Below are positions 1 to 64,000 of a DNA stretch of 64,000 nucleotides, piece after piece. The notes under the pieces were generated by a model. It was not told where the DNA came from. It ran no database searches and was given only the letters and a program-made list of their open reading frames with translations. The first letter of the stretch is position 1, and each line of letters starts with the position of its first letter. The position numbers and the translations under genes were made by a program. Source of the stretch: Mycetocola zhadangensis (lineage in GTDB: Bacteria > Actinomycetota > Actinomycetes > Actinomycetales > Microbacteriaceae); NCBI RefSeq assembly GCF_003668565.1, contig NZ_RCWJ01000001.1, forward strand, positions 744,001 to 808,000, written 5' to 3'.

Positions 1-295
1 AAACGAGGGCATCCTGGAGGACAAGACCGACCTGCGATCCGCGGATGCGTCGCCAGTCACGGTCTGAGGCGGTGCTGAGGTCCCTGCCGTTGAGGCTGAG
101 GGTCGATGCGGAGACCCGCGAGCGGGCGCCAGCCAGGCCGAGCAGCGAGCGAGCGGTGACGCTCTTGCCCGAACCCGATTCACCGACAATCGCGACGCAC
201 TCGCCGGGGTTCACGGAGAAGCTGAGGTCGTGGACCACAGTGTTGTCGCCGAACGAGACGGACAGGTTGTCGACGGAGAGCAGTGGGGAGTTCAC
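1..295 (-). CDS. Peptide-type ABC transporter ATP-binding protein (partial, N-terminal part)
   Basis: This is the first ~98 residues of an ABC ATPase that runs off the left edge. It would energise the importer whose permeases and binding protein lie just upstream on the same strand. The Walker A motif GESGSGKS is visible about residues 38-45, and the Q-loop VLQD falls near residue 93, just before the edge. The start is GTG at 295, overlapping the permease stop by 4 nt (GTGA), so translation is probably coupled. In this transporter class such a protein is either a DppD/OppD-like single ATPase or the first half of a fused DppDF. The truncation prevents a choice. Confidence 0.9.
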   Translation of the reverse strand, partial: MNSPLLSVDNLSVSFGDNTVVHDLSFSVNPGECVAIVGESGSGKSVTARSLLGLAGARSRVSASTLSLNGRDLSTASDRDWRRIRGSQVGLVLQDALV

Positions 296-1149
296 GCGTT
301 TGCCGCCGTTCGTCGAGTGAGGCTTCGGCCGAGCACTGTTGTGGCGATGGTGGTGAGCACGATCATCAGGCCGGGGAAGACGGTGAGCCACCACGCGGTA
401 CCGATGTAGGTGCGGCCGGCGGACAGCATGGCGCCCCACTCCGCAGCCGGTGGTTGGGCTCCGAGACCGAGATAGCTGAGTGCAGCGGCCCAGACCACAG
501 CCTGGCCGACGCCGAGGGTAGCGAGGACAACGAGAGGGGCAAGGGCGTTGGGCAGGATGTGACGGGTGAGGACGCGCCACCGACCGTGGCCGAGTACGCG
601 GGCCGCCTCGACGTAGCCGGATGACCTGATGCTGATCAGCTGGCCGCGGATGATGCGCGCGTACCCTGGCGCTGTTGACAGGCCGACGGCGATGGTTGCC
701 GTCACGGGCCCTGGGCCGGCGATCACGATGACGAGAAGCGCGAGGAGGAGACCGGGGAAGGCGAAGAGCACCTCGATGACGCGGTTGACGGTGAAGTCGA
801 GTGCCCGTCCGCCGAAGCCCGCGAGCACTCCGAGGATCAGTCCGAGGGTGAGGCCGATGGCTGTCGCGGAAATGCCGATGAGGAGTGAGGTTGAGGTTCC
901 AGCTACCACTCGGCTGTAGATGTCCCTGCCGGATTCATCTGTGCCGAACCAGTGGTCGGTCGACGGGCTCTCAAACGCTTCCTTCGCGGAGATGGCGTTC
1001 GGATCGATGGAGGAGAGCACGCCGGGGGCGATTGTCGCCACCACGAGGAAGAGCACGAAGAGGCTGGCGAGTACTTCACCGACGCTCAGGCGCACTCGGC
1101 GGACGTGTGTGGCGCTCGCCGCAGCCGTCCGCAGGTCGAGTTCGCTCAT
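292..1149 (-). CDS. Dipeptide/oligopeptide ABC transporter permease, DppC/OppC type
   Basis: This is an inner-membrane permease of the peptide/nickel/opine family, 285 aa, the usual length. The N-terminus has one membrane helix (about 25-45) followed by the conserved HWFGTDESGRDIYSR stretch (66-80) typical of DppC. The binding-protein-dependent transport domain follows, with the EAA loop EAARVLGHGR at 181-190 that docks the ATPase. It overlaps the upstream permease by 4 nt and the downstream ATPase by 4 nt, so the operon is tightly coupled. The substrate could be peptides, but this family also carries opines, nickel chelates or oligosaccharides, and sequence reading alone does not decide. Confidence 0.92.
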   Translation of the reverse strand: MSELDLRTAAASATHVRRVRLSVGEVLASLFVLFLVVATIAPGVLSSIDPNAISAKEAFESPSTDHWFGTDESGRDIYSRVVAGTSTSLLIGISATAIGLTLGLILGVLAGFGGRALDFTVNRVIEVLFAFPGLLLALLVIVIAGPGPVTATIAVGLSTAPGYARIIRGQLISIRSSGYVEAARVLGHGRWRVLTRHILPNALAPLVVLATLGVGQAVVWAAALSYLGLGAQPPAAEWGAMLSAGRTYIGTAWWLTVFPGLMIVLTTIATTVLGRSLTRRTAANA

Positions 1150-2135
1150 CGCCTGGTCTCCGCACTACGCAGGCGTGGATCTGCGAGCCGGGAGGCGGCA
1201 TCCGTCAGAATCGTCATCACAATGTAGACAAACGCGACCAACAGGACAACGCCGGTGACGACTGGGACGTCACGAAGTGTGACTGCCTGAAGAAGTGTGC
1301 GACCCAGGCCCGGCCTCGCGAAGATCGTCTCGACGACAACGGCGCCCGAGATGAGGTAACCAAGAGCCCAGCCAGACAGGCTGATGGCCGGAAGACTCGC
1401 GTGTCGGAGGGCATGGCGAAGACGGATGCCTCGCTCGCTTTCGCCGCGTGCTCGCGCCGAGACGATGAATGGGGCGTCGAGCGTGTCGAGGAGCGTCTCG
1501 CGCATGACCTGGGCGAGGAATCCGGCGAGCGGGATGGCGAGGGTGAGAACGGGCAGGATGATGCCAGCGGCTCCTCCCGTGGAGACCGGAGGCAACCAGC
1601 CGAGGGTGGTGCTGAAGATAGCGATCAGCACTGTGGCGAGCCAGAAGTGGGGCAGTGCGGCGCTGGTGAGTTCGATGCCCTGTCCGACGGAAGCGGCGGT
1701 GCGGCTCCCGCCGGTTGACCAGAGGGAGAGGGCGAGCGCGCACAGCCAGGCCAGCGCGAGTGCGAAGAGCGCAAGCAGGAGTGTGCCGCCGATTTGGGCG
1801 CCGAGCAGATCGGCGACGGGTACCTTAAGCGCGTATGAGGAGCCCAGGTCGCCTGCGAGGAGTCGGCCGAGTGCCTGGAGGTACTGCGTGACGAGAGGGA
1901 GGTCGAGTCCGTACTCGCGCCGAACCTGGTCAAGCGTTTCCTGAGAAGCCTGGGAACCTGGGCCACCGAGGACGGCCTCAGCCGGATCGCCGGGGATCAG
2001 GCGGATGGCGAAGAAGGTGAGGGTCGCCACGGCCCACAACACGAAGACGGCGCCACCGAGCTGAACGAGGAGCCACCGCGAAACGCGGCGACTCCTCGAG
2101 CGCTCGACTTTACTTGCCGGCGAGCCAGGTGTCAT
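1146..2135 (-). CDS. Dipeptide/oligopeptide ABC transporter permease, DppB/OppB type
   Basis: This 329-aa permease is the partner of the DppC-type subunit, with which it forms the membrane channel. After a basic N-terminus there is a membrane helix (about 21-45) and the family motif IRLIPGDPAEAVLGG (44-58), then the multi-helix transport domain. The ATG at 2135 lies 26 nt inside the end of the binding-protein gene. No closer in-frame start is evident, so the overlap is probably real. Length and motif order are normal for DppB. Confidence 0.92.
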   Translation of the reverse strand: MTPGSPASKVERSRSRRVSRWLLVQLGGAVFVLWAVATLTFFAIRLIPGDPAEAVLGGPGSQASQETLDQVRREYGLDLPLVTQYLQALGRLLAGDLGSSYALKVPVADLLGAQIGGTLLLALFALALAWLCALALSLWSTGGSRTAASVGQGIELTSAALPHFWLATVLIAIFSTTLGWLPPVSTGGAAGIILPVLTLAIPLAGFLAQVMRETLLDTLDAPFIVSARARGESERGIRLRHALRHASLPAISLSGWALGYLISGAVVVETIFARPGLGRTLLQAVTLRDVPVVTGVVLLVAFVYIVMTILTDAASRLADPRLRSAETRR

Positions 2136-3768
2136 AGAACGTCGGAGTCGACACCGTGGGCATGGAGCGGGTGCCCTTGACCTCGGTGCTCAGCAGGAAG
2201 TGGTTCTGCTGGTCGTAGAGCGGAAGGATGTGGAAACCCTCGAGAATGATCTTCTGTGCTTGCTCGTAGAGATCCGAACGCTCGTCGTTGTCGGAGATCT
2301 CGCTTGCCCGGGTGAGCAGGTCATCAAGCTGCGGATCACTGACCTGTGAGAGGTTGGCGAAGTAGCCACTCGGCGCGGGAACGATTCCGTCGGAGTGGTA
2401 CAGGATTCGCAGGACGTCAGGCCCGACCTTCGTGTACGGAGCGCTCACAAGGTCGTACTCGTTCTCAGCGAGCACGCCGTACCAGCTCGACAGATCGAGA
2501 AGGCTGAGCTGCACGTCGAAACCGGCCTGCTTCGCGGTGGCCTGAATCTGCTCGAAGAGGGACTGCTCAGCCGGGATCGACTGGTTTGTGGAAACCGGGA
2601 AGTCGAGGGTGAGGCGCTCGCCGTCTTTCACCCGGTAGCCGTCTGCGTCCTTCTCGCTCCAACCGGCCTCATCGAGCAGGGTGTTCGCCTCGTCCAGGTC
2701 GGTGCCGAACAGCGATTCGTCCGAGTAGCCCGCCGACTCGACGCTCGACAGCGGTGAGTACGAGCGTTCTGCCGAACCAAAGAACAGCGACTCGATGCCG
2801 TCATTTACGTCGACGGCGCGGATGAATGCTTCCCGGACCGCCGGGTCGTTAAACGGTGCGGCACCGGCGTTCAGCTCGATCCGGTTCGAGGCACCTGGCC
2901 GCGGTGCATCGAGGTGTGCCAGCGTCGTCGTCTTCTCCGCCGAGGCGATGGTGTCGGGCTGCGCGTTGTCCAGAACGTCGACCTGACCTGCCTGCAGAGC
3001 GGCATAGCGCGAGGCGGAGTCCGGAATGAAACGCCACTCGATCGCCTCGAGGTACGCCTTCCCATCGTGCTTGGCGTCTGCAGGCGGCGAGTTGTAGTCG
3101 TCATTGCGGACGAGCGAGACGTGGTCCTGCTTCACCCACTCATCGACGATGAACGGCCCGGTGCCGATAGGCGCCTGGCAGTTCTCTTCCATTCCGCGGG
3201 CAATACCAGCCGGCGACTCGATAGCGAGCCACGGCATGGAGAGGGACTCGAGCAGTGCACTGTCGGGGGCGCTCAGCGTGAACCGCGCCACTGTGTCCGA
3301 GACGGCTTCGACCGACTCCACCTTGCCGAGGGCAAGATAACCGGTCGACGACTCAGTCGCTGGGTCCTTGAGGTGCTCAACGTTCACCTTGACGGCCTCT
3401 GCGTTGAACGGTGTGCCGTCAGTGAATGTGACATCGTCCCTCAGTGTGAATTCCCAGCTGAGTCGATCTTCCGAGGCGGACCATTCGGTGGCGAGCCACG
3501 GAATGATCTCGCCGTCGGCATCACGCGACACCAACGAATCGAGGAACTGGCCTGCGAGGAGCGCCTGCGGGTAGTTGCCGCCAACATGCGGGTCGAGGCA
3601 TGACGGTTCGGCGTCACCGCTCGCATATGTCAGAGTCCCGCCCTCGACAGGCGCTGACGATGCCGCGTCCGGGGACGCCTGGCAACCAGCCAGAAGGAGG
3701 GCGAGCACGGTCGCCGATGCGACAGACGCGAGCGCCCGTCGGGCACGATGCTGGGTTGACGAATGCAT
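2110..3768 (-). CDS. ABC transporter substrate-binding lipoprotein, family 5 (DppA/OppA type)
   Basis: This 552-aa extracytoplasmic solute-binding protein is the first gene of the importer operon. Its N-terminus is a lipoprotein signal: basic residues, a hydrophobic stretch, then the lipobox LLAG-C with the lipidated cysteine at residue 29. The body has the SBP family 5 layout, including GTLTYASGDAEPSCLDPH near the mature N-terminus and FTLRDDVTFTDGTPF around 112-126. Family 5 proteins bind peptides, nickel chelates or sugars, so the ligand is unknown. The gene is divergent from the TetR gene at 3916, which is the obvious candidate regulator. Confidence 0.93.
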   Translation of the reverse strand: MHSSTQHRARRALASVASATVLALLLAGCQASPDAASSAPVEGGTLTYASGDAEPSCLDPHVGGNYPQALLAGQFLDSLVSRDADGEIIPWLATEWSASEDRLSWEFTLRDDVTFTDGTPFNAEAVKVNVEHLKDPATESSTGYLALGKVESVEAVSDTVARFTLSAPDSALLESLSMPWLAIESPAGIARGMEENCQAPIGTGPFIVDEWVKQDHVSLVRNDDYNSPPADAKHDGKAYLEAIEWRFIPDSASRYAALQAGQVDVLDNAQPDTIASAEKTTTLAHLDAPRPGASNRIELNAGAAPFNDPAVREAFIRAVDVNDGIESLFFGSAERSYSPLSSVESAGYSDESLFGTDLDEANTLLDEAGWSEKDADGYRVKDGERLTLDFPVSTNQSIPAEQSLFEQIQATAKQAGFDVQLSLLDLSSWYGVLAENEYDLVSAPYTKVGPDVLRILYHSDGIVPAPSGYFANLSQVSDPQLDDLLTRASEISDNDERSDLYEQAQKIILEGFHILPLYDQQNHFLLSTEVKGTRSMPTVSTPTFYDTWLAGK

Positions 3769-3819
3769 GATTGATCCTTGAAAGCTTGAGGGGGATGAAC
3801 GGCGAAGCGCAAAGAGTTT

Positions 3820-3834
3820 TTGGACGCGGTCTAA
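3820..3834. promoter_or_regulatory. Candidate TetR operator (15-bp imperfect palindrome)
   Basis: The 147-nt gap between the divergent binding-protein and TetR genes contains TTGGACGCGGTCTAA. The outer two bases and the GAC/GTC cores are symmetric; position 3 and its mate do not pair. A position between two divergent genes is typical of an operator for a local TetR repressor. The symmetry is seen directly; the binding partner is inferred. Confidence 0.35.
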
Positions 3835-3915
3835 TAAACACTGTAGCGCCTTGTTCTGTTCCCTTTTCCCACGAAGCGAGTCGGCTAGATACGCTTCTGT
3901 GGGGAAGGAGTCGAC

Positions 3916-4518
3916 ATGAACCAGGCTCAGCCGGTCGGGCGACCGCGTCGCTCGTCCAAGCGCACCCTCGAGGAAGCCGCCGCCGAACTCTTCCTTGAGC
4001 AGACCTATGCGGGAACGACCGTCGACCAGATCGCTCAGCGAGCAGGGGTAAGCCGCAACACGTTCTTCAACTACTTCGGATCAAAATCTGACGTGCTCTG
4101 GGTGGATGTTGACGAGACACTGGAGCGTCTCGCGGATGAGCTCGCTCTAGCTCCCACGGATGTTCCAGCGATGGACGCAGTCCGAGACGCTGTAATCCGG
4201 GTGGCGGCCGCGCACCCCGATGGCCGAGTGCCGTGGGCCTTGACCCAGGTTGACCTCATGGGCACTCGCGATGACCTCGAAGCATCCGGCCTTCGCCGCC
4301 TCATGAAGCAGAGCGAGGTATTGCGCGACTTTCTGTCGCGGCGCCTCGGCGATGGGGCAGGGGATCTCCTTCCCCAGGCCGTCGCCTTCGCCGTGCTGGC
4401 CGCTGCAGCAGCGGCCGCCGGAGTCTGGGCAAGTGCCGGTGTGTCGCGCCGCCCTCTCGCTGACTATGTCGCCGAAGCGGTCGGGCCGACCTGCGCGGGT
4501 TTCGCGGCCGCGATTTGA
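3916..4518 (+). CDS. TetR/AcrR family transcriptional regulator
   Basis: This is a 200-aa one-domain repressor of normal TetR length. The helix-turn-helix is clear about residues 35-54 (TTVDQIAQRAGVSRNTFFNYF), followed by GSKSDVLW, the usual junction with the ligand-binding helices. The C-terminal part is alanine-rich and variable, so the inducer cannot be read. The start is ATG at 3916, with GGGAAGGAG a few bases upstream as ribosome-binding site. It is divergent from the ABC importer operon and probably controls it and itself. Confidence 0.9.
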   Translation: MNQAQPVGRPRRSSKRTLEEAAAELFLEQTYAGTTVDQIAQRAGVSRNTFFNYFGSKSDVLWVDVDETLERLADELALAPTDVPAMDAVRDAVIRVAAAHPDGRVPWALTQVDLMGTRDDLEASGLRRLMKQSEVLRDFLSRRLGDGAGDLLPQAVAFAVLAAAAAAAGVWASAGVSRRPLADYVAEAVGPTCAGFAAAI

Positions 4519-4534
4519 CCCGGTTGTGGACGCG

Positions 4535-5266
4535 TCAGCTGAGAACGTGGCGCAGGTAGCGCCCCGGTCCGTCCAGATACGACTTCCAATGCGTGACGAG
4601 GTTGAGGTCTTCCCACGCTGTACGGCGGATGCCGTGATCACCGAACTCGTAGATAGTTGCGCCGGGAAGTGACGCCAGCACAGGGGAGTGAGTAGCGCAC
4701 AGCACCTGGGACCCGTTCGCGACGACCTCGGCCAGCACCCCGATCATCGCCAGTGTCGAACTGAACGACAGGGCGGCTTCAGGCTCGTCGAGGCAGTAGA
4801 ACCCTGGGCGCGTCAGGTAGGTCTCGGCGACCGCCAGAAATGATTCTCCGTGGCTCATGCTGTGGAAATCATGACCGCCGACGAGGGAGTCCTGAAACGT
4901 GTAATAGCCGTGCATCGTCTCAGCGCGAAGGAAGAAGCCCCATTTCGGTGCTCCAGGCTTTTTGGCGAGGCTGATCCAGTCGCCAAGTGGTGATTCAGTT
5001 TGTCGAGTTGTGTGAGCCGAATGAACGGTTCCACCCTCCGGCCCGAGTCCGTACGCCGCTGCCGCAGCTTCGATCAGCGTCGATTTGCCGCTGCCGTTCT
5101 CGCCGACGAGGAAAGTGACACCGTCGCCGAGCTGCAGGCCTGAGTCGAGCACGGCGGCGACCGCCGGAATTGTTGCCGGCCATGTGCTGTGCGGAACGCT
5201 CACGTCCGCGGCGCGGCGAATCTCTCGGACAAGGCGCCTGTCGGCAAATGGGTCGGCGCTGGTCAT
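4535..5266 (-). CDS. AAA-family ATPase, ABC-like fold (COG3910-type)
   Basis: This is a 243-aa soluble ATPase without membrane segments or transporter partner. Walker A is GENGSGKS (55-62), an ABC-like signature SHGES lies at 138-142, and Walker B LDEPEAALS at 159-167 is followed by a switch histidine in CATHSPVL. This is the compact single-domain SMC/ABC-like ATPase type that occurs alone in many bacteria and whose biological role is mostly unknown. I chose ATG 5266 (MTSADPFADRR) over the in-frame start 51 nt upstream because the extra residues are arginine/cysteine-rich and atypical. Confidence 0.8.
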   Translation of the reverse strand: MTSADPFADRRLVREIRRAADVSVPHSTWPATIPAVAAVLDSGLQLGDGVTFLVGENGSGKSTLIEAAAAAYGLGPEGGTVHSAHTTRQTESPLGDWISLAKKPGAPKWGFFLRAETMHGYYTFQDSLVGGHDFHSMSHGESFLAVAETYLTRPGFYCLDEPEAALSFSSTLAMIGVLAEVVANGSQVLCATHSPVLASLPGATIYEFGDHGIRRTAWEDLNLVTHWKSYLDGPGRYLRHVLS

Positions 5267-5445
5267 TCGGCCATTCTGGCACCGGCGCGTGCACCGTGTT
5301 CCGCGAATGTACTCCACACGGCGCCGCTCGGCGGGATTTGGCAGTCCATCCTTTGTTGCCCGTGACCTATCCAGAAAGGGTGGATCGTCGCTGCCAACCG
5401 GAAGGGTCGCGGGTGCGACAGGCGACCGTCCTTGGTGCTTCTGTC

Positions 5446-5760
5446 TTACTGTGCGCTGAGCGTGAACGCGAGGATCGTTCCCAGCGCGGTTCCGGCGGTG
5501 AGAGCCGCTGCCGCCCAGCCTACGATTCGTCTGCGGTCATCTTTGTGCCGCGTCGCATGGATGCCGGCTGCGACGCCGCCCGTGAGAGTCACAATGATCG
5601 AGGTTCCCGCGATGAGTGCCTGAACTTCGTAGTCCGGCGTGGGTATGTCACCGCGATACACCAGTGGCATCGCGAAGCGGTAGGTTGCGACGAAGCCGAG
5701 GATGAGGACGGAGATTGCAGTCATCGTTGCGATCAGGGTCCAGGAGGTCGTTTTGCTCAC
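5446..5760 (-). CDS. Small membrane protein of unknown function
   Basis: With a GTG start at 5760 this encodes about 104 aa with three probable membrane helices: near residues 6-26, 43-64 and 80-100. A short polar, basic stretch (ATRHKDDRRR) lies between the second and third helices. A longer in-frame reading up to 5901 would add an arginine-rich leader that looks non-coding. I do not recognise a family. The neighbours give no functional hint. Confidence 0.55.
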   Translation of the reverse strand: MSKTTSWTLIATMTAISVLILGFVATYRFAMPLVYRGDIPTPDYEVQALIAGTSIIVTLTGGVAAGIHATRHKDDRRRIVGWAAAALTAGTALGTILAFTLSAQ

Positions 5761-6046
5761 CTGGCCATCATCACCGCTCGCGCGGTCGCCGTGGTACCCC
5801 GTCTTTGGTTCCCTCAATCTGCGGCGCGCAGCTAGTCCGTGTAGTTCGGTGCGGAGGCCCTTTCGAGGCACTTCGCACACGCGCTCTGCACGTTCTCGCA
5901 AGGGGAACCCTCAGCGCCAGCTTGTGCTGTATGAAAGTTGGGTTGGGTCCTCTTGGTGACCGTTGCTCCGATCTATGAACTGAAATCAGATCCATAACGA
6001 ATCCGATAGTGTCACGTTGATCGGCAGATGCCGAATAGGGAGAAAA

Positions 6047-6292
6047 ATGCTCGGTAATCTCACCGGATGGCACCTTGTCGTCATCGCCGGAGTGCCGTTG
6101 GTAGTCGTTGTGGTCGTCGTTGCTGTCATAGTCATAGCCGTTCGTCTTTCACGCAGAAATACGCCGCAATGGGCAAAGGCGTCTGTCGACCCGACTGGAC
6201 AGCTTCAACTGCTCGCGCAGCTTCGCGACGAAGGACTTTTGTCGAATGAAGAGTATGAAGCGAAGCGCGCGGAGGTCTTGAGCCGCAACTAA
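6047..6292 (+). CDS. Small membrane-anchored SHOCT-domain protein
   Basis: This 81-aa protein has an N-terminal membrane helix made mostly of valine and isoleucine (about 9-32), a short basic segment, and a C-terminal SHOCT (short C-terminal) domain: LLAQLRDEGLLSNEEYEAKR. SHOCT domains are small oligomerisation or peptide-binding modules at the end of many actinobacterial membrane proteins. The ATG at 6047 is preceded by AGGGAG at good spacing. The longer reading from 6017 would use a TTG without such a site. The function is unknown. Confidence 0.75.
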   Translation: MLGNLTGWHLVVIAGVPLVVVVVVVAVIVIAVRLSRRNTPQWAKASVDPTGQLQLLAQLRDEGLLSNEEYEAKRAEVLSRN

Positions 6293-6940
6293 CGCTTCGC
6301 GAGCGTCGGCTCTGGGCGAATCCGCACGTTGCACTTGGCCCCTCGTGGAATGACCGTCTTGCGGAATGCCCGCCTTCGCGGGTTAACGCATCGATAGACC
6401 TCCCCGCAGGAGGCCCGCCTCGCATGGGCAGTTTTACATGGCAGCAAACAGATGTTTTGGTGGCCGTCGGATCTCCGCTGATTTGTTGGTCAGGGCATTC
6501 ATGCACGAAGCCTCTTCGTGGGCTGTACCCGGAGCACTGCGAACCGGATCTCCAAGGATCCCAATCTCGATGCGTACCCCATCAGCGCCTTCGATAACGT
6601 CCCCACCGAGGCGTTTTGACGCGCATCATCGGCTGGATCCACGATGTGTCTCGTAGCCCAGGTGTCTCGAAACACATGGGTTTCGAGACAGGTAGGTTAT
6701 GCGACAGTCCAGTTGCGAAAGCAAGCGCGACGCCGGTGAATCCTCAGTGGTCTCGTCGCCCCGAATGTGGGCACGAGATCCGGGATGTCGACCAGTAGGC
6801 TCTGGCTCCACGACTAGCTTCCGAGTGGCTGCGGAGCGCGGCATCCTGTTTCCGAAATAATGCACGAGGTTGCTCGGACGAATCCGCGGATGCTGGACAG
6901 ATACCTAAGTAACCGGCATCTATGTGAGGAACTAGGTCTA
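6293..6940. other. Long intergenic stretch with decayed sequence and a recombinase-like site
   Basis: No convincing gene is seen in about 650 nt. A short open stretch ending near 6620 reads like protein (RISKDPNLDAYPISAFDNVP) but has no start or ribosome-binding site and may be a gene remnant. The notable element is the 28-bp perfect-arm inverted repeat at 6663-6690, with an extra TGTCTCG half-site at 6647-6653. Confidence 0.5.
6663..6690. repeat. 28-bp inverted repeat resembling a resolvase site I
   Basis: Two perfect 11-bp arms, TGTCTCGAAAC and GTTTCGAGACA, flank a 6-bp centre (ACATGG). A further TGTCTCG half-site lies 16 nt upstream of the left arm. The total of 28 bp with TGTC/GACA ends is the size and end sequence of crossover sites of Tn3-type serine resolvases. 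A near-identical architecture recurs at 9444-9471. No recombinase gene is present in the window, so the assignment is inferred from shape only. Confidence 0.5.
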
Positions 6941-7519
6941 ATGCACGATTCTGTTGAGCGGCAGTTGGACGAAGCGTTGCGTCTCCGCACGAGCGCCGAT
7001 ATCGGGGGTGCAACAACTGATCTAGTTGCAGAAATCGGGGGCGGATCCCGTCCATCGCCGCCTCTCCGAGACCGTTTTAGTCGACGGACAGTGGCCATTT
7101 TAAGCATGGTACTCGTACTCAGCGGCGCTACGGCAACCGCTGCCGTGGCCGCACCGAAAGTGGTCGAGTGGTTCACCTTCGATCCAGACGTCAGCAGCAC
7201 ACTAGTGCTCGATACCGGAATGACCTGCACACTCGAATACGTGCTGACGCCGGATCAAGTGGCAAGCGACGAATCAGACAAAGCCATTGAAAGTGCCAAG
7301 GAATACCTCCGCAGTCTCGACCTCAACGCTCTTCCGCTGGACGAACGACTTGCAGAAATAGAGGCTGACCCGGAAAATCCATTCAACGCGACCGAGGAGG
7401 GCGCGAGGGTCGGGTACGCGTTGTTCGGTTTAGTCGTAGCAGATCTAAGTGCGCACGGCCACAGTAGCGGGATATCTGTCGAAGGCAGCTCAGACTGCCG
7501 CCCTGGGACAGGCGAGTGA
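6941..7519 (+). CDS. Single-pass membrane protein of a sigma-factor operon, candidate anti-sigma factor
   Basis: With ATG 6941 the protein has 192 aa: an N-terminal cytoplasmic part of about 45 residues, one membrane helix (RRTVAILSMVLVLSGATATA, about 48-67), and an acidic extracytoplasmic domain of about 120 residues with a CX(n)C pair (MTC near 95, DC near 185). It ends overlapping the sigma gene by 4 nt (GTGA). A membrane protein co-translated with an ECF sigma factor is most often its anti-sigma factor, but here it precedes sigma and has no recognisable ZAS motif. An in-frame start at 6860 would add 27 residues; AGG before 6941 favours the shorter form. Confidence 0.6.
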   Translation: MHDSVERQLDEALRLRTSADIGGATTDLVAEIGGGSRPSPPLRDRFSRRTVAILSMVLVLSGATATAAVAAPKVVEWFTFDPDVSSTLVLDTGMTCTLEYVLTPDQVASDESDKAIESAKEYLRSLDLNALPLDERLAEIEADPENPFNATEEGARVGYALFGLVVADLSAHGHSSGISVEGSSDCRPGTGE

Positions 7520-8049
7520 GCGGTTCGAGACGGGACGAACGGACCCGTCGTATGACCGCAGCAGTCGAGGCGAATGCTGCTGACGTTCTCGCGTACTTTC
7601 GACGACGGGCGAATCCGACCGAAGACGCTGCCGACCTCTTAGCCCAGACGCTGCTGACGGTGTGGCGCAGGGTCGCTGATCTCCCGACCGATGAGACCCG
7701 CGCCCGGATGTGGATGTTTGGGGTCGCGCGACGAGTCCTCGCGAACTATGAGCGCGGCAAGATGAGGCATAGCGACCTCGCAGCCAAGCTGCGTCACACC
7801 CTAATCACCGACCGCAGCAAAAGCGACAACGACCCCGCCGACGAGCACACCGACATATGGGCGGCAGTCGCTACGCTGCCTGCCGTGCAGCGGGAACTCG
7901 TGCTGCTCGTACACGGCGATGGTTTCACCGTGACCGAAGCCGCAAGTCTGATGTCTGCATCGAAATCAACCACCCGATCCCGCTACGCGACGGCGCTGCA
8001 ATCACTTCGAACCGTCCTCCACGACTACGCCCCCATGGCGACCGAATGA
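7516..8049 (+). CDS. ECF-family RNA polymerase sigma factor
   Basis: This is a 177-aa sigma-70 family protein with only regions 2 and 4, the ECF layout. Region 2 is visible as DVLAYFRRR..TEDAADLLAQTLLTVWRRV and MWMFGVARRVLANYERGK (about 20-82). Region 4 is AVATLPAVQRELVLLVHGDGFTVTEAA..SKSTTRSRYATALQSLR (about 115-165). The helix-turn-helix for the -35 element lies in the last part. It starts with GTG inside the end of the membrane-protein gene and is followed closely by two lipoprotein genes, so the four genes look like one transcript. The target promoters are unknown; autoregulation of the cassette is likely. Confidence 0.88.
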   Translation: MSGSRRDERTRRMTAAVEANAADVLAYFRRRANPTEDAADLLAQTLLTVWRRVADLPTDETRARMWMFGVARRVLANYERGKMRHSDLAAKLRHTLITDRSKSDNDPADEHTDIWAAVATLPAVQRELVLLVHGDGFTVTEAASLMSASKSTTRSRYATALQSLRTVLHDYAPMATE

Positions 8050-8090
8050 TGAGCCGTCGTGATCCGTACCGAACCACAGAGAGGCCTGAC

Positions 8091-8669
8091 ATGACAATCG
8101 AGCCGCATGGGATTGTCCCGCCGCCGAGACCCGTACGAGGTCACATCCGCCGCAAGCTCGGCATCCCGCTCGCCATGGCGGTAGCCGGCGTGGCACTGTT
8201 CTCGGCGTGCGTGTCAGCACCGGAGCCCGGCGTCGATCCCACCGCCGACACGAAAAGCACCGTCGAGACGCCCCAGAGCACATGGCCTGCGGACCCGGAC
8301 TTCGCTGAACCGGATGCCCTCGCACCCGATGTCGCCATGACCTGCGCAGGACTTTCCGTCATCGCCACCACTCTTAAAGATGCGTGGGATCGCCATCAGT
8401 CAGGTGAAATCACGGCCGAACAACAAGCTGCGATCGTGAACTCAACAATCGTGAGTTTTGAATCCCTGGCCAACTTCACCTTCGGTCAACGAGGACTCAA
8501 GACCGAGATCGACGAACTGCTGGGCTTCGTCCGTGCGCAAGCGCCACTCCCATCCGGAGCACTTTTCGACCCATGGAGCAGCCAACCGGGATTCGACTTG
8601 GTATGGAACCCGCTTTACGACGCGTGCCGCAATAACGGCTCCGAAATAGTCACCATGGACGCGCCATGA
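8091..8669 (+). CDS. Putative lipoprotein of the sigma-factor cassette
   Basis: This is a 192-aa secreted lipoprotein of no recognised family. It has a basic n-region, a hydrophobic core (IPLAMAVAGVALFSAC) and a lipobox LFSA-C with cysteine near residue 40. After a Thr/Ser/Pro-rich linker the mature part has a few cysteines (MTCAGL, DACRNN). ATG 8091 has GAGAGG six bases upstream. An in-frame ATG at 8046 would overlap the sigma stop and add 15 residues. The 3' end overlaps the next gene by 4 nt (ATGA). Position and coupling suggest an envelope component sensed by, or made by, the sigma system. Confidence 0.65.
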   Translation: MTIEPHGIVPPPRPVRGHIRRKLGIPLAMAVAGVALFSACVSAPEPGVDPTADTKSTVETPQSTWPADPDFAEPDALAPDVAMTCAGLSVIATTLKDAWDRHQSGEITAEQQAAIVNSTIVSFESLANFTFGQRGLKTEIDELLGFVRAQAPLPSGALFDPWSSQPGFDLVWNPLYDACRNNGSEIVTMDAP

Positions 8670-9229
8670 GACCGCTGCCGGCGCGTCATCCAATAGTTGA
8701 ACGAGCGAATACGGTGCCCAGCTCCACCAGAAGGCGTTTTGTTCTCGCGCCACTCGTCTTGATGCTCTCGCTACCGTTCGTAAGTTCGTGCGTCGTCAAG
8801 GACGCAACAGCGCTTGCCAAAGACAGCGTGCGGGCCAACATAAAACACTTCACGGACACTCTGCCGGACGTGGTCGGCGCCGGGGCAACGACGAAACAGG
8901 CCTTCGATCAAATCACTAGACGTGAGTTGGCCCTCTTCAACCCGGAGCAAACTACGAGCTGGCCCAACGGTGGCGGATCATCCGCGCTTCCACAAATCTT
9001 CGGCCTGGAATCGGATCAAGCCACCCTGATATTCAGCGTAATCTTCACGGGTCAGGGCCAGTCAGGGGGCGGGTGGACCTTCGACAGCCAATATTTCTTC
9101 GTTTGCGCCGGAATAGAGTACGACGGCGAGGCGATCACGTTGACTGACGTGGATTGTCCCGCCAACGCGGTTCGAGCCCTACCCCAGGACAGCGGGCTGA
9201 CCTTACGGGACGTCGGGGTCAGTACGTGA
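8666..9229 (+). CDS. Second putative lipoprotein of the sigma-factor cassette
   Basis: This 187-aa protein has a long basic leader, a hydrophobic segment (RRFVLAPLVLMLSLPFVSSC, about 23-42) and a lipobox-like VSS-C. The mature domain contains a cysteine pair (FVCAGI, DVDCPA), as do its two membrane-anchored neighbours. No family is recognised. Translation is coupled to the preceding lipoprotein (ATGA overlap). The last gene of the cassette, it is followed by 600 nt without a gene. Confidence 0.6.
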   Translation: MRPLPARHPIVERANTVPSSTRRRFVLAPLVLMLSLPFVSSCVVKDATALAKDSVRANIKHFTDTLPDVVGAGATTKQAFDQITRRELALFNPEQTTSWPNGGGSSALPQIFGLESDQATLIFSVIFTGQGQSGGGWTFDSQYFFVCAGIEYDGEAITLTDVDCPANAVRALPQDSGLTLRDVGVST

Positions 9230-9443
9230 CCCGCAACAAACAACCGATCGTTCAGTCAGGTGCATTTGACGCGGCCCTCCGAGACCGTTCCGGATCGATG
9301 ACAATGGACCCGATGTTGCGGCAATCCGGCGCGGCACACGTGTGGTGAATTGGGGCTGACGTGCGGATGCCTCCGGGTACTGTCACCGTCTGTTGGAGAA
9401 TCCCGCTTGGATCGCTGCAGTGCGGCGGCGTTTGCCACGCTGT

Positions 9444-9471
9444 TGTCTCAAAACCCTAGGGATACGAGACG
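9444..9471. repeat. 28-bp inverted repeat, second resolvase-like site I
   Basis: The ends TGTCTCAAAAC and GATACGAGACG surround a symmetric CCTAGG centre, giving the same 11-6-11 layout and TGTCTC ends as the repeat at 6663-6690. The two lie on either side of the sigma-factor cassette. Confidence 0.45.
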
Positions 9472-9526
9472 TGTCATGGCCGCGGCTCGCGCATCCTGGA
9501 AAATGACGGAATGTCGCAACCGGGCG

Positions 9527-9591
9527 AGTCTCATAACTACGTCGCGTAACCTCCTGGTCAAATTGCGGTGCTCATCATTGGTTATGAGACA
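9527..9591. repeat. Wide inverted pair, possible accessory recombinase sites
   Basis: AGTCTCATAAC (9527-9537) and GTTATGAGACA (9581-9591) are inverted copies, with ten of eleven bases matching, separated by 43 nt. They share the TCTC ends of the 28-bp repeat located 55 nt upstream. Together the three elements span about 150 nt, comparable to a three-subsite res region. The interpretation is inferred. Confidence 0.35.
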
Positions 9592-9821
9592 CCTGGGAGC
9601 AGCGTGACGAAGCTGATTGGCTAGGCGCGCCTATCGACGCGCCAGCAATTTATTGATTGGCAGTAGGTGGACCTTTTGGCCGCCGGCGTCCGGCGAGATG
9701 ACCTCCCTGGGCCGGCTGAGGTGATCGACACAGAACATGCTTGCCGTCGCCGAGGAGCCGCGCGGCCGAGGTGCCGGCTCCGCGTGCTGAATCTGGCCGA
9801 GACGACCGACGCATTCGCAAC

Positions 9822-9850
9822 TTGTTCTAGTTGAACTAGAACTATAGAAT
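9822..9850 (+). promoter_or_regulatory. Promoter and operator of the GntR/DUF1648 operon
   Basis: A -35 box TTGTTC (9822-9827) and a -10 box TAGAAT (9845-9850) are separated by 17 nt. The palindrome TTCTAGTTGAACTAGAA (9825-9841), with perfect 8-bp arms around one base, overlaps the -35 box and fills most of the spacer. The -10 box ends 6 nt before the ATG at 9857, so the mRNA is probably leaderless. A repressor bound here would exclude RNA polymerase; the adjacent GntR protein is the likely ligand. Confidence 0.65.
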
Positions 9851-9856
9851 GAAGAC

Positions 9857-10207
9857 ATGCTCCTGCGAATCGACCAATCGTCGACAACCCCGCTGTTCGA
9901 CCAACTCGCGGCGAGCATCCGCGCGGCAGCAATCGCTGGCAGCGTGAAGGCGGGGGAGAGGCTGCCGGCCGCCCGCGACCTGGCTGAGTCGCTCGACATC
10001 AACGTGCACACGGTCCTTCGCGCATATCAAGTACTTCGTGACGAGGGTCTCGTTGATCTCCGCCGCGGGCGCGGCGCAGTCGTGACCGATCGCGCCGCAC
10101 GATACTCGCAACTCAGCGCTGCGATCGACGCGGTCGTCGCTGAAGCCCGCACCCTGGAACTCAGCCCAGATACCGTAGCCGCCCTACTCCGAGAGGCCCT
10201 GAGATGA
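9857..10207 (+). CDS. GntR-family transcriptional regulator, YtrA type
   Basis: This 116-aa repressor has the GntR winged helix at residues ~10-75 (SIRAAAIAGSVKAGERLPAA, then HTVLRAYQVLRDEGLVDLRR) and only a short helical tail of about 40 residues, the mark of the YtrA subfamily. YtrA regulators dimerise through this tail and usually control an adjacent membrane or ABC protein. The stop overlaps the next ORF by 4 nt (ATGA), so both are co-expressed. The gene is probably autoregulated through the palindrome inside its promoter. Confidence 0.9.
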   Translation: MLLRIDQSSTTPLFDQLAASIRAAAIAGSVKAGERLPAARDLAESLDINVHTVLRAYQVLRDEGLVDLRRGRGAVVTDRAARYSQLSAAIDAVVAEARTLELSPDTVAALLREALR

Positions 10208-11205
10208 CCACCGAAGCACGACCGATGCCCGGACGCACCCGTTACAGAATGATCGGGCTGGTGCTTCCGCTGCTGATCGCCCTGGTCGGAGCGGTCATGG
10301 CAGCCTCCTGGCTTCCCGATCTCCCGGACCCGGTAGCGGTCCACTGGAGCAGCGAGGGCGCCGACGGGTTCGGAAGTGCCTGGACCATGATTCTGTTGCC
10401 GCTCGGTGTCGTGACCGGTTTCACCGTTGTGACGCAGCTGTCGTTATTAAACGCCCCCGGTCGCGGCGGGCTGACGAGTACCGAAAAGATCCTCGTCGTG
10501 TCTCGGCTCTTCATGAGCGTCCTGCTCACGGTCGGTGTGCTCGGCTCGCTCGCCGTCCAGCGTGGACTGAACGACGCGGCTGACGCACCGAACATTGCTG
10601 CGCCGATGATCATCGGCGCGGTTGGTGGCTTCCTGCTCGCGGGAGCCGCATGGCTCGCCCTGCCCAAGGCTGTGCCGACCGTCACTGAAGCTGAAACCGC
10701 AGTCGAGCCGCTCGATCTGGCCCCATCCGAAAGCGTGTACTGGTCGCGAACCGTGCGCATTTCCGGCGGTGTGGCAACCGTGATGGGTCTCGTCGTCGCG
10801 CTCGCGGTCGGGAGCAGCATCCTGGCGTCGATAGGCTCGTCGTCCGGCCTGCCGGTCGTCCTGACATCCGCTGGCTTCGTGATGGTGCTGTCTCTTGGCA
10901 TGTCGTTCTGGCGGGTGCGTGCCGACCGGCGCGGGTTTGCCGTACGCGGACTGCTCGGCTGGCCGCGAGTCAGCATTCCCGCCACCGAAATTGCTGAGGT
11001 CCGCGTCGTTCAGGTGAATCCCACAGCGGACTTTGGCGGTTGGGGTTGGCGCTGGGCTTCGGGCAACCGCACCGGAATCATTCTTCGGTCAGGAGAAGCG
11101 ATCGAGGTCGCGAGGCGTAACGGGAAACGACTGGTCGTCACTGTCGATGACGCCGAGACAGCCGCCAGGGTGCTGCAGACGCTCGCGTCCCGCAGTCCCG
11201 TTTGA
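10204..11205 (+). CDS. DUF1648-domain integral membrane protein
   Basis: This is a 333-aa multi-helix membrane protein. The DUF1648 signature is seen near residues 38-57 (LPDPVAVHWSSEGADGFGS), between the first two helices. Further helices lie about 60-75, 97-112, 135-155, 185-205 and 215-235, and the last ~90 residues form a soluble domain (PRVSIPATEIAEVRVVQVNP). DUF1648 proteins are often paired with YtrA-type GntR repressors, as here, and some (SdpI-like) act in immunity to secreted toxins. That role is only a possibility for this gene. Confidence 0.82.
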   Translation: MTTEARPMPGRTRYRMIGLVLPLLIALVGAVMAASWLPDLPDPVAVHWSSEGADGFGSAWTMILLPLGVVTGFTVVTQLSLLNAPGRGGLTSTEKILVVSRLFMSVLLTVGVLGSLAVQRGLNDAADAPNIAAPMIIGAVGGFLLAGAAWLALPKAVPTVTEAETAVEPLDLAPSESVYWSRTVRISGGVATVMGLVVALAVGSSILASIGSSSGLPVVLTSAGFVMVLSLGMSFWRVRADRRGFAVRGLLGWPRVSIPATEIAEVRVVQVNPTADFGGWGWRWASGNRTGIILRSGEAIEVARRNGKRLVVTVDDAETAARVLQTLASRSPV

Positions 11206-11339
11206 CGGCATCCGGATCGTTTGATGTGTCGGGTGCTCGAAGAGTGGAGGGCCCGACGCGCAGGCCCCAGCGGTTGGGGAGCCCCGCGTCGAGCGCCGAC
11301 TTCGAGAGGTTTCAGCGCCTCGCCGCCCCGGTGAACCGA

Positions 11340-11530
11340 ATTCCCCGCTATCCTTGGGGGAGCGACTGCGATCCGGCCATCACCGGGGAGTCTTCGGAAG
11401 AACAGCACCGTGCACCTGCGGAGCCCAGTAGAACCGAACGGGGCTGGCCCGTTATAGCCAACGAACGAGCGGCCGACATGCGCGGCAAGCGAGGTGGTAC
11501 CGCGGATCGAAATCTGATCCGCCCTCGCAG
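11340..11530 (+). promoter_or_regulatory. T-box riboswitch of ileS (tRNA-Ile sensing, probably translational)
   Basis: The leader contains GGCCATCACCGGGGAG (11375-11390), where ATC at 11379-11381 is the isoleucine specifier. TCTTCGGAAGAAC follows, and the T-box core AGGTGGTACCGCGG (11492-11505) pairs with the tRNA acceptor end. This is the actinobacterial ileS type with a very short stem I. No terminator hairpin with a U-run follows. Instead, sequence up to the ribosome-binding site (GCAGGT near 11528 against ACCTGC near 11543) could pair, so control is likely at translation initiation. Uncharged tRNA-Ile would turn ileS on. Confidence 0.85.
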
Positions 11531-11557
11531 GTGAACACTGAACCTGCCGGGAGAACA

Positions 11558-14500
11558 ATGCCATACCCCAAATCACACGACGCCGCTGGAGCAGCCTTCG
11601 GCGTGACTCCCTCTCCGACGTTCCCGAACATCGAGAAGGACGTTCTCGAGTTCTGGAAGAACGACGCGACCTTCGAGGCATCCGTTTCACAGCGCGAAGG
11701 CGCTGACGAGTGGGTGTTCTACGATGGCCCGCCGTTCGCGAATGGTTTGCCGCACTACGGTCACCTCCTGACCGGCTACGCGAAGGACCTCTTCCCGCGG
11801 TTCCAGACCATGCGCGGCAAGCAGGTGCACCGCCGTTTCGGCTGGGACACCCACGGCCTCCCGGCTGAGCTCGAGGCTGAGCGCCAGCTCGGCATCACCG
11901 ACAAGAGCCAGATCGAAGAGATGGGCATCGCAGCGTTCAACGGTGCCGCCAAGGACTCCGTGCTCAAGTACACCGAGGACTGGGTGAATTACGTCACCCG
12001 TCAGGCGCGCTGGGTCGACTTCGAAAACGACTACAAGACGCTCGACATCACCTTCATGGAGAGCGTCATCTGGGCGTTCAAGCAGCTGCACGACAAGGGG
12101 CTCGCCTATGAGGGCTACCGCGTTCTCCCGTATTGCTGGCGCGACCAGACCCCGCTGTCCAACCACGAGCTGCGCATGGACGACGACGTCTACAAGATGC
12201 GCCAGGACCAGACAGTCACCGTCACGTTCCCGCTCGTCGGCGTCAAGGCCGAGTCGCTCGGCCTCACCGGCGTGCGCGCGCTGGCCTGGACGACGACGCC
12301 GTGGACTCTTCCCACGAACGCGGCACTCGCCGTAGGTCCTGAGATCGAGTACGCCGTCGTTCTCGCTGGACCACATGGAACACCGGATGCCACTGTGTTG
12401 CGTGAGAAGGACCCGAACCTTTCCGACTCCACCGAGGTGCTCGGCGGGGAATACCTCCTCGCCACGGCTCTGGTCGGCAACTACGCCAAAGACCTTGGGT
12501 ATGACTCCGCGGAAGACGCTCTCGCGGCGATCTCACGCACCGTCGTTGGATCTGAACTGCAGGACGTCACATACGACCGCCTGTTCGACTACTACTCCGA
12601 CGTGGACGAGTACGGCATGCAGGACGCCTGGCGCATCCTCGTCGCCGACTACGTCACGCTCGAAGACGGAACGGGAATCGTTCACCAGTCACCTGCGTAC
12701 GGTGAAGAAGACCAGAAGATCTGCGAGGCCGCAGGCATCCCCGTCATCATCTCGCTCGACGACGGTGGCAAGTTCCTGCCGGCCGTGACCGACGTCGCTG
12801 GGCTGCTCTGGTCCGACGCCAACAAGCCGCTCACCCAGCTCATCAAGGCCGAGGGTCGCTTGCTTCGCCAGGCCAGCTACGAGCACTCCTACCCGCACTG
12901 CTGGCGCTGCCGGAACCCGCTGATCTACAAGGCGGTCTCGAGCTGGTTCATCCGGGTTCCCGAGTTCCGCGACCGCATGGTTGACCTCAACCAGGACATC
13001 AACTGGGTTCCTGACAACGTCAAGGACGGCCAGTTCGGCAAATGGATCGGCAACGCCCGTGACTGGTCGATCAGCCGCAACCGCTACTGGGGATCCCCGA
13101 TCCCCGTGTGGAAGAGCGATAACCCCGAGTACCCGCGCATCGACGTGTACGGGTCGCTCGACGAGCTCGAGCAGGACTTCGGCGTGCGTCCGACCGACCT
13201 GCACCGCCCCTACATCGACGAACTGACCCGGCCGAACCCCGACGACCCCACCGGTCAGTCCACGATGCGCCGCATCACCGACGTCCTCGACGTGTGGTTC
13301 GACTCGGGCTCGATGCCGTTCGCCCAGGTGCACTACCCGTTCGAAAACCGCGAGTGGTTCGACTCGCACAATCCGGCCGACTTCATCGTCGAGTACATCG
13401 GTCAGACCCGCGGCTGGTTCTACACACTCCACGTGCTCTCGACCGCGCTGTTCGATCGGCCCGCGTACAAGAACGTGCTGAGCCACGGCATCGTGCTCGG
13501 AAGCGACGGGCAGAAGATGTCGAAGTCGCTCCGAAACTACCCGGACGTCAACGAGGTGTTCGACCGCGACGGTTCCGACGCAATGCGCTGGTTCCTCATG
13601 TCGAGCTCAGTCCTCCGCGGTGGCAACCTCATCGTCACCGAAGAGGGCATCCGTGAGGGCGTCCGACAGATGCTCCTGCCGCTCTGGAACACCTGGTACT
13701 TCTTCAGCCTGTACGCCAACACGGCACGTGAGGGTGGATACGACGCCTCGTGGCGCACCGACTCGACCGACGTCCTCGACCAGTACATCCTGGCGAAGAC
13801 CCGCGTTGTGGTCGACGAGGTTGCCGGTCACTTCGAGAACCTCGACTCGACGCTCGCCGCAGCAACACTGCGTGACTTCGCCGACGTTCTCACCAACTGG
13901 TACGTTCGTCGCTCGCGTGACCGGTTCTGGGCCGGCGTCGACGAGAACGGCAACGGCACCGAGGCATTCGACACCCTGTACACGGTGCTCGAGGTAATCA
14001 CCCGCGCCGCGGCGCCTCTGCTGCCGCTCGTCGCAGAACGCATCTGGAAGGACCTCACCGGAGGCCGCAGCGTGCACCTCGAGGACTGGCCGGACAGCTC
14101 GGCCTTCCCGGCTGACGACGTGCTCGTCGCGTCGATGGACCAGATCCGTGCGATCAGCTCCACGGTGCTCTCGCTTCGCAAGCAGGCCGGCCGTCGCGTG
14201 CGTCTGCCGCTCGCAACATTGACGGTTGTGTCTCCAGACCCCGAACACCTGAAGCGTTTCGGCGACATCCTCCGTGACGAGCTCAACGTTAAGAACGTCG
14301 AGTTCGTTACGCTGACCGACTCGAGTGCGGCCGACTACGGAATCACCTCGAAGCTCACCGTCAACGCCCGCGCTGCCGGACCACGCCTCGGCAAGAACGT
14401 GCAGACAGTCATCAAGGCCGCTCGTGCTGGCGACTGGACCGAAGTCGACGGCGTCGTGACGGCAGGGGGAGTGGAACTGCTCCCGAGCGAGTATGACCTC

Positions 14501-14962
14501 GTGCTTGAGACCGCTGCAGCCGAGGGTGCAGCCGAACAGGCCCTTGCCCTGCTTCCCGAGGGCGGCTTCGTCCTCCTCGACACCCAGACCACTCCCGAGC
14601 TGGAGGCCGAAGGCCTTGCCCGCGACGTTGTCCGAGCCGTGCAGGACACTCGCAAGGCTGCCGGTTTCGACGTGAGCGACCGTATCCGCCTCGGTCTCGT
14701 TTTCGAGAGCGCTGCAGACGCGGATGCTGTCACTTTCGTTACAGAGGTCGACATCGCGTCAGAGACGCTGGCGACGACTCAGTCACTTCACGCGTACGCC
14801 GAGGTCGACGAGTCCCAGCTCGCTGGCACTCCGTCCGAGTGGCTCCCGGCACTTCTCGGCGACGAGCCGGAGTTCTACAAGGAATTCTCGGCCGGACAGT
14901 TCGCGAATGCCGGATCATTCATCGTTGCGGTCCGCCGTGCGACCAGGAGCCTCAATGTCTGA
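11558..14962 (+). CDS. ileS: Isoleucine--tRNA ligase
   Basis: This cytoplasmic class I synthetase charges tRNA-Ile. It has 1134 aa from ATG 11558, the long eukaryote-like form found in many actinobacteria. The HIGH motif is PHYGH (about 64-68) and KMSKS is GQKMSKS. An editing domain lies between them, with the [11 protein letters not shown] signature. ATG 11558 is preceded by CCGGGAG at good spacing; an in-frame GTG at 11531 exists but lies directly after the T-box. The gene ends overlapping folC by 8 nt. Regulation is by the T-box leader. Confidence 0.98.
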
Positions 14963-16319
14963 GTATGACGACGACTTCGCTGAACAGGGCCAGGCCGTCT
15001 ACGAGGCGCTCCTGGCCCGAACGGGCGAGGCGGCCCCACAGCCGCGGCTCGAGCCCACCCGCCGGGTGCTCGACCTGCTTGGCGACCCGCAGCGGGCATT
15101 CCCGATCATCCACCTGACCGGAACCAACGGCAAAACCAGCACGAGCCGCCTGATCGAGAGCATCCTTCGCGCATACGGACTGCGCACCGGACTGTTCACG
15201 AGCCCTCACCTCGTGTCCTTCAACGAGCGCATAGTTCTTGACGGTGAACCGATCTCGAACGAAGCGCTCGCACGCAACTGGGATGACATCCGACCGTACG
15301 TCGAGATGGTGGACGCTGAACTCGCGGAGGCCGGGAACGAACCGCTCACCTTCTTCGAGGTGCTCACCGTGCTCGCATACGCGAGCTTCGCCGACGCTCC
15401 CATCGACGTCGGTGTGATCGAAGTGGGAATGGGCGGCGAGTGGGACTCCACCAATGTCGCTGACGCACAGATCGCGGTTTTCACCCCGATCGACCTCGAC
15501 CACGTTGCGCGTCTCGGCTCGACCATCGCGGAGATCGCGCGCACCAAGGCGGGAATCATCAAACCGGCGGCCACTGTTGTCACTGCGGCGCAGCATCCGG
15601 ATGCTTTGGCAGAAATTCGGAAGGCTGCGGAACGTGACGAAGCAGTCGTCATCGCCCAGGACGTCGACTTCGAACTCACAGCCGACCACGTCGCCGTTGG
15701 CGGCCAGGTGATCAGCGTTCGTGGACGCGCGGGGGAGTACACCGACCTGTACCTGCCGTTGTACGGAGACCACCAGGGTCAAAACGCAGCAGTGGCGATC
15801 GCCGTCGTTGAGACATTCCTCGGCGACGGCAGCCAGCCGCTCGGCAATGACCCGCTGGTCGAAGGGCTTTCGGAAGTGACCTCACCCGGTCGCCTGCAAC
15901 TCGTCGGAATCGAACCGACCGTGCTCGTCGACGCCGCGCACAACCCGCACGGCGCCCGTTCACTTGCGGCCGCCCTGGACAAGTACTTCGACTTCGCAGA
16001 GACGGTGTTCGTGCTCGGTGTGCTCGGCGACAAGGACGCAGAGGGCATCCTCTCGGTTCTCGCGCCGATCGCCGCACGAATTCACATCACCGCGTCGTCG
16101 TCATCCCGGTCGATCCCTGTGGACGAACTGGCTGAACGCGCCGCCGCCATCACCGTGCCTGGGCTGGTTCACGCCTTCGACTCGGCAGAGGACGCGGTGT
16201 TCGCAGCACGTGAGTGGGCAAACGAGGGTACGTCACGACTCGTCGTTGTGACGGGGTCTGTCGTGCTCGCCGGCGAGATTCTTGACCTCGCCGAAGCCGA
16301 GGAATGGAAAAAAGCATGA
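14955..16319 (+). CDS. folC: Bifunctional folylpolyglutamate synthase/dihydrofolate synthase
   Basis: This 454-aa Mur-ligase-family enzyme adds glutamate to dihydropteroate and to tetrahydrofolate. The P-loop [12 protein letters not shown] lies at 54-65, followed by the family segment [16 protein letters not shown]. The Mur-ligase central part ([15 protein letters not shown]) and the C-terminal domain ([10 protein letters not shown]) are also present. ATG 14955 lies 8 nt inside ileS, giving translational coupling. The downstream DUF4233 gene overlaps by 4 nt. Confidence 0.96.
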
Positions 16320-16693
16320 GGCGTCAACGCCAGAGCGTGCAGCAGTCACTCGCGTCGATAGTTCTCGGCTTCGAGCTCGTCGTCGTGTTTCTCGCGGCTC
16401 TCGTCGCGTTTGGGCTCAAAGCGCTCTCAGCGCCTGTCGCCCTGATCGGTGGAGCGGTCCTCTGCCTGGTGATCGTGGCAACACTCGGGCTGCTGCGCCA
16501 CCGCTGGGGCATCATTGTGGGCTGGGTGGTGCAAGGCGTTATCGTTGCTACCGGCATCTTCGTGCCGATCATGTTCATAATTGGCGCGCTTTTCGCTGGC
16601 ATGTGGGTTTACTCCATGGTGGCCGGCGGTCGGATCGACCGTCAGAAAGCCGCCGCTGCAGCACAACTTGGAGACGAAACACATGGCCGTTGA
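16316..16693 (+). CDS. DUF4233 membrane protein
   Basis: This is a 125-aa protein with an N-terminal basic segment and about three membrane helices (roughly 13-35, 40-58 and 65-95), matching the DUF4233 family. That family is found almost only in actinobacteria, typically between folC and ndk exactly as here. The function is unknown. The start ATG 16316 overlaps the folC stop (ATGA); the end overlaps ndk by 11 nt. Confidence 0.85.
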   Translation: MRRQRQSVQQSLASIVLGFELVVVFLAALVAFGLKALSAPVALIGGAVLCLVIVATLGLLRHRWGIIVGWVVQGVIVATGIFVPIMFIIGALFAGMWVYSMVAGGRIDRQKAAAAAQLGDETHGR

Positions 16694-17099
16694 AGAAACA
16701 CTTGTTCTGGTAAAGCCGGACGGTGTCGCCCGCAACCTCACCGGGGAAATCCTGCGCCGCATCGAGGCAAAGGGGTACTCGCTCGTCGACATTCGCCTTG
16801 TGCAGCCCGACCGCTCGCTCCTCGCGAAGCACTACGAAGAGCACGAAGGCAAGCCCTTCTACGAGCCCCTCGTCGAGTTCATGCTCTCCGGCTCCATCGT
16901 GGCGATCCGTGTCGCAGGTGACCGTGTGATCGAGGGCTTCCGCAGCCTCGCCGGAACGACAGACCCGACGACAGCGGCACCCGGCACGATCCGTGGTGAC
17001 TTCGGTCGCGACTGGGGCCTCAAGGTTCAGCAGAACCTGGTGCACGGCTCGGACAGCCCCGAGTCCGCAGCGCGCGAACTCTCCCTCTGGTTCAAGTAA
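16683..17099 (+). CDS. ndk: Nucleoside diphosphate kinase
   Basis: This 138-aa enzyme transfers the gamma phosphate between NTPs and NDPs. It shows TLVLVKPDGVARNL at 6-19, the phosphate-binding FRSLAGTTDP region at 86-95, and the catalytic histidine in QNLVHGSDS at residue 121. Length and motifs are normal. ATG 16683 lies within the end of the DUF4233 gene. The longer in-frame reading from 16581 is only overlap sequence. Confidence 0.97.
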   Translation: MAVEETLVLVKPDGVARNLTGEILRRIEAKGYSLVDIRLVQPDRSLLAKHYEEHEGKPFYEPLVEFMLSGSIVAIRVAGDRVIEGFRSLAGTTDPTTAAPGTIRGDFGRDWGLKVQQNLVHGSDSPESAARELSLWFK

Positions 17100-17110
17100 C
17101 ACTCGAACAC

Positions 17111-17150
17111 CGAAGCGAGGCGTCCCTGAACGGGGCGCCTCGCTTCGTCG
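17111..17150. terminator. Hairpin between convergent ndk and VKOR genes
   Basis: A 12-bp perfect stem, CGAAGCGAGGCG (17111-17122) with CGCCTCGCTTCG (17136-17147), encloses a 13-nt loop. It lies 11 nt after the ndk stop. No long U-run follows on either strand, so it may act with Rho or as an mRNA 3' end stabiliser in both directions. Confidence 0.65.
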
Positions 17151-17180
17151 TTGGGGCCGCGGTCCGGCACCGACCCGCGC

Positions 17181-17774
17181 TTACAGTGTGCGGAGCACGT
17201 CCAGTCGCAGCTGCGCCACAATCGCGATGACCAGGTAGCAGGCCACCGTCAGCGGAGCCAGCCAGCCATACAGGGCGCTTGCCACGCGTCGAATGCCGGC
17301 CGATGCTGGCAGGTTGCCCCTGCTGACGTTGTACAGCGTCACCGCGAGGAACACGGGAATCGTCACCGCCCACGTCACCATGCACCACGGGCACAGCGTG
17401 CCGAGCACGAAAATGCTCTGGGAGATCAGCCAGATCACGAACCCCAACGCTCCGGCGAGCCCAATATTGAAGAGCACCCAGAACCAGCGTGCAAAGCGTG
17501 CCCCTGCGAGGATGGCGACACCAACGGCGATGGGTGCGACCCAGCCGGCAATACCCAGAAGCGGGTTCGGGAACCCGAACACCGATCCTTGCCAGGATTC
17601 CAGGTTCGCTCCGCACTGCACGAGCACACTGAAGTCGCAGGAAAGCGCCTCACCTGGCGATGTCAGCGTGTGCAGCTTTTCGAGAGTGAGCGCGAACGCG
17701 GCGACTTCGCCGATGGCTCCGGCGAGGATGAGAAAGACGGCGAGCACACGAGGGCTGTCGTCGGTTCTCTGCAC
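17181..17774 (-). CDS. Vitamin K epoxide reductase (VKOR) family protein
   Basis: This is a 197-aa polytopic membrane oxidoreductase. VKOR homologues reoxidise DsbA-like proteins with a quinone as electron acceptor and drive disulfide formation outside the cell. The loop cysteines are at 46 and 54 (SCDFSVLVQCG) and the active-site CPWC is at 128-131. Helices run about 10-30, 72-92, 98-118, 126-145 and 165-188. No DsbA-like gene is adjacent and there is no fused thioredoxin domain. The gene is convergent with ndk. Confidence 0.92.
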   Translation of the reverse strand: MQRTDDSPRVLAVFLILAGAIGEVAAFALTLEKLHTLTSPGEALSCDFSVLVQCGANLESWQGSVFGFPNPLLGIAGWVAPIAVGVAILAGARFARWFWVLFNIGLAGALGFVIWLISQSIFVLGTLCPWCMVTWAVTIPVFLAVTLYNVSRGNLPASAGIRRVASALYGWLAPLTVACYLVIAIVAQLRLDVLRTL

Positions 17775-18125
17775 GCTTCGGATTATGACACAACGTTGAC
17801 TTTGGTCAGCCGTGGGAATCGCTGTGAACGCACCCGGCGTGCGATAATGAGAGCACGACCGTGGGGCCGCGCTCTACAGTCGTACAACAGAAGGCTTATT
17901 GGGCACGGCGCTCGTAATGAAACAGCGTTCGCCCAGTGTTTGAGACAAAAGTTTTCGTTGGCCACAACTCACGTGGGTGAGGCCGACAAAGAAGGTGCGT
18001 GACTAGAGCCAGAGGGCCGGTCGCGAACATACAGGATTTGCGGGGAGTACGCGAAAGCGAGAAACCGCTCGAGAGTTCCCGGATGGGCAGCGCGGCTGTC
18101 GCACCGGATGAGGAGTGCACCAGGA
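17775..18125. other. Intergenic region upstream of rne with candidate promoter and long leader
   Basis: About 350 nt separate the VKOR start from rne. An extended -10 TGCGATAAT (17840-17848) is the clearest promoter-like element on the plus strand, which would give rne a 5' UTR near 270 nt. RNase E leaders are often long and used for autoregulation. That is not shown here. Confidence 0.35.
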
Positions 18126-20600
18126 ATGGTGAATGAAAATTTTGATAACACGGCCGACACATCAACCAACCCCGAGAGCGTAGCGCCCGAAAGCGATACT
18201 GAAATCGCCGAAACGCAGACGACGGATGCCACGCCAGGCACGTCTGCGGACGTTACGCCAGCTGCGCCGCAGCACGACGCCCAGCAGGGCGAGCCGGCAG
18301 AGGAACCCGCGAAGGCCGAGGAAGCGCCTGCCGCCTCCAACATCTTCGCCGCCTTCTCCACCGCTCCGACGACGGCACTCTTCTTCCAGGCCCCTGATGT
18401 CAAGCCGCTGCCCGCCCGTGACGACCGAGACGACGACCTCCCCGAGGACGACGAAGACGACGAACCGTCGACTGTTCGTCGTCGCGCACGTCGCCGTTCC
18501 GGTGACGAGCGCAGGTCCGGCTCTAACGACCCAGCCAACACCGTCGTCAAGGTGCGCCAGCCGCGCGAACAGCGTGAGCCCCGCGAGGTCGAACAGATCA
18601 CCGAGCCGCAGCGCATCAAGGGATCGACCCGCCTCGAAGCGAAGAAGCAGCGCCGTCGTGACGGTCGCGACGCAGGCCGTCGACGTCCCGTTGTCACCGA
18701 GGCCGAGTTCCTCGCACGTCGTGAGTCCGTCGACCGCAAGATGATCGTCCGCTCCAAAAGCAACAAAATTCAGATCGGCGTTCTCGAAGACAACGTTCTG
18801 GTCGAGCACTACGTGGCCCGCAACGAAGAGGCGTCCCTCATCGGCAACGTCTACCTCGGTCGGGTGCAGAACGTGCTGCCAAGCATGGAAGCTGCCTTCG
18901 TCGACATCGGACGCGGCCGCAACGCCGTGCTGTACTCAGGTGAGGTCGACTGGGACGCCGCCGAGACCGGCAACCAGCCGCGCCGCATCGAACTGGCACT
19001 CAAGCCAGGCGACCGTGTGCTCGTCCAGGTCACCAAAGACCCCGTCGGACACAAGGGTGCTCGCCTGACCAGCCAGGTCTCTCTGCCTGGCCGCTACCTC
19101 GTTTACGTGCCGAACGGCTCGATGAACGGCATTTCTCGCAAGCTCCCGGACACCGAGCGTGCCCGCCTCAAGAAGATCCTCAAAGAGGTACTTCCAGATA
19201 ACGTCGGCGTGATCGTGCGCACCGCCGCCGAGGGGGCAACCCAGGAGCAGCTGACGCTCGACGTCAACCGCCTCATCAACCAGTGGGCCGAGATATCCCG
19301 TCAGATGGAGACCGTTCAGGCGCCAGCGCTGCTGCACTCCGAGCCCGATCTCCTGATCAAGATCGTTCGCGACGTCTTCAACGAAGACTTCCAGAAGATG
19401 CTGATCGCCGGCGACGACGCGCAGGAAGTCATCGAAAGCTACCTTCGTGGTGTCGCTCCTGACCTGCTCGAGCGCGTCGAACGGTACGAGGGCAACCGCG
19501 ACGTCTTCGACGAGTACCGCATCACCGAGCAGATCGAGAAGGCGCTTGACCGTAAGGTCTGGCTGCCATCGGGTGGTTCCCTCGTCATCGACCGCACAGA
19601 GGCGATGACCGTTGTCGACGTCAATACGGGAAAGTTCGTCGGTTCTGGCGGAAACCTCGAAGAGACGGTCACCAAGAACAACCTCGAGTCCGCGGAAGAG
19701 ATCGTCCGCCAGCTGCGACTGCGCGACATCGGCGGCATCATCGTTGTCGACTTCATCGACATGGTGCTCGAGTCCAACCGTGACCTCGTGCTTCGCCGCC
19801 TCATCGAATGCCTCAGCCGCGACCGCACCAAGCACCAGGTTGCTGAAGTGACCTCGCTTGGTCTCGTACAGATGACACGCAAGAAGCTGGGACTCGGGCT
19901 GCTCGAATCCTTCAGCGAGCCGTGTGAGGTCTGTGCGGGACGCGGAGTCGTCGTCTCCCACGACCCGGTGGTCAAGCACCGCCAGACACCGCAGCCTGAG
20001 GCCAAGCGTCGAGGCAAGAACTCCAACGGCAACTCCAACGGCAACGGCAACTCGAACGCCCAGAGCCAGGCGCCAAAGGTTCCGACTCACGCCATCACCG
20101 ACGACGCCAAGAACGCCCTCGCCAAGATCGCGGCATCCACACTCGCGGCGCATGCCGACGAGACGCCGTCGACCGATGAGTCAGCTGAGACGGTCGCTCC
20201 GGCCGCTGAGCGACGCAACGAGTCGCGCAGCGAAAGGCGCAACGACCGACGGAAGGGCCAGAAGGGCCAGAACCGCAACGGTCAGAACAACTCGAACGAG
20301 ACAGTTGCTCAGCCGGTCCAGGCCGACGCGCGGGTCGAAGAGCCGAAGGCCGAAACGCCGCCTGCGGCCGACTCCGCCGCCCTGTCGATTTTCGACATTC
20401 CGCTCGAGCCCGCGCGCAAGCCCAAGCGTGTCGACCCGCGCGATGCCGAAGACTTGCTCGGGTCGGTTCTCGACGCTCTTCCGGAGCCCAAGCAGCCGGG
20501 AACCGGCCGCGGTCGTCGTCGTCGGGTGACGACAGCCGCTCTCACGGGCACTCCGGTCTCCCATGAGGCCGAGGGGTCACTTCCCACCTCGTCCGAGTAG
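18126..20600 (+). CDS. rne: Ribonuclease E/G family endoribonuclease
   Basis: This 824-aa enzyme processes and degrades RNA. An acidic/basic low-complexity N-terminal region of about 200 residues, which includes a run of acidic then arginine residues, precedes the S1 domain (about 215-300). The catalytic DNase I-like domain carries the metal-binding VVDVNTGKF (about 496-504) and GGIIVVDFIDM. The zinc-link CEVCAGRG lies near 600, followed by a disordered Asn/Gly-rich C-terminus. Catalytic core in the middle with disordered arms on both sides is the actinobacterial arrangement. ATG 18126 has GAGGAG upstream. Confidence 0.94.
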   Translation: MVNENFDNTADTSTNPESVAPESDTEIAETQTTDATPGTSADVTPAAPQHDAQQGEPAEEPAKAEEAPAASNIFAAFSTAPTTALFFQAPDVKPLPARDDRDDDLPEDDEDDEPSTVRRRARRRSGDERRSGSNDPANTVVKVRQPREQREPREVEQITEPQRIKGSTRLEAKKQRRRDGRDAGRRRPVVTEAEFLARRESVDRKMIVRSKSNKIQIGVLEDNVLVEHYVARNEEASLIGNVYLGRVQNVLPSMEAAFVDIGRGRNAVLYSGEVDWDAAETGNQPRRIELALKPGDRVLVQVTKDPVGHKGARLTSQVSLPGRYLVYVPNGSMNGISRKLPDTERARLKKILKEVLPDNVGVIVRTAAEGATQEQLTLDVNRLINQWAEISRQMETVQAPALLHSEPDLLIKIVRDVFNEDFQKMLIAGDDAQEVIESYLRGVAPDLLERVERYEGNRDVFDEYRITEQIEKALDRKVWLPSGGSLVIDRTEAMTVVDVNTGKFVGSGGNLEETVTKNNLESAEEIVRQLRLRDIGGIIVVDFIDMVLESNRDLVLRRLIECLSRDRTKHQVAEVTSLGLVQMTRKKLGLGLLESFSEPCEVCAGRGVVVSHDPVVKHRQTPQPEAKRRGKNSNGNSNGNGNSNAQSQAPKVPTHAITDDAKNALAKIAASTLAAHADETPSTDESAETVAPAAERRNESRSERRNDRRKGQKGQNRNGQNNSNETVAQPVQADARVEEPKAETPPAADSAALSIFDIPLEPARKPKRVDPRDAEDLLGSVLDALPEPKQPGTGRGRRRRVTTAALTGTPVSHEAEGSLPTSSE

Positions 20601-20632
20601 GTTTCAACTCGACGCCGCCGGCGGTCGTGCCC

Positions 20633-20917
20633 TCATCCAGGGTGCGGCCGCCGTTTGCGTTCTTTTGCCGTCACGCGAAGACCGCTTCGGATCAGTCGCC
20701 GAACCAGCTCATTCGCGCTCACTGGGACCGCGCCACCCGACACAAGAGCGTCATACCGTGCCGCAGGGACGTCATAATGGTCAAGGTCAAAACTCCGCGG
20801 AGGGAGACCGTGTGCGGCGGCGAATTGGTGCAGTTCGTTCAGGGAAGCGTCACTGACGAGGTGGGACCAGAGGGTGTCGTGAGCCGGCCACATCGGGGGA
20901 TCGATGAGCACGGTCAT
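20633..20917 (-). CDS. DUF4031 domain-containing protein
   Basis: This small 94-aa protein begins MTVLIDPPMWPAHDTLWSHL, the DUF4031 signature, continues with FDLDHYDVPAARYDALV, and ends with a basic tail. DUF4031 proteins are widespread in actinobacteria and uncharacterised. ATG 20917 was chosen because the family begins there; the 28 upstream in-frame residues lack support. It is convergent with rne. Confidence 0.85.
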   Translation of the reverse strand: MTVLIDPPMWPAHDTLWSHLVSDASLNELHQFAAAHGLPPRSFDLDHYDVPAARYDALVSGGAVPVSANELVRRLIRSGLRVTAKERKRRPHPG

Positions 20918-20957
20918 GACGGGAAGTCTACGAAATGCGACACGGGGTCGAGTGCAT

Positions 20958-20986
20958 TTGTGCGATTCGGTGCGATGAAGTAAAGT
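20958..20986 (+). promoter_or_regulatory. Candidate promoter of rplU-rpmA
   Basis: TTGTGC (20958-20963) and TAAAGT (20981-20986) are separated by exactly 17 nt, which suits a housekeeping promoter. It would leave a leader of about 140 nt before rplU. Its sequence overlaps nothing else. Confidence 0.45.
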
Positions 20987-21136
20987 TGCCTGTTGGTGCA
21001 CGTTGGCTTATCCCGCGTTTTGCCCATGGTTTTCTGTCAGCTTGACCTCCCTTCCCGCTGGGGTCTACCGCACAGTGAATATTCCTTGACAGATTCAACT
21101 CGGAGCGCGAGCTCCCCAGAGAAGTAGGTACGAGAA

Positions 21137-21445
21137 GTGGTTTACGCAGTAGTGCGCGCCGGTGGTCGGCAGGAAAAGGTAGAGGTCGGCACCATTGTGA
21201 CGATGGACCGTGTCAAGAGCATCGAGAACGGCAAGGTCGAACTGGCCGCTGTCCTCCTCGTCGACGGTGACAAGATCACCACCGATGCAGAGTCGCTCGC
21301 CAAGGTCACCGTTACGGCCGAGTTCATCGAGAACCTCCGCGGTCCCAAGATTCACATCCAGAAGTTCAAGAACAAGACCGGTTACAAGAAGCGTCAGGGG
21401 CACCGCCAGGAGCTCACGCGCGTCAAGATCACCGGCATCAAGTAA
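21137..21445 (+). CDS. rplU: 50S ribosomal protein L21
   Basis: This 102-aa ribosomal protein binds 23S r[23 protein letters not shown] at the start and [22 protein letters not shown] at the end are the family ends. GTG start. It forms the usual rplU-rpmA-obgE cluster, although a terminator separates obgE. Confidence 0.97.
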
Positions 21446-21463
21446 GCCTGAGGGAGAACAGAG

Positions 21464-21724
21464 ATGGCACACAAAAAAGGTGCGAGTTCCACTCGCAACG
21501 GTCGCGACTCCAACGCACAGCGCCTCGGCGTGAAGCGCTTCGGCGGTCAGGTTGTCTCCGCAGGCGAAATCATCGTTCGCCAGCGTGGCACCCACTTCCA
21601 CCCCGGCGTTAACGTCGGACGCGGTGGAGACGACACCCTCTTCGCTCTCGAAGCAGGAGCTGTCGAGTTCGGCGCCAAGGGCGGCCGCAAGGTCATCAAC
21701 ATCGTGACGGCAGCTGCCGAATAG
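21464..21724 (+). CDS. rpmA: 50S ribosomal protein L27
   Basis: This 86-aa protein reaches into the peptidyl-transferase centre with its N-terminal arm. It begins [17 protein letters not shown] and contains [20 protein letters not shown]. The N-terminus starts directly at the mature sequence, without the cleaved leader known from Firmicutes. GAGGGAGA lies before the ATG. An intrinsic terminator follows 17 nt after the stop. Confidence 0.97.
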
Positions 21725-21741
21725 GCATCCGTTGGATTTGT

Positions 21742-21777
21742 CTCAGGGGCGAGCTTCGGCTCGCCCCTGAGTTTTTT
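21742..21777 (+). terminator. Rho-independent terminator after rpmA
   Basis: A 13-bp perfect stem, CTCAGGGGCGAGC with GCTCGCCCCTGAG, is capped by a TTCG tetraloop and followed by six T residues (21772-21777). Confidence 0.95.
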
Positions 21778-21810
21778 ATGTAGAAGTACAAACAATTTGG
21801 GAGGGCTCTC

Positions 21811-23367
21811 GTGGCCACATTCGTCGATCAGGTGACACTGCACCTGCGTGCTGGAAACGGCGGTAACGGATGCGTGTCTGTGCGTCGGGAGAAGTTCAAG
21901 CCCCTTGCCGGTCCTGACGGCGGAAACGGTGGAAACGGTGGCGACATCGTCCTCGTCTCAGATCCGCAGGTCACGACGCTCCTGAACTACCACCGCTCTC
22001 CGCACCGCAGCTCCCAGAACGGTGGCCCGGGAATGGGGGACCACCGCGCAGGCACCACTGGTGAAGAGCTTGAACTGCCCGTCCCTGTTGGTACCGTCGT
22101 CAAGGACGCCGACGGCAACGAACTCATCGACTTCGCCGAGCCGGGCATTCGCTATGTCGTCGGGCAGGCGGGCCAGGGCGGGCTCGGCAACGCTGCACTG
22201 TCGACCACCAAGCGCAAAGCGCCTGGTTTTGCGCTGCTCGGTACGCTCGGCTGGGAAGGTTCAGTCACCCTCGAGCTCAAGGTCGTCGCCGACGTTGCCC
22301 TCGTTGGTTACCCGTCCGCAGGCAAGTCCAGCCTGATCGCCGCCATGAGCGCCGCTAAGCCGAAGATTGCCGACTACCCCTTCACCACACTGCACCCGAA
22401 CCTCGGTGTCGTTCAGGCCGGCGATAGCCGTTACACCGTCGCCGACGTGCCAGGACTCATCGAAGGTGCCAGCGAAGGCAAGGGCCTTGGCCTCGAGTTC
22501 CTCCGTCACGTCGAGCGGTGTTCAGCGCTCGTGCACGTGCTCGACTGCGCAACGCTCGAGCCCGGCCGCGATCCAATCAGCGACCTCGACATCATCCTCG
22601 GTGAACTCGGCGCCTACCCGGTGCCCGAGGGTCAGACTCCGCTGCTCGAGCGCCCGCAGCTGATCGCGCTCAACAAGGTCGACGTGCCCGAGGGCAAAGA
22701 CCTGGCCGAGCTGGTCAAACCCGAGCTTGAGGCAAGGGGCTATCGCGTATTCGAGATCTCGACGGTGAGCCACGAAGGTATGCGCCAGCTCTCCTACGCG
22801 CTCGGTCAGCTTGTCGAGGACGAACGTAAAGCGAAGGCGGAGCACGAAGCTGCCCACCCGCGCATCGTCATCCGTCCGCGGCCGGTGGACGAATCGAAAT
22901 TCACCGTCACCGTCGAGGGCGGCAGCTTCGGCAACATCTACCGGGTCCGGGGCACCAAACCCGAACGCTGGGTCCAGCAGACTGACTTCACCAATGACGA
23001 GGCCGTCGGCTTCCTCGCTGACCGTCTGGCGAAACTCGGCGTTGAAGACGGCCTGTTCAAGGCCGGAGCCGTCGGCGGGTCGACCGTCATCATCGGTTCA
23101 GACAACGGTGTTGTCTTCGACTGGGAGCCGACGCTCACGTCATCGGCCGAGATGATCACCACCCCGCGTGGTCTCGATGCGCGTCTCGACGCGAACAACC
23201 GGCCGACCCGCAACCAGCGTCGCGAGGAATACTTCGAGCGCATGGATGCGAAGACCGAAGCTCGCGCCGAGCTGTTGCGGGAGCGCGAGGCTGGGATCTG
23301 GCGTGACCAGTACGAAGCGGAAGAAGCCGCCGACGCACTCTCGGACGGGACCGAAGGGGACAAGTAG
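21811..23367 (+). CDS. obgE: GTPase ObgE (CgtA)
   Basis: This 518-aa ribosome-associated GTPase is involved in 50S assembly and stress control. The glycine-rich Obg fold fills about 1-160 ([28 protein letters not shown]). The G domain follows, with GYPSAGKSS (167-175), DVPGLIEGA and NKVD. The C-terminal OCT domain is near 340-430, and a charged tail closes the protein. GTG start with GGGAGGG upstream. proB follows 3 nt after the stop. Confidence 0.97.
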
Positions 23368-23370
23368 CGC

Positions 23371-24180
23371 ATGACCGTAGCGGATCGGGCGGGCCTGGCG
23401 ACGGCGCGTCGAGTTGTCGTCAAGGTGGGGTCTTCGTCGATCAGCGGCGACAACGCTGGCCAGATTTCGCCGCTCGTCGACGCGCTTGCCGCCGCACATG
23501 CCAGGGGCACGGAAATCGTCCTGGTGTCGAGTGGCGCGATCGCTACGGGAATGCCCTATCTGGCGCTCACCAACCGGCCGACCGACCTCGCGACACAGCA
23601 GGCGGCAGCCGCGGTTGGTCAGAACGTTCTCATCTATCGCTACCAGGACAGCCTCGACCGCTACGACATCGTGGCCGGGCAGGTGCTTCTGACGGCCGGC
23701 GACATGGAGAACGACGCGCACCGGTCGAACGCGCAGCGGGCGATGGAACGGTTGCTTACGCTGCGGATCCTCCCGATCGTCAACGAAAACGACACGGTTG
23801 CGACTCACGAGATCCGGTTCGGTGACAATGACAGGCTCGCGGCACTCGTGTCCATCCTCATCGGAGCAGACGCGCTGGTCCTGCTCAGCGATGTCGACGC
23901 GTTGTACACTAAGCCGCCAACCGAACCGGGCGCCGAACCGATTCACCTGATAGAGCGATCAGACAGTCTTGCCGAGGTCACCTTCGGTGACATTGGTGCG
24001 GCGGGCGTCGGAACAGGTGGCGCCTCGACCAAGGTCTCAGCCGCACGGCTGGCTGCTGACTCAGGAGCTGGCGTGCTCATCACCTCGACCGGCAACGTCG
24101 CGCGTGCTTTGAACGGCGAACATGTCGGTACCTGGTTCGTCCCAAACGAACGTTCGTCGCGACGGCCGTCTGCTGGCTAA
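23371..24180 (+). CDS. proB: Glutamate 5-kinase
   Basis: This enzyme phosphorylates glutamate in the first step of proline synthesis. It has 269 aa, consisting of the amino-acid kinase domain only. The start VVVKVGSSSIS, SSGAIATGM, the NENDTVA loop and the KVSAA segment are all present. The C-terminal PUA domain of the E. coli enzyme is absent, a known shorter form. The gene begins 3 nt after obgE and precedes proA by 10 nt. Confidence 0.95.
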   Translation: MTVADRAGLATARRVVVKVGSSSISGDNAGQISPLVDALAAAHARGTEIVLVSSGAIATGMPYLALTNRPTDLATQQAAAAVGQNVLIYRYQDSLDRYDIVAGQVLLTAGDMENDAHRSNAQRAMERLLTLRILPIVNENDTVATHEIRFGDNDRLAALVSILIGADALVLLSDVDALYTKPPTEPGAEPIHLIERSDSLAEVTFGDIGAAGVGTGGASTKVSAARLAADSGAGVLITSTGNVARALNGEHVGTWFVPNERSSRRPSAG

Positions 24181-24190
24181 AATCGGTCCT

Positions 24191-25504
24191 ATGACCGACA
24201 CCGTCGCCGCAGCTCCGCATTCACCCACGTCTCCGACACTCGCTGACCCCGGGCAAAGTGTGTCATTCGACGAACGGCTGCTCCGTGCGCGCGAGGCGTC
24301 GCGGACGCTTGCGACAGCATCCGGTGATCTGAAGAACGCCGCACTCGAGGCGATGGCGAACGGACTTGCCGAGGCCGCGGAGAAAATACTTGCCGCGAAC
24401 GCGCGAGACCTCGATAACGGTCGAACGAACAGGCTCAGTGACGGGCTGCTCGATCGTCTTCGACTGGATGAGAACCGGCTGGCCGGGCTGTCAGCCGCGA
24501 TCCGCGAGATCGCCGCCCTGACCGATCCGATCGGGCAAAGCGTTCGCGGATCCCGGCTGCCCAACGGTGTGCGGATTGATCAAATTCGCGTTCCCTTCGG
24601 CGTGGTTGGTGCCATTTACGAGGCGCGGCCGAACGTGACCGTCGACATCGCTGCCCTCGCGCTCAAGAGCGGAAACGCTGTTGTTCTTCGGGGCGGATCG
24701 GCCGCAGAGAACACCAACGGGCAGCTGGTCGAAGTGATTCAGGATGCTCTCGGTTCCGTGGGGCTGCCATCAGGCGCCGTTCAGACGATCGATGAGTTCG
24801 GTCGGGACGGGGCGACACGGCTGATGCAGGCACGGGGCCTGGTCGATGTGCTTGTGCCGCGGGGGAGTGCCTCGCTGATTCAGACGGTGGTGACCGAGTC
24901 ACGGGTGCCGGTGATCGAGACCGGTGCCGGCGTTGTTCACATCTACCTCGACGAGACCGCGCGGGAGGACTGGGCCGCCGACATCGTCCACAATGCGAAG
25001 GTGCAGCGCCCGAGCGTCTGTAACGCGGTCGAAACTGTCCTCGTCCATGCCGGCGCGGCGGGCAGGGTGCTTCCCGGCGTGCTTCAGCAGTTGGCGGACG
25101 CTGGTGTCACCATCCACGGCGACGAGGCAACCCGTACGATCTGGCCTGACGCGCGAATCGCTACGGAGGAGGACTGGGCAACCGAGCACATGAGTCTCGA
25201 CATTTCGGTTCGGGTGGTGGACGACCTGGATCAGGCCATCGAGCACATCAGGACGTACTCGACCGGCCACACAGAGTCGATCATCACCGAGTCCGTGGCG
25301 AATGCTGAGCGGTTCCTCGCCGAGGTGGACTCGGCCGTGGTGATGGTCAACGCGTCGACCAGATTCACCGATGGTGGTGAGTTTGGGTTCGGTGCGGAGG
25401 TCGGAATTTCGACCCAGAAGTTACATGCGAGAGGCCCAATGGGCGTTTCGGAACTCACCAGCACAAAGTGGATAGTCCGAGGTACCGGCCAGGTGCGGAG
25501 TTAG
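24191..25504 (+). CDS. proA: Glutamate-5-semialdehyde dehydrogenase
   Basis: This 437-aa NADPH-dependent reductase acts on glutamyl-5-phosphate, the second step of proline synthesis. The family parts IRVPFGVVGAIYEARPNVT and LKSGNAVVLRGGS are visible. The catalytic cysteine lies in QRPSVCNAVET (Cys 277). ATG 24191 (MTDTVAAAPHSP) was preferred over the upstream 24122 because the latter would overlap proB by 59 nt. Confidence 0.96.
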   Translation: MTDTVAAAPHSPTSPTLADPGQSVSFDERLLRAREASRTLATASGDLKNAALEAMANGLAEAAEKILAANARDLDNGRTNRLSDGLLDRLRLDENRLAGLSAAIREIAALTDPIGQSVRGSRLPNGVRIDQIRVPFGVVGAIYEARPNVTVDIAALALKSGNAVVLRGGSAAENTNGQLVEVIQDALGSVGLPSGAVQTIDEFGRDGATRLMQARGLVDVLVPRGSASLIQTVVTESRVPVIETGAGVVHIYLDETAREDWAADIVHNAKVQRPSVCNAVETVLVHAGAAGRVLPGVLQQLADAGVTIHGDEATRTIWPDARIATEEDWATEHMSLDISVRVVDDLDQAIEHIRTYSTGHTESIITESVANAERFLAEVDSAVVMVNASTRFTDGGEFGFGAEVGISTQKLHARGPMGVSELTSTKWIVRGTGQVRS

Positions 25505-25554
25505 TCGGTAGACTGGTTCCGGCGCACTCGCCCGCCACAATGAATGGAGCACAG

Positions 25555-25752
25555 ATGTCGTTTGCGACGATCCTTTTCGCAGAAGCAGCAGGACACGTTG
25601 AACTGCCGATGCCTACCTGGATGTACGGCGTAATCGCGCTCATCGTTTTCGTGTTCCTTGGCGTAGCCACATTCAGCTACCGCGACGTCGCAAACCGTCA
25701 CAGCACCTCGCGGCCCTCGCGAGCCGCAGCTGAACCTGGACACGGTCACTAG
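25555..25752 (+). CDS. Small single-pass membrane protein between proA and nadD
   Basis: This 65-aa protein has a polar N-terminus (SFATILFAEAAGHVELPMPT), one membrane helix (YGVIALIVFVFLGVATF, about 24-40) and a short polar tail ending in histidines. GGAG stands five bases before ATG 25555. The gene lies 6 nt before nadD and is probably co-transcribed. I do not recognise a named family. Confidence 0.7.
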   Translation: MSFATILFAEAAGHVELPMPTWMYGVIALIVFVFLGVATFSYRDVANRHSTSRPSRAAAEPGHGH

Positions 25753-25758
25753 AGCCCG

Positions 25759-26358
25759 ATGGCAGTTGTGCCACGCCCGCCGCGAGTGGGCGTCATGGGT
25801 GGAACGTTTGATCCCATTCACCACGGTCACCTTGTCGCGGCAAGCGAGGTGGCTCAGTCGTTCGACCTTGACGAAGTCATCTTCGTTCCAACGGGTCAGC
25901 CCTGGCACAAAAACGTCGTAACGCCAGCAGAGCATCGCTACCTGATGACCGTGATCGCCACGGCGTCCAACCCCAGATTCACCGTCAGCCGCGTCGATGT
26001 TGACCGGCAGGGCACGACCTACACGATCGACACCCTCCGTGATTTACACAAAGAGCGGCCGGAAGCCGAGCTTTTCTTCATCACAGGTGCCGATGCCGTC
26101 GCTCAGATTTTGAGCTGGAAAGACGTGAAAGAACTCTGGTCGCTTGCTCACTTCGTGGCTGTGAGTCGACCGGGACATACCCTCAGTGTTTCAGGATTAC
26201 CACACCAGGACGTAAGCTTGTTGGAAGTTCCGGCCCTGGCGATATCGTCGACCGACTGTCGGAGCCGGGTGAGCCGGGGTTTCCCGGTCTGGTATTTGGT
26301 TCCCGACGGTGTCGTTCAGTACATCACCAAACATCACCTGTATCGGAGTAATGCATGA
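25759..26358 (+). CDS. nadD: Nicotinate-nucleotide adenylyltransferase
   Basis: This 199-aa enzyme makes deamido-NAD from nicotinate mononucleotide and ATP. The nucleotidyltransferase motif [12 protein letters not shown] lies at 14-25. The family segments PWHKN and [12 protein letters not shown] follow, and the end has [13 protein letters not shown], the ISST/R-x-R phosphate-binding motif. The stop overlaps the next gene by 4 nt. Confidence 0.95.
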
Positions 26359-27554
26359 CCCCGCTGCCCGACGAGCAACCGCTCTCTCGTCGCCAGCTGC
26401 GTGAGCAGCAGCGCACGACAGACGCGACACCAGACACCGAATCACCACAGGTGCCGAACTCTGCCGCGCCTGGACGAGAAGTCCGCGAGAATGACGGTCC
26501 GGAAGTCGAGCCGGCTCGGGTCGAGCCCGCGCTCACGACCGATCAGGTGAACCTGCTTGAAGAAGCAGAGGCGGCGGGTAAACCACTGACCCGGCGACAA
26601 GCCCGCGACCTCGAACGTGTGCGGACGGCATCGCTGACAATCGTGCCGCCCCTCGTCGAACCGTCGGACCCCGCAGCCGCGAAGAAGACGCCCGCGCCGG
26701 CCGACATCGTCGAGCCGACCGAGGTCGTCAAGCCCGCTGAGCGCGAGGCGGCGGACACGAAGCCCGCAAAAAAGCCGCGGACGAAGAAGAACGGGGGGTC
26801 CAATCCACCGGTCCCCACCGCTGAGCCTGCGTCCCCGCGCATGCCAGCGTTCGTTCCTGCATCCGCTGCTCCTGTCGATGTCGTCGAAGACGAGGAGTCG
26901 ACTGCTCCGGTCACCGACAATCCCGAGGAGCGTTCGGCGCCGAAACGTACGTCGTTCGGTCTGCCCATCGCCGAACCGGAAGACGGTCTGGCAGCGTTAA
27001 TTCCTGCAGAGGATGACGAGGACGAGCCCCGACTCTCGAGCAGTTTCGGCGAGGCCGTGCTCGACGCTTCAGCCCCCAAGCGGGACAAGCTCCACACTGA
27101 GCTCGAGCAGCCATTTGACCAGATCATCGCCCGTGGCCTCGAAGAGGCCGGAAACGGCGTTGGAACCAGTTCCTTAATCTTGCCGTCGATGCCCTCTGGT
27201 GACCCGTTCACCGGTCCGCTTTCCGCTCAGGGTGGCGTCGTCATCACCGGATCGATCGACATTTCCTCGGGAAACGGATCGACCGGCGGTCACCCGAACA
27301 GCTTCGACAAGTCAGACATCGATGCGATGTTCGACGAAGAAGACGAGTCTCGACCGGCCACCGCCGGAACTCCCGTCTCTGCCAGTCGCGCGGTGTCGAC
27401 GCACACCGCAACGCGCGACGTCATCACCCCTCCGGCGCCTGCCCGCAGCAATCGACTCCTTCTCATCCTGGCGATCACCGCCGGAGTTTTGGCCGTTGCG
27501 GTGCTGTCGGTCATCATCGTCGGTATTGCGGCCGGCGCTTTCCAGTCGCAATAA
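26355..27554 (+). CDS. Proline/acid-rich protein with C-terminal membrane helix, unknown function
   Basis: This 399-aa protein is mostly low complexity. It shows two short repeats of a basic motif, [11 protein letters not shown] (about 9-19) and [11 protein letters not shown] (about 75-85), long Glu/Pro/Ala/Asp-rich stretches, and a single membrane helix near 370-392 ([29 protein letters not shown]). Tail-anchored topology with the long disordered part in the cytoplasm is likely. The start overlaps nadD (ATGA) and rsfS follows 21 nt later, so it rides in the nadD-rsfS operon. I do not recognise its function. Confidence 0.75.
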
Positions 27555-27575
27555 CCTCAGAAAGGCCACTTCCAA

Positions 27576-27953
27576 GTGACAGCACGCGAATCCACAATCC
27601 AACAGCTCAACATTGCCGCCCAGGCAGCCCACGACAAGGGAGCCGAGGACCTCGTCGCTCTCGACGTATCTGAACCGCTTCCGTTTGTTGACGTTTTCTT
27701 CATTGCCACCGGCCGCAACGAGCGCAACGTCATGGCCGTCGCAGGGGAGATCGAAGATCAGCTGAACGCTGCAGGGCACAAAACCCTTCGCAGGGAAGGC
27801 CGATCCGAGGGCCGATGGATTCTCATCGACTTCGGTGACCTTGTGGTGCACGTTTTCCACGAAGAAGAGCGACTGTATTACTCGCTCGAGCGTCTGTGGA
27901 AGGACTGCCCGGTTCTCCCTCTCGCCGTTCCAGCTGCCGCCGCCGCTGAGTAA
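27576..27953 (+). CDS. rsfS: Ribosome silencing factor
   Basis: This 125-aa protein binds L14 and blocks 30S joining under nutrient limitation. It has the DUF143 core: DLVALDVSEPLPFVDVFFIATG, then GRSEGRWILIDFGDLVVHVFHEEER and YYSLERLWKDCP. GTG start with AGAAAGG upstream. The nadD-rsfS neighbourhood is conserved in bacteria. Confidence 0.96.
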   Translation: MTARESTIQQLNIAAQAAHDKGAEDLVALDVSEPLPFVDVFFIATGRNERNVMAVAGEIEDQLNAAGHKTLRREGRSEGRWILIDFGDLVVHVFHEEERLYYSLERLWKDCPVLPLAVPAAAAAE

Positions 27954-28038
27954 CGCTCAGGTTGCTGCTCGATTCGGAACATTCAGAATTATGTAGTAAT
28001 CTAAACAGGTTGCTTCGAGCGATCGAAGCGGCCGAAAT

Positions 28039-28114
28039 GGGTCTGTGGCGCAGCTGGTAGCGCACCTGCATGGCATGCAGGGGGTCAGGGGTTCGAATCC
28101 CCTCAGATCCACCA
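28039..28114 (+). tRNA. tRNA-Ala (anticodon GGC), CCA encoded
   Basis: A full cloverleaf of 76 nt folds: acceptor GGGTCTG with CAGATCC (one G-T), D arm GCGC/GCGC with loop AGCTGGTA, and anticodon stem CCTGC/GCAGG with loop ATGGCAT, giving anticodon GGC. The T arm is AGGGG/CCCCT with TTCGAAT. The 3' CCA is encoded. Its 3' half is the left border of an integrated element. Confidence 0.97.
28084..28112 (+). repeat. attL-like copy: 3' end of tRNA-Ala
   Basis: The T arm and acceptor 3' strand of the tRNA. It matches 31904-31932: the first 15 nt (GTCAGGGGTTCGAAT) and the last 9 nt (CAGATCCAC) are identical, and the 5 nt between differ at three positions. Confidence 0.75.
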
Positions 28115-28115
28115 A

Positions 28116-28154
28116 AACCCCTGGTGAACGTCAAGTTCGTCAGGGGTTCTTTTC
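28116..28154 (+). terminator. Terminator after tRNA-Ala
   Basis: An 8-bp stem, AACCCCTG (28116-28123) with CAGGGGTT (28141-28148), is followed by CTTTTC. The loop is 17 nt long. It begins 2 nt after the CCA end. Confidence 0.75.
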
Positions 28155-28287
28155 GTCAGAAAAGGCCTCTGAAGTGCTTTGGGGCCTTTTTGGGAGCTTT
28201 TTGAAATGGCCCCTCCTTCCACAGCGATCCACAACGGATCACGTCGGACGGCGACGACCTTGGGTCTGTGCTGCACTCATAAGGAGT

Positions 28288-28514
28288 ATGAGCACATCCG
28301 TCCCCACCACGTACCCGCCCGCGCGCGTCATCGAGAGCCTGGGTGACTATCTCACCGTCGACGAGCTCGCGGAATATCTGCAGCTGTCCAAAGAGACGAT
28401 CTGCCACTGGCGTCTCGAAGGCACCGGTCGAAGACAACCAAGCTCGGCAAGCACTTGCGCGACAGCCGAGGGAACGTCGAGGCCTGGCTGAAGTCCCGAA
28501 CCGACAGACGGTAA
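28288..28514 (+). pseudogene. Excisionase-like helix-turn-helix gene with a one-base frameshift
   Basis: The ATG at 28288 has a strong AAGGAG just before it. The frame reads DYLTVDELAEYLQLSKETIC, an excisionase/MerR-like helix-turn-helix, up to WRLEGTG. Near 28429 the reading must move to another frame, where KTTKLGKHLRDSRGNVEAWL continues the family sequence and stops at 28514. One missing C in GGTCGAAG would explain the break. Xis proteins of tRNA-linked elements have this size (about 75 aa) and end with this VEAWL segment. Confidence 0.75.
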
Positions 28515-28556
28515 CCGGGTCGGCGATGCCGCACTCCTCGGACTGAGGGCAATCCG

Positions 28557-28690
28557 ATGGCACGAAGCAAGATAGATCCGGGCTCACATGGCAAGATCAC
28601 ATTCCAAAACCTGCCTGATGGTCGCGTCCGTCGCACGTTGTGTTACCGGCGGATTGATGGTGGATATGACAAGGGGCGCGTGCGGGCGAG
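28557..28690 (+). pseudogene. Tyrosine integrase, N-terminal remnant
   Basis: ATG 28557 starts MARSKIDPGSHGKITFQNLP followed by DGRVRRTLCYRRIDGGYDKG. This resembles the first 40-45 residues of actinobacterial phage/ICE integrases (arm-binding domain with the GxHG..DGRxRARTxYRDxDG pattern). After about 28680 the integrase sequence stops and other sequence follows. No catalytic domain with the R-H-R-Y residues was found downstream, so the gene is a stub. Confidence 0.65.
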
Positions 28691-28960
28691 CTTCACCGCG
28701 GCGGGCCTCGGCTTTGAGGGCTGGGAGCGATTTGCATCTGTCGAAACGTAACGACCTGCCTCCGGGCCATGGCGTATATGTCGTCGTGCGCGAGCCCGTG
28801 GGGCGGCCGACGTTCCTTACCGAAAGTGTAGGAGGGCCACACAAGGGCAAGCCTCTCGCGGTTGGAACCGGCGAGCTGCAGGGAGCGGATGATCATGACT
28901 GGGTTAGCGGCCTAAGCAGCCGTCTGGGCGTTCGCACTGCCGTGCTTGACGCGCTGGCAG
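28690..28960 (+). pseudogene. GIY-YIG nuclease-like N-terminal fragment, frameshifted
   Basis: Fused to the end of the integrase stub, one frame reads AAGLGFEGWERFASV. Another frame continues PPGHGVYVVVREPVGRPTF and SVGGPHKGKPLAV. Together these resemble the start of GIY-YIG family proteins of the GVYVVLR..FKGKDPTV type. The rest of the domain is not found and the two parts are in different frames. It is a remnant at best, and the family call is from memory of similar proteins. Confidence 0.45.
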
Positions 28961-29435
28961 GGCTTTGGGTCGTGAAAAAACCCGGACCTCGCAGCCAGAC
29001 TTCTTGTGGACCTACAGGCAGGGTTCAGTGCTCGGAGTATCGAACGCGGTGCACGAGCAGAGGCGAACGTGGACCAGTAGAGCCGTCATTTGTGATGGCG
29101 AATCGAACCGATAGCAAGTGCGTGACCTGGCTGATCGGCAGCAAAGGCTGCTCTTGCATCGCAGCTTCCCCGCGTGCGTCCCGGGCCGGGGCTGTCGCAG
29201 TCGCCGTAGCTCAGCGAGACATACTCATGTCGTGGCCTTTTTGGGTAGCTTTTGATCAACAGACAACGCCAGCATCCTCCGCACAGCTGGGCCTCGGTAC
29301 GGGCGTGTTGACGTCCGCCGTGAACCAGCACCCCCGAGCCCTTGTCGCCGGCCGCTTCGTCACAACGACACGTCATGGTCGAACAGGGCTGTGCTACAGA
29401 AGCGACCTAGGCACCGCGCTTCTCGGCGGCTGATA
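28961..29435. other. Gene-free stretch inside the decayed element
   Basis: Open frames exist here but none has a convincing start, ribosome-binding site or protein-like composition. At 29233-29257 a sequence of about 24 nt (GGCCTTTTTGGG then AGCTTTT) repeats one at 28184-28206 with small gaps. Nothing else is recognised. Confidence 0.4.
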
Positions 29436-30017
29436 CTACCTGGTTCGCGAAGTGCGGTTCGCTAGCAGCGATTGCGTGTTCACTACGGTAGCGAATTCTT
29501 CGTGCAGGTTGACGCCCGTGATTCGGGACAGCTCGGCCGCGTGGACGTTGCCTCCGTCGACGTCCTTCCGGTCGAACGTGTGCGTCGCGTCCAGGGCGAA
29601 GAACACCTGGTAGCCGAGGTTACCCGCAACCCGCGCAGTTGTCTCGCAGCAGTGATTCGTGGTGATCCCACAGATGACGAGGGAACTGATGGTGTTCGAT
29701 TGCAGCCAGTCATGCAGATCTGGGGTGCCGTGGAAGCTGGAATTGACACTCTTATCGACGAGAAGGTCCGGCTCCCCGGACACAAACACTTTGAGCGCGT
29801 GACCCGGGTTGCTGGGATGCAGCGGTGACAGCGGATTGGTTGAACTGTGTTGCACGAAGACGATCGGGCGTTGACCGTTCCGCCATTCCGCTAGTAGAAG
29901 TTCTATGTTCGCTTCGCAGTCCGGGTTGTTTCGGGGACCCCACCAAGCGGCATCCTCGAATCCTTGCTGCACGTCGATCACGACGAGGGCGGTTCGATCA
30001 TTGATATTCAGTGACAT
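29436..30017 (-). CDS. Cysteine hydrolase, isochorismatase family
   Basis: This is a 193-aa soluble hydrolase. The catalytic triad is readable: Asp15 in ALVVIDVQQGF, Lys89 in VDKSVNSSF and Cys123 in GITTNHCCETTAR. The family splits isochorismate, nicotinamide, carbamoyl compounds or similar amides, so the substrate is open. ATG 30017 follows GGAGAAGG; in-frame ATGs 12 and 45 nt further upstream are possible. It is the only apparently intact enzyme in the element and is read away from the AbiE-like pair. Confidence 0.88.
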   Translation of the reverse strand: MSLNINDRTALVVIDVQQGFEDAAWWGPRNNPDCEANIELLLAEWRNGQRPIVFVQHSSTNPLSPLHPSNPGHALKVFVSGEPDLLVDKSVNSSFHGTPDLHDWLQSNTISSLVICGITTNHCCETTARVAGNLGYQVFFALDATHTFDRKDVDGGNVHAAELSRITGVNLHEEFATVVNTQSLLANRTSRTR

Positions 30018-30111
30018 TGCCTTCTCCATTGGTGAATCCCCGCTCAAAGTATGGCGTGTCAACTCACTGCAACTCTCAAGCCATGGTCGCCCGGAACGAA
30101 CAGACGCGCGT

Positions 30112-30145
30112 ATAACTAAATGTGAAATTGTCTACATTAAGTTAT
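30112..30145 (+). promoter_or_regulatory. Inverted repeat upstream of the AbiEi-like gene, candidate autoregulatory operator
   Basis: The arms ATAACTAAATGT (30112-30123) and ACATTAAGTTAT (30134-30145) match at 11 of 12 positions across a 10-nt spacer. The right arm overlaps a possible -10 (TTATAG, 30142-30147) and ends 11 nt before the first start codon. AbiEi antitoxins are known to repress their own operon by binding inverted repeats at the promoter, so this is a fitting site. The AT-rich sequence stands out from its surroundings. Confidence 0.6.
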
Positions 30146-30156
30146 AGCCTGGACAC

Positions 30157-31143
30157 TTGGTACCTTACGTGACGGCGGATGCTGGCATCGAGTTGCTCGC
30201 GTCATCCGGCCTGGATGTAGCCATCGATAGTGCGAGCGACCTCGTCGTCGGTGGCGTCCCCGTCGAGTTGAAGGTGTGCGCCCGCAACCCCTCACCGTCA
30301 GACGCGATGAGGATGCTTGATCGGGCTCGCCAGCGCGGCGTGCGGAATGAGGGCACGGACAGGCGACTGCTGATCGTGATGCCGAGCGTGCCGACGTCGA
30401 TTCGCAAGCTCGCCGAGGACATGCCAGACCTCGCCGTCGCCGGCGTCAACGACAGCATTCTGATCTGGGGCAGGAAGACGCAGTTCCTTAACCTCGTCGG
30501 CGGCATCGAGGACGTTGGCCGGCCGAGGGGGCGACCATCGTGGGGTCGCCATGCGCTGATGCGGGCCCTTCTGTTTTCCGATGAGCCGCGCACGCAGGTG
30601 GAGCTTGCGGCGCAGATAGGCACCTCCCAGGCTGCGGTTTCCAGGGCGCTCAAAGACTGGACGGGGACCGTCGAGAAAGTCAACGGCCGTTGGCGCGCCG
30701 TCAAGCCGGAGGGGCTCTGGGACCGCTTCCTGGAGACCTATCCGGGGCCCAGCGGCATCACCGAGTCCTGGTACAGCCTCGACCCGATCATTAAGCAGGC
30801 CGAGGATGCCCAGGCCACGAGTCCGGACGTGCTGCTCTCAGGGGACGCGGCCGCCGACACTATCGCGCCATGGCGGGTGCCCACGAAGGCCCTCGTCTAT
30901 GCGAAGACGGGGCTGCCGTTGGCCCGAGCAAAATTCGCCGAGTCGGGGCGAGACGAAGCTAGCCTCGAGGTCATCATTCCTGCAGATCCGACGATCTGGG
31001 CGACTGCCGCAGCGTGGTCCGCGCATCCACGGACTGTGGATCCGGTTCTGGCGGCGTGGGACGTCCGGCGAACCGGTGGCCCCGACGCGGGCGAAGCGAT
31101 CGATCGCTTGGCCAGGCGAGTGCTCCAGAGGGCCCCGAGTTGA
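30157..31143 (+). CDS. AbiEi-like type IV antitoxin / winged-helix regulator
   Basis: This 328-aa protein has three parts. The N-terminal ~110 residues are mixed alpha/beta (LVVGGVPVELKVCARNPS, RRLLIVMPS). A winged helix follows near 125-185 (LMRALLFSDEPRTQVELAAQIGTSQAAVSRALKDW). The C-terminal domain (SWYSLDPIIKQAEDA, LLSGDAAADTIAPWRVPTKA, LEVIIPADPTIW, VDPVLAAWDVRRTGGPDA) resembles actinobacterial AbiEi partners of nucleotidyltransferase toxins. The start is TTG 30157 or GTG 30169; neither has a clear ribosome-binding site, so the mRNA may be leaderless. The stop overlaps the toxin start (TTGA). Confidence 0.7.
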   Translation: MVPYVTADAGIELLASSGLDVAIDSASDLVVGGVPVELKVCARNPSPSDAMRMLDRARQRGVRNEGTDRRLLIVMPSVPTSIRKLAEDMPDLAVAGVNDSILIWGRKTQFLNLVGGIEDVGRPRGRPSWGRHALMRALLFSDEPRTQVELAAQIGTSQAAVSRALKDWTGTVEKVNGRWRAVKPEGLWDRFLETYPGPSGITESWYSLDPIIKQAEDAQATSPDVLLSGDAAADTIAPWRVPTKALVYAKTGLPLARAKFAESGRDEASLEVIIPADPTIWATAAAWSAHPRTVDPVLAAWDVRRTGGPDAGEAIDRLARRVLQRAPS

Positions 31144-31713
31144 CAACGACCCGGGTGGGTGCTGAGACCGTGTCGACCTCCGACGCTGATGACGCCGCAT
31201 TCCAGGCGCTCGAGGACGTTGCTGCGATCGCCGTTGATCTCGACGACATCCTCGTCATCGGCGGGCAGATCGCATCCCTATTGCTGATCGCCTTCCCGTC
31301 GACTGGGTCGATCGCCCGGCGCACCGGCGACGCGGACGCCGCGATGACAACTGCAATCGCGGCATCCGGGACCGTGCATGACAGGCTCGTCGCGGAGGGC
31401 TATGAGGCGGTGAGCGGCAACCACTACGAGCGAGGAGCGGGCGGAGAGGTCGCGGTCGACACGTTCGCGCCTGGAAGCGAAAGACATAGCCGACCTTTAC
31501 AACCTCTTCCTCATCGTCAACCAGCACGACGCTAACGCCATCGGCGGATGGAAGCTCAGCGAAGCGACCTTGTTCGGTTCCCGCTCTGACGCCGCTCGCA
31601 TCCTCCATATGTTCACAGAGGCCACCCGAGGAAGCAACGAGATTCGCAGCGCGGGCGTTCCTGCGACGACTCTCGTTGCGCTCATCCGCCGGCACGTCAC
31701 GGATCCTCGATGA
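31140..31713 (+). pseudogene. AbiEii-like nucleotidyltransferase toxin, internally broken
   Basis: The first frame (TTG 31140) reads VDLDDILVIGGQIASLLLIA, then RRTGDADAAM and HDRLVAEGYEAVSGNHYERG, the nucleotidyltransferase start with the GG and DAD-type metal-binding residues. Near 31470 the frame goes wrong and stops at 31535. In another frame LEAKDIADLYNLFLIVNQHD and GGWKLSEATLFGSRSDAARI run to a stop at 31713, the usual C-terminal helical part. The stretch expected between them (about 60 residues) is missing. A deletion plus frameshift has most likely inactivated the toxin. Confidence 0.65.
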
Positions 31714-31903
31714 AAGGGCGGGGGAGGTCCGACTCGAAGAGGTCTTCCTCACCATTTACCCATCACAATCAACCGGGCGCGACCGGAACCGATCAGGTCG
31801 AATCAGAGGCAGCGAACTGCTTGGTTCCCTGTTCACACAAGGGTATCCGCGAGTTCCTCGAGACGATCAGTGAGGATCGGCAGTTGGCCGGAACGTCCAG
31901 AGT

Positions 31904-31932
31904 GTCAGGGGTTCGAATTTCCGCAGATCCAC
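31904..31932 (+). repeat. attR-like copy of the tRNA-Ala 3' end
   Basis: GTCAGGGGTTCGAAT (31904-31918) then five partly changed bases then CAGATCCAC (31924-31932) repeats the tRNA end at 28084-28112 with 26 of 29 matches. It sits outside any tRNA gene and marks the far border of the element. Confidence 0.75.
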
Positions 31933-31937
31933 TCACG

Positions 31938-31970
31938 AAGCCCGACATTCACACGGATGTCGGGCTTTTT
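31938..31970. terminator. Rho-independent terminator next to attR
   Basis: An 11-bp stem, AAGCCCGACAT (31938-31948) with ATGTCGGGCTT (31957-31967), has an 8-nt loop and a T-run. It begins 6 nt after the duplicated tRNA end, so it was probably the original tRNA-Ala terminator before integration. It may also end the minus-strand gene that follows. Confidence 0.85.
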
Positions 31971-32000
31971 CGTGCGCCCGCAGATACTCAACGAGTGCGG

Positions 32001-32537
32001 TCAGGCACCTTCCGGCGGGTCGAGCAGCAGACCTGCCCGGTCCGTCAGATAGTCGTCAAGGTCAACTGCTGCCTCATCCGACGCCGTCGGGCTCCATCGG
32101 ACAAGCACTCGGTCGTTCCGCAGAAACAGCGCCCCGGTCGACACCCTCAGCGCATCCGCATCCAGCTCGATCGGCGCAGCGTCGAAGTTGACCGTCTCTC
32201 CGCGCGTGAACTTTCCCCGAAACGCCGCGGCACGGTACTCACGGCGTTGCTCAGCGGAGACTGACTGGTAGGCGGGTCGCCCCGGTTCAAGGGCCCTTGC
32301 CGTCAGTCCCGTTTCGTAGAGCTGCGCGTCGTGGTCGAGCAGCAGCACGCCGAGCCGCCACACCCTGCCCTGCGGCACCATTGTGGCCTTCTTGGCGAAC
32401 AGGCGCCCTCGATGCGCCGGCACGAAGGTCGCGAGCGCTTCATCTCGGGCCCCCGCCGTTTCGAGCCGGTCGCGTGTGGAACGAAGCGAAGAACGGATGC
32501 CATCGGCCAGGTTCGCATCGTCCTCGTGTTCGGTCAC
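32001..32537 (-). CDS. Conserved hypothetical protein
   Basis: This is a 178-aa soluble protein of unknown function without recognised domain. The N-terminal part has a helical, charged segment (LADGIRSSLRSTRDRLE); the middle has FVPAHRGRLFAKKATMVPQG and VWRLGVLLLD. ATG 32537 starts the open frame; no clear alternative is seen. The 9-nt gap to the gene upstream (32547) suggests co-transcription. Confidence 0.7.
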   Translation of the reverse strand: MTEHEDDANLADGIRSSLRSTRDRLETAGARDEALATFVPAHRGRLFAKKATMVPQGRVWRLGVLLLDHDAQLYETGLTARALEPGRPAYQSVSAEQRREYRAAAFRGKFTRGETVNFDAAPIELDADALRVSTGALFLRNDRVLVRWSPTASDEAAVDLDDYLTDRAGLLLDPPEGA

Positions 32538-32546
32538 ATCAGAATG

Positions 32547-32843
32547 TTACGCCGATGAGGATTCCGGCCACCGCAGGTACGAAATGGCCATGGCGAGCGA
32601 CTCGAAGCGCAGGCGTTCGAGGGGACAGCCCAGCCGGGTCACCTCGAACAGGTGATCGATCTCGCGAACGAACCCGATCAAAGGAATCGAACCGAGCTCA
32701 GCGCGAGTCGGATCGCTGACACGCCATTCATGTTCGGCGACAGCAACCACTTCCAGCCCAGCCGGTCGCTGTCGTGATGTGTCGTCCGCCGACTGCGTCG
32801 GTCGCCTCTGTGTCTGAGCCTGTGCGGCCGTTTCGATAGTCAT
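32547..32843 (-). CDS. Hypothetical small protein
   Basis: This is a 98-aa protein starting at ATG 32843. A polar, glutamine-rich N-terminus of ~35 residues is followed by a compact part (WRVSDPTRAELGSIPLIGFV, then LERLRFESLAMAISYL). No family is recognised. It lies directly upstream of, and probably in one transcript with, the gene at 32001-32537. Confidence 0.6.
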   Translation of the reverse strand: MTIETAAQAQTQRRPTQSADDTSRQRPAGLEVVAVAEHEWRVSDPTRAELGSIPLIGFVREIDHLFEVTRLGCPLERLRFESLAMAISYLRWPESSSA

Positions 32844-32955
32844 GAGACACCCCCTCGCCACACCTCCATGAAAGCCGGGACCGTTTCGAAAAGAGAGGGG
32901 TTGACGATGGGGCAACCTCTGCATCCGCCTCGCCACAGTCGGCGATAATGGCAGG

Positions 32956-33366
32956 GTGACTGCTGCGCCGACCCGACGATCACTTTCCGCGACGGACCGA
33001 TGCCCCTGCCTGAGCGGGAACACCTACGGCTCCTGTTGCGGTGTGTTCCATGCGGGTACCGCACCAGCGCCAACAGCCGAGGCGCTCATGCGTTCGCGTT
33101 TCTCCGCATTCGCGGTCGGTGACGCGTCTTACCTGCTTGCCACGTGGCATCCGTCGACAAGACCCGCCGCCCTGGATTTGGACGCCGACCTGACCTGGTA
33201 TCGCCTGGACATTCTCGATCGCCGGTCCGGTGGACCGTTGGACTCCACAGGAACCGTCGAGTTCCGTGCGTTCTGTAAAGGACCCGACGGACGAAGCGAC
33301 CAGCACGAGGTCAGCCGATTCGTTCGCGAGAATCGGCAGTGGTTTTACATCGACGCCGTCGACTGA
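32956..33366 (+). CDS. YchJ family protein (UPF0225) with SEC-C-like cysteine motif
   Basis: This is a 136-aa protein. The N-terminal CPCLSGNTYGSCCG (about 17-30) is a SEC-C-like metal-binding cysteine cluster. The remaining NTF2-like YchJ domain has AEALMRSRFSAFAVGDASYL and VEFRAFCKG. YchJ proteins are common and their role is unknown. GTG start at 32956; divergent from the small gene at 32843. Confidence 0.9.
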   Translation: MTAAPTRRSLSATDRCPCLSGNTYGSCCGVFHAGTAPAPTAEALMRSRFSAFAVGDASYLLATWHPSTRPAALDLDADLTWYRLDILDRRSGGPLDSTGTVEFRAFCKGPDGRSDQHEVSRFVRENRQWFYIDAVD

Positions 33367-33382
33367 GTGCTCGCGCCGCCCG

Positions 33383-33973
33383 TTAGCTGCGGGGGAGCAC
33401 CGTGAGCACGCGGGTGATGAACTGGTAAAAGTCCTGCATCCAGTCGGTGAGGAACTGCCGGGTGCCGTCGTTCGTGATCGTGCCGTCCTCGGCGATCAGG
33501 CCAGGGGTGATCTGCAGGTAGGCCTCTGGTGCGTTCATCTGCGGCGAGTTGCAGAAGCTCAATACGCTGCGAAGGTTCTGCTGGGCGACCGCGGTTCCGA
33601 TGGCGCCGATGGACCCGCCGATCACCGCCGACGGTTTGTTCGTGAACGAGTTCTGGCCCCAGGGGCGGCTGGCCCAGTCGATGGCGTTCTTCAGCGCACC
33701 GGGAATCGACCGGTTGTACTCCGGTGTCACGAAGAGCACAGCGTCGACGTCGGCGATGGATCGCTTGAGCTCGCGCGCTGACTGTGGGTAGTCCTCGTCA
33801 AAGTCGTAGTTGTACAGCGGAAGGTTACCAATCGGAATCTCCCGCATGTGCAGCTCAGCGGGAGCGATCTTCACCAGAGCTCCGGCCAGCTGTCGGTTGA
33901 TGGACGCCGTTGAGAGGCTTCCAATGAAATAGCCGACGGAGTACGGCGGTTCGTGCTCGTGAATGGTGGCCAT
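33383..33973 (-). CDS. NAD(P)H-dependent FMN reductase
   Basis: This 196-aa flavodoxin-fold reductase has the phosphate loop GSLSTASINRQLA at 18-30 and the family signature FVTPEYNRSIPGALKNAIDW around 80-100. GGSIGAIGTAVAQQNLR shapes the flavin pocket. Relatives act as chromate, azo-dye or quinone reductases, so the physiological substrate is open. The gene is convergent with ychJ. Confidence 0.92.
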   Translation of the reverse strand: MATIHEHEPPYSVGYFIGSLSTASINRQLAGALVKIAPAELHMREIPIGNLPLYNYDFDEDYPQSARELKRSIADVDAVLFVTPEYNRSIPGALKNAIDWASRPWGQNSFTNKPSAVIGGSIGAIGTAVAQQNLRSVLSFCNSPQMNAPEAYLQITPGLIAEDGTITNDGTRQFLTDWMQDFYQFITRVLTVLPRS

Positions 33974-34071
33974 GGTGAACTCTTCCTCGAGATTCGAAAT
34001 GGCGGATGTCTCCCGGCACGCGCCCGGATGCTCCTAGGCTACGACCGGGTTCGCGAGGTGTCCAGTGCCGG

Positions 34072-34788
34072 TCAGCGGCCCACGGGTGCTTCGGGTTCGG
34101 GCCCGCCCCGAGCTGCCCGTCTGCGCTCTCGATAGTCGACAATCAGGCGCGGTCGCGGGATCCGGATCTCGGTGGGCAGGGTCCAGCCGTAGCGCCGAGC
34201 AAGCAGCGAGAGCACTGCTCCACTTGCCATCGCGACGGCGGAGCCCAGGGTGGGCATTCCGAGCTTCGACAGCACAACCATCTCCACACTCGAGACCAGG
34301 GCACTCGTCGCGTACAGGGTGTTCCCGCCGAAAATGCGCGGAACGTGAAGCAGCATGACGTCACGCACCGCGCCGCCGCCGACGGCAGTGATGATGCCCA
34401 TCACAATGGCTGGCAGCCAGCCGAGACCGGCCTCAAGGGTTTTCTGTGCCCCAACCGCGGCCCAACAGCCGACGGCCAGCGCGTCCATCAGGATGAGCGA
34501 CCGGAGCGACCAGATACCGCGAAACGGCACGAAGAAGGCGATCATCGCGCCCGTGATGGCTAGCCCGAGGTAGGCAGGGTCCGTTAGTGCCACCGGTGGA
34601 CCCTGCTGGAGAAGTGTGTCGCGGATCAGGCCACCGCCGAGTCCGCTCATCACGGCCAGAATGACGAAGCCGACGATGTCGAGGCGGGCCGAGCGTGCCG
34701 CGATTCCGCCCAGGATCGCGTTCGCAAGAACACCGGCCAGATCGACAAATCGAATGATCTGATTAACAGTTTCCGCCGTCGCGTCCAT
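34072..34788 (-). CDS. Trimeric intracellular cation (TRIC) channel family protein (UPF0126)
   Basis: This 238-aa membrane protein has seven helices in two related halves. The duplicated signature is visible as MSGLGGGLIRDTLL and ITAVGGGAVRDVMLL, the GGG-R-D pattern of bacterial TRIC channels, which conduct monovalent cations. The tail after the last helix is arginine/proline-rich. ATG 34788 with GGAGGGA upstream was chosen over the longer reading from 34860. Confidence 0.92.
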   Translation of the reverse strand: MDATAETVNQIIRFVDLAGVLANAILGGIAARSARLDIVGFVILAVMSGLGGGLIRDTLLQQGPPVALTDPAYLGLAITGAMIAFFVPFRGIWSLRSLILMDALAVGCWAAVGAQKTLEAGLGWLPAIVMGIITAVGGGAVRDVMLLHVPRIFGGNTLYATSALVSSVEMVVLSKLGMPTLGSAVAMASGAVLSLLARRYGWTLPTEIRIPRPRLIVDYRERRRAARGGPEPEAPVGR

Positions 34789-34883
34789 GCCGTCCCTCCG
34801 GCGAATCGTCGGCCAGCTCGATCGTGATCCGGCCTGTTCCAGCGTAGTCGAGCGGTGCACGCGGCTTGCGGGATACTTGCCTC

Positions 34884-35930
34884 ATGCGCGCGGTGTACTA
34901 CGACTCCTTTTCCCAACTGCCGACCGTCGCGAGTGTCGCTGACCCGACAGCGCCAGACGGCGGCGCCGTGATCGCTGTCGAAGCGACCGGGCTGTGCCGC
35001 AGTGATGTGCATGCGTGGGAAGGACACGACGACGGTGTCGCGCTGCCGCACGTGCCCGGCCACGAGTTCGTGGGTCGAATCGAGAGCGTCGGCGAGGGCG
35101 TCACCCGCTTTCGACCGGGGCAGAGAGTCACCGTGCCGTTCGTCTGTGCCTGCGGGAGCTGCCCCGAGTGTGCGAGCGGCAACGGGCAGGTTTGCCGTAA
35201 CCAGACGCAACCGGGCTTCACCCACTGGGGTTCGTACGCTGAGCGCGTTGTCGTGACGTCGGCGGACCTCAACCTCATCGAGGTGCCCGCTGCGCTGGAT
35301 CCGGGCGCCGCCGCCATCCTCGGCTGCCGGTTCGCGACCTCCTACCGCGGACTCGCCGCACAGGCCCGGGTCGTTCCGGGAGAATGGGTGGTCGTTGTCG
35401 GCTGCGGGGGAGTCGGACTCAGCGCGGTGATGATCGCAACCGCGCTCGGTGCGCGCGTCATCGGAATCGACATCTCCGAGAAGGCGCTTCAGCTCGCCGC
35501 AACCGTTGGCGCCGAACACGTCATCAACTCGGCGACGCACACAGACAACGACGTGGTCGCGGCGGTGAGGGACCTGACCGGCGGTGGAGCGCAGGTCTCG
35601 CTCGAAGCGCTCGGCCGCGAACGGACCACAGCTCTCGCCATCCGTTCACTGGCCAAGCGAGGGCGGCACGTCCAGGTCGGCCTTTTCTCTGAACCGCCGC
35701 GCATTCCAATGGCTGAGATCGTCGCGGGCGAACTGACGATACTGGGTAGTCACGGCATGAGCGCCGCGGAGTATCCGGCGATGCTCGATCTCGTCGCTTC
35801 CGGTCGACTGCGTCCTCAGGACCTTGTCACAGCGACAATCGGCCTCGACGCCGCACCCGCCGCCATGGTTGCCATGTCGGAGGGCAGAAACGCCGCCGGT
35901 GTCACGATAATCCGGCCGGATGTCCGGTGA
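34884..35930 (+). CDS. Zinc-dependent alcohol dehydrogenase
   Basis: This is a 348-aa medium-chain dehydrogenase. Catalytic zinc ligands lie in GLCRSDVHAWEG and GHEFVGRIESVG. Structural zinc cysteines follow in CACGSCPECASGNGQVC. The Rossmann motif VVVVGCGGVGLSAV is near 170. ATG 34884 begins the family sequence MRAVYYDSF. The end overlaps the next gene by 4 nt (GTGA). The substrate alcohol is unknown. Confidence 0.93.
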   Translation: MRAVYYDSFSQLPTVASVADPTAPDGGAVIAVEATGLCRSDVHAWEGHDDGVALPHVPGHEFVGRIESVGEGVTRFRPGQRVTVPFVCACGSCPECASGNGQVCRNQTQPGFTHWGSYAERVVVTSADLNLIEVPAALDPGAAAILGCRFATSYRGLAAQARVVPGEWVVVVGCGGVGLSAVMIATALGARVIGIDISEKALQLAATVGAEHVINSATHTDNDVVAAVRDLTGGGAQVSLEALGRERTTALAIRSLAKRGRHVQVGLFSEPPRIPMAEIVAGELTILGSHGMSAAEYPAMLDLVASGRLRPQDLVTATIGLDAAPAAMVAMSEGRNAAGVTIIRPDVR

Positions 35931-36991
35931 ATGCTCGCGAGTCGGAAGAGGCCGCGCGCACACAGCTCGCAGCGATGACTCGTCAACAGAAGATCGCCAG
36001 CCTGCTGATGCTTCACGTTGCCGGTACCGACGAGGAGGTAGTCCGCGCCTTCGCCGAAGAACATCGGCCGGGTGGGCTGATTTTCATGCCCGACAACATC
36101 TCACCAACGCTCGCCGACATTGCTCGGCTCGCCCGCGCTGCAACGTTGGACGAGCAATTTCCCGTGCTCATTGCTCTTGACCAGGAGGGCGGCCAGGTGC
36201 GGCGCATCACCGCCGACACCTTCGCCTCAGCCGGCACGCTCAGGCACCGCCCACCCAGCGACACGTTCGACGCGTTCGCCCAGCGCTCAGGCATGCTGGT
36301 CGCTGCCGGCATCAGCGTCAACTTCGGAATCGTCGCCGACGTCACCGTAAATCCCGACTCGTTCATTTCGAGCCGCGTTCTCGGCGAGACATCCGCCGAC
36401 GCAGCCGACCGTGTGCGTGCTGCCGTTCGGGGAGAAGCCGGCCGTGTCTTGCGCACCCTCAAGCACTTCCCTGGCCACGGCAGAACCGAGGGTGATTCGC
36501 ACACCTCCGTCCCCGAGACGGATATCGATCTCGAAACCTGGTCGAGAACGGATGCTGTCCCGTTTGCGGCAGGGATCGCGGCGGGTGCGGAGCTGGTCAT
36601 GGTTGGTCATCTGAGATACGCCGCCGTCGACGACGCCCCGGCAACACTGTCCAGGACATGGCATACCATCCTTCGCGAACGACTGGGTTTCGACGGGGTG
36701 ATCATCACCGACGACATGTTGATGTTGCGTGACAGCGGGATCGCCGAGTACCGGAACCCGGCGGTCAACGCCGTTCGCGCCCTCGCCGCCGGGGCGACCA
36801 TGCTCCTGTACGTGCTTCGGGGGAACGCGGCCGTGGATGGCACGGATCCGACGCGGCTAGTTGCCGAGATCGGTGCAGCCATCGACGACGGACGCCTGAC
36901 GAACAACCTCATCGATGCGGCGGCGCTGAAGCTCCTGAAGCTGCGATTCCAAGCGCGACCGGCGGCAGGCCTCGAGTCCACGCCTCACTGA
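35927..36991 (+). CDS. Glycoside hydrolase family 3, beta-N-acetylhexosaminidase type (NagZ-like)
   Basis: This 354-aa single-domain GH3 enzyme would remove N-acetylglucosamine, probably during peptidoglycan recycling. FPVLIALDQEGGQVRRI (about 82-98) and KHFPGHGRTEGDSHT, the NagZ signature with the catalytic Asp-His loop, are both present. FDGVIITDDMLM carries the catalytic Asp nucleophile. There is no signal peptide, so it is cytoplasmic. GTG start coupled to the dehydrogenase gene. Confidence 0.9.
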   Translation: MNARESEEAARTQLAAMTRQQKIASLLMLHVAGTDEEVVRAFAEEHRPGGLIFMPDNISPTLADIARLARAATLDEQFPVLIALDQEGGQVRRITADTFASAGTLRHRPPSDTFDAFAQRSGMLVAAGISVNFGIVADVTVNPDSFISSRVLGETSADAADRVRAAVRGEAGRVLRTLKHFPGHGRTEGDSHTSVPETDIDLETWSRTDAVPFAAGIAAGAELVMVGHLRYAAVDDAPATLSRTWHTILRERLGFDGVIITDDMLMLRDSGIAEYRNPAVNAVRALAAGATMLLYVLRGNAAVDGTDPTRLVAEIGAAIDDGRLTNNLIDAAALKLLKLRFQARPAAGLESTPH

Positions 36992-37019
36992 TCTGAGGCC
37001 GGTTCGGACCACCTCGTCG

Positions 37020-38075
37020 TCAGTTCCCGATGATTTCTTCGCGGATCCGGCGCAGGTCTTCCATGAGTGACCCGATCAGCAGCCAGTGCTCGGGGTGAGG
37101 CCGAGCGATACGCAACGGAGCTGTCAACGCGGGGATGTCGGTGTCCGGCTCCGTGGCATCCGCTTCGTCTCTGACGAATGTCGGGGAGGCAAGCAGCCGC
37201 AGGTCGTGGGCAGCGCGACGAAGTTCTTTCGCGATCGAGGTTAGGGCCGGTTCATCAATGAGCGAGGAGTCGTAGTGATCGTGGAAGGCGCGCGTCATAC
37301 CGATGACGCGGGTCACGACGGGTGTGAACCTGTCGAGGAGTTGCGACACAACCTCGAAGCGGGTGCGATGCGCAGACCTGCGGGGGTTCAGGGTGAGCGA
37401 CTCCTCACCCTGCTGAACCGAGGCTGCAGCCGACTCGCGCATCGGTCGCAGCAGGCGAGCCTGGATCATCAACCCATCGAGTTGCTGTTGCGTTTGTGGA
37501 GAGGTGAGCGCAGCTGCAAGGCGTTCCAAGCTTGCGGCAAGTTCACCTGCGAGCAGATTCACGTCGCGTTCGGCCGGTCCAAGGGCAACCGGCGGGACGA
37601 TGAGGATGTTCACGAGAACGCCGAGCGCCGCGCCGATGAGGGTTTCGATGATGCGGTCGAGCGCGTAGCCGGGAGTCGCCGCGCCGATGGCGAGCACAAG
37701 CATTGCGCTGATCGGAATCTGATTCGCCGAACCGGGGGTGAGCCGGAAGATCCAGCCGAAGAAGATCGAAACGACGATGGCGAGCAGGATCACCCAGGTC
37801 TGGCCGCTGAAGACCAGGCCGATGAGGGAAGCGATCACTACCCCGGTGATCACACCGACGCTGCGCTCGACGGCCTTGCCGAAGGATTGGTTGACGCTCG
37901 GCTGCACCACCAGAAGGGCGGCGATTGCCGCGAAGATCGGGAGCTCGGACGGCAGGAGCAGAACGGCCACAAACCAGGCGGCCACTGTGGCGACGGTGGT
38001 TTTGACGACCTGCAGCAGCGGCACCCGATTGGCTGTACGAAGCCGGGTCGGGGAGAAAGCGGCTGGCAGGTGCAT
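37020..38075 (-). CDS. FUSC-family membrane protein (aromatic acid exporter-like)
   Basis: This 351-aa protein has six helices within the first ~170 residues (VATVAAWFVAVLLLP, IFAAIAALLVVQPSV, VGVITGVVIASLIGLVF and others). A long cytoplasmic helical domain follows, ending in DLRRIREEIIGN. FUSC proteins of this kind resemble the AaeB and ALMT exporters, and half-size versions probably dimerise. The substrate is unknown. The gene is convergent with the GH3 gene. Confidence 0.85.
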   Translation of the reverse strand: MHLPAAFSPTRLRTANRVPLLQVVKTTVATVAAWFVAVLLLPSELPIFAAIAALLVVQPSVNQSFGKAVERSVGVITGVVIASLIGLVFSGQTWVILLAIVVSIFFGWIFRLTPGSANQIPISAMLVLAIGAATPGYALDRIIETLIGAALGVLVNILIVPPVALGPAERDVNLLAGELAASLERLAAALTSPQTQQQLDGLMIQARLLRPMRESAAASVQQGEESLTLNPRRSAHRTRFEVVSQLLDRFTPVVTRVIGMTRAFHDHYDSSLIDEPALTSIAKELRRAAHDLRLLASPTFVRDEADATEPDTDIPALTAPLRIARPHPEHWLLIGSLMEDLRRIREEIIGN

Positions 38076-38085
38076 GAGCCTCAGG

Positions 38086-39231
38086 TTACCCGCCAGTTGC
38101 GGCGTCGGCCCTCGCCATCGGCTTCACGCTCGTCGTCACCGTCACGGCTTTGCCTCGGAACCTGCCATAACTCTCCAGCGAGCGAACCAGACCGTGGGCT
38201 TCGGTATCGGTGATCTCACGGAAAAGCTCGCCATGGACGTCGATGGTTTGGGCGCGCTCGGTGCGCGACCAGGTGCCGATGACGCGTCCACCGGCGACGA
38301 GCGTTGATTTGAACATGCCGTTGTTGCCGGGGACGATGAGCTCGGAGTGTTCGGCCGCGAGGGCCGCAGACCTGTCGGTGTAGCCGAGGATGTACTCGTC
38401 GAAGCCGGGGAGTGCGAGAGTCGAGCGGGCGCCTGGAATCCGCGTCGCGAGTTCACCGATTTGGGGCGACGCCAGGTACTCGCGACCGCCGACAGAAAGT
38501 TCCGCGAGTTGCGATCGCGCCGCGGCGGCACCGGCTCGCGCGTCGGTCAAGGTCAATTTTGTCCACCATGCGAAATCCTCCACGGTCGCTGGACCGTGCG
38601 ACAGGAAGTAGCGCAGTGCGACGGCAGCGAGCGCCTCGTCGCGACCGGGGAGCTGTCCTAACGCCGGCGCCCAAACATCCAGGAGCACAAAGGTCTGCTC
38701 CTTGCCGCGGAACGGACCAAGGCAGAGCACTCCCGCGTGGGCGAGCAGAAAGATGAGGTGAGCGCCGCGCTGGCCCGCCGTGAGCTGGCCAGCCCTTTCG
38801 AAGACCGCGAACAGCTCTTTCCGAGTCAGGGCCGGACTCGCCGTGGACAGCTCGGCCTCAGCCGCGCGCCTCGCGGCGGTGACGTCGTTCGCCTCGATAC
38901 CCAACTCGCGGTGCCTCGCTGCGAGCGATGACACCAGCCGATCCCGCGAGAGCGGAAGTATGAGTCGCAGGTCTTGAGGGGTGAGGGCGTGCAGCGTCCC
39001 GCGCATCGGCCAGCTCCGCACCAGCTCGCCGCTGTCGAACGCGCGGCGGACCTCTTGCTCAGTGGCCTGTGCTCGTAGGCCGATCGCCCACAGTGTGCCA
39101 GGTAGATCCTGACCCTGCATGGCGAGCATCGAGTGCACGGCGTCTACCGGGGTGGCCACAGCAGATTCGAGGATGTTCTGCGCGTGCAGGCGCAGTCGAG
39201 CAACATCAACGGGCCTCAGTTGGCGTGCCAT
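38086..39231 (-). CDS. Winged-helix DNA-binding protein, AlkZ-like (HTH_42 family)
   Basis: This is a 381-aa soluble protein. Near the start it has the family sequence AVHSMLAMQGQDLPGTLWAI, then RSWPMRGTLHALTPQDLRLI, followed by helical winged-helix repeats. A C-terminal GFDEYILGYTDRSAALAAEH leads into a beta-rich end. The family includes AlkZ/YcaQ glycosylases that unhook interstrand crosslinks by way of the conserved QxQ or QxD motif; here the QGQD in the N-terminal segment fits. Activity is inferred. ATG 39231 was preferred over the ATG 18 nt upstream. Confidence 0.82.
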   Translation of the reverse strand: MARQLRPVDVARLRLHAQNILESAVATPVDAVHSMLAMQGQDLPGTLWAIGLRAQATEQEVRRAFDSGELVRSWPMRGTLHALTPQDLRLILPLSRDRLVSSLAARHRELGIEANDVTAARRAAEAELSTASPALTRKELFAVFERAGQLTAGQRGAHLIFLLAHAGVLCLGPFRGKEQTFVLLDVWAPALGQLPGRDEALAAVALRYFLSHGPATVEDFAWWTKLTLTDARAGAAAARSQLAELSVGGREYLASPQIGELATRIPGARSTLALPGFDEYILGYTDRSAALAAEHSELIVPGNNGMFKSTLVAGGRVIGTWSRTERAQTIDVHGELFREITDTEAHGLVRSLESYGRFRGKAVTVTTSVKPMARADAATGG

Positions 39232-39331
39232 GCTTCGATTCTGGCGCACGCCACTGACGTACGGCCCGTTCTCTGGCGATTGCGTGCCCTGAAGCCGTGT
39301 TCTTGTCGCCGGCCTGCGTCAAGATAGAGGC

Positions 39332-40030
39332 ATGTGCGGACGATTTGCGATGGACAAGGACACAGACGATCTCATTCGTGAGTTCATGACGACGACGGGC
39401 AGGCCTGCACCGGAATGGCGACCGTCATGGAACGTTGCGCCCACGGATTCGGTCCCGGTGATCAGGGAACGTCACGGAGAGCGCGAACTGGACCTTGTTC
39501 GGTGGGGCATCGTGTCTCCCTCGTCTCCCACGTTCGGCGGCGGCAAGCCAGTGATCAACGCACGGATCGAAACCGTCGCGACGAACGGGCTCTTCAAGGG
39601 AGCGTTCACCTCACACCGATGCATAGTCCCAGCGGCGGGCTACTACGAGTGGCAACTGCAGGACGGCGCAAAGCAGCCGTACTTCATCTCCAGCGAGAAG
39701 TCGGACCTCGCGATGGCCGGGATCATCCGTGCGTGGGCTGACCGCTCAAAAGATCCGAGTGACCCTGACTATTGGCGGCTGTCTATGGCCATCATCACCC
39801 GCGATTCCCACGTCGCGCCCGGCGAGGTGCACGACCGAATGCCGGCGTGCCTGACGCCGGAGAACTATGACGCCTGGCTCAGCAATGAGCTCGCGCCGCA
39901 GGAGCTGCTCGGGCTTCTTGACCAGACGTCGTTTGAGGTGGCGCACGACCTCGGTTTCCATGCCGTTGCGAAGACCGTCAACAGTGTGAAAAACGACGGC
40001 CCTGAGCTCGTTGCGCCGATCGCCTTGTGA
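39332..40030 (+). CDS. SOS response-associated peptidase (SRAP, YedK/HMCES)
   Basis: This is a 232-aa abasic-site protein. It begins MCGRFAMDK; Cys2, exposed after removal of Met1, crosslinks to abasic sites in single-stranded DNA. WNVAPTDSVPVI, INARIETV and CIVPAAGYYEWQ and the histidine motif VHDRMPACL are all in place. Length is normal. It adjoins the AlkZ-like gene in divergent orientation, so two DNA-repair genes share one promoter region. Confidence 0.95.
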   Translation: MCGRFAMDKDTDDLIREFMTTTGRPAPEWRPSWNVAPTDSVPVIRERHGERELDLVRWGIVSPSSPTFGGGKPVINARIETVATNGLFKGAFTSHRCIVPAAGYYEWQLQDGAKQPYFISSEKSDLAMAGIIRAWADRSKDPSDPDYWRLSMAIITRDSHVAPGEVHDRMPACLTPENYDAWLSNELAPQELLGLLDQTSFEVAHDLGFHAVAKTVNSVKNDGPELVAPIAL

Positions 40031-40059
40031 GCCGCCGCTCGTGCGACGGTGCTAGTGGC

Positions 40060-41103
40060 TCAGGCCAGGCCGATGTCGTCGAGCTGTTCGAGCATCCCGG
40101 CACCATCCGGGGCGTAAACCCAGGGGATCTTCGACTCGTGCTCTTCCGGTTTTGAACGACCTCCCGCGAGGACCGCCTCGCCGGGGGACAGCTGACGGAT
40201 GGCCACCGCGGCGACGTTGGTGGGGAATCTGCTCGCGAACTCGCCGTACAGTTCCTCATCGTGCTGTCCGTCGTCTCCAACGAGCAGCCACTTGATCTGC
40301 GGAAACTCTTCGGCAAGCCGGCGCAGGTTGTTGGCCTTATGGGCACGGCCGCTTCGGAAGAAACGGTCGTGGGTGGGGCCCCAGTCGGTGAGCAACAGAG
40401 CACCGGAGGGATACAGGTGACGGGTGAGGAAGCGCGACAGCGTCGGTGCGACATTCCAGGCGCCCGTCGAGAGGTAGATCACCGGCGATCCGGGGTGGTC
40501 GCGAACGACCCGTTCGAGGAACACAGCCATGCCGGGGACAGGGGTCCTGGCGTGCTCGTCGAGGACGAAGGTGTTCCAGGCCGCGACGAACGGGCGGGGC
40601 AGCGCCGTGACCATGACGGTGTCATCGATATCGGAGAGCACGCCGAACCGAACCTCAGGGTCAACGATGAAGACGTTTTCAACCACGGGCCGCGAATCCT
40701 CGGCCTGCAGAGTGATTTGCTGCCAGCCGGGTTCAAGCTCGACCGCGATGCGCGCGTCGATAACTCCGCCCCTGTCAGCCTTCACGACGTGCGTTTCCGT
40801 GCCAACGGTGATCGTGACCTCGGCGGCGACGACGGGGATGCTTGTGAAGCTCCGCCACCCTCGAACACGCTGAACGGGCGTTGCCGTCTGCGCCACGTCG
40901 GGCTTGACCAGCAGAACTCGAGCGAGTACACGTACCCAGGTTGTTGATCCATACCCGGTGTAAGGAATGACGGCGGCCTGCAGTCCCTTACGTCGACCAC
41001 GGCGGGCCCGCCAGTCCAGGAACGCATCATCAATTCGCGCAGCCCTGTGCAGCCTCAGCACGGCCAACGGGGTCTCCCTTGCGGGCTTATCGCGTGACTT
41101 CAC
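40060..41103 (-). CDS. App1-family phosphatidate phosphatase-like protein (DUF2183)
   Basis: This 347-aa protein resembles the catalytic part of yeast App1. The HAD-like aspartate motif is FGVLSDIDDTVMV (about 170-182). VIYLSTGAWNVAPTLSRF and LLVGDDGQHDEELY supply the other catalytic loops. The N-terminal ~165 residues form a beta-rich domain. Bacterial App1 relatives are not well characterised, so the natural substrate is unclear. Confidence 0.88.
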   Translation of the reverse strand: MKSRDKPARETPLAVLRLHRAARIDDAFLDWRARRGRRKGLQAAVIPYTGYGSTTWVRVLARVLLVKPDVAQTATPVQRVRGWRSFTSIPVVAAEVTITVGTETHVVKADRGGVIDARIAVELEPGWQQITLQAEDSRPVVENVFIVDPEVRFGVLSDIDDTVMVTALPRPFVAAWNTFVLDEHARTPVPGMAVFLERVVRDHPGSPVIYLSTGAWNVAPTLSRFLTRHLYPSGALLLTDWGPTHDRFFRSGRAHKANNLRRLAEEFPQIKWLLVGDDGQHDEELYGEFASRFPTNVAAVAIRQLSPGEAVLAGGRSKPEEHESKIPWVYAPDGAGMLEQLDDIGLA

Positions 41104-41150
41104 CCGTCAAGTCTGGCACGCCGGAGAGCGAGTCGAGTCCGCCCGCCGGC

Positions 41151-41825
41151 TCAGTCAGCGTCGGCGGCGTTTGTGTCGCTCTCGTCGGGGTGATTCATGT
41201 GACGCTCTTGAGACCGTTTGAGAACCAGCTTCACGACGTACGCGATCAGGAGGAACCCGGCAATGATTCCCACAAAGATGTACCCGGCGTAGTGCAGCTG
41301 GTCAGCGAGCTGTCGGTACGTGCCCGCAGCGGCCGAACCCACGGATACGTAGGCGACAGACCACAACAGGCAAGCAGGAATGGTCCAGCTGATGAATCGG
41401 CGGTACGTCATGGTGCTCATTCCGACCGTGAGCGGAATCAGGGAGTGAAGCACGGGCAGAAAGCGGGAGACAAAGACCGCGATACCGCCTCGCCTGTCGA
41501 GATAATTCTCGGCGCGCTGCCACTGCCGAACGCCGATCTTTTGTCCAAGTCGGCTTGCGCGAATGCGTGGACCGAAGTACCTGCCGAGGGCGAAACCGAT
41601 AGTTTCGCCGGCGAGCGACCCGATCACCACCGCGGCGATGAGAGCGACGAATTGCGCTGGGCCATCGACGGCGGTACTCGCGACGATAACGACGGTGTCG
41701 CCTGGCACGATCAGTCCCACCAGGACACTCGTTTCGAGCAGCATGGCAATCCCGGCGAGCAGGGTGCGCAGAATCGGATCGACGCTCTGCACGACGTCAA
41801 GCAGCCAGGTGAGGATCTCGTTCAC
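41151..41825 (-). CDS. DedA family membrane protein
   Basis: This 224-aa polytopic protein of the VTT/DedA superfamily is linked to lipid-carrier recycling and membrane homeostasis. The motif FVSRFLPVLHSLIPLTVGMS (about 115-134) and GSLAGETIGFALGRYFG are characteristic. GTG 41825 (MNEILTWLLDV) was chosen because upstream residues are cysteine- and serine-rich and overlap the neighbouring gene. Confidence 0.9.
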   Translation of the reverse strand: MNEILTWLLDVVQSVDPILRTLLAGIAMLLETSVLVGLIVPGDTVVIVASTAVDGPAQFVALIAAVVIGSLAGETIGFALGRYFGPRIRASRLGQKIGVRQWQRAENYLDRRGGIAVFVSRFLPVLHSLIPLTVGMSTMTYRRFISWTIPACLLWSVAYVSVGSAAAGTYRQLADQLHYAGYIFVGIIAGFLLIAYVVKLVLKRSQERHMNHPDESDTNAADAD

Positions 41826-41844
41826 GATGCAGAGCCTAGGGGCA

Positions 41845-42786
41845 TTAGATGAGCACCAACAGCACGGTAGGAATGACCAGGAGCGCGGTTGCGGCGAGCA
41901 GGACGACCGCACGAGCACTTGAAGAGAGCGGATGTTGTGGGTTGAGCAGGCGAACCACTCGCGGTCCCACGAGTCCAGGCTCGATCTCTCCGCGATTGGC
42001 CCAGGTCAGTTCAGGGGCACCCGGGTCGGTTGCGGCTCCCGAGCCGACCAAGGCGATCGCTGTCGCCAGTGTCCGGTCATCTGTCGCCCGCCGCGCCTGA
42101 TCGTCAGCGAGCATCTCGACGAGCACCGCGACAGCGGTTTCCGCGCGGTTGGCAATGGGGAACCACGGCAGTGCACTGTGCCATGACTTGAATGCCAGAA
42201 GAACCAGGTGGTGCTGCTGGGCCAGGTGGGCGTTCTCGTGCGCGATGACCGCTCGCAGTTGCGACTCGTCCAAAAGGGTCAACAAGCCCTCGGAAAGAAC
42301 AGTGACCGAGCTTGTCGTGCCTGGCAGGCAATAGGCGACGGGGGAGGGGTGGTCGAGCACGCGGGTTCCCGGGTTGCCCTCGAGCGGTGCGCTCAACAGG
42401 TTCACCAGCGAGAGGTGCCGAGCGCGCTGCTTCTCGCTTCGCACAACCGTGAGGAGAAGACTCAGCAGGAGATGTCCGGTCAGAAGCGCAGCAAGGCACA
42501 GCGCGAACATCTGGCTGAAGTTGGCGTCGGGGGGCAGCGTTCCGGCGAAGAGGTGACGAACGAACTCGAATCCACCCTCGATGAGGTTGCCACCGAAAGG
42601 GATGAGGCCGTAGAGAACGAGTGAGCCAATCATCGACAGGCCACCGGCGAGCGCAATTGATTGCCAGAGAACGAGGGCCGTCCCCGGGGCCCGCGCCGGC
42701 CACGCCGCGCGAGCCAGAATCAGTGGCACCGGCCACGCGAGCGTCAGGGCGAGAGCAGCCAGAACGACCGAGGCGGTGAACATCAC
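41845..42786 (-). CDS. M56-family membrane metallopeptidase (BlaR1/MecR1-like)
   Basis: This 313-aa integral membrane protease has helices near 5-27, 38-62, 90-115 and at the C-terminus (about 292-312). The zinc-binding HENAH sits at residues 183-187 in AVIAHENAHLAQQHH. It lacks the extracellular penicillin-binding sensor domain of BlaR1, so the signal it senses is not a beta-lactam bound to a PBP domain. The adjoining BlaI gene makes it the likely protease that relieves BlaI repression. Confidence 0.9.
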   Translation of the reverse strand: MMFTASVVLAALALTLAWPVPLILARAAWPARAPGTALVLWQSIALAGGLSMIGSLVLYGLIPFGGNLIEGGFEFVRHLFAGTLPPDANFSQMFALCLAALLTGHLLLSLLLTVVRSEKQRARHLSLVNLLSAPLEGNPGTRVLDHPSPVAYCLPGTTSSVTVLSEGLLTLLDESQLRAVIAHENAHLAQQHHLVLLAFKSWHSALPWFPIANRAETAVAVLVEMLADDQARRATDDRTLATAIALVGSGAATDPGAPELTWANRGEIEPGLVGPRVVRLLNPQHPLSSSARAVVLLAATALLVIPTVLLVLI

Positions 42787-42802
42787 GACTCGGAGTTTAC
42801 TG

Positions 42803-43171
42803 TCAGGAGTTGCGAGTTCCGCTCAGCAGGGCACGCAGGGTCTCTGCCTCTTCGGGGCTGACCTGGCCGACGAATCGTGCCAGTGCGGCTTCGCGGTCGG
42901 GTGCCGAACCGAGCACCTCGTGCATGAGATCTGCTGTGTGCTCTGCGCGAGTGGTGACTGAACGGTACAGGTGAGGGCGGCTCGAACGATCCCGCTCGAC
43001 GAATCCCTTGTTCTCCAGTCGGGAGAGCACGGTGAGCACGGTGGTGACGGCGAGTTCCTTGGCGCCGTTCGCCGAGTCGAGCCTGTCGCGGAGTTCGTTC
43101 GCGCTGAGCGATCCGTCCGCGCCCCAAAGGACATCCATGACGGTTCGTTCGAGTTCACCCAGTGTTGCCAT
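42803..43171 (-). CDS. BlaI/MecI/CopY-family repressor
   Basis: This is a 122-aa winged-helix repressor. MATLGELERTVMDVLWGADG and LAVTTVLTVLSRLENKGFVE (recognition helix and wing) are the family DNA-binding region. The C-terminal helices mediate dimerisation and contain the region cleaved in MecI/BlaI. The M56 protease gene follows after 16 nt. The promoter region it shares with cydA contains three palindromes, the probable operators. Confidence 0.93.
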   Translation of the reverse strand: MATLGELERTVMDVLWGADGSLSANELRDRLDSANGAKELAVTTVLTVLSRLENKGFVERDRSSRPHLYRSVTTRAEHTADLMHEVLGSAPDREAALARFVGQVSPEEAETLRALLSGTRNS

Positions 43172-43201
43172 GAGTCAAGAATACGTCCAGTTCCGAAAAA
43201 G

Positions 43202-43218
43202 TTCTACATTCGGTAGAA
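43202..43218. promoter_or_regulatory. BlaI-type operator 1 (TTCTACATTCGGTAGAA)
   Basis: A 17-bp palindrome with TTCTAC/GTAGAA arms, 31 nt before the blaI start. It is the weakest of the three, as the inner bases are not symmetric. Its centre is 22 bp from that of operator 2, two helical turns. It is close enough to blaI for autorepression. Confidence 0.7.
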
Positions 43219-43223
43219 ATAAG

Positions 43224-43240
43224 TTCTACGACGCGTAGAA
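43224..43240. promoter_or_regulatory. BlaI-type operator 2 (TTCTACGACGCGTAGAA)
   Basis: A 17-bp palindrome with TTCTACG and CGTAGAA arms, almost perfect. It lies between the starts of blaI and cydA. Its centre (43232) is 22 bp from operator 1 and 44 bp from operator 3. Confidence 0.75.
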
Positions 43241-43267
43241 CTGCGTCTATGCTTCAAGAGAAAGGTT

Positions 43268-43284
43268 TTCTACGCGGCGTAGAA
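43268..43284. promoter_or_regulatory. BlaI-type operator 3 (TTCTACGCGGCGTAGAA)
   Basis: A 17-bp palindrome with TTCTACGC and GCGTAGAA arms, perfect around one central base. It ends 17 nt before the GTG of cydA, so it overlaps the cydA leader or promoter start region and could block cydABDC transcription. Confidence 0.75.
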
Positions 43285-43301
43285 GACTAAGTGGAGGTGT
43301 T

Positions 43302-44714
43302 GTGAACGAGCTACTCGATCCGCTGCTGCTGTCCCGCTGGCAGTTCGGGCTGACGACCATCTATCACTTCCTGTTTGTGCCTTTGACGATCGGTATGGCG
43401 CTCACTGTCGCCATCTTCCAGACGGCGTGGGTGCGAACGGGTAAGACGCACTACCTTCAGCTCGTCCATTTCTTCGGCAGGATTTTCCTCATCAACTTCG
43501 CGATGGGCGTCGTCACCGGCATCGTTCAGGAGTTCCAGTTCGGCATGAACTGGTCTGACTACTCCCGCTTTGTCGGCGATGTCTTCGGTGCCCCGCTCGC
43601 GTTCGAGGGATTGCTGGCCTTCTTCCTCGAAGCAACCTTCATCGGCTTGTGGATCTTCGGCTGGGACAAGCTGCCCGAAAAGCTTCACCTCGCGACGATC
43701 TGGATCGTCGCAACTGCGAGCATCCTCTCGGCATATTTCATCATTGCGGCTAACGCGTTCATGCAGAACCCCGTCGGCTTCAGGATCAATGAGGAGAAAG
43801 GGAGAGCGGAACTCACCAGCATTTGGGAGTTGCTCACCAACCCCGTGGCCCTCGCCGCGTTCCCGCACACAATCTTCGCCTGCTTCATGGTGTCGGCCGG
43901 CCTGATCATCACGGTTGCTGCCTGGCACCTGTCGAAGAACCAGCACCTCGACACCATGCGGCCGACGCTGAAGTTCGGCTTGTGGGCGATGCTGATCTCC
44001 GGAGGTCTCACCACGCTTGCCGGTGACCAGCTCAGCCTCGCCATGGTGGCAACGCAGCCCATGAAGATGGCCGCAGCCGAGGCGATGTACGAAACGTCAA
44101 CCGGTGCGGACGCGTCGTTCTCGATCTTCACACTGGGTACTCCGGACGGCGTTCATGAACTCTTCTCGATTCGCATTCCATACCTGCTCTCATTCCTGTC
44201 GACGCACACCTTTGACGGCACTGTCGAAGGCATCAACAACCTGCAGGAGCAGTACCAGACCCTGTACGGCCCCGGCGACTACACACCGATCATCTGGGTA
44301 ACCTACTGGTCGTTCCGTTGGATGATCGGCCTCGGTCTGCTGCACATCTTTGTTGCGGTTGTCGGCCTGTGGCTCACCCGCAAGGGACAGCTCCCAACCA
44401 ACAAGTGGGTGTGGAAGGCTGCGGTCTGGTCGTTCCCACTGTCCCTTGGAGCGATGATCGTCGGCTGGGTGTTCACGGAAATGGGACGGCAACCCTGGCT
44501 GGTCTTCGGGCTCCTCGAAACAGCCGACGGAGTGTCACCTGGTGTGACAGGCATTGAAGTGCTGATCTCGCTCGTCGTGTTCACCGTCGTCTACGGTTCT
44601 CTCGCCGTCGTCGAATTTCGCCTCATCAAGAAGGCCGCCCAGGCTGGCCCCGCCCCGCTCGGCGATCCCGATGAACAAACCGGGAAGCCCCTCGTCCACA
44701 CGACCGTCTACTAG
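43302..44714 (+). CDS. cydA: Cytochrome bd ubiquinol/menaquinol oxidase subunit I
   Basis: This 470-aa membrane subunit oxidises quinol and carries hemes b558, b595 and d. Heme ligand candidates are His22 (TIYHFLF) and His189 (PHT), and the buried glutamates are Glu102 and Glu110 (FEGLLAFFLE). The GWVFTEMGRQPW motif near 387 belongs to the quinol site. The Q-loop is short. GTG start with GGAGG upstream. The promoter probably lies among the BlaI-type palindromes. Confidence 0.97.
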   Translation: MNELLDPLLLSRWQFGLTTIYHFLFVPLTIGMALTVAIFQTAWVRTGKTHYLQLVHFFGRIFLINFAMGVVTGIVQEFQFGMNWSDYSRFVGDVFGAPLAFEGLLAFFLEATFIGLWIFGWDKLPEKLHLATIWIVATASILSAYFIIAANAFMQNPVGFRINEEKGRAELTSIWELLTNPVALAAFPHTIFACFMVSAGLIITVAAWHLSKNQHLDTMRPTLKFGLWAMLISGGLTTLAGDQLSLAMVATQPMKMAAAEAMYETSTGADASFSIFTLGTPDGVHELFSIRIPYLLSFLSTHTFDGTVEGINNLQEQYQTLYGPGDYTPIIWVTYWSFRWMIGLGLLHIFVAVVGLWLTRKGQLPTNKWVWKAAVWSFPLSLGAMIVGWVFTEMGRQPWLVFGLLETADGVSPGVTGIEVLISLVVFTVVYGSLAVVEFRLIKKAAQAGPAPLGDPDEQTGKPLVHTTVY

Positions 44715-44723
44715 GAGGACACC

Positions 44724-45761
44724 ATGGATCTCACGGTTCTCTGGTTCGGCATCATCGCCTTCCTGTTCATCGGATACTTCGTCCTCGACGGCTTCGACTT
44801 CGGCGTGGGAATGGCAATGCCGTTCGTCTCGAAGGATGACACCGACCGGCGAGTGGTCATCAACACCATCGGTCCGGTCTGGGACCTCAATGAGACGTGG
44901 CTCATCGTGGCCGGAGCGTCTCTCTTTGCGGCGTTCCCCGAGTGGTATGCGACTCTGTTCAGCGGGTTTTACCTGCCTCTGCTGCTGATCCTCGTTGCCC
45001 TCATCCTGCGCGGCGTGTCCTTCGAATACCGCCACCAGCGCCCCGAACGTCTGTGGAAGCAGCGGTTCGACAGGATGATCGTGTTCGGCTCTGCCGTTCC
45101 GGCGCTGCTCTGGGGTGTCGCATTCGCGAACATCGTGCGCGGTGTTCCCCTCGACTCAGGACACAACTACACGGGCACAGTTTTCGACCTGTTGAACCCA
45201 TACGCACTTCTCGGCGGAGTCACAACGCTTCTGCTCTTCTTGACCCACGGAGCCTTGTTCCTGGTGCTGAAGACCGAGGGACCGATCCACTCGAGGGCTC
45301 GAACCCTGGCTTTTCGCGCCGGAGTGGTGACCGTCGTGGTCGCCGCCGTGTTCCTGGCCTGGACGGTGCTCGAGTTTGGCACCCTGCCGGCACTCGTTCT
45401 CGCGGCCGCCGCCGCCGTCGCGCTCATCGCCTCGGTCGTCGCGAACATCCGTCGCAAGGAAGGAGCGGCGTTCACACTGATGGCCTTCACCATCGGCTTT
45501 GCGGTTCTCACGCTCTTCGCGTCGCTGTTCCCGGCTGTCATGCCCGCGAGCAACGACCCGGCGAACAGCCTGACGATCGCCAACGCGTCATCAAGCCCGT
45601 ACACCCTCCAGGTGATGAGCTGGACGGCCCTCGCCGCGCTGCCGTTGATCCTCGCCTACCAGGTTTGGACCTACTGGGTGTTCCGCAAACGGGTGACCCG
45701 CTCCCACATCGACTCGGCTGCCCACCCGGACACCGAAGCGACAGTTGAAGCGGCGCACTAA
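44724..45761 (+). CDS. cydB: Cytochrome bd oxidase subunit II
   Basis: This 345-aa partner of CydA starts with the family helix FLFIGYFVLDGFDFGVGMAM, and GPVWDLNETWLIVAGASLFAAFP and SFEYRHQRP follow. These are the conserved contacts with subunit I. ATG 44724 with AGGAGG upstream. cydD follows 3 nt after the stop, completing a cydABDC operon. Confidence 0.97.
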   Translation: MDLTVLWFGIIAFLFIGYFVLDGFDFGVGMAMPFVSKDDTDRRVVINTIGPVWDLNETWLIVAGASLFAAFPEWYATLFSGFYLPLLLILVALILRGVSFEYRHQRPERLWKQRFDRMIVFGSAVPALLWGVAFANIVRGVPLDSGHNYTGTVFDLLNPYALLGGVTTLLLFLTHGALFLVLKTEGPIHSRARTLAFRAGVVTVVVAAVFLAWTVLEFGTLPALVLAAAAAVALIASVVANIRRKEGAAFTLMAFTIGFAVLTLFASLFPAVMPASNDPANSLTIANASSSPYTLQVMSWTALAALPLILAYQVWTYWVFRKRVTRSHIDSAAHPDTEATVEAAH

Positions 45762-45764
45762 CCT

Positions 45765-47417
45765 GTGAAGGTGCGTCCCCTTGATCCCCGACTCCTTCGC
45801 TATGCGGTCAGCGCCAGATGGTTCCTGGCCGGTGGGGCAGCCCTCGGTCTAGCGACCACCGCCTGCATCCTGGCGTTCGCGTGGCTCATCACCGAGTGCG
45901 TCACCGGGGCGATCGAAGGCCGCGGCCTCACCGAGCTCTCCCCGTACATCGGCATACTGGCCGCAGTCGCGTTACTGCGGGCCGGCCTGGTTTACGCACA
46001 GGACCTGATCGCAGCCCGCGGCGCTGCAAAGGTCAAGAGCGAGCTGCGGCTCGGGGTACTCGACGCGGTGCGTCGGCTCGGTCCCTCGTTTCTGGCCGAG
46101 CGCAACAGCGCCCGCGTCGCGACGCTGCTCGGCAGGGGCATGGACGCACTCGACGACTACTTCTCGAAATACCTGCCCCAGCTCATCCTCACCGTCATCG
46201 TCACGCCCATCGTGGTGTTCGTTGTGCTTCTTTCCGACTGGGTGTCCGCGGTGTTCATTCTGGTGACCCTGCCGCTCATTCCCGTCTTTATGGTGCTGAT
46301 CGGCTGGGCTACCCAGGCGGTCCAGCGAAAGCAGTGGTCAGTGCTCGGTGACCTCTCCAGCGGCTTCGTAGACACGCTCGGTGGCCTCGCAACCCTCAAA
46401 ATTTTCGGTAGAGAATTCCGACAGGTCAAACGGATGCGATCAATCACGACCGCCTATCGGGTCCAGACGATGCGTGTGCTGCGGATCTCCTTCCTCTCGA
46501 GCTTCGCGCTCGAACTGGCGGCCAGCCTGTCGGTTGCGCTTGTCGCGGTCTCCATCGGCCTGCGGCTGGTTGACGGCTCACTCGGCTTGTCTGTTGGCCT
46601 TTTTGTGCTGCTGCTCGCTCCGGAAGCCTTCCTGCCGCTGCGCCAAGTTGGAGCGAACTTCCATGCGTCGGCCGAGGGCGTTGCCGCGGCTGACGACGCA
46701 TTCGCCCTGCTTGACGACGCACGGAAGATCCCGGCCGACGCGACTCCCGCGCTCGATCACGGCGCTCTGGTCTCGGGGGTGCTGTCCCTCCGGGACGTCA
46801 CGGTCGACTACGGGGAGGGTGCCGTAGCGGCGCCGGTCTCCGTCGACTTTACTCCGGGAGTCCTGACCGTTCTTGCCGGTCCAAGTGGTGTCGGCAAGTC
46901 CAGTCTGCTCGCGGCGATTCTCGGCTTTGCACCGTACTCCGGGTCCGTCAGCCTTGGCGGGCATCCGATTTCGTCGTCAGCGACGGAACGCGGCTGGCTA
47001 GCCTGGGCCGGGCAGCGCCCTTCACTCAGCATGGGCACAATCGCCGACAACGTTGCGCTCGGTTCCGACAAGGTCGACCTCGGCCTGGTCGGCCGGGCGC
47101 TCCAGCTCGCAGCCGCGCCAGAGCTCGACCCCGACCTCCCCGTTGGGGTTGGTGGGGCAGGCCTTTCCGGTGGCCAGGCGCAGCGCGTCGCCCTTGCACG
47201 TGCCATTTACCGCGCACTCGACCGTCGCTGCGCGGTGCTGCTCCTCGACGAGCCAAGCTCCGCCCTCGACCACGCCACAGAGGCGCGTCTTCTCGATGGA
47301 CTCGCTGCCGTGGCACGCACAGGCATCGCGGTCGTTGTGGTCAGCCATCGGCAGGCCGTGATCGAGCGCGCCGACTCGGTCGTTCGGATCTCGCCCCGAT
47401 CGGCGGTGACGGTATGA
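45765..47417 (+). CDS. cydD: Thiol reductant ABC exporter subunit CydD
   Basis: This is a 550-aa ABC half-transporter with a membrane domain (about 1-320) followed by the ATPase. Walker A is AGPSGVGKSS (near 371-380), the signature LSGGQAQRVALARA, and Walker B VLLLDEPSSALD. With CydC it exports cysteine or glutathione to allow cytochrome bd assembly. GTG start, and the end overlaps cydC by 4 nt. Confidence 0.95.
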   Translation: MKVRPLDPRLLRYAVSARWFLAGGAALGLATTACILAFAWLITECVTGAIEGRGLTELSPYIGILAAVALLRAGLVYAQDLIAARGAAKVKSELRLGVLDAVRRLGPSFLAERNSARVATLLGRGMDALDDYFSKYLPQLILTVIVTPIVVFVVLLSDWVSAVFILVTLPLIPVFMVLIGWATQAVQRKQWSVLGDLSSGFVDTLGGLATLKIFGREFRQVKRMRSITTAYRVQTMRVLRISFLSSFALELAASLSVALVAVSIGLRLVDGSLGLSVGLFVLLLAPEAFLPLRQVGANFHASAEGVAAADDAFALLDDARKIPADATPALDHGALVSGVLSLRDVTVDYGEGAVAAPVSVDFTPGVLTVLAGPSGVGKSSLLAAILGFAPYSGSVSLGGHPISSSATERGWLAWAGQRPSLSMGTIADNVALGSDKVDLGLVGRALQLAAAPELDPDLPVGVGGAGLSGGQAQRVALARAIYRALDRRCAVLLLDEPSSALDHATEARLLDGLAAVARTGIAVVVVSHRQAVIERADSVVRISPRSAVTV

Positions 47418-49132
47418 GTGCCGCTTCGAAAACCGGACGCCGTGAGACATTCGCGATCCTGAGAACCGCCCTCCCGGTAACGACAGGTGGCGTTCTCGGT
47501 GTGCTGTTCGGGATCCTCGCAGCTCTCTGCACGGTTGCCCTGTTGGCAACGAGCGCGTACCTGATCACTCGTGCAGCCGAACAGCCCCCGATCCTCTATC
47601 TGTCCATGGCCGTCGTCGGCGTGCGGGCGTTCGCCCTCGGACGCGCCTTTTTCCGATACCTGGAACGGCTGGCCAGCCACGACGCCGCCTTCCGTCAGCT
47701 CGAAACGGTGCGGGTGGACCTGCTTCGTCGGCTCATTCCGCTTGCACCAGACGGACTGGGGCGTTCTCGCCGCGGCTCGCTCTTGTCGTCCCTGGTCTCG
47801 GATGTGGATGAGCTGCAGAACCTGCCGCTTCGCGTGCTCCAGCCGCTTGTGACATCCGTCGGTGTCGCAGCCATCGCCGTGTGGGTTGTGGCGATTCTGT
47901 CACCGGCCGCGGCGGTCGGCCTGGCGATTGCGTTGCTCGCGGCCTTCCTCATCGGAACCCTTGTTGCCGCCCGATTGGCCGCATCAGCCGAGAGGTCGCT
48001 CGCCCCGCGTCGTGCGGCGCTTGTGGACGCCGTCCTGGACTACCTGAGCAATCTCGATGTCCTCATTGCCTACGGAGCCGAGCAATCGGGCAGGCGCACC
48101 GTGGAGGCAGCGGACGCCGCACTCACCAGGGCGCTGACCGCACGGGCTGCCGGCGTTGGAATCGCCGGGGCGTCACTCTCCTTGTTTTCCGGGCTCGCGG
48201 TCGCCTGGTCGCTCGTTGCCGGGATACCCGCGGTGTCGACCGCGGGGAGCACGCTGAGCGGACCGGCACTCGCTGTTATCGTGCTGGTGCCGCTGGCCGT
48301 CTTCGAAATCGTCGCGAGCGTTCCGCTCGCTGCGAGCGCATGGCGGCAGGTGCGATCCAGCGCCGAACGAATCGCGAAGATCGCCCCGGCTGACGTGCCG
48401 GCGGAGCTTCCGCTCGATGGCGGAAGCGCTGGGTGGGCGCCGCAGCCTGGGGCACCAGTGCTCGAGCTGTCGGGGGTCCAGGCAACCTGGCCTGGTGCGG
48501 AGCAGCCGGCACTCACCGTCGACGCTTTGCGAATCGAAACAGGAGAGCGCGTCCTGATTGAGGGAATGAGCGGTGCCGGAAAGACGACGCTGGCGCATGT
48601 GCTTGTGCGGTTCCTCGAGTACGACGGCACGTACCTGCTTGCCGGTCAGGACGTGCGAAACCTCCCGCTTGAATCCGTTCGGGGTTTCGTCGGGTTGTGT
48701 GAGCAAGTGCCCTACCTGTTCGATGAAAGCATCCGGCAAAATTTGCTCTTTGCACGCGACACCGCGACCGACGCCGAACTCACGGACGTTCTCGACCGGG
48801 TGGGGCTCGGGCAATGGCTGGTCGCCCGTGGCGGGCTGGACTCCAGGGTGGGGGAGCGCGGCGCGCTCGTCTCGGGCGGGCAAGCCCAACGCATCGCCCT
48901 CGCTCGAGCGCTGCTTCGCGATTTCCCGGTGATCGTGCTCGACGAGCCGACCGCGAACGTTGAAGCCGATCTCGCAGAGAGCCTGCTGCGCGACCTGCTC
49001 GGCGCCACGAACGACGCGGGTCGCGCAGTTATCCTCATCTCCCATGCGGACGTTCCGGCGTCGATTGTCGATCGTCGCATTCGGATCTCGCACGGCACAC
49101 TGCAGTCGGTGGCACCACAATCACCGTTGTGA
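47414..49132 (+). CDS. cydC: Thiol reductant ABC exporter subunit CydC
   Basis: This 572-aa ABC half-transporter is the partner of CydD. After the membrane domain (six helices, about 15-310) come Walker A GMSGAGKTT (around 385), the signature VSGGQAQRIALARALL and Walker B VIVLDEPTANVE. The gene starts in the overlap ATGA with cydD and its end overlaps the open frame of the next TetR gene, whose own start lies 17 nt later. Confidence 0.94.
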   Translation: MSAASKTGRRETFAILRTALPVTTGGVLGVLFGILAALCTVALLATSAYLITRAAEQPPILYLSMAVVGVRAFALGRAFFRYLERLASHDAAFRQLETVRVDLLRRLIPLAPDGLGRSRRGSLLSSLVSDVDELQNLPLRVLQPLVTSVGVAAIAVWVVAILSPAAAVGLAIALLAAFLIGTLVAARLAASAERSLAPRRAALVDAVLDYLSNLDVLIAYGAEQSGRRTVEAADAALTRALTARAAGVGIAGASLSLFSGLAVAWSLVAGIPAVSTAGSTLSGPALAVIVLVPLAVFEIVASVPLAASAWRQVRSSAERIAKIAPADVPAELPLDGGSAGWAPQPGAPVLELSGVQATWPGAEQPALTVDALRIETGERVLIEGMSGAGKTTLAHVLVRFLEYDGTYLLAGQDVRNLPLESVRGFVGLCEQVPYLFDESIRQNLLFARDTATDAELTDVLDRVGLGQWLVARGGLDSRVGERGALVSGGQAQRIALARALLRDFPVIVLDEPTANVEADLAESLLRDLLGATNDAGRAVILISHADVPASIVDRRIRISHGTLQSVAPQSPL

Positions 49133-49149
49133 GGTACAAAGGAGAGACC

Positions 49150-49770
49150 ATGAGTGACACTGACGCACAACCGGTCGGCCTCCGCGCGCGCAAGCGTGCG
49201 GCGACCCGCTCCGCGATCGAGCAAACCGCGATCCGACTGGTGCGCGAGCACGGGTACGACCATGTCACGATCGAGATGGTGTGCGATGAAAGCCAAGTTT
49301 CGCAGCGCACGTTCTTCAACTATTTCGGATCGAAAGAGGGTGTGATCCTCGGACCCCCGCCCTCACTCGACGCTCTCGACGGAAAGCGATTCGTCGCGGA
49401 GCGTGGTGACGATATCGTCCTCGATCTCGTGAGAATCGTGGCATCCGCTCTTCTGGATGACACCCTGGACGCCGAGCTTCTTCAGGCCAGGTTTCTCATC
49501 ATCACGACCACACCTGAACTCCTCGGACGCCAGATGGTGTGGATGAACACGCAGGAAGCCGACCTCACCGACCTCGTCCTACGGCGGTTCGCCGTAGAGA
49601 AACGAACCGGGGATGACCTGCGCGACGAGGCAGCGATGGTTGTCGCTCTCGCGTTCACGGCCCTGCGCTTCGCCCTGCAGAAACTGTTCGCCGAGTCGGC
49701 GTCCGGGTCGGCCGAAGACATCCTCGTTCACGCTTCCACCCTGATCCGACGGATCGCCCAGGCGGGCTGA
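49150..49770 (+). CDS. TetR/AcrR family transcriptional regulator
   Basis: This is a 206-aa repressor with the helix-turn-helix about 40-60 (HVTIEMVCDESQVSQRTFFNYF, then GSKEGVIL). The C-terminal domain carries no readable ligand signature. ATG 49150 has AAAGGAGAG upstream, a better start than GTG 49129. It is the last gene behind cydABDC and may share its transcript, thus a second possible control layer on that operon. Confidence 0.9.
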   Translation: MSDTDAQPVGLRARKRAATRSAIEQTAIRLVREHGYDHVTIEMVCDESQVSQRTFFNYFGSKEGVILGPPPSLDALDGKRFVAERGDDIVLDLVRIVASALLDDTLDAELLQARFLIITTTPELLGRQMVWMNTQEADLTDLVLRRFAVEKRTGDDLRDEAAMVVALAFTALRFALQKLFAESASGSAEDILVHASTLIRRIAQAG

Positions 49771-49774
49771 TCAC

Positions 49775-50233
49775 TCAGCTTTCTTCGGGCGCGCGCAGAG
49801 GCTCGCAGACGATCACCGGAATATCGCGATCAGTCTTGCTCTGGTACCTGGCGTACCCCGGGTAGGCCGCAACTATCGTCGGCCACAGCTCGGCCTTCTC
49901 GGACGGTGTTGCGGTGCGTGCTCGAAACTTCCTCCGCTCACCATCGACCGTTACCTCGACGTTCGGCTGAGCGCGAAGGTTGAGGTACCACTGCGGATGA
50001 GCGTCGTTTCCGCCCTTTGATGCGACCAGCACCAGACGCTCCGGCTCGGCGATCGGGGCGGTCAGCAGCGTCGATCGGACGATGCCGGTCGAGCGGCCAA
50101 CCGTGTGCAGCTCGACGACGTCCATTCGCCCGAGAGTCTGGCCGACGCGGCCGCGCGAGAGGGCGAGCACGAGGCGGTGAACCGTGTTCATCGCACGCAT
50201 GGTCAGATCTGTTGCCGTATTCCGAACCCCCAT
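49775..50233 (-). CDS. Deazaflavin (F420)-dependent nitroreductase family protein
   Basis: This 152-aa protein has the FMN-binding split-barrel fold of the Ddn family. The characteristic parts are LHTVGRSTGIVRSTLLTAPI, LVLVASKGGNDAHPQWYLNL and the NVEVTVDGERR strand. Ddn relatives reduce quinones or nitro compounds with F420H2. Whether this organism makes F420 cannot be told from the window. The gene is convergent with the TetR gene. Confidence 0.88.
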   Translation of the reverse strand: MGVRNTATDLTMRAMNTVHRLVLALSRGRVGQTLGRMDVVELHTVGRSTGIVRSTLLTAPIAEPERLVLVASKGGNDAHPQWYLNLRAQPNVEVTVDGERRKFRARTATPSEKAELWPTIVAAYPGYARYQSKTDRDIPVIVCEPLRAPEES

Positions 50234-50294
50234 GGAAGGAAGTGTATGTCGCGTGCGTGACGGAGGCGAACCCGGCGCGACCTAGGGTGGAAAT

Positions 50295-51674
50295 GTGAAA
50301 CTCCGAACAACGTCGCGTGCCCTGTCGGCGTGGATCGACCCCGAAACGGCCTTCCTCGCCCTGTTCGCCGGCTCGGAGCAATCCTTCTGGCTGGACAGCG
50401 GGAGGGACGCCGTCACCGGGTACAGCTACCTCGGCGACGGCAACCGCACCCTGACCGCGTCCGTCGACACGGGCACCGTGACCCACTCGCACGGTGCAGA
50501 CGCCGAAACAACTGCGGGAACGATCTTTGACGCGTTGTCCGATGTGCTGCGCGAACCACACCACCCGATCTCGACCGGCGAATTTGTGCCGGGCTGGGTG
50601 GGCTGGCTCGGGTACGAGGTCGGTGCTGAGCTTCAGCACACCCCGCGGCACAGCTCGCGGTATCCAGACGCCGCGTTCCTCCAGCCGCAGCGCATGCTTG
50701 TCTTCGACCACGAACGCCGCGCGGTGACCGCTCTGGTGACCCAGGACTCGGCCGCGGATGATGCCGACTTCGACTGGCTGGGCAGAATCGATTCCCTGGA
50801 ACAGGCCCAACCCCCACTCGATGCGCCGCTCGCGACCGACGCGTCCGCTCGCTGGCGGCACGACAGACAGGCCTACGGCGACCTCATCCGGAGCGCACAG
50901 CAACGCATCAGCGCCGGCGACGCCTACCAGCTGTGCGTCACAAACGAGGTGCTCGTCGACGGCAGCTTCGAGCCCGTCGCGGTGTATCGGCGGCTCCGGC
51001 ACGTCAGCCCGACTCATCACGGCGGCCTGCTCCGGATCGGAGGGGTGGCGCTGGTCAGTTCGTCTCCCGAACAATTCCTTCGCATCACCCCGGACGGCAC
51101 CATCACCACCCGCCCGATCAAGGGCACGCGCCCACGCGGTCACAATTTCGAAGCGGATGCCACGCAGCGCCTCGACCTGTTGGCTAGCGAAAAAGAACGC
51201 GCGGAGAACCTGATGATCGTCGATCTCATGCGCAACGACCTCGGCCGGGTGGCCGCACTCGGCAGCGTCCGGGTGAGTGAGCTCCTGGCGGTGGAAAGCT
51301 ACGCCCAGGTTCACCAGCTGGTCAGCACGGTGACAGCGCAACAGGCGCCCGGCGTCACAGCTGTCGATGTGGTCGCGGCCGCGTTCCCCGCCGGATCAAT
51401 GACCGGCGCTCCAAAGATCTCCGCGATGACTCTTCTCGACAGTCTGGAAGCGGGTCCGCGTGGCGTGTACTCAGGTGCCTTCGGCTATTTCGGCGCCGAC
51501 GGTGCCGTCGACCTTGCCATGGTGATTCGCAGCATCCTGATCGATGACAAAGGTGCGTCTCTCGGAACAGGCGGTGGCATCACGGCTCTGTCCGTCGTCG
51601 AGGAAGAAATCGACGAAACCCGCCTCAAAGCCGCGGCACTTCTGGATGCGCTCGGTGTAGCCAACAGGAAGTAG
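50295..51674 (+). CDS. pabB: Aminodeoxychorismate synthase component I / chorismate-binding enzyme
   Basis: This 459-aa enzyme of the anthranilate synthase I family makes 4-amino-4-deoxychorismate for folate. The chorismate-binding core is readable: PIKGTRPRG, SEKERAENLMIVDLMRNDLG, YAQVHQLVSTV and FPAGSMTGAPKISAM. The N-terminal domain of about 180 residues is normal. No glutamine amidotransferase (pabA) gene is adjacent, and TrpE-type function cannot be fully excluded. GTG start. Confidence 0.85.
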   Translation: MKLRTTSRALSAWIDPETAFLALFAGSEQSFWLDSGRDAVTGYSYLGDGNRTLTASVDTGTVTHSHGADAETTAGTIFDALSDVLREPHHPISTGEFVPGWVGWLGYEVGAELQHTPRHSSRYPDAAFLQPQRMLVFDHERRAVTALVTQDSAADDADFDWLGRIDSLEQAQPPLDAPLATDASARWRHDRQAYGDLIRSAQQRISAGDAYQLCVTNEVLVDGSFEPVAVYRRLRHVSPTHHGGLLRIGGVALVSSSPEQFLRITPDGTITTRPIKGTRPRGHNFEADATQRLDLLASEKERAENLMIVDLMRNDLGRVAALGSVRVSELLAVESYAQVHQLVSTVTAQQAPGVTAVDVVAAAFPAGSMTGAPKISAMTLLDSLEAGPRGVYSGAFGYFGADGAVDLAMVIRSILIDDKGASLGTGGGITALSVVEEEIDETRLKAAALLDALGVANRK

Positions 51675-51733
51675 GCTAGTTGGCTGGACCGTGATGAGCT
51701 CGCCCCGCTCCCCGGACGGTTCCTTCCCAGCTT

Positions 51734-54301
51734 ATGAATGAGAGCCCCGTGTCACACGACGAACTGAATCAGGCCGGCCACAAATACGACTTTGCCGCGA
51801 TCCAGAAAAAGTGGCTACCCGTGTGGGACGAAATGAAGCCCTTCGCAACGAGCGACTCCACGGATCGCCGCCCCCGCAAGTACGTGCTCGACATGTTCCC
51901 GTACCCGTCAGGCGATCTGCACATGGGCCACGCCGAAGCGTTCGGGTTCGGCGACATCGTCGCCCGCTACTGGCGTCAGCAGGGCTTCAACGTTCTGCAC
52001 CCGATCGGCTGGGACTCCTTCGGCCTGCCAGCCGAGAACGCCGCCATCAAGCGCGGTGTCGATCCGAGCGGCTGGACCTACGAGAACATCGCCCAGCAGA
52101 AGAACAGCTTCCGCACTTACGCGCCCTCGTTCGACTGGGACCGTGAACTCCACACCTCAGACCCTGAGTACTACCGCTGGACACAGTGGCTGTTCCTGCA
52201 GCTGTACAAGAAGGGCCTGGCCTACCGCAAGGACAGCGCCGTCAACTGGTGCCCGTTCGACCAGACGGTTCTCGCGAACGAGCAGGTCGTCGACGGTCGC
52301 TGTGAGCGTTGTGGCAACCTCGTCACCAAGAAGAAGCTCAACCAGTGGTACTTCCGTATCACCGACTACGCCGACCGCCTCATCGACGACCTCAAGCAGC
52401 TTGAGGGCGCATGGCCGACCAAGGTGCTCAGCATGCAGCGCAACTGGGTTGGTCGCTCAACCGGTGCCGATGTCGACTTCACCATCGAGGGCCGCGACGG
52501 GGTCGTTCCGGTCTACACCACCCGCCCCGACACCCTCTACGGCGTGACCTTCATGGTTGTCGCCGCCGACAGCGAGCTTGCTGCGGAGCTCGTCACCGAT
52601 GCTCCAGCGGAAACGCAGTCCGCGTTCGCCGAGTACCTCGACCGGGTCAAAGGCGAGAGTGACATCGATCGGCTCAGCACGGATCGCGAGAAGACCGGCG
52701 TCTTCCTCGAGCGGTACGCTGTGAACCCGATCAACGGTGAGCGCATCCCGATCTGGGCCTCCGACTACGTCCTCGCCGACTACGGCCACGGCGCCATCAT
52801 GGCCGTCCCAGCCCACGACCAGCGTGACCTCGACTTCGCGCGCGCGTTCGACCTGCCCGTCCGGGTTGTCGTCGACACCAACCAGCCCGTCACCGGAGCC
52901 ATCCCTGTGCTCATCGACGGTGAGCTGCCAGACGATCTGCCGCCGACAGACCCGAAGGTCACCGGAGAAGCACTCGTCGGGCCTGGCCGCCTGATCAACT
53001 CCGGCCCGTTCAACAGCCTCTCGAAGAACGCCGCCATCGCCAAGGTGACCGAGGCGCTGACATCGTCCGGCTTCGGCCGCGGCGCCAAGAACTACCGCCT
53101 GCGCGACTGGCTGATCTCTCGCCAGCGCTACTGGGGCACCCCGATCCCGATCATTCACTGCGACAAGTGCGGTGAGGTTCCGGTCCCCGAAGACCAGCTG
53201 CCGATCAAGCTGCCATCCGCTGAAGGTCTCGACCTGCAGCCGAAGGGCACGAGCCCGCTCGGTGCGGCCGAGGACTGGATCAACGTTTCCTGCCCGAACT
53301 GCGATGGTCCGGCCCAGCGCGACTCGGACACGATGGACACCTTCGTCGACAGCTCCTGGTACTACCTGCGCTACCTCAACGCGACCTCCGACACTGTCGC
53401 CTTCGACCCGGCCGAGGCCGAGAGGTGGGCGCCGGTCGACCAGTACGTTGGCGGAGTCGAGCACGCGATCCTGCACCTGCTCTACTCGCGGTTCATGACC
53501 AAGGTGCTCTACGACCTCGACTACCTGACCTTCACAGAGCCGTTCACGTCGCTGCTTAACCAGGGCATGGTGCTCATGGACGGCGCGAAGATGTCCAAGA
53601 GCCGTGGCAACCTCGTGGAGTTCGCGAGCGAGTTGTCACTGTACGGTGCTGACGCACTCCGCGTGACCCTCGCGTTCGCCAGCCCGCCAGAAGATGACAT
53701 CGACTGGGCCGACGTGTCTCCGGCCGGTTCGGCGAAGTTCCTGGCACGCGCCTGGCGTGTGGCGCAGGACGTCACGAGCGCACCGGACGTCGTCTGGAAG
53801 AAGGGCGACCCGGCCCTTCGTCGCGTGACTCACCGCTTCCTGGCCGATGCACCAGGCCTGGTTGAGTCGTTCAAGTTCAACGTCGTCATCGCGCGCTTGA
53901 TGGAACTCGTCAACGTGACCCGCAAGGTCATCGACACCGGTGCTGGCCCAGCGGATGCCGCGGTGCGGGAAGCAGCGGAAGTCACGGCCGTGGCCCTCAA
54001 CCTGTTTGCGCCATACACGGCGGAAGACATGTGGGAAAAGCTCGGTTATGAGCCGACTGTGGCGAAGGTGCTCTGGCGCAAGGCCGACCCGACACTCCTC
54101 GTCGAGGAGAGCGTCACCTGTGTTGTGCAGGTCGACGGCAAGGTTCGCGACCGCCTCGAGGTCTCGCCGAAGATCGACTCGGACGAACTCGAGAAGCAGG
54201 CACGTGCCTCGGCCGCGGTCGTTCGCGCCATCGGTGACCGCGAGATCGTCAACGTCGTTGTGCGAGCCCCCCGAGTGGTGAGCATCGCCACCCGTAAGTA
54301 A
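51734..54301 (+). CDS. leuS: Leucine--tRNA ligase
   Basis: This 855-aa class I synthetase has HIGH as HMGH (63-66) in [17 protein letters not shown]. Zinc-binding cysteines lie in the inserted domain (CERCGN and, later, CDKCGE/CPNCDG), and KMSKS is at GAKMSKS (about 619-623). The editing domain lies between. The start ATG 51734 leaves the conserved sequence [20 protein letters not shown] intact. No T-box is seen upstream. A strong terminator follows. Confidence 0.97.
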
Positions 54302-54314
54302 GCTGCATCGTCTC

Positions 54315-54354
54315 GGCCCGCCGCCCCTTCACAGGGCGGCGGGCCTTTTCTTTT
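54315..54354 (+). terminator. Rho-independent terminator after leuS
   Basis: A 12-bp stem, GGCCCGCCGCCC (54315-54326) with GGGCGGCGGGCC (54334-54345), is followed by TTTTCTTTT. It starts 14 nt after the leuS stop. Confidence 0.95.
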
Positions 54355-54388
54355 CCTCACACCCGGCGGTGTCGGGACGCGCAGTCCC

Positions 54389-55075
54389 ATGAAACTGGGT
54401 TGGCTTGCAGGCATGACTCTGCAGTCAGACCCGCGCCCAGCGCATCGTGCGTCGGAGCGAACGCCGGTGTCTCTGCGGAGCCGTCGCCCTGCGCGTGTCC
54501 GCCTGGGCATCAGCGCCCTTCTCGTGCTGCTCATCGGCGGACTCTCTGTCGCTGTGGTCATCTCACTCCTGGGCTCGGCGGGCAGCACATCGACCCTCGC
54601 TGTCTCGCCGCCGCCCACGCTGCCGACCAGCACCGAGCCGAGCGGAGTCGCGGTCTACGTCCACATCCTCGGCGCGGTCGCGGCGCCTGGTGTTTATCAG
54701 TTGCGCGACGGAGACCGCGTGCTCGACGCCGTGGCTGCGGCTGGCGGATTCACGCCAAACGCAGATCAACGGGGCGTGAACCTGGCTCGGTTCGCCGTCG
54801 ATGGTGAGCAGATCCTCGTTCCTGAGATCGGGGCCGGCCCGCCCGGAACCGCAGCACCGCCGGGTGGGGGAGCCACAGCTCCCAGCAAGGTCAATCTCAA
54901 CACGGCGACGAGCGAACAACTCGAGGAGCTGCCGCGCCTCGGACCAGAGATGGCGTCACGAATCATCGCCTGGCGCGACGCCAACGGACCGTTCACCGCC
55001 GTCGAAGACCTGATGAACGTCACCGGGATTGGCGAGAAGACGTTCGATGCGCTCAAAGATCTGGTGACTGTGTGA
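54389..55075 (+). CDS. comEA: ComEA-family helix-hairpin-helix protein
   Basis: This 228-aa membrane-anchored DNA-binding protein would bring DNA to ComEC. A membrane helix lies near 40-61, an SLBB-like beta domain near 86-145 (VAVYVHILGAVAAPGVYQL), a proline-rich linker, and two helix-hairpin-helix repeats near 170-225 (VNLNTATSEQLEELPRLGPE, VTGIGEKTFDALKD). The start could be ATG 54389 or 54413. The stop overlaps comEC by 4 nt. Confidence 0.93.
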   Translation: MKLGWLAGMTLQSDPRPAHRASERTPVSLRSRRPARVRLGISALLVLLIGGLSVAVVISLLGSAGSTSTLAVSPPPTLPTSTEPSGVAVYVHILGAVAAPGVYQLRDGDRVLDAVAAAGGFTPNADQRGVNLARFAVDGEQILVPEIGAGPPGTAAPPGGGATAPSKVNLNTATSEQLEELPRLGPEMASRIIAWRDANGPFTAVEDLMNVTGIGEKTFDALKDLVTV

Positions 55076-57489
55076 ACGCCAGCGATCAGCGACTCACTTG
55101 TCCTGCCATTGCGGCCTGGATCGCCGCTGCAGTTCTCGTCGGCATGCCCAGGATGGCCGTGTGGGTTGCGATCGGTGCTCTGATGCTCACACTGGCGCTT
55201 GCGGCGATCGCCGTGCGGCGCGGCCGGAAGCGTTCGGTTCCTCGCCACGCGCGGGACAACAAAACTCGCCGGCGACTGGCGGGTTGGGAGGGCGTGGTCG
55301 CCGTGACGTTCCTTGCCGTCTCGCTCGTGGCATCCGTTCTCACGCTTCGTGATGCGTCACGTTCGCCGCCCCTTCTGACTTCAGCTGTCGACTCGGGTCG
55401 CTCGGTTACGGTGACTCTCTCAGTGACGGACAAGACAGAGCTGCAAGTGGGCAACCAGGCTCACCCATGGGACCGGGCGACGGACGCCGGTCAGCCCAGC
55501 GAGGCCGAGCAGAGAATCCGCGGGACCGTGATCGAGATCACGGTGGGCCGCGCGAGGGCAGCGGCGTCGGTACCGGTCGTCGTTTTCGCTGAGACAGGGC
55601 CGAACGGCGTCGCGGTGATCGGCGAAATAGTGTCGGTGACCGGGCAGGTGGAATTGACAGAGCCGGGGGAGCGGGCGGCCGCGCTGATCTTCGCCCGGGA
55701 GGTGACCACTGTTGCGGAACCACCGGCCTGGCTGGCGTGGGCACCGCAGATGCGAGCTGGCCTGGTCGAAAAGGCCCGAGAGTTGCCCGGAATGGGCGGT
55801 GAACTGCTGCCCGGGCTCGCGACAGGTGACACCAGCGCGGTCTCGGAGGAACTTGACGCGTCCATGAAGGCGAGTTCGCTCAGCCACCTCACAGCGGTGT
55901 CCGGCGCGAACTGCGCTGTAATCGTTGCGGTCATCGTGATGCTGCTGTCCGCTCTCGGGTCGCCGCGCTGGCTCCGGATCGTCGGCGCCCTGGTCGGGCT
56001 GGGGTTGTTCGTCATTTTGGTGACACCCGAGCCGAGCGTCGTCCGCGCCGCACTGATGGCGGTCGCCGTACTCCTCGCTCTGGCCAGCGGCAGGCCCGTC
56101 GCTGGCCTCCCCGTCCTGAGTCTGGTCGTTCTGGTGCTCGTCGTCGGCGACCCGTGGATTTCCCGCAGCTACGGCTTCGCGCTGTCTGTTCTGGCGACGG
56201 CGGGGCTGCTCACTCTCACCCGTCCGCTGACCCGAGCGCTGACCATATGGATGCCGCGCCCGATCGCTGCGGCGATCGCGATCCCGCTTGCCGCCCAGCT
56301 CGCGTGCCAACCTGTGCTGATCCTACTTGATGCGTCATTGCCGCTGTACGGTATCCCGGCCAACCTGCTCGCCGCGCCGGCCGCTCCGGCAGCGACCCTG
56401 CTTGGCCTGCTTGGCTGCCTTTCGGCAACAGCCTTCCCACCGCTCAGTTGGCTCGCCCTGTGGCTCGGCTGGCTGCCGGCGTCGTGGATCGCCGGCATCG
56501 CCACAACACTGTCCACGCTTCCGGGCGCACGCCTGCCGTGGCTCGAGGGAGGAATCGGTGCAGTGCTGCTGAGCGCGATCACAGCGGCGGCCATCGCGAT
56601 CCCGCTCGCGCGAACACGTGAGCGACGACGTATCGCGCTCGTGCTCTCGGCGCTCCTCGTCGTTTCTGGGGGCGCATACGCGGGCACACTGGTCGCCGGT
56701 GGAATCGGGCCGCGACTCTCGTTGCCCAAGGATTGGAGTTACGCCGCGTGCGATGTTGGGCAGGGTGATGCCGTGCTGATTCGCAGTTCAGGTGTCGTCG
56801 CCCTCATCGACACCGGACCCGACCCGGCGCTGCTCAGCGACTGCCTCGACGTCCTCGGCGTTTCCCGGGTGAACCTTCTGGTGCTCACTCACTTCGACCT
56901 CGATCACGTAGGTGGTGTCCGAGCGGTCACCGGTCGAACCGACCGAGTGCTCACCGGCGTTCCTGAAAATTCAATTGACGAGCGGATGCTGCGCGACCTG
57001 TCTGCGGCAGGAGCTCACGTTTCCGAGGTGGCAGCCGGTACGCGGGGACGGCTCGGGTCAACCGCGTGGGAGGTGCTCTGGCCACCGGCACGAACACGGA
57101 GCCCGCCGACCGGAAACGACGGCAGCGTCGTCACGGTCTTCGACGGCAATGGGATCCGGTCGCTCTTCCTCGGCGACCTGTCCGAGCGAGCCCAGGAAGC
57201 TTTCCTGGCCACGCGGGCGCTCCGCGGGACGGTGGATCTCGTCAAGGTGGCCCACCACGGGTCCGCCGACCAGAGCGAGCGCCTGTATCGGCAGGTCGAC
57301 GCGCGCGCCGGGCTCATCTCGGTCGGCGCAGACAACGACTACGGCCACCCGGCACCGTCGATTCTTGACCTTCTGCGCGGGTCGGGGACGACCGCACTTC
57401 GCACCGACCGGTGCGGCATGGTCGTGCTCGGGCCGTCCGATTCGGGGCTGACGGTGTGGGCGGAGCACGCCGCGGCTGGCTGCCCGTGA
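55072..57489 (+). CDS. comEC: ComEC/Rec2-family DNA internalisation protein
   Basis: This is an 805-aa membrane channel for single-stranded DNA. A short N-terminal helical part and an OB-like extracellular domain are followed by the competence channel domain (about 225-540, SSLSHLTAVSGANCAVIVAV). The C-terminal metallo-beta-lactamase domain has DVGQGDAVLIRS and LTHFDLDHVGG, with KVAHHGSADQS later. The motifs are intact. Many actinobacteria keep comEA/comEC without proven competence. Confidence 0.94.
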   Translation: MNASDQRLTCPAIAAWIAAAVLVGMPRMAVWVAIGALMLTLALAAIAVRRGRKRSVPRHARDNKTRRRLAGWEGVVAVTFLAVSLVASVLTLRDASRSPPLLTSAVDSGRSVTVTLSVTDKTELQVGNQAHPWDRATDAGQPSEAEQRIRGTVIEITVGRARAAASVPVVVFAETGPNGVAVIGEIVSVTGQVELTEPGERAAALIFAREVTTVAEPPAWLAWAPQMRAGLVEKARELPGMGGELLPGLATGDTSAVSEELDASMKASSLSHLTAVSGANCAVIVAVIVMLLSALGSPRWLRIVGALVGLGLFVILVTPEPSVVRAALMAVAVLLALASGRPVAGLPVLSLVVLVLVVGDPWISRSYGFALSVLATAGLLTLTRPLTRALTIWMPRPIAAAIAIPLAAQLACQPVLILLDASLPLYGIPANLLAAPAAPAATLLGLLGCLSATAFPPLSWLALWLGWLPASWIAGIATTLSTLPGARLPWLEGGIGAVLLSAITAAAIAIPLARTRERRRIALVLSALLVVSGGAYAGTLVAGGIGPRLSLPKDWSYAACDVGQGDAVLIRSSGVVALIDTGPDPALLSDCLDVLGVSRVNLLVLTHFDLDHVGGVRAVTGRTDRVLTGVPENSIDERMLRDLSAAGAHVSEVAAGTRGRLGSTAWEVLWPPARTRSPPTGNDGSVVTVFDGNGIRSLFLGDLSERAQEAFLATRALRGTVDLVKVAHHGSADQSERLYRQVDARAGLISVGADNDYGHPAPSILDLLRGSGTTALRTDRCGMVVLGPSDSGLTVWAEHAAAGCP

Positions 57490-57533
57490 TGCTGTCAGGG
57501 TGCGCCGGTAAGCTTGAAACCGAAGGACGGTGA

Positions 57534-58574
57534 ATGGTGGCAGCTGCACGAGGCGGGGCATCCGCTCGAACGGCGACGAAAGTCGCGATTCCCCAGCTGG
57601 GCTGGAACGAGGTTCGACCAGCACCTGTCGTCCTGGTCTCCGGGCCCCAAAGTTTTCTGGCGGATCGTGCCATCAAACTGTTGCGCGACTTCCTCAAGGC
57701 TGAGGACCCGAGCCTGGAGGTCAACGACATCCAGGCCGACAGCTATGCGCCAGGTGAACTGCTGACGCTCGCGAGTCCCTCCCTGTTCGCCGAACCGCGC
57801 CTCGTTCGCATCAGCAACGTCGAAAAGAGCACCGATGCGTTTCTTCTCGACGCGCTGGACTACCTCGAGTCTCCGGCAGACGGCGCGTACGTCGTGCTGC
57901 GGCACGGGGGAGGCGTGCGGGGAAAGAAGCTCCTCGATGCGGTTCGGGCGAGCAAGGCGAACGCCATCGAAGTCGTCTGTACGGATTTGAAGAAAGACAG
58001 TGACAAGTTCGACTTCGCCGCCGCGGAGTTCAAGGCCGCAGGTAAGTCGATCCGTCCCGCTGCTCTCCGGGCCATCGTGTCCGCATTCTCCGACGATCTC
58101 GCCGAGCTGGCTGGCGCGTGTGCGCAGCTCATCTCGGACAGCAGCGCTGAGGTGACAGAAGCTGTTGTCAATCGTTACTACGGCGGCCGGGTGGAGACCA
58201 ACGCGTTCGCCGTCGCCGACGCGGCGATTGCCGGTCGCTACGCGGAGGCCCTCGTTGGGCTGCGACATGCTCTCGACTCCGGAGCAGACCCGGTTCCGCT
58301 CGTTGCCGCGTTCGCCAGCAAGCTCCGCACGATGGCGAAGGTGCAGGGCGGCCGCGGATCGTCTGCTGACCTTGCCCGTCAGTTCGGACTTGCGCCGTGG
58401 CAGGTGGACCGGGCTCGGCGTGACCTGTCCGGGTGGACAGATCAGGGGCTCGGCCGTTGCATCCAAGTGCTTGCCGACACGGATGCCAGCGTGAAGGGCG
58501 AGGGCCGTGACCCGGTGTACGCCCTCGAGCGCATGGTGCATACCGTCGCCGGGCGTGGACGCCTGCCGCGCTAA
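57534..58574 (+). CDS. holA: DNA polymerase III subunit delta
   Basis: This 346-aa clamp-loader subunit opens the beta clamp. The family sequence VVLVSGPQSFLADRAIKLLRDFLK starts near residue 31; the AAA+ domain is without a functional Walker A, as usual for delta. The C-terminal collar domain contains FAVADAAIAGRYAEALVGL. Position behind comEC and before rpsT is conserved. Start ATG 57534 or GTG 57537. Confidence 0.93.
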   Translation: MVAAARGGASARTATKVAIPQLGWNEVRPAPVVLVSGPQSFLADRAIKLLRDFLKAEDPSLEVNDIQADSYAPGELLTLASPSLFAEPRLVRISNVEKSTDAFLLDALDYLESPADGAYVVLRHGGGVRGKKLLDAVRASKANAIEVVCTDLKKDSDKFDFAAAEFKAAGKSIRPAALRAIVSAFSDDLAELAGACAQLISDSSAEVTEAVVNRYYGGRVETNAFAVADAAIAGRYAEALVGLRHALDSGADPVPLVAAFASKLRTMAKVQGGRGSSADLARQFGLAPWQVDRARRDLSGWTDQGLGRCIQVLADTDASVKGEGRDPVYALERMVHTVAGRGRLPR

Positions 58575-58635
58575 GAGGTGCTCGCCACCAGGCTGTGAGC
58601 TTCGTGCCGCCGCGGTGATGCAGCACGCAGGCAAC

Positions 58636-58666
58636 AAAAAAGGCTCCGCCGAAGCGGAGCCTTTTT
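58636..58666. terminator. Bidirectional terminator between holA and rpsT
   Basis: GGCTCCGC and GCGGAGCC with a CGAA loop are flanked by A5 on the left and T5 on the right (58636-58666). It ends transcripts from both convergent genes. Confidence 0.93.
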
Positions 58667-58687
58667 GAACGACCGAAGTCGGAATGC

Positions 58688-58948
58688 TTAGAGTGCAGCG
58701 GCCTTCTTGGCGAGGGCCGACTTGCGGTTCGCAGCCTGGTTCTTGTGGATGACGCCCTTGCTGACGGCCTTGTCGAGCTTCTTCGACGCGGTCTTCACGG
58801 TCGCTTCTGCCACAGCCTTGTCACCGGCAACGATCGCTGCACGGGCCTGGCGCACGACGGTGCGGAGCTCGCTCTTGACCGCCTTGTTGCGCTCGGTTGC
58901 CTTCTTGTTGGTGCCGATTCGCTTGATCTGCGACTTAATGTTTGCCAC
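58688..58948 (-). CDS. rpsT: 30S ribosomal protein S20
   Basis: This 86-aa basic helical protein binds 16S rRNA. It begins [20 protein letters not shown] and contains the family segments [12 protein letters not shown] and [19 protein letters not shown]. It is opposite to holA and lepA, the standard actinobacterial arrangement. Confidence 0.97.
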
Positions 58949-59210
58949 GTTTATACGCTTTCGTTGTGTTCTGAATGGAAGTGCCGGTCAGCGAGAGAGG
59001 GCGCATTCCGACGAAAGATCGTGCGGAATTTCTCCACACGCAAGTCAACAAGTCACTCTATCAGCCGACACCAATTACGAGAAATTCGTGCGGCAGCCTC
59101 ACACGCCGCCCCGTGGCATCCGTTCTCGATAATGCTGTCGGCTCGACTGTCTTCGTCTCCGTGGGACAATGGGGAGTTAGTCCGTCCCACTCTTGAATCC
59201 TGAGGAACGC

Positions 59211-61064
59211 GTGAGCCCCAAAGCTGTTAAGGCACTCGAGCCCGCCGCTACCGATCCGTCGTTCATCCGCAACTTCTGCATCATTGCGCACATCGACCAC
59301 GGTAAGTCGACGCTGGCAGACCGGATGCTGTCTGTCACTGGAGCTGTCGCTGACCGCGACATGCGTGCACAGTACCTGGACCGGATGGACATCGAGCGCG
59401 AGCGCGGTATCACGATCAAGAGCCAGGCCGTTCGCATGCCGTGGGAGCTCGACGGGCAGACCTACGCCCTTAACATGATCGACACCCCGGGGCACGTCGA
59501 CTTCACCTACGAGGTGTCGCGTTCGCTCGCGGCGTGTGAAGGTGCCATCCTTCTTGTCGACGCGGCGCAGGGCATTGAGGCGCAGACGCTCGCGAACCTG
59601 TACCTGGCCATGGAGAACGACCTGGAGATCATTCCGGTTCTCAACAAGATCGACCTGCCTGCCGCCGACCCTGAGAAGTACGCCAAGGAGATCGCCAACC
59701 TCATTGGTGGATCGCCTGAAGACGTTCTCCAGGTGTCCGGCAAGACCGGCATGGGTGTTGAAGCTTTGCTTGACCGTGTCGTTCAGAAAATCCCGAACCC
59801 GGTCGGTGACCCCAACGCGCCCGCCCGCGCGATGATTTTCGACTCCGTCTACGACACCTACCGCGGCGTGATCACCTATGTGCGAATGATCGACGGGCAG
59901 CTGAGCCCACGTGAGCGCATCCAGATGATGTCAACGCGTGCGGTTCACGAACTGCTTGAGATCGGCGTCAGCTCGCCCGAGCCCGCTCCAACCATGGGAC
60001 TCGGTGTCGGCGAGGTCGGCTACCTGATCACTGGTGTGAAGGACGTTCGGCAGTCGAAGGTCGGTGACACCGTCACGACGGCCACCAAGCCGTCCACCAA
60101 TCCGCTTCCGGGTTACACCGACCCCAAACCAATGGTGTTCTCGGGTCTGTACCCGATTGACGGCAGCGATTACCCGGTTCTCCGCGATGCGCTCGACAAG
60201 CTCAAGCTCTCAGACGCGTCCCTCAACTACGAGCCGGAAACATCCGTCGCCCTTGGGTTTGGTTTCCGGTGTGGCTTCCTCGGACTGCTGCACCTTGAGA
60301 TCGTCACCGAACGGCTGGAACGCGAATTCAACCTCGACCTCATTGCGACAGCGCCAAGCGTGACCTACGAGGTGACGACCGACGACAAGAAGACGGTCAC
60401 GGTCACGAACCCGAGCGAGTTCCCGGGCGGCAAGATCTCCACCGTGGAGGAACCGATGGTCAAGGTCGGCATCCTCGCTCCCAAGGACTACGTCGGAACG
60501 ATCATGGAACTGTGCCAGGGGCGCCGTGGCGCGCTTCTCGGCATGGAGTACTTCGGCGAAGACCGGGTCGAACTGCGCTACACGATGCCGCTCGGCGAGA
60601 TCGTCTTCGACTTCTTCGACCACTTGAAGAGCCGCACGCAGGGCTACGCCTCGCTCGACTACGAGCCGTCCGGTTCGCAGACCGCTGACCTCGTCAAGGT
60701 CGACATCCTGCTCCAGGGTGAGCAGGTCGACGCATTCAGCGCCATCGTCCACCGTGACAAGGCATACGCGTACGGGCTGCTGATGACCGAGCGGCTGAAG
60801 AAACTCATTCCGCGCCAGCAGTTCGAAGTTCCTATCCAGGCGGCCATCGGCGCTCGTATCATTGCGAGGGAGTCGGTTCGGGCCATGCGCAAGGACGTGC
60901 TCGCCAAGTGTTATGGCGGTGACATCAGCCGGAAGCGCAAACTGCTCGAGAAGCAGAAAGAGGGAAAGAAGCGCATGAAGATGGTCGGCCGCGTTGAGGT
61001 CCCACAGGAGGCGTTCATCGCTGCGCTGAGCGGTGACACCGAGGTCGCGAAGGACAAAAAGTAG
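59211..61064 (+). CDS. lepA: Elongation factor 4 (LepA)
   Basis: This 617-aa ribosome-associated GTPase has the G1 motif [10 protein letters not shown] (about 25-34), [20 protein letters not shown] and NKID in order. The elongation-factor domains and the LepA-specific C-terminal domain ([20 protein letters not shown]) follow. GTG 59211 with TGAGGAA upstream was chosen over TTG 59193. The next gene begins 3 nt after the stop. Confidence 0.97.
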
Positions 61065-61067
61065 CCC

Positions 61068-61721
61068 ATGCGCCGCAGCAACTTCGAAGACCAGCCCGTC
61101 GACTACGCAGCAGTCGGCGCCACCCAGGCGCACGACCTTATGCAGTACCCGCCCCACGGATTTGTGCCATACGAGGCATCGATCCGCCTGGGGAGTGGAG
61201 CTGAGCGCTTCGAATCTGCGTCGACGTCGTTGCTGAGCTGGGCAGTTCAGCGCGGCGCCGGTTTGCGTGTCGATGACATTCAGTCCGGGGAAGGCGAACG
61301 CTACGGCGGGATCCGGTACGCCGAAGACGGATCAGCCCTCGAGCCGATCCACCTGTCGACCGAGCAGCGATTCGCCGCCGACGGCACCCCGTATGTTGCG
61401 TCCGGCACAACAGCCCGGTTGCACGGTCGCATTGGTATGTTTCGCCTCGAGGAAAACATCCGTGTCGTGTACCTCATCGAGGAACCTGACGTTGTCGCGT
61501 TCGCCTACGGAACGGTTGGTGGCAAGAGAGTGAGCGGTGAGGACTCCTTCCGCATCACCCGCCGCGACGACGACTCAGTCTGGTTCGAAGCTCGCTCGTT
61601 CATGCGCCCGCTCGCTCTGCGCTACCGACTCTTCCCGCCTGCCATGACGATGCGGCGAAAGCGGCTGACGACGGCATATCTTCGTGCGCTCTCCCCGCTG
61701 TGGACGGGCCCGGCCACCTAA
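61068..61721 (+). CDS. DUF1990 family protein
   Basis: This is a 217-aa soluble protein of the DUF1990/YndJ-like family. The conserved parts are GFVPYEASIRLGSGAERFES, FAYGTVGGKRVSGEDSFRI and FWxE-type VWFEARSFMRP. It starts 3 nt after lepA and is probably co-transcribed with hemW. The role is unknown; the fold is thought to be of the START-like/lipocalin sort. Confidence 0.85.
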   Translation: MRRSNFEDQPVDYAAVGATQAHDLMQYPPHGFVPYEASIRLGSGAERFESASTSLLSWAVQRGAGLRVDDIQSGEGERYGGIRYAEDGSALEPIHLSTEQRFAADGTPYVASGTTARLHGRIGMFRLEENIRVVYLIEEPDVVAFAYGTVGGKRVSGEDSFRITRRDDDSVWFEARSFMRPLALRYRLFPPAMTMRRKRLTTAYLRALSPLWTGPAT

Positions 61722-61750
61722 GTGGCCACGTCGTATTTGAGAAGTCTGTA

Positions 61751-62974
61751 ATGGCCGGACCACTTCCGCTCGGTGATCCGGCACCGCCGGACGGCATGAT
61801 TCCCGCGTCGGCGGTCGACGGCGCAGATTCGCGCTCACTGGCCTTCTACCTGCACGTTCCGTTCTGCCGGGTGCGTTGCGGCTACTGCGATTTCAACACG
61901 TACACGGCGACCGAGCTCCGCGGGGCCAAACAATCTGACTATGCCGATGAAGCGGCGGCCGAGGTCGCTTTCGCCGCTCGGGCACTGCAGCAGTCAGGGT
62001 TGCCGCACCGTGAAGTGGAGACAATATTCTTCGGGGGAGGCACCCCCACGCTCCTGCCGGCGTCCGACCTCGTCCGGATGCTCGAGGCGGTTCGCGCGCA
62101 CCACGGTGTCTCGCCTGATGCGGAAATCACGACGGAAGCGAACCCTGATTCGGTCGACGCAGGCTACCTTCGCCAACTCGCTGACGCGGGCTTCACCCGG
62201 GTGTCCTTCGGAATGCAGTCCGCCGTGCCGCGGGTGCTTGCCACTCTGGAGCGAACTCATGACCCCGCGCGGGTCCCGATGGTAGTCGAATGGGCCAAGG
62301 CAGCCGGCCTGCAGGTGAGTGTGGACCTCATCTACGGCACGCCGGGCGAGACGCTCGACGACTGGGAAACGTCGGTCGACGCTGCTCTCGCCACACAGCC
62401 GGATCACATATCGGCGTATTCACTTATCGTCGAGCAGGGGACGAAGCTCGCTCGGCAAATCAAGTCGGGGTTTGTCGCGCTCCCTGACGAGGATCTTCAG
62501 GCCGATATGTACGAGTTGATCGATGAGCGTCTCGCCTCCGCCGGGTTCTCCTGGTATGAGGTCAGCAACTGGTCCACCTCGCGATCCTCGCGATCACGGC
62601 ACAATCTTGCTTACTGGCAGAGTCAGGACTGGTGGGGAGTCGGCCCGGGAGCGCACAGTCACGTTGGCGGCGTGCGGTGGTGGAACGTGAAGCATCCGGC
62701 CGCATACGCGGGTCGGATGGCTGACGGGGTTTCGCCCGCGGTGGGCAGGGAAACGCTTGACGGCGACGCGCGCGAGCTGGAGCGTGTCCTGCTCGGCGCC
62801 CGTACTCGCGATGGCATACAGATCAAGTCGCTGGCAAGCGAAGCGCGCGTGGCTGTTGCGGGTTTGATTGCGGATGACCTGGTTAACGCCAAAGCCGCCC
62901 TCGCCGGGACGATCGAGTTGACCTTGCGAGGGCGGCTTCTGGCAGATGTTGTCGTTCGGCGGCTTACCGCCTGA
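61751..62974 (+). CDS. hemW: Radical SAM protein HemW (heme chaperone)
   Basis: This 407-aa protein binds a [4Fe-4S] cluster through C39, C43 and C46 (PFCRVRCGYCDF). The GGGTPTLL and VDLIYGTPGETLDDW segments complete the radical SAM core; the HemW C-terminal domain follows. HemW-type proteins transfer heme to respiratory enzymes and were formerly annotated as anaerobic coproporphyrinogen oxidase-like. That fits the presence of cytochrome bd in the organism. ATG 61751 was preferred over 61700, which lies inside the upstream gene. Confidence 0.93.
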   Translation: MAGPLPLGDPAPPDGMIPASAVDGADSRSLAFYLHVPFCRVRCGYCDFNTYTATELRGAKQSDYADEAAAEVAFAARALQQSGLPHREVETIFFGGGTPTLLPASDLVRMLEAVRAHHGVSPDAEITTEANPDSVDAGYLRQLADAGFTRVSFGMQSAVPRVLATLERTHDPARVPMVVEWAKAAGLQVSVDLIYGTPGETLDDWETSVDAALATQPDHISAYSLIVEQGTKLARQIKSGFVALPDEDLQADMYELIDERLASAGFSWYEVSNWSTSRSSRSRHNLAYWQSQDWWGVGPGAHSHVGGVRWWNVKHPAAYAGRMADGVSPAVGRETLDGDARELERVLLGARTRDGIQIKSLASEARVAVAGLIADDLVNAKAALAGTIELTLRGRLLADVVVRRLTA

Positions 62975-62990
62975 CGTGCTGTTCCGCTGG

Positions 62991-63614
62991 CTACTTCACC
63001 ATGCGGAACGCGAAGAAGTAACGGTAGGCCTGGCCGCCGTTGACCTTCACTCCGCCGATGATGCCGAAGATGATGCCCACGATGCCGACGACAGCGGCCA
63101 ACGGGTAGAGCAGGAAGCCGATCAGGATCAAGGCGAGGACGGTGCCGACGAGGTACAGGCCCGCCACAAAGATGGTGATGGTGAGCTGGAAGTTCAGCGC
63201 CTCTTTGGCTTCCTGGCGTGTGAACGGTCCGCGGTCCTTGAAGACCAGGTAAATCACCAGTGGTGCGATCCAGCCAGCGGTACCGGCGCCGAGGAACGCG
63301 CCGAGCGCTCCGCCGAAGTGCGAAAGCGATGCCCACAGCTTGTCGTCCGCCTGCGTCAGGGGTGCACCCGGCTGGCCAGCGTACTGCTGCTGCTGCCCAC
63401 CGTACTGCTGCTGTGGTCCGCCGTACTGAGGTGCCCCGTACTGCGGCTGCTGTGAACCGTAGGGTGCCTGCTGCCCACCGTAAGGCGGCTGCTGAGGAGC
63501 CCCGTACGGTGGCTGCTGTGGAGGAACCTGGCCGCCGTAGGGCTGCTGAGGAGGAACGGGGCCACCCTCGCCCGGCGTGGGCTCTGGCTGGGGAGGGGTG
63601 TTCGGGTCGGTCAT
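62991..63614 (-). CDS. DUF4870 membrane protein with Gln/Pro/Tyr-rich N-terminus
   Basis: This is a 207-aa protein. The first ~105 residues are low complexity with repeats of the type PPYGGQ and QQPQYGAPQ. The DUF4870 domain with three helices follows (about 110-200: LWASLSHFGGALGAFLGAGT, WIAPLVIYLVFKDRGPFTRQ, NFQLTITIFVAGLYLVGTVL, then a last helix pair). DUF4870 proteins are Tic20-like small membrane proteins with no settled function. The repeat length may vary between strains. Confidence 0.88.
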   Translation of the reverse strand: MTDPNTPPQPEPTPGEGGPVPPQQPYGGQVPPQQPPYGAPQQPPYGGQQAPYGSQQPQYGAPQYGGPQQQYGGQQQQYAGQPGAPLTQADDKLWASLSHFGGALGAFLGAGTAGWIAPLVIYLVFKDRGPFTRQEAKEALNFQLTITIFVAGLYLVGTVLALILIGFLLYPLAAVVGIVGIIFGIIGGVKVNGGQAYRYFFAFRMVK

Positions 63615-63771
63615 GGCCTTGGCCTTTCAATCAGAGGGAGCAGTACGCCCGGCCGCATCGACGATCGTCGCTGCACAGGTGTGCGCCCGGTGGTGACCCC
63701 ACGGTACTGCGATTTACCCGACGCGAGCAACGCCAACAACAATTACGACCTCGCGAAGCGCGGCGCTAGAA

Positions 63772-63798
63772 TTGGCACTCAGGAGCAAAGAGTGCCAA
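63772..63798 (+). promoter_or_regulatory. CIRCE element (HrcA operator)
   Basis: TTGGCACTC (63772-63780), a 9-nt spacer, and GAGTGCCAA (63790-63798) form the canonical 9-9-9 CIRCE inverted repeat, with G/C instead of A/T at one symmetric position. It adjoins a -10-like TAGAAT (63767-63772) and lies 57 nt before hrcA. Confidence 0.95.
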
Positions 63799-63854
63799 TC
63801 CGACTCGGCTGAACGCGCGCCGACGGATTCTCAGGGAGCGGAGGGAGAACGGAC

Positions 63855-64000
63855 ATGGTCTCCGAACGAAGTCTCGAGGTTCTTCGCGTCATAGTGCAGG
63901 ACTACGTCGCCAGTCGAGAGCCGGTGGGGTCGAAGGGTATTGTCGACCGCCACTCCTTCGGCGTCAGCGCAGCGACCATCCGCAACGATATGGCGCAGCT
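63855..64000 (+). CDS. hrcA: Heat-inducible transcription repressor HrcA (partial, N-terminal)
   Basis: This is the first ~48 residues of HrcA, cut by the window edge. [20 protein letters not shown], then [20 protein letters not shown] and TIRNDMA, is the winged-helix DNA-binding start of the family. AGGGAGAAC precedes ATG 63855. The CIRCE element upstream indicates autoregulation; dnaJ usually follows. Confidence 0.95.

Follow-up and report, generated by a model that had tools for sequence, protein, structure and literature searches.

The blaI-cyd locus of Mycetocola zhadangensis, which we analysed within a window of 64,000 nucleotides, probably carries a repressor-protease switch of the BlaI/M56 type that governs respiratory capacity, and foremost cytochrome bd. 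The features of the locus are collected in Table 1.

Table 1. Genes, dyads and probable promoter elements of the blaI-cyd locus (window coordinates)
Feature	Coordinates	Strand	Basis
4-TM membrane metalloprotease (M56/M48-like gluzincin), 313 aa	41845..42786	-	PF01435, motif, hydropathy
BlaI-type winged-helix repressor, 122 aa	42803..43171	-	PF03965
Probable blaI -10, TATTCT	43178..43183	-	predicted by eye; some relatives have comparable hexamers
Dyad 1, TTCTACATTCGGTAGAA, blaI-proximal candidate operator	43202..43218		pattern scan
Dyad 2, TTCTACGACGCGTAGAA, 5' of the cydA -10	43224..43240		pattern scan
Probable cydA -10, TATGCT, between dyads 2 and 3	43248..43253	+	predicted by eye
Dyad 3, TTCTACGCGGCGTAGAA, just past the predicted transcription start	43268..43284		pattern scan
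cydA, cytochrome bd subunit I	43302..44714	+	PF01654 (2.3e-160); GTG start at 43302
cydB, cytochrome bd subunit II	44724..45761	+	PF02322 (8.1e-113); TIGR00203 above cut-off
cydD	45765..47417	+	TIGR02857 above its cut-off
cydC	47414..49132	+	TIGR02868 above its cut-off
TetR-family gene, overlaps the cydC end	49129..49770	+	PF00440

The three palindromes of the form TTCTAC-N5-GTAGAA that the initial annotation had reported between blaI and cydA were recovered as exact matches (centres at 43210, 43232 and 43276); their spacing of 22 and 44 bp was reproduced by the coordinates and the outermost one indeed ends 17 nt before the GTG of cydA. An origin by chance was rejected on the basis of window shuffles, the whole-genome count and the sampled family genomes (see below). 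Allowing at most two mismatches, the window contained 6 matches where 0.47 were expected, a number that was reached in 0 of 100 shuffles, and in the whole genome (3,322,056 bases) the only exact dyads were the three between blaI and cydA, next to two one-mismatch sites elsewhere. TAC/GTA dyad operators count as defining for the BlaI/MecI repressor family, and the TTCTAC-N5-GTAGAA dyads found here, as predicted operators, are of that type. Two of the three flank the -10-like hexamer of cydA, as is expected for repressor operators, and this hexamer is kept in the two nearest relatives (TAGGCT in L111 and TACGCT in L112). Comparison across genomes makes it likely that the dyads are BlaI operators. 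The probable -10 of blaI is located just 6 nt before the ATG and therefore the blaI transcript is perhaps leaderless.

The repressor itself matches the Penicillinase_R domain (PF03965; E 1.2e-21, 77.7 bits with a Pfam cut-off of 22.6), and the only sequence match in the PDB was 2g9w (2.2e-15), which we take to be the BlaI of M. tuberculosis. The alignments (A1 and A2) were built from 25 and 26 of 38 relatives; Phe100 is invariant in all 26 aligned BlaI sequences and aligns with a Phe of 2g9w. Repressors of the BlaI/MecI family are cleaved with a Phe at P1', for which Phe100 is a candidate. CopY/TcrY, which carry a C-terminal cysteine metal motif, belong to the same repressor family and give a weak NCBIfam match (30.6 bits versus a cut-off of 121.95). 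In contrast to these proteins BlaI contains zero cysteines, and consequently no CopY-type metal site, so that, with the NCBIfam score under the cut-off, an identity as CopY-type metal repressor was ruled out.

The protein encoded next to blaI had been described as an M56 protease that lacks a penicillin-sensor domain, and this description held in part. It contains the sequence HENAH at residues 183-187, E224 and A227-D228, and the residues of the membrane gluzincin motif HExxH...E (H183, E184, H187, E224 and D228) do not vary among the 27 proteases that were aligned. The family assignment itself was not recovered: the M56 Pfam model gave no match at E ≤ 0.001, whereas the M48 model (PF01435) did (4.4e-11). 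A PDB search with the protease returned no match. The lack of a sensor domain was upheld, as a simple hydropathy scan placed four membrane segments at 1-28, 38-64, 90-117 and 286-313 of 313 aa, and the protein thus terminates inside its last hydrophobic segment, which leaves no room for such a domain. Directly downstream of the protease gene lies a DedA-family gene, whose matches to the UptA model stay below the cut-off.

The absence of the dyads from relatives with the same gene order would have spoken against the initial reading; they were found throughout. Our family sample comprised 60 genomes of Microbacteriaceae, 21 with a close BlaI and 39 others. In all 21 the blaI gene is divergent from cydA, with exact dyads between the two genes in 20 genomes and two one-mismatch dyads in the 21st. 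These genomes hold 62 exact dyads (44 between blaI and cydA) versus 4 in the other 39, and in the 25 cydA genomes without a close BlaI not a single exact dyad occurs. The named BlaI loci of at least 56% identity, from which ten of 48 loci with less than 56% (L149-L158) were excluded, contain a dyad in 38/38 cases and an adjacent cydA in 36/38; their 82 dyads with at most one mismatch (74 perfect) have fixed arms and a variable N5 spacer. Neither a CydA match nor a dyad was found at L149-L151.

The arrangement of BlaI and cydA extends to Arthrobacter, Geodermatophilaceae and other actinomycete families, in combination with several CydA types. In a survey of the class, cydA was found near BlaI in 27 of the 50 loci for which neighbours were read (7 families including Microbacteriaceae; CydA identity 29-100%), and was absent from the flanks read at the other 23; the CydA proteins that were scanned all matched PF01654 (8/8, E ≤ 1.3e-106). 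Where BlaI is 43-48% identical, TACTAC-N5-GTNGTA was present in 9/9 intergenic regions scanned, which suggests that the putative operator sequence shifts along with BlaI divergence (TACTAC-N5-GTNGTA versus TTCTAC-N5-GTAGAA).

These data bear on the possibility that the dyads serve only the autoregulation of blaI and that cydA is a passive divergent neighbour. Many repressors of this type control their own genes, one of the dyads is close to the blaI promoter, and none of the eight BlaI-protease pairs read in family f7 has cyd within ~3 kb. However, two of the three dyads flank the cydA -10; in four loci of family f21 (L367, L371, L373 and L374) an exact dyad is located ~70 bp before a cydA match and ~700 bp or more from blaI; genome G034 has a one-mismatch dyad 164 bp before its cydA match while its only BlaI match is distant and located elsewhere; and the dyads of the ccs operon (see below) lie in trans. 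The f21 and ccs dyads in particular disfavour autoregulation as the sole role, which we consider hardly credible.

In M. zhadangensis the five exact or one-mismatch sites belong to cyd (three), the ccs (cytochrome c biogenesis) operon and a gene for a DUF308 membrane protein, and none of them lies at a beta-lactamase or PBP2a gene. The right arms of the ccs and DUF308 sites run into TAGACT, a -10-like hexamer, and both transcription units are probable co-targets. In some relatives, dyads precede ctaC, ctaE-qcr, ctaA/ctaB, hemA/hemE, atp, pta-ackA, hmp, narK-like and nitrite-reductase-like genes. The earlier proposal of a respiratory operon as target is supported by the conserved cyd dyads and is narrower than the data, as several genera carry dyads ahead of further respiratory operons; on account of the latter the switch seems to regulate oxidative phosphorylation rather than a lactamase.

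A classical switch for envelope or beta-lactam stress, in which the protease would sense wall damage or drug via a partner and cyd would be among several stress genes, is accordingly unlikely in our view. It would fit the DedA-family gene (UptA-model matches below cut-off) behind the protease gene, and M. tuberculosis BlaI regulates blaC and is tied to the beta-lactam response, as stated in PMC8265638 and PMC12565901. Against it stand the protease without a penicillin-sensor domain, the five exact or one-mismatch sites of this genome, which lie at cyd, ccs and DUF308 and at no lactamase, and the respiratory nature of the targets that recur in relatives.

The wider regulon was evaluated for ccs, ctaC, atpB and ctaE in 42 genomes, 21 with a close BlaI and 21 without (five of which have a distant BlaI), leaving out G006, whose cydA is next to a 48% BlaI, and another three genomes with cydA. 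A dyad with at most one mismatch preceded the ccs operon in 6/21 versus 0/21 genomes and atpB in 3/21 (three genera) versus 0/21; for the four promoters pooled the counts were 14/84 versus 0/84, where the atpB, ctaC and ctaE targets had largely been discovered in the same genomes. Twelve of the 21 close-BlaI genomes lack such a dyad at all four promoters, and the ATP synthase operon of M. zhadangensis has a 2-mismatch dyad only. Outside the discovery genomes, ccs recurred in 4/19 (p = 0.04) and ctaC at one site (G033), and atpB and ctaE added none; the wider regulon is thus only partially reproduced beyond the genomes that suggested it. Counted genome-wide, the sites with at most one mismatch show no excess in the 21 close-BlaI genomes (139 versus 149 for a backward-pattern control), and number 48 versus 145 for the control in the 21 without.

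Away from the cyd locus there are 18 exact sites, of which seven show no clear connection with respiration and two are part of longer inverted repeats; sites L101 and L102 of G053, embedded in such repeats, were rejected as operators. The exact sites without clear respiratory link were found between tilS and ppa, near a radical-SAM gene, and before pdxS, a MarR-MFS pair, an adenosine deaminase gene, a DUF1254-like gene and an unassigned gene of G007 (gene names by our own reading of the translations). Five genomes have 28 one-mismatch sites outside cyd, of which 3 were part of the promoter tests and another 14, chosen by eye, were read. Nine of the 14 are at respiratory, haem or pta genes and one is at the DUF308 gene; for L263, L265, L266 and L270 a clear respiratory target was not found. 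PCu(A)C-DyP genes are likewise preceded by exact dyads in two relatives with small genomes, in one of which a distant BlaI lies alongside.

The latter dyads, together with the ctaC, ctaA/B and ccs sites, could also point to a regulator of copper status. Such a switch would respond to a lack of copper, which disables the aa3 oxidase, and would turn on the bd oxidase, which needs no copper, along with the assembly of cytochrome c and of oxidase; in line with this, PMC7924339 reports raised cydABCD in a copper-starved sigC mutant of M. tuberculosis. Yet BlaI has no CopY-type metal site, so that the sensing of copper would fall to the protease, and there is no copper gene among the atp, hemA, pta and narK-like targets. 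We judge such a regulator highly unlikely.

For the preferred respiratory switch we envisage that BlaI dimers would occupy the dyads flanking the cydA -10, reaching the blaI promoter region, and so repress cydABDC and blaI-protease alike. An impaired respiratory chain, or a need for more respiratory capacity, would activate the 4-TM protease; the signal may be the quinone redox state, membrane energisation, or failure of a terminal oxidase through NO or through a shortage of oxygen or copper. The activated protease might then cut BlaI near the invariant Phe100, releasing it from the dyads and derepressing cydABDC as well as the repressor-protease pair. In S. aureus, BlaR1 cuts BlaI between Asn101 and Phe102, according to PMC9834060; the cleavage near Phe100 is putative. 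Both systems pair a repressor with a membrane gluzincin (HEXXH...E), whereas the protease described here is without the extracellular penicillin-binding sensor domain of BlaR1, and the predicted target is a respiratory operon.

The M. tuberculosis system is among the closest known parallels, with 2g9w as the sole solved-structure sequence match. The gene beside its BlaI (Rv1846c) presumably encodes an M56 protein. A 2009 ChIP study reportedly included Rv1456c and yidC in the BlaI regulon; Rv1456c, called part of an ABC transporter in the literature extracts, is presumably CtaA-like, and neither point was used as evidence. In the parts consulted, PMC12565901 describes repression of the Rv1303-atp operon by BlaI, to which the dyads before atpB in three genera correspond, and PMC5874750 names BlaI as regulator; a respiratory BlaI switch is thus not wholly new in kind. 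Differently from the locus studied here, M. tuberculosis BlaI also controls blaC, and the same extract of PMC5874750 credits control of cydAB to SenX3-RegX3. In the top-ranked matches from the open-licence PMC literature we recognised no description of BlaI control of cytochrome bd. Rex, Crp, SenX3-RegX3 and HrrSA are redox, cAMP, phosphate or haem systems, and Rex and HrrSA act on cyd. None of these actinobacterial cyd regulators is known to work by repressor cleavage. They resemble the proposed switch in tuning respiratory oxidases, as far as covered by the extracts on Streptomyces (Rex), mycobacteria (Crp, SenX3-RegX3) and Corynebacterium (HrrSA) (PMC5355995, PMC7739888, PMC7337898, PMC5874750), with Crp being credited with control of cydAB in M. 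smegmatis (PMC7739888).

More tentatively, and with some doubt, the actinomycete BlaI/protease pair may ancestrally have been a respiratory-chain sensor that sets oxidative phosphorylation capacity (terminal oxidases, cytochrome bc, haem/cytochrome c assembly, ATP synthase, and anaerobic and NO-detoxifying genes), with a short protease that senses within the membrane and with mycobacterial beta-lactamase control as a later development. The tuning of cytochrome bd, bc-aa3 and ATP synthase, which are mycobacterial drug targets, is only partly understood in actinobacteria, and a repressor-protease pair viewed as antibiotic-resistance switch may be a missing respiratory regulator in many families, which would offer a simple account of why M. 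tuberculosis BlaI is, oddly, linked to ATP synthase. At the other end of the locus, the TetR-family gene 3' of cydC is retained in Okibacterium (locus L111, 76%).

The divergent genes blaI and cydA are separated by a short region with three exact copies of the dyad TTCTAC-N5-GTAGAA, starting at 43202, 43224 and 43268, which bears out the three palindromes described there in the initial annotation. With up to two mismatches, six matches occur in the window (0.47 expected); the whole genome contains no further exact copy and two one-mismatch copies. Inspection by eye revealed a -10-like hexamer between the second and third dyads (TATGCT here, TAGGCT and TACGCT in L111 and L112, two relatives) and TATTCT upstream of blaI, whose distance of only six nucleotides from the ATG suggests a leaderless blaI message. 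The 38 named loci hold 82 dyads, 74 of them perfect; the five central bases drift between constant arms.

Features of the window discussed in the text
Feature	Position	Strand	Remarks
Another 17-bp palindrome	9825-9841		TTCTAGTTGAACTAGAA
APP1-like phosphatase gene	40060-41103	that of the protease gene	after the protease gene
DedA-family gene	41151-41918	that of the protease gene	after the protease gene; UptA-model matches below cut-off
Protease gene	41845-42786		four hydrophobic segments, HENAH, E224, A227-D228
blaI	42803-43171	minus	
cydA	43302-44714	plus	
TetR-type gene	49129-49770		overlaps the end of cydC; MftR-like match below cut-off

The arrangement recurs within the family: of 60 sampled genomes, 46 have cydA and 21 encode a close BlaI (54-100% identity), with blaI divergent from cydA in all 21. 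The initial annotation had proposed a search of relatives for the same dyad before cydA, and it was recovered in exact form in 20 of the 21 and as two one-mismatch copies in the last (G049). No exact dyad occurs anywhere in the 25 other cydA genomes, one of which (G006) has a distant BlaI (48%) adjoining cydA, with TACTAC-type dyads in between. The 21 genomes hold 62 exact sites (44 at blaI-cydA), versus 4 in the remaining 39 genomes.

Among named genomes we found 48 BlaI loci and counted the 38 with at least 56% identity, which come from Okibacterium, Mycetocola, Leifsonia, Cryobacterium, Salinibacterium, Subtercola and kin, Arthrobacter and Geodermatophilaceae. All 38 have a dyad and a protease match, and cydA is adjacent in 36, that is, in all but Salinibacterium soli and Arthrobacter sp. 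H14, whose locus is close to the end of its contig. In a class-wide sample the BlaI profile matched in 115 of 197 genomes, and neighbours were read at 50 loci, over 1.5 kb on either side at 30 of them and mostly about 3 kb at the other 20: cydA lay within these flanks at 27 loci from seven families (f1, the own family, f2, f21, f23, f30, f32 and f38) and was not found in them at 23; the loci read in f7 and f20 hold a BlaI-protease pair without cydA. Since CydA at the 27 loci is 29-100% identical to that of the window, and all eight scanned among the more distant ones match PF01654, the regulator has accompanied several CydA lineages. In f21 (L367, L370-L375) the exact dyads of the window precede, at several loci, a very different type (29-32% identity; PF01654 in all three scanned). 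With BlaI at 43-48% identity, the nine intergenic regions scanned carry TACTAC-N5-GTNGTA or a near variant instead, and in f23 two TACTAC-type dyads lie 22 bp apart in five of five regions, as in the window. At two f38 loci (L404, L405), blaI, protease and cydAB all point the same way, and a gap of about 300 bp separates the protease match from that to CydA.

The window BlaI matches PF03965 (1.2e-21), lacks cysteine and has a Phe100 that is invariant (26/26); among PDB sequences it matches only 2g9w (2.2e-15), M. tuberculosis BlaI. The genome has one more Penicillinase_R match, a weak one of 24.5 bits (L008, C1:1231442-1231735). In line with the initial annotation, the protease lacks a penicillin-sensor domain: the chain terminates inside its fourth hydrophobic segment and has no outer domain. 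No M56 model matched in the Pfam scan, which assigns it as M48-like, and the M56 label therefore rests on location beside BlaI, topology and motif. Protease relatives in L113, L131 and L136 lack the fourth segment, which may thus be dispensable. With no cysteine in BlaI and no outer domain on the protease, the membrane part or a partner protein is the probable point of entry for the signal.

Some genomes have further candidate targets, respiratory operons among them. In the own genome, the one-mismatch copies lie 8 nt upstream of a His-phosphatase-ResA-CcdA-ResB (cytochrome c biogenesis, ccs) operon and before a gene for a DUF308 membrane protein. Both sites are also present in the congener G002, and in each of the two the right arm runs into the -10-like hexamer TAGACT. 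Upstream of the own atpB match (L276, C4 near 208000), at a distance of 98 nt, is the two-mismatch dyad TGCTACAGTTTGTAGAG, close to the position of exact or one-mismatch dyads in G040 and G001 (-107). The genes behind dyads in relatives include atpB (G001, G007, G040), ctaC (G007, G033, G040), ctaE-qcrC (G007, G033), hemA/hemE and pta (both G001, G033), ctaA (G007) and a ctaB-like gene (G033), and in G001 also a flavohaemoglobin gene (two exact dyads), a NarK-like/molybdenum-cofactor pair (two dyads; NarK below the NCBIfam cut-off) and, behind one dyad, an unassigned membrane gene with a nitrite-reductase-like gene next to it downstream (below its own cut-off, truncated by the stretch edge). 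Outside blaI-cydA, 18 exact sites in the 21 genomes divide into nine at respiratory-type genes, two within longer inverted repeats and seven at unrelated or unclear genes. Of 14 one-mismatch sites picked by hand from five genomes, nine are at such respiratory-type genes, a count that does not cover a further 11 there. Two G053 sites (L101 3816, L102 3652) were rejected as operators, since the dyad there caps longer inverted repeats that are probably terminators; such repeats are a trap for dyad searches. In two small-genome relatives (L109 3541-3585; L107 3948-3964), dyads precede genes for a PCu(A)C copper chaperone and a DyP peroxidase; those in L109 adjoin a short membrane protein and a distant BlaI, and CopC is encoded further along.

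We compared the 21 close-BlaI genomes with 21 cydA genomes without one (five with a distant BlaI), allowing one mismatch. A dyad precedes the ccs operon in 6 versus 0 genomes, ctaC in 3 versus 0, and, not significantly when taken singly, atpB in 3 versus 0 (p 0.12) and ctaE in 2 versus 0 (p 0.24). Pooled, this amounts to 14/84 versus 0/84 (Fisher p 3.4e-5), an optimistic value because the targets were picked after reading sites of G000 (the own genome), G001, G007, G033 and G040. Without G000 and G002, ccs gives 4/19 versus 0/21 (p 0.04); with the genomes that suggested the targets excluded, ctaC gains one (G033), atpB and ctaE none. At least one site at these four operons occurs in 9 of the 21. 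Total sites show no excess over the reversed pattern in close-BlaI genomes (139 versus 149) and number 48 versus 145 in those without.

BlaI would act as a repressor, removed by the protease upon a respiratory signal. S. aureus BlaR1 cleaves BlaI at Asn101-Phe102 (PMC9834060), and the cut proposed here would fall near Phe100. Release of BlaI would act on the cyd, aa3, bc, haem, cytochrome c and ATP synthase genes together, so this looks like a switch that sets respiratory capacity and does not exchange oxidases. A bioenergetic BlaI target is already known: in M. tuberculosis, BlaI reportedly represses the atp operon (PMC12565901, PMC5874750). The open-licence papers searched yielded neither BlaI control of cytochrome bd, nor the occurrence of such control across families of actinomycetes, nor a respiratory BlaI regulon.

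The protease, DedA-family and APP1-like phosphatase genes possibly share one transcript. The TetR-type gene overlapping cydC, which may provide another level of control, is kept in Okibacterium (L111, 76%).
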